Notes under the pieces: model-generated
What the model was told of the DNA's origin: nothing
The model's input: only the letters and a program-made list of their open reading frames with translations
The model's database searches: none
Part shown: positions 1-32,920 of the stretch, piece after piece
Layout: each line of letters begins with the position of its first letter
How positions within the stretch are numbered: the stretch's first letter is position 1
Translations under genes and position numbers: made by a program
Assembly (NCBI GenBank): GCA_030682075.1
Contig: JAUXRH010000005.1
Coordinates: 1 to 32,920 of the forward strand
Direction of reading: 5' to 3'
Length of the DNA: 32,920 bases
From: Nitrosomonas sp.
GTDB taxonomy: Bacteria > Pseudomonadota > Gammaproteobacteria > Burkholderiales > Nitrosomonadaceae

Positions 1-101
1 TACAAATTCCTTTGTTGTTGAGTGATGTGTTTGCCTGACAAATTCACCTCCTTTTTAAGAGGTAACTTTACATGCTTCTAATTTCACTCAACCGGCCAAG
101 T

Positions 102-136
102 TAATTGTCGTCATACCGGACAGGATAATTGTCGCC
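102..136. repeat. IS-end-like sequence at the 5' boundary of the sbcB fragment, with two subterminal repeats
   Basis: TAATTGTCGTC (102-112) and TAATTGTCGCC (126-136) are near-identical direct repeats. ACAGGATAATTGTCGCC (120-136) is the inverse complement of 1591-1607 at 15/17 positions. ExoI homology starts just after it. Confidence 0.5.
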
Positions 137-715
137 TAATAAGCCAGAGTTCATTGCCCGCATTCACAGTGAGTTGGCGCAACCGGGTACTTGCGGTGTG
201 GGTTACAACACCTTGCGATTTGACGACGAGGTGACTCGTCATACTCTCTATCGCAACTTCTACGATCCCTACGCACGCGAGTGGCAGCAAGGCAATTCGC
301 GGTGGGACCTTATCGACCTGGTGCGCATGACCTATGTCTTGCGGCCGGATGGCATAGCCTGGCCCAGGCATGATGATGGCAGGCCCAGTTTCCGGCTTGA
401 GGATCTGGCTGCGGCCAACGGTATAGGTCATGAGTCCGCTCATGATGCGCTTTCCGACGTACGTGCCACCATTGGTTTGGCGCGCCTGATTCGTGATCGG
501 CAACCACGCCTCTATGACTGGCTATTTCAGCTTCGCAACAAACGAAAGGTGGCTGAACAGTTGGATCTGGTTGGGCACGAGCCTGTTTTACATACCTCAC
601 GCATGTATCCGTCGGAGACGGGTTGCACTGCGTTGGTTATGCCGTTGGTTGGGGAACCCGGCAACAATAACAGTGTGTTGGTCTACGATCTGCGCCAGGA
701 TCCGAATCCTTTCAT

Positions 716-951
716 CCTAAAAACCTCAGTTGAATGGAGTTTAAAGTGCGCTGATTTTTATTTTTGGCAAGGCACAATGAGGCGTAATAACGTGTTATTA
801 CAACGAACTGTAACGCAGCAAAAATTAAAAAGCGGCGTACTATAAACACCATAGTTTGACTCACCATTTGGGTGAGTCGGCATTTGTTCGAATTGTCTCA
901 TGTATTCATATCGTTAGTCATCTCGGATAACGGTCAACTGAGGTTTTTAGG
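716..951. mobile_element. MITE-like non-autonomous insertion element, 236 bp, inside sbcB
   Basis: Perfect 18-bp terminal inverted repeats CCTAAAAACCTCAGTTGA (716-733) / TCAACTGAGGTTTTTAGG (934-951), flanked by 5-bp direct repeats TTCAT (711-715 and 952-956). No transposase ORF inside. Sits between two contiguous parts of the sbcB coding sequence. Confidence 0.93.
858..878. repeat. Internal hairpin of the 236-bp element
   Basis: GACTCACC-atttg-GGTGAGTC: perfect 8-bp stem, 5-nt loop. Confidence 0.7.
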
Positions 952-1590
952 TTCATGGGTTTGGACGTGGAGGGTCTCCGTGATCGCCTGTTCACCCGGG
1001 CCGAGGATTTATCAGAGGGTGTGGAGCGTCTGTCGGTCAAATCCGTGAAGATCAACAAGTGTCCGGCCCTGGCACCCCGGAAGACGCTCGATGAATCGAC
1101 TGCCGGGCGTATCGCAATCGATCTGGATGCTTGTGCCCGGCATTGGGAGCTATTGAGTGCGGACAAGGGCTTCATACAGCGAGTAGCACAAGCCTACAGC
1201 AGCAGGGAATTCAGCCCCGCCGGAGATGTGGATGTGGCGCTGCATGATGGTTTCCTCAGTGATGCTGACCGTTCGCTGCTGACCAGGGTGCGCGACGCAT
1301 CGAAGCAGGAACTTGCGCAAACACGTTTCGATTTTCACGATAAACGGTTACCAGAACTGTTGTTCCGCTACCGTGCCTGCAACTGGCCAGAGACATTGTC
1401 GGCCGAGGAAGCGCAACGGTGGGAGGCGTTTTGTCGCCATCGCCTCCAGGATGCAGATGGGGGTGGCAGTATTACCCTGGCGGAATACCGCGAACGGATT
1501 GCTCAGTTACGGATTGCGTGTGACGGTGATGCAGCTGCACAGCGGATACTGGGTGCAATGGATGAATGAGGGAAGGGGCTTGCATAGGGG

Positions 1591-1607
1591 GGCGACAACT
1601 ATCCTGA
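1591..1607. repeat. Inverted partner of the 120-136 sequence, 3' of sbcB
   Basis: GGCGACAACTATCCTGA; its reverse complement TCAGGATAGTTGTCGCC matches 120-136 (ACAGGATAATTGTCGCC) at 15/17. Confidence 0.5.
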
Positions 1608-1771
1608 CACAAGGGCAACCCATAAAGAGCGCCCATCAGGATGTCGCCAAGTCTTCTTTGGAGGGCAAAAAATGTTGTCCAAATGTTGGCCAAACCATGC
1701 CCAATGTAGCCCAAATCATGCCCATTTCTGGGCAACATATATTTGTAACACTTTGTTTTTATTAATAAAAA

Positions 1772-2136
1772 TGGTGGAGACGGCGGGAATCGAACCCGCG
1801 TCCGCAAGTCCTCTACAGACAGTTCTACATACTTAGCCATATTATTTAATTTGACCTCGGCAACCGCTAACTGGCAAGCTGATGACAGGCGAGTCACCTT
1901 GCGTTTAACATTCTGTAAAGTGACCCTACAGAATGCGATCCTTGTTAATGACTCTGCTGTCTGTTGCCAGACCCGGCGTTAAGGCCCGCCGGTGCAGAGG
2001 CTAGCCGTTTTTTAGGCGGCTAAAGCGTAGTTTTCGTCGTTTGCGACTAAAGTTTTCCAGATGGATTTACGAGGTAGTCTGGTCCTCGGTATGCCCTGCG
2101 CTGCTTTGCAACCCACGTCGAAACCAAGTCGTCCCC
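1772..2136 (-). ncRNA. ssrA: Transfer-messenger RNA (tmRNA)
   Basis: Minus strand starts GGGGACGACTTGGTTTCGACGTGGG and ends GGGTTCGATTCCCGCCGTCTCCACCA. Tag reading frame GCAAACGACGAAAACTACGCTTTAGCCGCCTAA = ANDENYALAA*. Confidence 0.98.
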
Positions 2137-2210
2137 GGTAATCTTTGCGGTATTCATAAGATAGTGACGGAATTGAAAAGTTCAATCCTATCGGTCGTGC
2201 ATTCTAACAT

Positions 2211-2861
2211 CTAAAGGTAGGTAAGCAAGTCTTGTGGATGGTCAATCAGATATTTTGCCCCCCAGGTTTCTGGTGACTGGCCATTGCCAAGGTAACCGTA
2301 TCTGGCGATGATTGGTTCCATTTCTGCTGCCAGGCTGGCTGTTACGTCACGCATATCATCGCCCAAATAGATACAATCGGACGGAGCAACGGCCAGTTTT
2401 CGACTGGCAACCAATAATGGTTCAGGATGCGGTTTGGTGTGTGTGGTTTCGTCACCACTAATGACGCAGGCGGCCCGTAGCTGCAACCCCAGTTGTTGTA
2501 TCAGTGGATGAGTAAAACGAGCAGGTTTGTTGGTCACAATGCCCCAAGGTAAACTGCGAGCATCCAGTTGATCCAATAGCTCGATCATGCCTGGAAATAA
2601 ACAGGTGTCATGACACAGATGCTCGGTATAAAAATCCAGGAATTCATCGCGCATCAAGTCATAACCGTCATCACCGGGCTTGATATTGAATCCAAGTCCT
2701 AACAAGCCACGCGAGCCAGCGGATGCTTCGGTACGGATAGCAGCAATGGGTAAGGGGGTGAACCCACGCGCAATGCGCTGTCGGTTAAGTGCATGGCCCA
2801 GATCCGGTGCGGTATCTGCGACTGTTCCGTCGAGATCAAAAAGAACGGCTTTAATCATCAA
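2211..2861 (-). CDS. gph: Phosphoglycolate phosphatase (HAD superfamily)
   Basis: AVLFDLDGTVADTAPDL motif, GIVTNKP, YLGDDMRD; located next to ubiG. Confidence 0.9.
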   Translation of the reverse strand: MMIKAVLFDLDGTVADTAPDLGHALNRQRIARGFTPLPIAAIRTEASAGSRGLLGLGFNIKPGDDGYDLMRDEFLDFYTEHLCHDTCLFPGMIELLDQLDARSLPWGIVTNKPARFTHPLIQQLGLQLRAACVISGDETTHTKPHPEPLLVASRKLAVAPSDCIYLGDDMRDVTASLAAEMEPIIARYGYLGNGQSPETWGAKYLIDHPQDLLTYL

Positions 2862-2875
2862 TTAGTATCACCTGA

Positions 2876-3601
2876 TTAGGTGCGATATGCCATGATGTAG
2901 TTCACGCTGGAATCCGCTTCAAGCGCGTAGACTTTGGTTAATGGGTTGTAGGTCATGCCAATAATCTTTTCTTCTGACAGATTCGCTTTGCGCGCCATGC
3001 GCGCAAGTTCTGAGGGTTTAATGAATTTGGCATAGTCGTGCGTGCCACGTGGGAGCAGGTTGAGTACATACTCTGCGCCAATGATGGCAAACAGGTAGGA
3101 TTTTGGGTTGCGGTTGATGGTTGAGAAGAAAACCCAGCCATTTGGTTTGGTAAGCTCGGCACATGCTTTTATGACACTCATGGGGTTCGGGACATGTTCC
3201 AGCATTTCCATGCAGGTGACGATATCATAGTGCTGTGGTTGTTCTTTGGCGAGTGATTCTACGGTGATCTTGCGATAATCAACCAGGTTTCCACTTTCCA
3301 GAAGGTGAAGTCTGGCGACTTTCAGGGCTTTATCACTCTGGTCAATACCGGTAACATTTGCCCCTCGTACTGCCATGCTTTCTGACAGGATGCCGCCACC
3401 ACAACCAACATCAAGTACGGACTTGCCTTCCATCCCCGCAAGTTTTTCAATGTAATTTAGCCGTAATGGGTTGATTTCATGCAACGGTTTGAATTCACTA
3501 TTAGGATCCCACCAGCGGTGAGCCAGTTGACTAAATTTCTCAACTTCCAGCGGATCAACATTTATACCCTCATTATTTTTCATTGGTTTTCCTTTGCCCA
3601 T
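2876..3601 (-). CDS. ubiG: Ubiquinone biosynthesis O-methyltransferase (start may be internal, MKNNEGIN)
   Basis: [51 protein letters not shown]; 1-nt overlap with upstream gene. Confidence 0.95.
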
Positions 3602-4935
3602 TATTGTGTGCCAGTTGCTCTGATACGTTGTTGCCAGGATGTTGCTCGGTGATATAGTTCTAATTCATCCAAGGTGGTTAGTTGCCTATCTTTCAGCAGT
3701 ATTTTACCATTTACCCATACATGGCTCACATGTTCACGACCAGCGGTATATACAAGATGTGAAACCGGGTCATAACAGGGGATAAGATTAATATCAGAAA
3801 AGTCTACCGCCGTGATATCTGCAGCTTTTCCAGTAGTTAGTGAACCTGTTATTTGGTCTAGTCCTAATGCACGGGCACTGGCTAGCGTTGCCATCTGCAG
3901 CGCTTTGTATGCAGTCAAAACATCGGCACGCCCACTTTCGGCCTTGGCGAGTAGTGCTGTCAGTCGCATTTCCTCAAACATGTCGAGACGGTTATTGCTG
4001 GCAGCGCCGTCAGTCCCCAGGCCCACATTGATATCCTGATCCAATAATGAGGCAACAGGCGCGAATCCATTGGCAAGTTTCATGTTTGAAGAAGGGCAGT
4101 GGGCTATACTGCAACCATGTTGCTTCATTAACCTGATTTCTTCATCGGTAAGGTGCACCATGTGCACAGCGATCAAGTTTGGACTGAATAAGCCAAGCTT
4201 GTGCAGGCGTTCAATTGGGCGCATTCCAGTTGTTTCCAGACTAATTTTGATTTCATCCTTTGTTTCGTGCAGGTGGAGGTGTATTGGTAAATCAAGCTGT
4301 TCGGCGTAGGTAAGCACATTAGCAAAAGCCTTGTCGCTTACCGTATAGGGTGCATGTGGTGCGAAGCAGAATGACAGGAGCGGATGTTGATGATATTTGT
4401 CCCGTAAAGCTAACCCTTTTGCCAGGTAATCATCTGCATCACTGGCGTAAGTGGTGGGAAAATCAATGATAATCATACCAATAGCCGCACGAATTCCGAC
4501 TGCCAGTGCAGCTTCTGTTGCAGCCTCTGGATAGAAATACATATCGTTAAAGCATGTGATGCCACCTCTTAACATTTCGGCGCAAGCTAAACGGGTCCCA
4601 TCAAAGACAAAATCAGGATCAACGTGTTGACTTTCCGTCGGCCAAATATGCTTATTGAGCCATTCCATTAAGGGCAGATCATCGGCCAGGCCACGCATCA
4701 ATGACATGGCGGCATGGGTGTGCAAGTTAATCAGGCCAGGAATTAATACATGATTGCCCAACACAATCCGTTCTTGCGGGTTAAACTGTGTAAGTGCCTG
4801 TACTATTGGTATAATCGCTATGATGATGCCCTTATCAATTGCAATGGCATGATTTAACAATACAGTGTCAGCAGGTTCTACCGGGACAATCCAGCGCGCC
4901 TCGAGTAACGTGTCGATGTTTACAAGATGGGTCAT
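3601..4935 (-). CDS. Amidohydrolase of the MtaD / TRZ-ATZ family (5-methylthioadenosine/S-adenosylhomocysteine deaminase-like)
   Basis: [77 protein letters not shown]. Confidence 0.88.
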
Positions 4936-5102
4936 TCGTGTGGATACTGTTAATTAATGGATGAATCGACCGCAATGGCTAGAACCTGCAATCTCATCGC
5001 TTCCTGATGGATCGTTTGCTCAATACTGGGTTTTATGCCTTGATGGGAATGATTTTGTCGCATAATCCATCTGGTTTAGGAAAGCAAAGTCAGGGGATTC
5101 CT

Positions 5103-5137
5103 AAAAAAAAGCCCTGCACAATGGCAGGGCTTTTTTT
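5103..5137. terminator. Rho-independent, potentially bidirectional terminator
   Basis: AAAAAAAAGCCCTGCacaatgGCAGGGCTTTTTTT, immediately downstream of the ompA-like gene (minus strand). Confidence 0.88.
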
Positions 5138-5160
5138 GATTTAGGAATGAGAACGTTTAT

Positions 5161-5838
5161 TTAGCGTGTACCCGTTACCTCGATCTCAACTCGGCGGTCA
5201 GGCGCGAGACAGTCTTTTAACGCGTTGCCGCTTCCAAGACCATGACAAGCGTTGCCTGTTACTGGATTGGCTTCACCTCGGCCTTCTGCAAATACACGGC
5301 TAGGGTCTATGCCATCAACAGTTACCAAATGATTCTTTACTGCTTCAGCGCGACGTAAAGAAAGATTTTTGTTGTAATTATCAGCACCGATACGATCAGC
5401 ATAACCAATGGCGGTGATGAGGTCATATTGAATATTTGTCAAACCTCTGGCGAATTCATCCAATGCTTGTATGCCTGCTGGCTTTAGTCTGGCACTATCA
5501 AAATCAAATAATGCGTCAGCAGAGAAAGTGACCGTTGGATGTGCTACTGGCGGCGTTGGTGCTGGTACCGGTGCTGGTGCTGGTGCAGCAGCAACTTGTT
5601 CTGGTTTTTTAACCAAATCAGGATCGCATTCAAATATTGCCATGGCAGGCGTCCAGTAACCGGTGCGCCAGCATTCGTCGTAAGCGTTTCTGACGACTAC
5701 GCCGCGATCATCAACAGCATAAGCTTCAGCCTTATTTGCTGTGCTTTCGTGTTCGTCTGCGGCGATGGCGGTTCCGGAGAATATCACCGGTAAAACCAAC
5801 ATTCCTAGTAGATATTTTTTCGTTGATATTATCTTCAT
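5161..5838 (-). CDS. OmpA-family outer membrane protein
   Basis: Signal-peptide-like N-terminus, Ala/Pro linker, C-terminal OmpA domain (DALFDFDSARLKPAGIQALDEFA, IGYADRIGADNYNKNLSLRRAEAVKNHLV, GRGEANPVTGN, LAPDRRVEIEV). Confidence 0.92.
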   Translation of the reverse strand: MKIISTKKYLLGMLVLPVIFSGTAIAADEHESTANKAEAYAVDDRGVVVRNAYDECWRTGYWTPAMAIFECDPDLVKKPEQVAAAPAPAPVPAPTPPVAHPTVTFSADALFDFDSARLKPAGIQALDEFARGLTNIQYDLITAIGYADRIGADNYNKNLSLRRAEAVKNHLVTVDGIDPSRVFAEGRGEANPVTGNACHGLGSGNALKDCLAPDRRVEIEVTGTR

Positions 5839-6189
5839 AATATTGTCCTTTTTAGAGAGAAGTTTAGTTCTAAAAGCTGCCCGTTGTTGGCACAGATAAA
5901 AAACGGCATTGCCAGTTAATATAATGATGAAAATTTGCAGTTTATATTAATATGCTTCTATTCTGCACATTGTATCATTATGGATTTATATGATTAATTT
6001 TGTCAAATCCAGCTGTTGTTAAAACGCAACATAGCATGGGGTTGGTTGTATGATTTTTGCCACTTTAACGTATTATTTTTTAGTAAAAAAAATTATTATC
6101 TGTTTGTCTTGTTCTTGTTTGCCAGTTAGTATGCCATCGTTTTACGGTACTATCACACGGAAATTCAATTATCCTTGGAAATAATTTCA

Positions 6190-6942
6190 ATGACTGAACA
6201 AGTTGCATCAATAACTGTGTCTGCACAGAATTTATGTCGTGATTTTGGTAAATATGTGGCCGTGCGAGGTGTTAACCTGGAATTAAAACGAGGAGAAGTG
6301 CTAGGGTTACTTGGTCCCAATGGCGCAGGCAAAACAACGACTATGCGCATGCTCACGGGTAATCTTGCGCCGAGTAGTGGCAGCATGGAAATCTGTGGCG
6401 TGGATTTTCTGGATAAACCACGTGAAGCTAAGGCATTTATTGGTTATTTGCCAGAAACACCGCCGCTCTATCAGGAAATGACAGTAGATGAATACTTGAA
6501 ATTTGTCGCCAAGCTGCATCGGATGGCCTATCACACGATCTGTGCGGCACTGGATAATGTCAAACCACGTTGCGGTTTGGATGATATGGGTAAACGTCTG
6601 ATCAGTACCTTATCAAAAGGTTATCAACAACGTGTGGGTATTGCACAAGCAATTATCCATGATCCTGATGTAATTATTCTCGATGAGCCAACAGTGGGTC
6701 TTGATCCCAATCAAATGCGTGAGATTCGTACGTTGATCCGTGAACTGGGTGCCGTGCGTAGCGTGATTCTCTCAACACATATTTTGTCAGAAGTTGAAGC
6801 TGTATGTGATCGAGTCCAGATTATGCATCAAGGGCGCATCGTATTTAGTGATACGCTAGCTGGGTTGAAGCAGAGAGAAGCAGATCTGGAGGAAATTTTT
6901 TCACAGCTCACCGCGAGCAACGAACACGCTGGAAGCTATTAA
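6190..6942 (+). CDS. ABC transporter ATP-binding protein (GldA-like)
   Basis: Walker A GPNGAGKTTTMRML, signature LSKGYQQRVGIAQA, Walker B VIILDEPTVGLDP. Start at MTEQVAS preferred over 6175. Confidence 0.93.
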   Translation: MTEQVASITVSAQNLCRDFGKYVAVRGVNLELKRGEVLGLLGPNGAGKTTTMRMLTGNLAPSSGSMEICGVDFLDKPREAKAFIGYLPETPPLYQEMTVDEYLKFVAKLHRMAYHTICAALDNVKPRCGLDDMGKRLISTLSKGYQQRVGIAQAIIHDPDVIILDEPTVGLDPNQMREIRTLIRELGAVRSVILSTHILSEVEAVCDRVQIMHQGRIVFSDTLAGLKQREADLEEIFSQLTASNEHAGSY

Positions 6943-6946
6943 TCAC

Positions 6947-7690
6947 ATGATTGCTACGATTGCATGGAAAGAACTGAAAGTATTATTTTCCTCGCCATTG
7001 GCGTGGACGCTCCTTGCGCTGATGCAGTTGGTATTCGCATGGATTTTTTTAGGTCGTCTTGATGCATTTCTGGAAATACAATCACAATTAATGCTAATTG
7101 CTAATCCACCTGGCGTAACAGAGATTATAATCGTGCCAGTATTTGCGATGGCTGCCATTGTTTTGTTGATGATTACACCGCTGTTAACCATGCGCCTTCT
7201 GGCTGAAGAGCGGCGTAATCACACCCTGATTCTGCTTATTTCTGCGCCGGTTACCATCACCGATATCATCCTGGGTAAATTTGTTGGCTTGATGATTTTT
7301 TTTATTGGCATGATTGCACTGGTTATAGGGTTATCCATTACATTGCTGGTGGGAGGAACGCTGGACTTTGGTTTATTACTGAGTAATATCGTCGGCTTGC
7401 TTCTGGTTGCTGCCTGCTTTGCTTCATTGGGACTTTATATTTCCAGTCTTACCGATAATCCGGCGATTGCCGCAGCAGGGTCATTAGGTTTGCTGTTGGG
7501 ATTGTGGGTGGTAGATATCGTTGCAAGTGATATGGATAGCTTTGCCCGAAATTTTTCCCTGCTTAAACATTATGAGAATTTCAATCGTGGCATGATCGAT
7601 ACCTTCAGTATCGCTTATTTCATCCTGTTTATTATTACATTTCTAATATTAACCATCCGTCGTTTGGATGGTGAACGATTGCATGGTTAG
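6947..7690 (+). CDS. ABC transporter permease (GldF-like)
   Basis: Hydrophobic multi-TM protein directly after the ATPase; MRLLAEERRNHTLILLISAPVTITDIILGKF. Confidence 0.88.
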   Translation: MIATIAWKELKVLFSSPLAWTLLALMQLVFAWIFLGRLDAFLEIQSQLMLIANPPGVTEIIIVPVFAMAAIVLLMITPLLTMRLLAEERRNHTLILLISAPVTITDIILGKFVGLMIFFIGMIALVIGLSITLLVGGTLDFGLLLSNIVGLLLVAACFASLGLYISSLTDNPAIAAAGSLGLLLGLWVVDIVASDMDSFARNFSLLKHYENFNRGMIDTFSIAYFILFIITFLILTIRRLDGERLHG

Positions 7691-7740
7691 GCATACAGTT
7701 CAAATTTCCTTTTCATATTATTTTTAATATTTTCACTGGA

Positions 7741-9096
7741 ATGATTACACTCAACAAAAAATTGCGTTTGCATTTACTGCTACATAATTCTTTGTTTGTC
7801 ATTTTGTTATTGTTGCTGATTACTCTGTTGGGTTATTTGGCGTTTAATACCCGTGCGCAGTGGGATGTCAGTCAGAATGGCCGTAATAGTTTGAGTCAGG
7901 CAAGCCTTTTTGTATTGCAAAAACTGAACGACCCAATTGAGATTACTGCTTATGCAACAGAGCAAGATGCACAATTCGGCGATCTTCGTCAGACCATTCG
8001 TGACTTTATCGTGTTGTATCAGCGAGCAAAGCCTGATATTACGCTGACATTTGTTAATCCGGTGGAGCAACCAAAGCTTGCGCAAGCTGCTGGCGTAGGT
8101 GTCAATGGTGAAATGGTGGTCACATTTAAGGGTCGACGTGAACATCTGACCGTCATTAATGAACAAGTATTTACCAATTTATTAATGCGATTGGCACGTG
8201 ACGAAGAGAAACAAATAATGGTTCTGGCAGGCCATGGTGAGCGTAAGCTCGACGGCAATGCAAATTATGATTTGGGAGAATTCGGTAAACAATTATTAGT
8301 GAATGGTTTTAACAGCAGAGCGGTTAATCTTGTGACTGAACAGGATATGCCGATCTATGCCAGTATGCTCATCATTGCTTCACCTCAAACGGATTTATTG
8401 CCGGGAGAGGTGGACAAATTACTTGCCTATATTGATCGCGGAGGTAATTTATTGTGGCTGATAGATCAAGAATCCTTACGTGGATTGTTGCCTCTGGCAG
8501 AGAAACTACAATTAACTCTCAGTCCTGGGGTGGTTGTTGATCCTCAGGCACAACAACTTAAAGCGCCTGTTACATTTGCGTTAGGCATAGATTATGGACA
8601 GCACGCCATAACCCATAATTTTGATTACATTACCGTATTTCCTTTTGCGCGCCAGATTGTTATGAACGAGAACGAGGAGTGGCATGGCGTTTCTCTGATT
8701 GAGGTGGCGCAGGAGGGTTGGGTGGAAACCGGAGACTTGGATGGCGATGTGAGTTTTGATCAGATGTATGATGTGGCTGGCCCAATCAGTATTGCTGGTG
8801 CATTGAGCCGCACGGTTGAAGACCGTGAACAACGGGTTGTCGTCATTGGTAGCGGGCATTTTCTTGCTAATAATTATCTGGGTAATGGCGGCAATCTGGA
8901 TTTTGGCATTAATCTTGTTAACTGGCTTGCTGGTGATGAAGATCTCATTACCATTCAACCACGTGCTACGCGTGATCGTAATCTGATTTTAAGCGAATTG
9001 ACACTTACTATTATTGTGGTTGGTTTCCTCATTGTGCTGCCACTTCTTTTCCTGCTGAGTGGAATATTTATCTGGTGGCTTCGGAGAAGAAGATAA
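7741..9096 (+). CDS. GldG-like ABC-type uncharacterised transport system protein
   Basis: N-terminal TM, DVSQNGRNSLSQAS, GHGERKLDGNANYDLGEFGKQL, C-terminal TM; gldA-F-G gene order. Confidence 0.85.
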   Translation: MITLNKKLRLHLLLHNSLFVILLLLLITLLGYLAFNTRAQWDVSQNGRNSLSQASLFVLQKLNDPIEITAYATEQDAQFGDLRQTIRDFIVLYQRAKPDITLTFVNPVEQPKLAQAAGVGVNGEMVVTFKGRREHLTVINEQVFTNLLMRLARDEEKQIMVLAGHGERKLDGNANYDLGEFGKQLLVNGFNSRAVNLVTEQDMPIYASMLIIASPQTDLLPGEVDKLLAYIDRGGNLLWLIDQESLRGLLPLAEKLQLTLSPGVVVDPQAQQLKAPVTFALGIDYGQHAITHNFDYITVFPFARQIVMNENEEWHGVSLIEVAQEGWVETGDLDGDVSFDQMYDVAGPISIAGALSRTVEDREQRVVVIGSGHFLANNYLGNGGNLDFGINLVNWLAGDEDLITIQPRATRDRNLILSELTLTIIVVGFLIVLPLLFLLSGIFIWWLRRRR

Positions 9097-9100
9097 AACT

Positions 9101-9976
9101 ATGGCATATCACGCGCGAACCAATCTGGTTATGCTGGTCACCATTGCTGGTCTGGCAATTTTTCTTTATATCAAGCCGCAATCTCAAGACCCCCAGGGAT
9201 ATAAACTTTCGTCACTGTCTGTAGATGCGGTAGACCAGATCCGCATCGTGCATCAAGACGAAAAAATAATATTGAAAAAAACAGCAAATCGCTGGTATCT
9301 GACAGAGCCATTGCACGCCAGTGCAGATGAAATAAAAGTGAAGCGCCTTTTGGAGATATTATCAGTCAGGAGTAATCATCGCCTCCCCTTGGACGATTTG
9401 GAACGGTTTGGCCTGGATAAGCCCAATGCACAACTTTATATCAATCAAGAAATCTTTAATTTTGGTGGGATAACGCCCATTACCCACGAGCAATATGTCG
9501 CAGTGGGGGAGAGCGTTTATCTGGTTTCTCCACGATATGCTGTCATGTTGCCATCGCAACCGGTTAATCTTGTTAGCCCAAGATTGCTGCCAGAAACTGA
9601 GGCACCTGTCCGGTTTGATCTGGCTGGTTTTAGTGTCAGTCAACTTGATGAAACGTGGGTCATCAGTTCCGATGCATCTGGGCAGTTACTGAGTCCAGAA
9701 GAAATTTTTCGTTGGGTTCAATCATGGCAACTGGCGGTCGCCACGCATCTTTCTCTCAGTATGGAGAAACTGGATAGCGTTGGAGTATCCGCTGAACAAC
9801 AAGAAATAAAAATATCGCTACAAAATGGACAAAGTATTCACTTCAGAATTCAACAAAATGAACCTGAGTTAATATTGACCCATGTTGAGGAAGGTATCAG
9901 TTATATTTTTCCGAATGAATTGGGTAAACAGTTGTTGGATCCATCCTATGCAGGATCAAGGCATGCTTTACCCTAA
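9101..9976 (+). CDS. DUF4340 domain-containing protein
   Basis: N-terminal [46 protein letters not shown]; immediately follows the GldG-like gene. ATG at 9101 (MAYHARTN) preferred. Confidence 0.8.
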
Positions 9977-10803
9977 TGCCAGAGTTACCCGAGGTTGAAA
10001 CAACGCGGCGTGGTATTGAGCCCTATTTAACGGGCCATCATATCACTGGCGTGATCATACGAAACCCAAGTCTGCGCTGGCCGATACCGAGTCATTTAGG
10101 AAAAACACTGATTGGGTTAAAAATCCATAATGTTGCAAGGCGCGCAAAATATCTTTTAATCGATTGTGGTGAAGGTACGTTGATTCTGCATTTGGGGATG
10201 TCAGGCAGTTTGCGGTTGTTAACGGCAACGATGCAACAACAGACATCACCACAAAAACATGACCATTTTGACCTGATTCTGGATAATGGTACAGTTCTGC
10301 GATTGAAGGATCCACGTCGTTTCGGTGCGGTTTTGTGGCAAATCGATGACATCATGGCTCATCCGTTGTTAGCCAACCTTGGGCCGGAGCCGCTCACGAC
10401 AACATTCAATGAATCGCTGTTGCATGAAAAAACACGAGGTTGTCGCGCCAATATTAAGGTGATGCTAATGAATAATCGTATTGTCGTTGGTATCGGTAAT
10501 ATTTATGCAAACGAGGCTTTGTTTCGAGCAGGCATTAACCCAAAAGTTGCTGCTGGCAGGATTGGCCTCAATCGTTACAAGCGATTAGTGCGGGCGGTAA
10601 AGGAAATACTTGTGCTGGCAATTGAAGCGGGCGGCAGCAGCCTGCGTGATTTTGTCAATAGTGACGGTAATCCGGGTTATTTTCAGCAACAGTACTGGGT
10701 ATATGGTCGGGCTGGGCAGCCATGCCGAAAATGTGGTGCAATTATCCGGCAGATAAAACAAGGGCAGCGTTCAAGTTTTTATTGCCCAAAATGCCAGCGG
10801 TGA
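9976..10803 (+). CDS. mutM: Formamidopyrimidine-DNA glycosylase
   Basis: [19 protein letters not shown]-terminal zinc finger [25 protein letters not shown]. Confidence 0.98.
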
Positions 10804-10862
10804 ATCCAGCCTCCCAGTAAAGAATCTGTAATTACAAGTTTTATATTGAGAGTGGTGACTGA

Positions 10863-11675
10863 ATGAATATAACGTTTATCGGTGGTGGCAATATGGCCGC
10901 AGCACTGATTGGTGGGATGCTGCAGCAGGGCTTTTTAGCGTCACAAATAAAGGTGGTGGAAATTAGTGCTGAAAATCGGGAAAGAATAAAACGTGAATTT
11001 GATATTGAAGCCGTTCCGGCGCTTGATTCCTGTGTGATTGGCAATGATGTCATTATACTGGCAGTTAAGCCACAGCAGCTTACGGAATTGGCGCAGCAAT
11101 TGGCGCCGTTACTGAAGAACCAGCTGGTTATTTCTATTGCTGCGGGTATTCGAGCCACAGATATCAGTCGTTGGTTAGGTGGTTATCCACGTATCGTACG
11201 TGCTATGCCTAATACGCCAGCTTTAGTTCGTGCAGGCGTTACTGGTCTTTATGCCTTGCCTGCAGTAAATGAGCAAGAAATGAAAGATGCAGAGACCATT
11301 TTAGCTGCTGTGGGTACTGTGCTGTGGGTTGGAGAGGAAGAAATACTGCATACCATTACGGCCATATCCGGTAGTGGGCCAGCCTATATTTTCTATTTTA
11401 TTGAAGCAATGCAGCAGGCAGGCGTAGAATTAGGATTGGCGGCAGATCAAGCGCGTCAATTGAGTTTGCAAACTTTTTTTGGGGCTGTCAAACTGGCTGA
11501 GCAGAGTGGTGAAGATGTTGCTGTGCTACGTTCTCGGGTAACTTCAAAAGGTGGAACAACCGAACGGGCGATACAAACTATGGAAAAGAATGATATTAAG
11601 CGTAAGATCATATGTGCGATTCATGCTGCAAGTGCACGTTCGCAAGAACTTAGTGATGAATTTGGCAAAAAATAA
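10863..11675 (+). CDS. proC: Pyrroline-5-carboxylate reductase
   Basis: ITFIGGGNMAAALIGG, VRAMPNTPALVRAGVTGLYA, AISGSGPAYIFYFIEAM, VTSKGGTTERAI. Confidence 0.98.
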   Translation: MNITFIGGGNMAAALIGGMLQQGFLASQIKVVEISAENRERIKREFDIEAVPALDSCVIGNDVIILAVKPQQLTELAQQLAPLLKNQLVISIAAGIRATDISRWLGGYPRIVRAMPNTPALVRAGVTGLYALPAVNEQEMKDAETILAAVGTVLWVGEEEILHTITAISGSGPAYIFYFIEAMQQAGVELGLAADQARQLSLQTFFGAVKLAEQSGEDVAVLRSRVTSKGGTTERAIQTMEKNDIKRKIICAIHAASARSQELSDEFGKK

Positions 11676-11711
11676 ACCTAAATTTTGTTTTATAAACCAA
11701 TCAAGTGTGGA

Positions 11712-11763
11712 GGTTTAACGGGGGTGCCCTCAAACAGGGGTTTTTAGGCACCTTACTTAAACC
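11712..11763 (+). ncRNA. Candidate structured RNA element in the proC-yggT intergenic region (5' UTR of yggT)
   Basis: Nested complementarity: GGTTTAA (11712-11718) / TTAAACC (11757-11763) enclosing GGTGCC / GGCACC and an inner CCCT-caaac-AGGG hairpin. No T-tract after the outer stem. Confidence 0.4.
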
Positions 11764-11790
11764 GTAGATACAGCTCTCCAGGGAATGCAT

Positions 11791-12363
11791 ATGTCATATC
11801 AGATTTCTATTTTTCTCATTGATACTATATTGGGATTGTTTTCCCTCGCATTATTGCTACGTTTTTATTTGCAGTTATTTCGTGTACCTTCTTACAATCA
11901 GTTACCCAAATTTCTATTTGCAGTGACTGATTTTGTCGTGCGCCCTGCACGTCGAGTGATTCCGGGCTTTAAAGGTATGGATCTCTCTACGTTATTACTG
12001 GCATGGCTGGCAGAATGTATTATTATAACCAGTACCTACCTACTGCAAGGCTATAATTTTGGCGCGAATATCGGCGGCTCTGCTAGTGCAATCGGATTGC
12101 TGGGAGTGGTTGAGATTGTCAAGATGTCGCTTTATATTATATTGGTTATGATTATCGTGCAGGCAGTATTGTCCTGGATTAATCCACAAAATCCATTGGC
12201 ACCTCTGCTGGATAGCTTTACCCGACCATTCTTGGGTGTTTTTCGGCGACGTATTCCATTGATTGCAAATGTTGATTTGTCACCGTTATTTGCATTAATT
12301 GTTATTCAATTATTATTAGTGGTGGTAGTGGGTTTGCAGATGGAAATTTACACCCTGTTTTAA
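11791..12363 (+). CDS. yggT: YggT family membrane protein
   Basis: Two YggT repeats with FRVPSYNQLPKFLFAVTDFVVRPARRVIPG and LSWINPQNPLAPLLDSFTRPFLGVFRRRIP; downstream of proC. Start at 11785 or 11791. Confidence 0.92.
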   Translation: MSYQISIFLIDTILGLFSLALLLRFYLQLFRVPSYNQLPKFLFAVTDFVVRPARRVIPGFKGMDLSTLLLAWLAECIIITSTYLLQGYNFGANIGGSASAIGLLGVVEIVKMSLYIILVMIIVQAVLSWINPQNPLAPLLDSFTRPFLGVFRRRIPLIANVDLSPLFALIVIQLLLVVVVGLQMEIYTLF

Positions 12364-12373
12364 TGGCTGCCAG

Positions 12374-12670
12374 ATGACTTGGTATCGCAGCGATTATGCG
12401 GCTAATCTTGTTTTGACGTTACATTTACAGACGGGAGCGAAGCGTACTGAGGTGTCAGGATTGCATGGCGATGCGCTTAAAATAAAACTTGCCGCTTCAC
12501 CAATTGAAGGCAAAGCAAACGCTGCACTATTAAAATTTCTCGCAAAAAGTTTTGACGTGCCATTATGCCAAGTAACCCTTAAACAAGGGACGAAGTCTCG
12601 ACATAAGATCGTTGAAATTCGGAAATCTACGCGAGGCCCAGATGCCTTGTTTAAGCCAGTGACGGGTTAA
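12374..12670 (+). CDS. yggU: DUF167 / YggU family protein
   Basis: VSGLHGDALKIKLAASPIEGKANAALLKFLAKSFDVP...LKQGTKSRHKIVEI. Confidence 0.93.
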   Translation: MTWYRSDYAANLVLTLHLQTGAKRTEVSGLHGDALKIKLAASPIEGKANAALLKFLAKSFDVPLCQVTLKQGTKSRHKIVEIRKSTRGPDALFKPVTG

Positions 12671-12745
12671 GCGATAAATAATCGAATCTGGACAGGCGTT
12701 CAGCTCACGAATTATTTTTTCTTCTCGTTATTCTTGTAGAGGAAA

Positions 12746-13220
12746 GTGGTGAAGCTTATTCTATGGCGTCATGCTGAAGATGGCGTGCCGGATGCTGCAC
12801 GTAGACTGGCAAGTAAGGGTTTTAAACAAGCGGAGAGTATGGTGGGATACTTAAATCAAGATTGCCAGAAAAATACACGTATTATTGTCAGTCCGGTCAA
12901 ACGTGCGCAACAGACTGCGATGACATTAGGCAGGTTTCTTGCAACCAACCAGGAAAGTTGCTTTGGGTGCAATAGCAGAAATGGTTCTTGCCGCTGCTGA
13001 TTGGCCTGATATGAATGGTATGGTCGTGATTGTTGGCCATCAATCAACGCCGGGGGAGGAAGCTGCAACTTTATTGATTTCTGATGATCCAACGCTTTAA
13101 GCTTTAGAACAGGCGAGATAAAACGGCTTAGTAATAAGGAGATGTGAGGGCGGGAGTTATTGAATCCGTTGTTCGTGAGGTTAGTTCTCCCCGATATGCT
13201 TTGAGCGTGGTGTATTGAAA
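12746..13220 (+). pseudogene. sixA: SixA-like phosphohistidine phosphatase, decayed
   Basis: Intact N-terminus (KLILWRHAEDGVPDAARRLASKGFKQAESM, RIIVSPVKRAQQTAMTL), then frame change near 12950-12960 to LGAIAEMVLAAADWPDMNGMVVIVGHQSTPGEEAATLLISDDPTL*, then degraded coding-like sequence (LSNKEM*GRELLNPLFVRLVLPDML). Confidence 0.78.
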
Positions 13221-13258
13221 CGTTATGCACTGAATCTATATATGTTTTATCGTTATTA

Positions 13259-13807
13259 ATGTCCCAATTGATTCTTTTTAACAAACCGTATGGTGTGATT
13301 TGCCAATTTACAGCCAATGCCGGGCATAAATCGCTAAAGGATTTTATTTCATTATCAAGCGTTTATCCAGCAGGCCGACTTGATGCTGACAGTGAAGGTT
13401 TGGTACTGCTAACAGATGATGGTAAATTGCAGAATAGAATTAGTAGCCCTGAATATAAATTACCTAAGACTTATTGGGTGCAGGTGGAGGGAATTCCAGG
13501 TCAGGTTGCATTAAAAAAGTTGCGCCAAGGTGTTATATTAAAGGATTTTAAGACACAGCCTGCGCAGGTTTGTTTAATGGATGAACCGGAAGGTTTATGG
13601 CCACGTACGCCATCTATTCGTTATCGTAAAAATGTACCGACAAGTTGGATCGAGTTAAAAATTACTGAAGGTAAGAATCGTCAAGTACGGCGTATGACAG
13701 CGGCTGTTTTTTTACCTACACTTCGGTTAATTCGTTATGCGATTGGCAAGTATTCTTTGTCTGGTATAGCTCCAGGTGAATGGTGTTTGCAAAATGCTTC
13801 ATTATAA
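13259..13807 (+). CDS. rluE: 23S rRNA pseudouridine synthase, RsuA/RluE family
   Basis: LILFNKPYGVICQF, YPAGRLDADSEGLVLLTDDGKLQNRISSP, LKITEGKNRQVRRMTAAV. Confidence 0.9.
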   Translation: MSQLILFNKPYGVICQFTANAGHKSLKDFISLSSVYPAGRLDADSEGLVLLTDDGKLQNRISSPEYKLPKTYWVQVEGIPGQVALKKLRQGVILKDFKTQPAQVCLMDEPEGLWPRTPSIRYRKNVPTSWIELKITEGKNRQVRRMTAAVFLPTLRLIRYAIGKYSLSGIAPGEWCLQNASL

Positions 13808-14025
13808 ATCTCTGCGCACTATTTATTGGTAATAAGTAAAGAGTCGTGGTTCTTTTATGGCGCTGTAAGTGTTGGAAATAAAGGTGGATTGCGAGGTGGA
13901 TAGCCTGATAATTAATTTTAAGCTTTATTGGTAAAATTACTTTTCTTGACTAGGCACTTGTTTACCTTTAAATTCGACCATAGTTTCTCATAGGGAAGTT
14001 TTTTAAAAGTAAAAGGATTAATTAT

Positions 14026-15216
14026 ATGATTTCAGAATTTCTTGATTTGATTTCAGGGGTTGTAGATATGCCTTGGTGGGGATATGTTGTTGTAACTTTA
14101 ATTTTTACACATATCACTATTGCCAGTATAACCATTTATCTGCACCGTCATTCGGCTCATAGAGCGCTGGAGTTACATGCGATCCCGAGCCATTTCTTTC
14201 GTTTATGGTTGTGGATGACTACGGGTATGGTGACCAAGCAGTGGACAGCCATTCATCGCAAGCATCATGCCAAGTGTGAGACTGAGGATGATCCCCATAG
14301 CCCAGTAATTTTGGGTATAAAAAAAGTTTTTTTGGAAGGCTCTGAGCTTTATCGTAAGGAAGCCAAGAATCAGGAAACGATGGATAGATACGGTTATGGA
14401 ACACCTGATGATTGGATGGAACGGAATGTTTATACCAAGCATAGCGCTAAGGGTGTTGCATTGATGCTAATTATCAATATCCTGTTATTTGGTCCTATTG
14501 GGATTACGATTTGGGCGATTCAAATGATGTGGGCACCTGTTATGGCTGCGGGAATTATTAATGGTGTTGGTCATTATTGGGGGTACCGCAATTTCCAGGC
14601 AGAAGATGCCAGTCGCAATATCGTTCCTTGGGGTATTTTGATTGGCGGGGAGGAATTGCATAACAATCATCATGCCTACGCTACGTCTGCACGGCTATCT
14701 AATAAGTGGTATGAATTTGATATTGGTTGGATGTATATACGTATTCTGGAAATGATGGGCCTAGCCAAGGTCAAGAAGGTTGCGCCTAAATTACGTTTAG
14801 ATAAGGCTAAAACCAAATGTGATATTGATACGCTCCATGCGGTTATTTCTCATCGTTATGAGGTATTGGCTAAATATGCGCAATCATTGAAATCGATACT
14901 TTCTAATGATTTTGATCATGTGAGGGAAACAATCGCACAACAGGGTGTGGATCGTCTGACATTAAAGCGTTGGATTCTGGCGGATTCTAAGACTTTGCAA
15001 GAAGATGAGCGTGTTAAGTTGAGTGAGGTTTTGAGTAAAGCTAAAACACTTGATACGGTATATACCATGAGAGAAGAACTTGCCGCGATTTGGCAACGTT
15101 CAACGGCATCTAAAGATGAGTTGGTAAAACAGTTAGAAGACTGGTGTCATCGTGCTGAGGAAAGTGGTATTGAAGTGCTAAAAATATTCTCACAAAGATT
15201 ACGTAGTTACGCATAG
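14026..15216 (+). CDS. Fatty acid / acyl-CoA delta-9-type desaturase with C-terminal helical extension
   Basis: Three His boxes: HRHSAH, HRKHH, HNNHH; multi-TM; extra ~130-aa C-terminal region. Confidence 0.92.
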   Translation: MISEFLDLISGVVDMPWWGYVVVTLIFTHITIASITIYLHRHSAHRALELHAIPSHFFRLWLWMTTGMVTKQWTAIHRKHHAKCETEDDPHSPVILGIKKVFLEGSELYRKEAKNQETMDRYGYGTPDDWMERNVYTKHSAKGVALMLIINILLFGPIGITIWAIQMMWAPVMAAGIINGVGHYWGYRNFQAEDASRNIVPWGILIGGEELHNNHHAYATSARLSNKWYEFDIGWMYIRILEMMGLAKVKKVAPKLRLDKAKTKCDIDTLHAVISHRYEVLAKYAQSLKSILSNDFDHVRETIAQQGVDRLTLKRWILADSKTLQEDERVKLSEVLSKAKTLDTVYTMREELAAIWQRSTASKDELVKQLEDWCHRAEESGIEVLKIFSQRLRSYA

Positions 15217-15247
15217 CACCATAGAGAGAAAAAAGAGAGTCAGGCAT

Positions 15248-15283
15248 AAAAAAACCCGCCAAGTTTTGTGCGGGTTTTTTTAT
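15248..15283. terminator. Rho-independent terminator (between convergent desaturase and rpmG)
   Basis: AAAAAAACCCGCcaagttttgtGCGGGTTTTTTTA. Confidence 0.88.
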
Positions 15284-15295
15284 GCTCTTAGGATA

Positions 15296-15451
15296 CTATT
15301 TTAGTTTGGTTTCTTTGTATTTTACGTGTTTTCGTACAACCGGATCAAATTTCATAATTTCAAGTTTCTCTGGCTTCGCACGTTTATTTTTAGTCGTTGT
15401 ATAAAAATGACCAGTGCCCGCTGAGGATTCAAGCTTAATTTTTTCACGCAT
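15296..15451 (-). CDS. rpmG: 50S ribosomal protein L33
   Basis: Translated by eye: [51 protein letters not shown]; not in the ORF track because of its length. Confidence 0.97.
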
Positions 15452-15502
15452 TGCTATTCCTTAACTTCTTAATGGTTCTAAAAGATTGTATTTATTAATA
15501 AT

Positions 15503-15739
15503 CTAAATACTTTCCCCACGTGACCGCATTTTATCCAATACTGCATCTATGCCCTTCTTGTCGATAGTACGTAATGCGGCATTAGATATACGTAAACTGA
15601 TCCAGCGATTTTCACTTTCTACGTAAAACTTACGACGTTGTAAATTAGGTAGAAATCGCCGTTTAGTCTTGTTGTTAGCATGGGAAACGTGGTGGCCTGA
15701 CATGGGTTTCTTGCCTGTGATCTCACATACTCGTGCCAT
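15503..15739 (-). CDS. rpmB: 50S ribosomal protein L28
   Basis: [64 protein letters not shown]. Confidence 0.97.
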
Positions 15740-15800
15740 CGTAACGCACTCCAAAATTCTGAAAAAGTGAATTATATCCTGATTCAGTGAGTTTCCAAAG

Positions 15801-16475
15801 TTAAATCAGACCATTCTCAGCAAATGACATAGTAGTTCCGTTACCAACTATAAAATGATCCAGCACCTTGACTTCTATCAAGGCAAGCGTTTGTTTAAGT
15901 GATTGTGTTAAGATTTTATCTGCATGGCTTGGTTCTGTAACACCAGAAGGGTGATTGTGAGCAAAAATGACGGCTGCTGCATTGTGGAATAATGCCCGTT
16001 TTACTACTTCACGTGGATAGACACTGGTCTGTGTAAGCGTGCCCTTAAATAGCTCTTCAGTAGCAATGGTGCAATTCTTTGCATCAAGAAATATTGCAAT
16101 GAAGACTTCATGCGCCTTATTCTGAAGTGTAAGGCGCAGGTAGTTGCGAACCAAATCTGGAGAATTCATGATATCTCCGTTTTTAAGCTCATCACCAAGG
16201 GCACGCCGCGCCATTTCCAATACGGCCTGTAGTTGTGTATATTTGGCGATGCCTATTCCGGGTAACTGGCAAAACGCATGTTGATTGGCAGCAAATAAGT
16301 TTGTTAAGCTACCAAACTGTTTGAGCAAATCTCGCGCTAGGTCTACCGCACTTTTGCCCACCATACCGGTACGAAGAAATATCGCAAGTAACTCAGTATC
16401 AGAAAGGCTTGATACACCATTCTTTATAAGTTTTTCACGTGGTCGTTCGGATTCGGGCCAATCTGGAATAGCCAT
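15801..16475 (-). CDS. radC: RadC family (JAB/MPN domain) protein
   Basis: [60 protein letters not shown]. Confidence 0.96.
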
Positions 16476-16580
16476 GAGAATAAAGTAGATCTGTAAATAG
16501 ATAAAAGAAAGATTGTAATTCCGTGAATTTATTTGAAAGAATGATAAGTTTAATACTACGGAACATATAGAAGAAAATTT

Positions 16581-17786
16581 ATGACTAGTTTATCCGCTCA
16601 TACTGTAAAAAGCTTGCTACTTGGAATAACAGGTGGTGTGGCCGCCTATAAAGCCGCAGAGTTGGCGCGTCTTTTGATTCAAGGTGGTGTCGATGTGCAA
16701 ACCATCATGACGCAATCAGCTTGTCATTTTATTGGTTCAGTAACGCTACAGGCATTGACTGGGAAACCTGTGTTCACGGATATGTGGCAGGCGAACAATA
16801 TCAGCAATATGGCGCATATTAATCTCTCGCGAGAGGTGGATGTCATTCTGATTGCGCCAGCCAGTGCTGATTTTATTGCTAAACTTGCCAATGGGATAGC
16901 AGATGATTTGCTGGCGACACTGTGTCTTGCACGGGATTGCCCGTTGCTGATTGCGCCCGCGATGAATCGTCAGATGTGGGAGAACCCTGCGACACAACGT
17001 AATCTGGCGGTGCTGCGGCATGATGGTGTAAAGATATTCGGTCCTGCGGACGGTGCGCAAGCCTGTGGTGAAGTTGGAATGGGGCGTATGCTTGAAGCCA
17101 ATGAATTAGTAGAATCAATCCAGGGAATATTTCAACCTAAATTATTACAAGATCAACGTGTACTCATAACGGCAGGACCAACTTTTGAAGCCATTGATGC
17201 CGTGCGTGGGATAACCAATGCAAGTTCTGGAAAAATGGGTTATGCCTTGGCGCGCGCCGCATTGGATGCGGGCGCTGAAGTTACACTTGTTTCTGGTCCC
17301 GTATGCCTGGCGCCGCCAGCTGCAGCTAAATGTGTCAATATTGTAAGTGCCAGAGATATGCTGGTCGCAGTTAAAAAGGAAATGTCGCGAACGGATATTT
17401 TTATCAGTGTTGCAGCAGTTGCAGATTACCGAGTGGCTAGGACCAGGAAACAAAAAATAAAGAAAACTGATAACGCATTGATGCTGGAGCTTGTTCCAAA
17501 TCCAGATATTTTACAGTATGTGGCAAATCTTCCAGAAGCACCATTTTGTGTAGGTTTTGCAGCAGAGACGGAAGATTTAGAGAAGAATGCTGAAATCAAA
17601 CGCCTGAAGAAAAAAATACCATTGCTTGTCGCTAATCTGGCTCAAGATACGATTGGTGCCGATGACAGCATGTTAGTTCTGTTTGATGATGAAGGTAAAC
17701 AATACCTGTCAAAAGCACCAAAAATTGATCAGGCGCGCCGCTTGATCAAACATATTGCATTTTTATACAAAAAACAGAGATCCTGA
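16581..17786 (+). CDS. coaBC: Bifunctional phosphopantothenoylcysteine decarboxylase/phosphopantothenate-cysteine ligase
   Basis: [65 protein letters not shown]. Confidence 0.97.
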
Positions 17787-17792
17787 ACTTCT

Positions 17793-18242
17793 ATGAAAAA
17801 AGTTGATGTTAAAATTCTTGATGCACGGTTGAATAATCAGTTGCCTGCTTATGCGACAATAGGTTCCGCCGGACTCGACTTGCGAGCCTGTGTCGAGCGG
17901 GCAATAATGATAATGCCAGGGGAAGCTGCGCTCGTTCCAACGGGTATTGCAATTCATCTTGCTGACCCAGGTTTTGCGGCAATGATCTTGCCACGCTCTG
18001 GATTGGGTCATAAGCATGGTATCGTGCTGGGAAATCTGGTGGGATTAATCGACTCAGATTATCAGGGGCAAATATTTATTTCATGCTGGAATAGAGGACA
18101 AATATCATTTGAGTTAAAACCGCTGGACCGGATCGCGCAGCTCGTTGTGGTACCCGTTATGCAAGTGAGCTTCAATGTGGTTGATGATTTTGATCAAAGT
18201 CATCGAGGTGAAGATGGTTTTGGTAGCACGGGAAATCATTGA
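17793..18242 (+). CDS. dut: dUTP diphosphatase
   Basis: [49 protein letters not shown]. Confidence 0.97.
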
Positions 18243-18682
18243 TGCGTTTAGTGACATTTTTATTTATTTTTCTTTATTCAATTGTAGTAACTGCTGATAC
18301 CTCAACCAAGCTGATTATTCCTCTAAAAATATCAGTTAGTACCCTAACTGCAGAAGTTGCTCATACTCAGATGTTACGTGCGCGAGGGTTGATGAACCGA
18401 ACGTCGTTGGAAGAGAATAGTGGGATGTTATTTATTTTTCCGGAAGCTGGTTATTACAGTATGTGGATGCTTAATACCAATATCCCACTGAGTGTCGCCT
18501 TTCTTGATGAGAAAGGCGTAATCCTCAATCTTGCCGATATGATTCCTCATACTAGAACCACGCATAATTCCGCTGGTTTGGCTAAGTACGCGCTTGAAAT
18601 GAATCAAGGATGGTTCTCCGCAAGAGGAATAAAAGCGGGTGAAAAAGTCATTGGCCTGGAAAAAGTACCTACAGCAAACTAG
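18242..18682 (+). CDS. DUF192 domain-containing protein, probably exported
   Basis: Signal-like N-terminus, RGLMNRTSLEENSGMLFIFPEAGYYSMWMLNTNIPLSVAFLDEKGVI. ATG at 18242 (TGATG overlap with dut) preferred over TTG at 18239. Confidence 0.9.
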   Translation: MRLVTFLFIFLYSIVVTADTSTKLIIPLKISVSTLTAEVAHTQMLRARGLMNRTSLEENSGMLFIFPEAGYYSMWMLNTNIPLSVAFLDEKGVILNLADMIPHTRTTHNSAGLAKYALEMNQGWFSARGIKAGEKVIGLEKVPTAN

Positions 18683-18720
18683 TCAGGTTTACTCGGTTCA
18701 GCGGTAAATTTTCCCTGACT
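18681..18720. terminator. Hairpin at the convergent DUF192/ffh junction, possible terminator
   Basis: AGTCAGg-TTTAC...GTAAA...CTGACT nested stems between convergent stops; weak T-tract. Confidence 0.35.
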
Positions 18721-18721
18721 T

Positions 18722-20068
18722 TCACATCCTCGGAAACATTCCTTTGAGTCCACGCATCATTTTTGACATACCACCTTTATTCATCATTTTCATCATTTTT
18801 CGGGCTTGTTCAAATTGTGACAATAGGCGATTGACTTCTTGTACAGAGACACCTGATCCAGCCGCAATTCGTCTTTTGCGAGATGCTTTTAGAATATCTG
18901 GTTTGGAGCGTTCTTGTTGCGTCATGGCATTAATGATACCTTCAGTGCGACTTATTACCTTATCATCAATATTGATGTTCTGTGCGGCTTGGCTTAATTG
19001 TGCAGGAAGTTTGTCCATCATTGCACTCATCCCGCCCATTTTCTTCATTTGCTGAAACTGCATCTTGAAATCGTCAAGATCAAATCCCTTGCCCGATTTC
19101 ATTTTTTTCATCAGCTTCTGGGCTTCATTCTGATCGGCGTTTCGTTGCGCTTCCTCGATCAAGCCCAGGATATCACCCATTCCCAGAATGCGGGATGCCA
19201 TACGGTCAGGATAAAATGCTTCCAGTCCAGTTAATTTCTCAGCGATACCGGTAAACTTGATTGGTTTTCCGGTGATGTGACGGACTGATAATGCGGCACC
19301 ACCGCGAGCATCACCGTCGAGCTTGGTAAGAATCACACCGGTTAAGGGTAAGGCTTCAGAAAAGGCCTTGGCGGTATTAACTGCGTCTTGCCCTTGCATG
19401 GCATCAACCACAAATAAGGTTTCAATCGGTTGCAGCAGTGTTTCAAGTTCACGAATCTCCTGCATCATGGCTTCATCTATACCCAGTCGCCCAGCAGTAT
19501 CAACAATCATGACATCATGATGATGCTTGCGGGCATAATCCAATGCAGCGATACCAATTTCACCTGGTTTTTGTCCTGCTTGAACCGGAAAAAAATCCGC
19601 ACCGGCTTGCCCCGCCAATAATTCCAACTGTTGAATCGCTGCTGGGCGATAAATGTCACAGGAAACCAGTAATACTTTTTTCTTCTTTTGCTCTAATAAC
19701 CATTTTGCCAGCTTGCCGCTGCTGGTGGTTTTTCCGGCACCTTGTAATCCTGCCATAAGAATGACTGCAGGAGGAACAGTGCTGAGGTTGATCTCAGCCT
19801 GCTCTCCGCCCATAATCGCAATCAATTCTTTATGCACGACACCGACCAGTGCCTGCCCGGGTGTGAGACTATTCATTACTTCATGACCGACTGCCTTTTC
19901 CTTAACACGTGCGATGAAATCTTTGATTACGGGCAAGGCCACATCAGCCTCTAATAATGCCATGCGGATTTCACGCAGTGCTTTCTGGATGTTACTTTCC
20001 GTCAGTCTGGCTTCGCCACGTAACGTTTTAATAACGCCGGAAAGTCGGCCGGTAAGATTGTCAAACAT
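18722..20068 (-). CDS. ffh: Signal recognition particle protein Ffh
   Basis: MFDNLTGRLSGVIKTLRGEARLTESNI, GLQGAGKTTSSGKLA, DTAGRLGIDEAMM, TKLDGDARGGAALS, C-terminal Met-rich M domain. Confidence 0.98.
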   Translation of the reverse strand: MFDNLTGRLSGVIKTLRGEARLTESNIQKALREIRMALLEADVALPVIKDFIARVKEKAVGHEVMNSLTPGQALVGVVHKELIAIMGGEQAEINLSTVPPAVILMAGLQGAGKTTSSGKLAKWLLEQKKKKVLLVSCDIYRPAAIQQLELLAGQAGADFFPVQAGQKPGEIGIAALDYARKHHHDVMIVDTAGRLGIDEAMMQEIRELETLLQPIETLFVVDAMQGQDAVNTAKAFSEALPLTGVILTKLDGDARGGAALSVRHITGKPIKFTGIAEKLTGLEAFYPDRMASRILGMGDILGLIEEAQRNADQNEAQKLMKKMKSGKGFDLDDFKMQFQQMKKMGGMSAMMDKLPAQLSQAAQNINIDDKVISRTEGIINAMTQQERSKPDILKASRKRRIAAGSGVSVQEVNRLLSQFEQARKMMKMMNKGGMSKMMRGLKGMFPRM

Positions 20069-20208
20069 ACTTAATACCTCACTATAAATATAGATGTAGA
20101 ACGATGCTACACAACAAAACTAATTAAAATATCCGGGTTAGTACTTTGAATTTATTAATGTGCCATGTAGACTAAACGAATATTTATGCTTCTTAATCGA
20201 TAATATCA

Positions 20209-21048
20209 ATGCCTAGTATTCTAACTTATCTCGCTGCATTTTTACTTTATACACTGGTTGGCTGGTATTTCTGGCGAACTAAATGGAATGGATCCGCATC
20301 AGTTACTAACGCGCGTGATGTTTTGGGGACAGTGTGGGAGCGCTACGCTATGCTTGCACCGTTGTTATTACACGGTATCACACTTTATCAATCAATATTT
20401 GTTGGTGAAGGATTAAGTTTTGGCGTGGGAAGTGCTATTTCTTCCATCGTCTGGTTAACTGCGTTTATATATTGGTTCTCAGGATTTTTTTATCGTTTGA
20501 ATGGCTTACAGACCTTGTTTGCGCCGGTGGCGGCCGTTGCTGCGATTGCGGTATTGTTGCCGTTAGTTTTCCCCTCACTACGCCCGCTGATAAATACTGG
20601 GCTCCCTGCATTTAAAGCCCATATGCTGGTGGCTATGATGGCTTACAGTTTACTTACTATCGCTGTATTACATGCGTTACTGATGATGGTAGTGGAGCGT
20701 CGCTTACATCATCCAACGACGCCATCAATATTGACGAATCTGCCGCCGCTTCTGGTTATGGAAAAGCTGTTATTCCGTATTATATGGGTAGGTTTTGTAT
20801 TACTGACACTGACCTTATTCAGTGGCGTCATATTCTCTAAAGAAGTATTTGGTCAATCGCTGACATTTTCACATAAAACGCTGTTTGGTTTTATTTCCTG
20901 GGGCGTTTTTGGTGCTTTACTTATGGGCAGGCAACTTTATGGTTGGCGCGGACGTATTGCTGTTCGCTGGACTGTGGTCGGCTTTATAATATTGCTTCTG
21001 GCCTATATCGGCAGTAAATTTGTATTAGAAATTATACTCAGCCGTTAA
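20209..21048 (+). CDS. Cytochrome c assembly / CcsA (YpjD-like) inner membrane protein
   Basis: Multi-TM protein divergent from ffh; AFKAHMLVAMMAYSLLTIAVLHALLM, SHKTLFGFISWGVFGALLMGRQLYGWRGRIAVRWTVVGF. Confidence 0.88.
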   Translation: MPSILTYLAAFLLYTLVGWYFWRTKWNGSASVTNARDVLGTVWERYAMLAPLLLHGITLYQSIFVGEGLSFGVGSAISSIVWLTAFIYWFSGFFYRLNGLQTLFAPVAAVAAIAVLLPLVFPSLRPLINTGLPAFKAHMLVAMMAYSLLTIAVLHALLMMVVERRLHHPTTPSILTNLPPLLVMEKLLFRIIWVGFVLLTLTLFSGVIFSKEVFGQSLTFSHKTLFGFISWGVFGALLMGRQLYGWRGRIAVRWTVVGFIILLLAYIGSKFVLEIILSR

Positions 21049-21278
21049 AAAATCAGCGCACCTTGTCTGCAGCTGGTCTGGCCAATATTTTAGCTACAGC
21101 GGCCTAAGATGGTCATTAAGTGTTTTTTGAAGTGATTAACATCAGTCGTGACTGCCCCGTAAAGGGATGGTAATGATGTTTAATCGTGCCAGCCGACTTC
21201 TTGAGACACAATCAAAAGGGTTTGCTGCGCTGGTATAGTTTTGTAATGCCATTGGTACAGGCACATGCTAACAGTGCA

Positions 21279-21713
21279 TTACTGCATGATGCTATCCCTA
21301 AGTGGGACGGGCTGTTTATCTGGAAAATGACTGAACTGGTATCCTTGCCAGAGTCTATTTGCGATAAATGCGGCAACGGTATCAGCATGTTGCTTTAGAC
21401 CGGGGTTTCCCAACTCATGTGTGGTTTGCTGAAAGAGTTGAAGCCAACGCTCAAATAAGGTTGCTGTTAATTCAGGCAGTGCAATATGCTTCGGCATAGG
21501 CGCGCCACGGAAACGGCTTGTTCCACGTAACTGAGCTGACCAAAAATTAGTCATTTGAACAAAATGAGCATCCCAGTCAACAACATGTTCTTCAAAAATA
21601 GGACCGAGCGAAGGATCTTTTCTGGCTTTTGCATAAAACGCATGAACGAGTAATGCGACCTCTTCTTCAGAATATAAGTTGGGGTTGGGTGTTGGAATTG
21701 CAGATTGGGTCAT
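21279..21713 (-). CDS. Group III truncated haemoglobin
   Basis: LVHAFYAKARKDPSLGPIFEEHVVDWDAHFVQMTNFWSAQLRGTSRFRGAPMPKHIALP. Confidence 0.88.
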   Translation of the reverse strand: MTQSAIPTPNPNLYSEEEVALLVHAFYAKARKDPSLGPIFEEHVVDWDAHFVQMTNFWSAQLRGTSRFRGAPMPKHIALPELTATLFERWLQLFQQTTHELGNPGLKQHADTVAAFIANRLWQGYQFSHFPDKQPVPLRDSIMQ

Positions 21714-21909
21714 AATTATGTTACTGGTAGCTAAAAAACAAAAAATTGATTAAGTTAATAGACGCACAACAACTGATTAAAAAGAATAGACTAGTTTATC
21801 ACTTGGAGGGTGTGGTAGTGCAACTTTCGATATTCTGATTATCTAACAACGGAATAGATCGATTATTTCATATCTATAAACAAGTAATCTGCTGGGAGAA
21901 TGAATCAAT

Positions 21910-23523
21910 ATGAAAATTCGGCGTGGAAAGACGTTGCTTGATGACCCGGCGCTGACTAAATCAACGGCCTTTTCGCGGGAAGAGCGTGATCGATATGGCT
22001 TGCGTGGCTTATTACCTTACGATATAGCCGACATTAATAAACAAAAAATGCGTGTTCTGGGTAGCATGCGTTGTAAAAATAGCGACATCGAGAAATATAT
22101 CTTTTTAAGTGCGTTATTGGAGCGTAACCAGCGTCTTTTCTATCGCACCATGATAGACCATATCGAAGAAATCATGCCGTTGGTTTACACCCCAACCGTA
22201 GGTGAAGCATGTAAGGAATTTGCACATATTTTCAGAAAGCCACAAGGTCTTTACATTACACCTGAGGATCGTGGCAACATTGTGTCACTATTTGGAAATT
22301 GGCCAGAAACAGATGTCCGGATAATTGTAATAACGGATGGAGAACGTATCCTTGGTCTCGGTGATCTGGGTGCAAATGGCATGGGAATCCCGATAGGCAA
22401 AATTGCATTGTATATCGCCTGTGCCGGGATTAATCCCGCGCAATGCATGCCAGTCATGCTCGATGTGGGTACCAATAATCTTTCATTACGGGATGATCCA
22501 CTGTATCTGGGTTATCCTTTTCCCCGCCTTACGGGAGACGCTTATCGCTCGCTGGTAGACGAATTTGTAAATGCAGTTCAATCTTGCTATCCAAAAGCGC
22601 TCATCCAGTTTGAAGATTTTCTCACACCCAATGCTTTTGAATTTCTGGATCGCTATGGGAAAGAGGTTCGCTGTTTTAATGATGATATTCAGGGTACAGC
22701 CGCAGTTACACTTGCCGGCGTTTATACATCAGGCCAAATCACCCATAAGAAATTTTCCGATTTGACCATTATGTTTCTCGGTACCGGCTCTGCCGCCAGT
22801 GGCATCGCTGATCTAATGGTTAGCGCCTTTTGTAAGATAGGATTAAGTGAGGAGCAGGCTAAAGCGCGGCTTTGGTTTGTTGACAGCAAGGGGCTTGTCG
22901 TATCTGGCCGCAAGGACATTAAGCCGCGTATCAGGCCATTTGCACATGATTACCCGGCATGCAGTTTTCTGGATGCGGTGAGCGCCATAAAACCCGATGT
23001 TTTAATAGGGGCAACGGGTGTTGCTGGGACATTCGATGAAAATATTATTCGGAAAATGACTGAGTTCAATGAACATCCTGTCATCATTGCCCTATCAAAC
23101 CCAACTTCACATACCGAATGCACTGCTGAAGAAGCATACCGATGGAGTGGTGGGCGGGCAGTTTTTGCGAGTGGCAGCCCTTTTCAGGCAGTTAAATACG
23201 GCGACAAAGTCTTCAAGCCGGCACAAGGGAATAACGCATACATCTTTCCTGGAATTGGTCTTGGTATGCAAGCAAGCGCCGCACGTCTGGTTTCTCCGGC
23301 AATGTTCCTTGCTGCAGCGGAGGTGCTTGCAAGCACAGTTTTACCGGAAGAAATTAATGTAGGCGCGATCTACCCTCCGCTTACACGAATTCGCGAAGTG
23401 TCACACGCGATTGCGGTAGCCGTTTGTCGTGTGGCATTAAGTGAAGGCCTGGCTGAAAATGATTTGCCAGATGATTTGCCAGCTTTTGTCAGGGCTTTAA
23501 TGTATGAACCAGGTTACGAATAA
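21910..23523 (+). CDS. maeA: NAD-dependent malic enzyme (oxaloacetate-decarboxylating)
   Basis: YTPTVGEACKEF, ILGLGDLGANGMGIPIGKIALYIACAGI, FNDDIQGTAAVTLAGV, FLGTGSAASGIADL, ALSNPTSHTECTAEEAYRW. Confidence 0.96.
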   Translation: MKIRRGKTLLDDPALTKSTAFSREERDRYGLRGLLPYDIADINKQKMRVLGSMRCKNSDIEKYIFLSALLERNQRLFYRTMIDHIEEIMPLVYTPTVGEACKEFAHIFRKPQGLYITPEDRGNIVSLFGNWPETDVRIIVITDGERILGLGDLGANGMGIPIGKIALYIACAGINPAQCMPVMLDVGTNNLSLRDDPLYLGYPFPRLTGDAYRSLVDEFVNAVQSCYPKALIQFEDFLTPNAFEFLDRYGKEVRCFNDDIQGTAAVTLAGVYTSGQITHKKFSDLTIMFLGTGSAASGIADLMVSAFCKIGLSEEQAKARLWFVDSKGLVVSGRKDIKPRIRPFAHDYPACSFLDAVSAIKPDVLIGATGVAGTFDENIIRKMTEFNEHPVIIALSNPTSHTECTAEEAYRWSGGRAVFASGSPFQAVKYGDKVFKPAQGNNAYIFPGIGLGMQASAARLVSPAMFLAAAEVLASTVLPEEINVGAIYPPLTRIREVSHAIAVAVCRVALSEGLAENDLPDDLPAFVRALMYEPGYE

Positions 23524-23537
23524 GCAAAGAAGCAAGT

Positions 23538-24386
23538 TCATTGAATAGCGGGGTTAAATAGATTGATGACGCCATCCAGACCGACATAATTAATGGTGTA
23601 AGTGGCTTTTTTCTGTACGATGGGTTTTGCATGGTAGGCAATGCTTATACCGGCTTCTGCCAGCATTCCCAAGTCATTAGCGCCATCACCTATTGCGATT
23701 ACTTGTTCGCGTTTTAGGCCAAGTTCATTACGTATCGATTTTAAAACGTCAGCTTTCCCTTGAGCGCCGATTATTTTTCCCATTACTTTTCCGGTGAGTT
23801 TGCTATCCTCAATTTCAAGTGTATTGGCGGCAGCGTAGTCCAACCCTAGTTTTGTTTTAATTCTAGTGGTGAAGAACGTGAATCCACCTGAGATAACCAT
23901 TGATTTGAGGCCGGCTATTTTTATACTTTGTAACAGTTTTTCAGCACCTGGACTTAATTGTACCCGCTCATCGTAGACCTTTTGTAACGTGTCCTGATGT
24001 AATCCCTGTAACAAGGCAGTGCGATGTATAAGACTTTCCTCAAAACTAATCTCACCGCGCATCGTCCTAAGTGTGATTTCTGCAACTTGCGGTTTAATAT
24101 GATGCATATCAGCGATTTCATCGATAGACTCAATGGCGAGTAGTGTCGAATCCATATCCATTGCGATCAAACCAAAATCAGTAAGCTGTGTTGTTTGATC
24201 AACAAAAGCATAATCCAGGCAAGCATCCGTACAGTATTGTGCTATGTTGATTGCTTTCTGTTGATTGGCATTGACCAGACGAAAAGCCCTGCCAGTAATT
24301 TGTTCAATTTGATCGGCACCAGCGAGTTTTGCAAGGGTTCTTAAGTCATTGTTTTCAATTTCCAGCCCCTGAATAATGAGATTCAT
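23538..24386 (-). CDS. serB: Phosphoserine phosphatase
   Basis: LIAMDMDSTLLAIESIDEIADM, MVISGGFTFFT, AIGDGANDLGMLAEAGISIAYHAKP. Confidence 0.97.
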   Translation of the reverse strand: MNLIIQGLEIENNDLRTLAKLAGADQIEQITGRAFRLVNANQQKAINIAQYCTDACLDYAFVDQTTQLTDFGLIAMDMDSTLLAIESIDEIADMHHIKPQVAEITLRTMRGEISFEESLIHRTALLQGLHQDTLQKVYDERVQLSPGAEKLLQSIKIAGLKSMVISGGFTFFTTRIKTKLGLDYAAANTLEIEDSKLTGKVMGKIIGAQGKADVLKSIRNELGLKREQVIAIGDGANDLGMLAEAGISIAYHAKPIVQKKATYTINYVGLDGVINLFNPAIQ

Positions 24387-24407
24387 GTAGTAACTAAGTG
24401 TTTGTAA

Positions 24408-25883
24408 TCATGTAATTGGTAAGGATTCATCCCATACTGCAATCTGATCCCTGCCTGCATGTTTGGCGGCATAAAGTGCGAGATCAGCCGCTTTTAATAG
24501 ATCTTCTGCGGATTCAAAACAGGTTGAGCCATTCATATTGGTAACTACACCAATGGATATCGTGACACTCACCGTTCGGTTATCTTCGAGTTTTTGCGAG
24601 ATTGCAGTAACACTGTCTTTCAAACGTGACAGGATGTTTCTGGAAGTGGCAGATGTTGATCCAGGTAGGATCAAGGCAAATTCTTCACCACCATAGCGAC
24701 TTAAAGTGTCGTCTTGACGAATCTGAGCATGAATTGCCCTTACCGTAGCGATAAGAAGTTCGTCACCCACAACATGGCCATGTGTATCATTGATTATCTT
24801 GAAATGATCAAGATCAATCATTGCGACTGTAAGCGGCGTAGCGTTTCGTGTTGAAAGGTCAAATTCACGCTGAAGTACTGCATCAAAGTGACCTCGATTG
24901 TTGGCGCCGGTTAGACTGTCACGCTGCGATTTTTCTTCGAGTTCGCGGACTCTAGACAAGGTTTGTATCGTCAGTAGTTCTTTGGCTTCAGCCAGGATTC
25001 CTGTAATCTCTGATGGGTGATGGATGGTGATTTCAAATAAATCTTCAATTGTGACCACTCCAATTTTCATGATATCAATAACATCCACTAATCCGCTACT
25101 ATCAAGATCAAGCCAGGATTCCGCTGCCTTAGTTACCGCTTTGATTCGCCCTCTTTCGCCAGGGCAAAGAAAATAATCTGCGATGTGACCAGATACGGCA
25201 ACACAGGCATGAATGGCTGGCCTCATTTCTTTTGATGCAGGTTCTTCATGGCTGACTAAGCATGACGTTGAAATATAAGCAGGGAGATGCCATTGCTTAA
25301 GTAATGCATAGCCAATTTCATCATGCCCTCTGCCAAATGCGGCACGTTCATTTATCACTAAAGTATCATGATCAATTGTCGATGCAAAAACAGGTCCATA
25401 GTCTTCTGGTACCAGGGCACTTAGCGCGAGAATACCAATATCTTGTAAAAGTCCTGCAAGAAATAAATCATCTGGATTTTTAAGGCCCAGTTTTTCACCG
25501 AGTGCGCGACAGGCAAGTGCTGAGGCAACTGAACGACGCCAGAACGCATTGCTATTAAAGGTATTGTTAGCCTGATTAGGCTGTTTCATTAACGAATTTG
25601 CCAGCGAGAATGAGAGCGCGGTTACAATCACGGCATGGGTGCCCAGTACATTGATTGCCTGACGGATATTGTCAACAGCGCGTCGCGTTTTATATAGTGG
25701 TGAATTAGCCGTCTTAAGTATTTTTGCAGCAAGCGCGGGATCAAGTGAAATATATTCGCAGGCTTTATTTATATCGACATCTGGATCATTAGCCAAGTCA
25801 ATAATCTTAACTGCGATTGCGGGTAAACTAGGCAATGTTTTGCAGAACTGAAGTCGCTGAGTTAGATCATCGGACACTCTCAC
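24408..25883 (-). CDS. HDOD domain-GGDEF domain protein (putative diguanylate cyclase)
   Basis: N-terminal HDOD (LPSLPAIAVKIIDLANDPDVDINKACEYISLDPALAAKILKTANSPLY), C-terminal GGDEF (RDSLTGANNRGHFD, DLDHFKIINDTHGH, RYGGEEFALILPG). Confidence 0.95.
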   Translation of the reverse strand: MRVSDDLTQRLQFCKTLPSLPAIAVKIIDLANDPDVDINKACEYISLDPALAAKILKTANSPLYKTRRAVDNIRQAINVLGTHAVIVTALSFSLANSLMKQPNQANNTFNSNAFWRRSVASALACRALGEKLGLKNPDDLFLAGLLQDIGILALSALVPEDYGPVFASTIDHDTLVINERAAFGRGHDEIGYALLKQWHLPAYISTSCLVSHEEPASKEMRPAIHACVAVSGHIADYFLCPGERGRIKAVTKAAESWLDLDSSGLVDVIDIMKIGVVTIEDLFEITIHHPSEITGILAEAKELLTIQTLSRVRELEEKSQRDSLTGANNRGHFDAVLQREFDLSTRNATPLTVAMIDLDHFKIINDTHGHVVGDELLIATVRAIHAQIRQDDTLSRYGGEEFALILPGSTSATSRNILSRLKDSVTAISQKLEDNRTVSVTISIGVVTNMNGSTCFESAEDLLKAADLALYAAKHAGRDQIAVWDESLPIT

Positions 25884-26160
25884 ATCCTTTTTCGTCTGGG
25901 CATATCTGGTACCTAATTGTTCTGTTTGGAATTTTCTTCGTGCGATTTTACTTTAATTGTGTGGGTATAGGGAAGAAAGGTATGGCAGGAAGAAATGGCG
26001 CTATTTATTGAGTGGAGGGTTGTCCATTTAATTTTGTCGCAAGTATAACGTCACTACTAATGACTTGCTTTGACTTTATACAAATAGTCCGGCGATAATC
26101 AATATTTATCTGCTATGTAGAATTCGTAGTGGAATCATTAATAAAGGAAAGGAGTGAGAC

Positions 26161-27657
26161 GTGGACTTTGGAATAAAAGTGGGGATCCCAGAGAAACAAC
26201 GCGGGGCCTGTGTCGTGGTGGGTATATTTGAATCGCGCAAGCTGTCTGATCCTGCAAAAACTTTGGATAAAGCCACCGATGGATACATCACCGGCATTTT
26301 ACGCAATGGTGATATGGAGGGGAAAGCAAGCACGACTTTGCTATTACATAATGTGCCGAACACGCTGTGCAAGCGGGTGTTATTGGTTGGGCTTGGTAAG
26401 GAAAAAGATTTTGGAGACAAAGCGTACCTTGATGCAATGCGTGCGACCTTTAATGCATTAAATAAGACAGGCGCTGTGGATGCGACACTTTTTCTGACAG
26501 AAATTTCTATTAAAGATCGGGAAGACGACTGGAAAATTTCCCAGACAGTTATTATCGCGATGGAAAGTATCTATTGTTTTGACCGCCATAAAAGTAAACC
26601 GGAAGAAAATAAACGACTGCTCCATAAAGTGACATTGAATGCAACGGATAGTGCGCGACTGACTGTTGGTAAAGAAGCCATACAACAAGGGCTCGCGATT
26701 GCTCATGGCATGAATTTGGCCAAGGACCTGGGTAATCTTGCGCCTAATATCTGTACGCCAACGTATCTGGCTGACCAGGCGAAGGAAATAGCCAAAACAC
26801 ATAAGCTTAAAATCTCTGTGCTGGAACAAAAAGACATGGAGAAGCTTGGCATGGGAGCATTGCTGGCCGTTGCACGTGGTAGCCGTCAGCCCGCTAAATT
26901 GATAGTCGTGGAATATCAAGGCCATAAAAAAACGGAGAAACCCGTTGTACTGGTAGGCAAGGGGGTTACTTTCGATACCGGTGGAATTTCATTGAAGCCT
27001 TCACCGGACATGGACGAAATGAAATACGACATGAGTGGCGCGGCCAGTGTTTTGGGGACATTAACAGCAATTACGGAAATGAAGCTTGCGATCAATGTTG
27101 TTGCAATTATTCCTGCAACTGAAAATATGCCGGATGGTAATGCAACAAAACCCGGGGATGTTGTTACCAGCATGTCTGGACAAACAATCGAGATCCTGAA
27201 TACTGACGCCGAAGGTCGATTAATTTTATGTGATGCACTCACCTACGCAGAACGCTACAAGCCTGAAATGGTCATTGATATTGCGACCCTGACGGGAGCT
27301 TGTGTTATTGCATTGGGCAATGTGGCAACAGGTTTGATCAGCAATGATGATAAGCTGGCACAGGAATTATTACGTGCGGGACAACAATCTGCCGATCGTG
27401 CCTGGCAATTACCCTTGTGGGATGACTATCAGGATTTGTTGAAAAGCAATTTTGCAGATATTGCAAATATCGGGGGACGTACTGCAGGGACAATTACGGC
27501 CGCTTGTTTCTTGTCACGCTTTACCAAGGAATATCGTTGGGCACATCTGGATATCGCAGGCACCGCATGGAAATCCGGCAAGGAGAAAGGATCAACTGGA
27601 CGGCCAGTGCCATTGTTGACACAATTCTTAATCACACGTGCCAGGGAAATGAATTAA
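26161..27657 (+). CDS. pepA: Leucyl aminopeptidase (GTG start)
   Basis: VLVGKGVTFDTGGISLKPSPDMDEMKYDMSGAASVLGT, NTDAEGRLILCDALTYAERY, IATLTGACVIALG. Confidence 0.98.
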   Translation: MDFGIKVGIPEKQRGACVVVGIFESRKLSDPAKTLDKATDGYITGILRNGDMEGKASTTLLLHNVPNTLCKRVLLVGLGKEKDFGDKAYLDAMRATFNALNKTGAVDATLFLTEISIKDREDDWKISQTVIIAMESIYCFDRHKSKPEENKRLLHKVTLNATDSARLTVGKEAIQQGLAIAHGMNLAKDLGNLAPNICTPTYLADQAKEIAKTHKLKISVLEQKDMEKLGMGALLAVARGSRQPAKLIVVEYQGHKKTEKPVVLVGKGVTFDTGGISLKPSPDMDEMKYDMSGAASVLGTLTAITEMKLAINVVAIIPATENMPDGNATKPGDVVTSMSGQTIEILNTDAEGRLILCDALTYAERYKPEMVIDIATLTGACVIALGNVATGLISNDDKLAQELLRAGQQSADRAWQLPLWDDYQDLLKSNFADIANIGGRTAGTITAACFLSRFTKEYRWAHLDIAGTAWKSGKEKGSTGRPVPLLTQFLITRAREMN

Positions 27658-27745
27658 GGATGAGATCAGCGGAGAATACACGGATGCCATTATTGGGCCA
27701 TACGCTTAAGCTGATGGCCGAATCTGGTGTTTGCGCTGTCATCCA

Positions 27746-28165
27746 ATGACACAAATCTATTTTTATTCGGGTACCGCCGATAAGCTACACACGGCTTGTC
27801 GGCTAAGTACCAAGGCCGTACAGCAGGGGCTGAAAGTAATGATTTATTCACTTGATGCCGCACTTCTCGAACGACTTGATAAATTACTTTGGACATTTTC
27901 TCCCGCCAGCTTTATACCGCATAGTCATGTTGATGATCAACTGGCCAGCGTGACTCCGATTGTGTTGGGTCAAGAAACAGAGCAGACAACACATTGCGAT
28001 GTATTACTTAACCTGGATGATCAGTGCCCTCCTTTTCTGGATCGTTTTGAACGCTTAATTGAGATTGCAGGAACTATCCCGAAAGATAAACAGGCAGCAC
28101 GGCAGCGCTACCGGTTTTATCAGGGAAAAGGCTATAAAATTCATCACTACAAGCTGGAAGATTAA
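27746..28165 (+). CDS. holC: DNA polymerase III chi subunit
   Basis: MTQIYFYSGTADKLHTACRLSTKAVQQGLKVMIYSLD; located between pepA and valS as is common. Confidence 0.93.
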   Translation: MTQIYFYSGTADKLHTACRLSTKAVQQGLKVMIYSLDAALLERLDKLLWTFSPASFIPHSHVDDQLASVTPIVLGQETEQTTHCDVLLNLDDQCPPFLDRFERLIEIAGTIPKDKQAARQRYRFYQGKGYKIHHYKLED

Positions 28166-28429
28166 GTGAGTTGATAGCCACGCGTCACAACTTAAGTCAT
28201 GAATAATCAAAAAATATCAACCGATTCCAACGACGCACTGAATAGTGCGCAGGAATAAGTAAATTGAGAAAAATGCTTTGAGCGGATTGCGTTGACCAAG
28301 GCGCTGGAAAAGCCTTTAGCGCACGTTTGAAAAGCTACCGCGTTATGACACAAGGTTGATACAGCAACCAGCGATTTTCTCCTTACGTTATAATGTAAGT
28401 CTCCTGCATCACAATTAATTTTGAACGCC

Positions 28430-31198
28430 ATGGATCACGAACTCGCAAAAAACTTTAATCCAGAACTCATCGAAAATAAATGGTATTCCGTTTGGGAATC
28501 AGCGGGTTATTTCAAGCCGACCGTTACCGGAACCACCGAAACATACTGTATCATGCTACCGCCACCCAATGTCACCGGTACGTTGCATATGGGGCATGCA
28601 TTTCAGCATACGTTGATGGATGCGTTGACGCGTTATCATCGAATGCTCGGGTGTGACACGTTGTGGCAGCCAGGAACAGATCACGCCGGCATTGCTACCC
28701 AAATCGTCGTTGAACGCCAGCTGGATCAACAGAATATTAACCGTCGTGATCTGGGGCGGGAAGCGTTTCTTGAGCGGGTATGGCAGTGGAAAGAAGAATC
28801 TGGATCTACCATTACTCGGCAAATGCGACGCTTGGGTGCTTCCTGTGATTGGTCACGTGAACGTTTCACCATGGATTCGGAATTATCTCGTGCGGTAACG
28901 GAAGTTTTTGTGCGACTGCATCGTGATGGATTGATCTATCGGGGCAAGCGGCTGGTTAACTGGGATCCGGTGCTACAAACCGCTGTTTCCGATCTGGAAG
29001 TGGTATCAACAGAAGAAAATGGATTTCTGTGGCATATCCGCTATCCACTGGAGCAGGCGGATGGTGTACATGTTGAAGAAACAGCAGGGTTAATTGTTGC
29101 AACCACGCGTCCAGAAACCATGTTGGGGGACATGGCGGTAGCTGTTCACCCAGACGATGTGCGTTACCAACAGTTGATTGGCCGTCATGTGCGGTTGCCG
29201 TTATGTGAACGAAGTATTCCTATCATCGCAGATACCTATGTGGACCCCGCATTTGGCACCGGTTGCGTGAAAATCACGCCAGCACATGATTTCAATGACT
29301 ACCAGATGGGGCTGCGACATAAACTTGTTCCACTGAATATTTTCACACTGGATGGAAAAATCAATGATCTTGCACCTGTTGAATATCAGGGAATGGATCG
29401 TTTTGATGCCAGAAAGAAGCTCCTTTCTGAGCTGGAGGTCCAAGGATTTTTAGTCGAAACCAAGCCGCATAAACTCATGGCGCCACGCGGTGACCGTACT
29501 AATGCGATCATCGAGCCTATGTTAACTGACCAGTGGTATGTGGCAATGGAAGGTTTGGCTAAACGTGGGTTGGAGGTGGTTGCAAATGGTGAAGTCAAAT
29601 TCACGCCGGATAACTGGAGCCATGTTTACAATCAATGGCTGGAAAATATACAAGACTGGTGTATCTCACGACAGTTATGGTGGGGGCACCGGATTCCGGC
29701 ATGGTATGACGAAGATGGCAATATAACTGTGGCCCATAGCCTGGAAGAAGCGCAAAAACTGTCTGGAAGAAACAATCTCAGGCAGGACGAAGACGTGCTG
29801 GATACCTGGTTTTCTTCTGCCTTATGGCCATTCTCAACCTTGGGCTGGCCGGAAGAAACGCCCGAACTTAAAATGTTCCTGCCGACTTCGGTTCTGATTA
29901 CAGGTTTTGACATCATTTTCTTTTGGGTCGCACGTATGGTGATGATGTCACTGTACTTCACAGGCAAGGTGCCCTTTAAGGAAGTGTATATTACTGGACT
30001 GATTCGTGATGCGGAAGGCCAGAAGATGAGTAAGTCCAAGGGTAATGTGCTGGATCCGCTGGACTTGATCGATGGTATTACGTTACCTGAATTGATTGCG
30101 AAGCGTACCACGGGATTAATGAACCCCAAACAGGCGGCAGCGATTGAGAAAAACACACGCAAGCATTTCTCGGGCGGGATTCCGGCTTTCGGTACGGATG
30201 CATTACGCTTTACTTTTGCCAGTCTGGCTTCTCATGGCCGGGACATTAAATTTGATTTGCAACGATGCGAAGGTTATCGGAATTTTTGTAATAAGCTGTG
30301 GAATGCCACCCGATATGTATTGATGAATTGTGAGGGTGAAGATACGGGACTGGATCATACGTTGCAATTAACCTATTCTGATGCAGATAAATGGATAATC
30401 GGTCGTCTACAGCAAGCAGAAGATGCGGTTGAGCAGGCTTTTGGTAATTATCGCTTTGATCTTGCCGCACGGGAAATCTATGAACTGGTATGGGATGAAT
30501 ATTGTGACTGGTATGTGGAATTTGCCAAAGTACAATTAAATTTTAACGACGACTTGGTGCATCGGGCTACCCGTCGTACCCTGGTGCGGGTATTAGAAAC
30601 CATGTTGCGACTGGCTCACCCGGTTATTCCTTTTATTACCGAGGAGATTTGGCAGAGAGTGGCGCCACTTGCGGGAAAACAAGGGGCAAGCATTATGTGC
30701 CAGCCGTATCCCAAAGCCGATTCGGTGAAGATAGATAAGGCCGCCATTAAAAATATCGCACTTCTCAAGGATATGATCAATGCCTGCCGTACCCTGCGTG
30801 GTGAAATGAATCTGTCCCCAGCACAGAAAGTTCCATTGTTAGCGTCAGGAGATCAACGGATTCTGGAAAATTTCTCTCCTTACTTGATTACGTTGACTAA
30901 GCTTTCTGCTGTTGAAATTATGCAAGGCGAGTTACCCAATGCCGATGCGCCAGTTGCAATTGTCGGTGAATTCAGGCTGATGCTGAGAATTGAAGTGGAT
31001 GTGAATGCAGAACGTGAGCGTTTGACTAAAGAGATTGCCCGAATGACCGTTGAAATCTCAAGAGCAAGAACCAAGCTAACCAATCCCAGTTTTGTTGAAC
31101 GTGCGCCGGGAAAAGTGGTGGCGCAAGAAGAGAGTCGCCTTGCCGAGTTTAATGCAAGATTGGAAAAACTGAATGAGCAATTGTACAAATTGGGCTAA
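28430..31198 (+). CDS. valS: Valyl-tRNA synthetase
   Basis: [33 protein letters not shown] (HIGH-type), [17 protein letters not shown] (KMSKS), C-terminal coiled coil. Start M at 28421 or at 28430 ([12 protein letters not shown]). Confidence 0.98.
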
Positions 31199-31265
31199 GC
31201 GCATGGTCTTACAGTAATGCTTCGATTGTAAATTTAAGTATCTGATTTTTAATGCGTATACAAAT

Positions 31266-32504
31266 ATGCTGAAGAAAATAAAAGTGACTGATGCCCGTTT
31301 GGGCATATATCTGCATGATATATGCGGAAAATGGATAGAGCATCCATTCTGGATAAAGCAATTCCAGCTAACGAAACAAAAAGATCTTGATAAGCTCACT
31401 AACAGCGGTTTGAAAGAAATATGGATTGATACCAGTAAAGGTATAGATATCGTCGTCAGTGTGGCAGGTAATTCAAAGCCTTCAGAACCGGAACCTCCAG
31501 AACCCAGGCCTGATAAGCAGCCGAAAGAAACTGCACCCGTTGCCAAGAAGTCGGATCCGCATGTATCCCTACAAGAAGAGTTGGTTGTTGCCAAAAAGCT
31601 TCATGCGAAGACAAAAAATGCGGTTATTGCCATTTTTAACGAACTGCGCATGGGTAATGTGTTTGAAACTGAGGTAGCGGAGCAGTTAGTGGACGAAATT
31701 AACAAGTCGGTAGCGCGTAATGGTGACGCGTTACTCAGCCTGATTCGACTCAAGAATGCGGATGAGTATACTTATTTACATTCTGTGGCTGTTTGTGTAC
31801 TGATGATTGCACTGGGAAAGCAATTGGGATTAGAAGACAATATGTTAAAGCAGGTGGGTATTGCAGGGTTATTACATGATATTGGCAAAGTGCGTATCCC
31901 CAGTGAAGTGCTTAATAAACCAGGAAAATTAACGGATGATGAATTTGACCTTGTTAAAACACATTCATTGAGAGGCTGGGAAATCCTTAAAGAATCATCT
32001 GGTATAAGTGAGCAAGCTTTGGACGTTTGTTTACATCATCACGAGCGTGTTGATGGAAATGGTTATCCAGATAAACTATCGGGTGAAGCATTAACCTTAT
32101 TTGCGCGTATGGGTGCAGTATGTGATGTGTATGATGCGATTACCTCGGACCGCTGCTACAAGAAAGGTTGGGAGCCTGCGGAATCAATCCGCAAAATGGC
32201 ATCATGGAAAGAGGGGCATTTTGATGAGGCTGTCTTTCATGCCTTCGTTAAAACAATTGGTATTTATCCGAATGGTACATTATTAAAACTTGAGTCTGGA
32301 CGCTTGGGAGTGGTCATTGAGCAGTCAAAGAAAAAATTGACGACACCCTTCATTAAAGTGTTTTTTTCTATTCGTTCGAATGCGCATATCCCAGTTGAAA
32401 TCATCGATTTGTCAAAATCTCAAGATCGTGTCGCCAGTGTAGAGCAGCCGCTACAATGGGGATTCGATCTGGATAAATTCCGGGACATTGTTGGTCCCCA
32501 TTAA
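31266..32504 (+). CDS. HD-GYP domain protein (putative cyclic-di-GMP phosphodiesterase) with N-terminal DUF3391-like region
   Basis: LLHDIGKVRIPSEVLNKPGKLTDDEFDLVKTHSLRGWEIL, HHERVDGNGYPDKLSGE, AVCDVYDAITSDRCYKKGW. Confidence 0.94.
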   Translation: MLKKIKVTDARLGIYLHDICGKWIEHPFWIKQFQLTKQKDLDKLTNSGLKEIWIDTSKGIDIVVSVAGNSKPSEPEPPEPRPDKQPKETAPVAKKSDPHVSLQEELVVAKKLHAKTKNAVIAIFNELRMGNVFETEVAEQLVDEINKSVARNGDALLSLIRLKNADEYTYLHSVAVCVLMIALGKQLGLEDNMLKQVGIAGLLHDIGKVRIPSEVLNKPGKLTDDEFDLVKTHSLRGWEILKESSGISEQALDVCLHHHERVDGNGYPDKLSGEALTLFARMGAVCDVYDAITSDRCYKKGWEPAESIRKMASWKEGHFDEAVFHAFVKTIGIYPNGTLLKLESGRLGVVIEQSKKKLTTPFIKVFFSIRSNAHIPVEIIDLSKSQDRVASVEQPLQWGFDLDKFRDIVGPH

Positions 32505-32755
32505 AAATCTACTCTAATTCCCGCTTCACCAGCAAATTGGTTAAATGCGATAAACGACGCTATCGTGTCAATTGTTTTCAGTATTTCTGATACTTCAATG
32601 CTCCTGTTATGTCGTTTTCTCAAGGGCTGAATGATTCATATCATGCGGGTTCAGGCTCACTTTGCAGGCAAAGTTAATATTTGCAATGTTGTGGAAGGAA
32701 GCAGGCCATAATGTCTACAACCTGCTTATTGCGCTAGCAAAGTGGTTTCATTCCC

Positions 32756-32920
32756 AGGAGTCTGTCGGACTTAAGTGATCGTAGCGAGCAAAGTGGGAAA
32801 GCGAGGACAGATTGGCCGGATTTTGAGGCGCATAGTCATTCTATGCAACGAAAAATCAGGGTAATATGAACCGCTTGTCCCATTTGCGCCGTAGATCAAC
32901 CTTAAGTCCGACAGACTCCT
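32756..32920. mobile_element. Palindromic MITE-like element (165 bp), possibly continuing beyond the window
   Basis: Perfect 20-bp terminal inverted repeats AGGAGTCTGTCGGACTTAAG (32756-32775) / CTTAAGTCCGACAGACTCCT (32901-32920). The interior is also imperfectly self-complementary up to GCATAG-tcatt-CTATGC (32830-32846), centred at 32838, the midpoint. No ORF. Confidence 0.85.

Follow-up and report, generated by a model that had tools for sequence, protein, structure and literature searches.

A 165-bp palindromic repeat of Nitrosomonas shares its ends and target with co-resident IS1182 elements and retains a covarying hairpin across phyla

MITEs are normally held to need their ends only. Among palindromic repeats of bacteria, ERIC/IRU sequences are long imperfect palindromes located between genes at high copy number, and the enterobacterial ERIC, which measures about 127 bp, is carried by E. 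coli genomes. Palindromic bacterial MITEs have been listed (PMC3733652), and REPs are 20-40 bp sequences with a terminal GTAG tag, REP/REPIN sequences being linked to RAYT transposases (PMC3733652, PMC3116915). In the archaeon Methanosarcina acetivorans, IS1182-related MITEs linked to ISMac2 have been described with lengths of 160 and 169 bp, repeats of 25-26 bp, and, for one of them, a 4-bp direct repeat (PMC3852290). For ISPse1, a member of the IS1182 family, a 4-bp direct repeat has been published as well (PMC3281130).

The palindrome analyzed in this study is located at the end of the window, which is the whole contig G000:C81 (positions 1-32920; 32,920 bp) of a 2.73-Mb Nitrosomonas genome comprising 340 contigs. 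Positions 32756..32920 (+) form a complete, near-perfect 165-bp palindromic element, the last base of which is the contig end, and copies elsewhere have the same length. The outer 20-bp arms, AGGAGTCTGTCGGACTTAAG (left terminal repeat, 32756..32775, +) and CTTAAGTCCGACAGACTCCT (right terminal repeat, 32901..32920, -, where the contig stops), pair at 20/20 positions; the inner arms pair with mismatches, and the center reads GCATAG-tcatt-CTATGC. The DNA fold of the element reached -51.2 kcal/mol, compared with -17.9 +/- 3.0 kcal/mol for shuffled sequences (z = -11; 0/200 shuffles as good), in agreement with the single hairpin with 20-bp ends proposed in the original prediction. The apical stem-loop, CATAG-TCATT-CTATG (32831..32845, +), was identified from this fold, and its pairs covary among copies. 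To the left, CC at 32754..32755 (no strand assigned) corresponds to a target remnant with the consensus CT, based on flank counts and empty sites at CTAG, while the right flank lies beyond the contig. The palindrome would add a stem-loop of very high stability some 250 bp downstream of an HD-GYP gene, on the same strand. When the window was scanned for perfect inverted repeats of 15 bp within 300 bp, only three places were found, this palindrome among them. A perfect 18-bp inverted repeat, the arms of which are separated by about 200 bp, was observed at 716-951.

Like ERIC/IRU and other palindromic bacterial MITEs, the element is a long imperfect palindrome with a high copy number and a mostly intergenic location (109/120 copies, based on crude ORF calling). 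Identity with ERIC was rejected, as the family consensus matched none of 5,426 E. coli genomes. The element also resembles REP/REPIN sequences as a short palindromic extragenic mobile repeat, but it is 165 bp in length with AGGAG/IS1182 ends and inserts at CTAG, and its GTAG is located in an internal loop rather than at the terminus; a link to REPs based on this motif was therefore rejected on length and position. The ISMac2-linked MITEs are of the same kind, size, and IS family, a likeness drawn from their description, although they are archaeal, and the available part of that description contains no cross-phylum conserved hairpin (PMC3852290). IS1182-related MITEs are already known from an archaeon, whereas our search of an open literature library found no description of this palindrome family.

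A pattern search for the 20-bp end with up to two mismatches gave 88 + 74 = 162 matches in the Nitrosomonas genome and 0 for the reversed control pattern. These pattern counts correspond to an estimated 80 or so palindrome copies, including a few IS ends, and at least 32 complete copies were scored with 93-100% identity. The element is multi-copy, and the single-copy case raised against a repeat family in the original prediction does not hold. Many contigs of this genome stop 117-143 bp inside a copy, indicating that the repeat breaks the assembly and that the window edge is one such break, as had been suspected from its position at the last base. Additionally, a second repeat with the ends GGGC[A/G][C/T]CTCTAAAAATTC, absent from the window, was observed inserted at TTAAG inside palindrome ends, producing nested mosaics (L039 1501-2826 in G000:C44, L032 1181, and L062 695).

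The two flanking bases were CT on the left and AG on the right in 102 cases; C occupied position -2 in 157/171 and G position +2 in 153/168 cases, with no conservation further out. Empty sites were identified both in the same genome, where a copy in C99 lies in repeated sequence with an intact version in C21 (GAAGCT/AGAGAAG), and among relatives, where a copy in G020 occupies a site that reads CTTCT/AGCTTG or a close variant in G016 and others. Joining the flanks recovered these uninterrupted loci, indicating that insertion is precise. CTAG was present on both sides in 89/170 cases, although, with both target and ends palindromic, a duplication cannot be told apart from its absence: "165 bp, no duplication" and "161 bp between duplicated CTAG" are one sequence with CTAG as the target, and the first two bases of the left terminal repeat belong to the target if CTAG is counted as a target duplication. 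Four non-CTAG sites had identical direct repeats, and the outer target bases deviated (CC..AG, CT..GG) at a higher frequency than would be expected of a simple 4-bp duplication. Where sites departed from CTAG, the change was mostly from T to C to the left of the element and from A to G to its right, turning CTAGG into CCAGG; this shift resembles the bias of very-short-patch repair that is known from E. coli.

The terminal repeats and CT/AG flanks of the palindrome were shared with IS1182 elements (NF033551) in several genomes. In G020, an intact 450-aa transposase begins about 80 bp inside CT/AGGAGTCTGTCGGACTTAAAGC, and a 500-aa homologue with 34% identity was found in G136; both exceeded the NCBIfam IS1182 cut-off (NF033551) and had DDE transposase domains. 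Fragments of the G020 IS are also present in the Nitrosomonas genome under study, its left end in contig C155 and a matching right end, CCCGACAGACTCCT/AG, in C21; another matching right end, TATCCGACAGACTCCT/AG, was found in G019. The right end of the G020 element, the best copy, is missing, so that left and right ends could be read only in separate genomes or contigs. In G136, a member of another taxonomic family, the palindromes end in AGGAGGCTGTCCGATAATGA and the resident 1.7-kb IS1182 ends in AGGAGGCTGTCCGAGAA on both sides, with the variant end AGGAGGCTGTCCGA common to the palindromes and the IS; the flanks of this IS copy are TAT/ATA, not CT/AG. This IS1182 (L366, G136:C143, 1345-3087) is centered in the inverted repeat AGAACCACCTATAGGTGGTTCT, its target being TATA-like and not CTAG. 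Furthermore, a profile search in the palindrome-bearing genomes G085 and G215 located IS1182 transposase genes starting just inside CT/AGGAG[T/C]CTGTCGGACTT, and IS1182 ends are flanked by CT/AG in Nitrosomonas, G085, and G215. In C277 of the studied genome, a palindrome is inserted exactly where the right end of an IS1182 meets its flank, at the CT/AG boundary.

In a sample of the phylum, other ends were found on most full-length IS1182 elements, indicating that only a subgroup is the partner of the palindrome. Matches to the transposase of this subgroup (E <= 1e-25) were detected in 12 of 30 palindrome-bearing genomes and not in all, a count to be read with the loss of repeats from draft genomes in mind, and no transposase was found beside solitary ends in the loci retrieved from other taxa, for which the profile search supplied the link. 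IS1182 measures about 1.7 kb and contains a DDE transposase gene (G136 copy), whereas the palindrome, at only 165 bp, has no gene, and the IS1182 ends compared bear no relation to its interior; a covariance model of the hairpin run over IS1182 loci revealed no similarity beyond the ends. The palindrome is present in high copy number, has precise empty sites, and shares its ends and target with co-resident IS1182. It is therefore very probably a non-autonomous derivative of the IS1182 subgroup, that is, a palindromic MITE mobilized in trans, which supports the MITE or palindromic repeat family put forward originally. In this process, the IS1182 DDE transposase would bind the terminal repeats of about 14-19 bp and would insert the palindrome in trans at CTAG, so that a CTAG remains on either side.

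Matches were found in 15 of the 61 genomes searched, the studied genome included, and those in relatives were mostly 70-84% identical with the same length. An exact two-ended pattern permitting total lengths of 151 to 179 bp matched at least 114 contigs of named species, and the lengths bunched at 163-165 bp despite this far wider range. Among the matches listed were Nitrosomonas, Massilia, Undibacterium, Sulfuricella, Marinobacter, Endozoicomonas, Thioalkalivibrio, Hydrogenovibrio, Thiodiazotropha, Mariprofundus, Geotalea, and Desulfobulbaceae, as well as single records labelled Nitrospirae, Lentisphaeria, and Verrucomicrobiia, for which binning errors in single MAGs are possible. Copies measuring 162-166 bp are found in Gamma-, Beta-, Zeta-, and Delta-proteobacteria, as well as in single records from other groups. 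Of 299 genomes from the phylum, the covariance model located copies in 52, with a concentration in a single family. A search with a hand-written family consensus found one complete copy between genes on a conjugative Pseudomonas plasmid, BLAST of the window sequence gave no match in plasmids or phages, and no copy was found in viral contigs.

We constructed a structural alignment of 66 divergent copies with a median identity of 63%; the outer repeat was left out as evidence for conservation because it is partly conserved through the way the copies were collected. At 45 of the 61 pairs, both sides had changed with pairing kept. Paired cells amounted to 93.3%, compared with 74.5% when partners were shuffled and at most 46.4% when they were slid, and double-change cells numbered 724 versus 212. 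The inner arms paired at 91% with their own partner and at 63% with partners from other copies. These results show that the hairpin has been conserved by compensatory change across phyla. In addition, three asymmetric internal loops, unpaired on our reading of the alignment, were conserved: loop 1, with the consensus GTAGCGA opposite GCAGTA (in the window, GTAGCGA at 32781..32787, +, also from reading the paired arms, and GCCGTA at 32888-32893); loop 2, AGGACAG opposite ATGGACC (AGGACAG at 32804..32810, +, and ATGAACC at 32866-32872); and loop 3, GAGGCG opposite TAACG (GAGGCG at 32825..32830, +, and CAACG, often TAACG elsewhere, at 32846-32850). Distances between landmarks were almost fixed, at 22 nt and 19 nt, each in 63/66 copies, for the innermost arms. 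The rest of the 165 bp is also under constraint, with a fixed hairpin geometry and a stem sequence that drifts through compensating changes.

The two strands of the hairpin were not equivalent when the elements were oriented by their internal loops. Variable pairs included 216 G·T and 45 A·C mismatches (0.66 and 0.24 of the expectation from column composition, respectively), and G·T exceeded A·C in 27 of 33 differing pairs. Related copies do not count as independent, however, and part of this asymmetry could come from strand-specific mutation. One strand, designated strand A, folded better than its complement in 62/66 copies with RNA energies and in 65/66 with DNA energies. In the window, strand A is the + strand, the same strand as the upstream HD-GYP gene, and the covariance model scored 162.5 bits on it and 83.4 bits on the - strand. 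The excess of G·T together with the better folding of strand A would not be produced by a structure with equal action on the two strands of duplex DNA. Across copies, no orientation bias was found relative to genes or to GC skew, indicating that the asymmetry is a property of the element itself rather than of the sequence around it.

Taken together, the strand asymmetry and the covarying fold suggest selection on a single-stranded hairpin. The reading we consider most likely, with about an even chance of being correct, is that strand A matters in single-stranded form, whether transcribed or as a ssDNA hairpin, be it for the propagation of the element or for its tolerance by the host. More tentatively, and with somewhat less confidence, the palindromes might represent a cross-phylum family of mobile hairpins in which one strand is selected as a single-stranded fold (RNA or ssDNA) with three conserved loops and a fixed geometry, that is, an IS1182 parasite whose propagation or survival depends on a folded nucleic acid in addition to its ends. 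Such selection should be unnecessary for an ordinary MITE, and the retention of the interior shape across very divergent bacteria, with one strand favored, implies a second layer of function.

The strand-asymmetric conserved fold, the internal GTAG motifs, and an insertion equally readable as lacking a target duplication would also suit a hairpin moved by another enzyme, such as a single-strand (HUH) transposase that recognizes the fold, as RAYTs with REPs, the match to IS1182 ends then reflecting a shared target or a later adoption. We regard this as improbable, since ends and target match IS1182 in several families, palindrome and IS1182 ends vary together in G136, and there is no GC-skew bias. 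A conserved cellular non-coding RNA or mRNA 3' structure, repeated by chance, is more doubtful still: a covarying fold with conserved loops in mostly intergenic copies could be expected of such an RNA, but the precise empty sites, the recent near-identical copies, the lack of orientation preference relative to genes, and the absence of any match in Rfam 15 at E up to 1 speak against it. An assembly artefact joining both ends of a full IS with its interior lost, a misassembly that the original prediction had named as a counter-case and that the location of the window copy at a contig edge might suggest, can be practically dismissed, because many complete copies are embedded within contigs, with unique sequence to their left and right, and the same length was found in the one-contig genomes G020, G043, and G134 and in a complete plasmid.

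The palindrome family provides many natural substrates for the study of IS1182, and it fragments assemblies of Nitrosomonas and, where it is abundant, probably of other lineages as well. Several variant forms were also observed. Shortened palindromes with intact ends and internal deletions measured 84 bp (L122, G008:C3), 89 bp (L123, G033:C9), and, in G019, 120 bp (L124) and 111 bp (L125). Chimeric palindromes in G019 (L142 in C174 and L118 in C93) had CTGTCGGACTTAAG (or CTGTCGAACTTAAG) at one end and CTGTCCGAGAATAG at the other, which suggests recombination between subfamilies. In contig C247 of the studied genome, a helix-turn-helix frame resembling a transposase N-terminus (L057, 504-863) was split by a palindrome copy, and this interrupted frame adjoins ORFs resembling ribosomal proteins S12 and S7.
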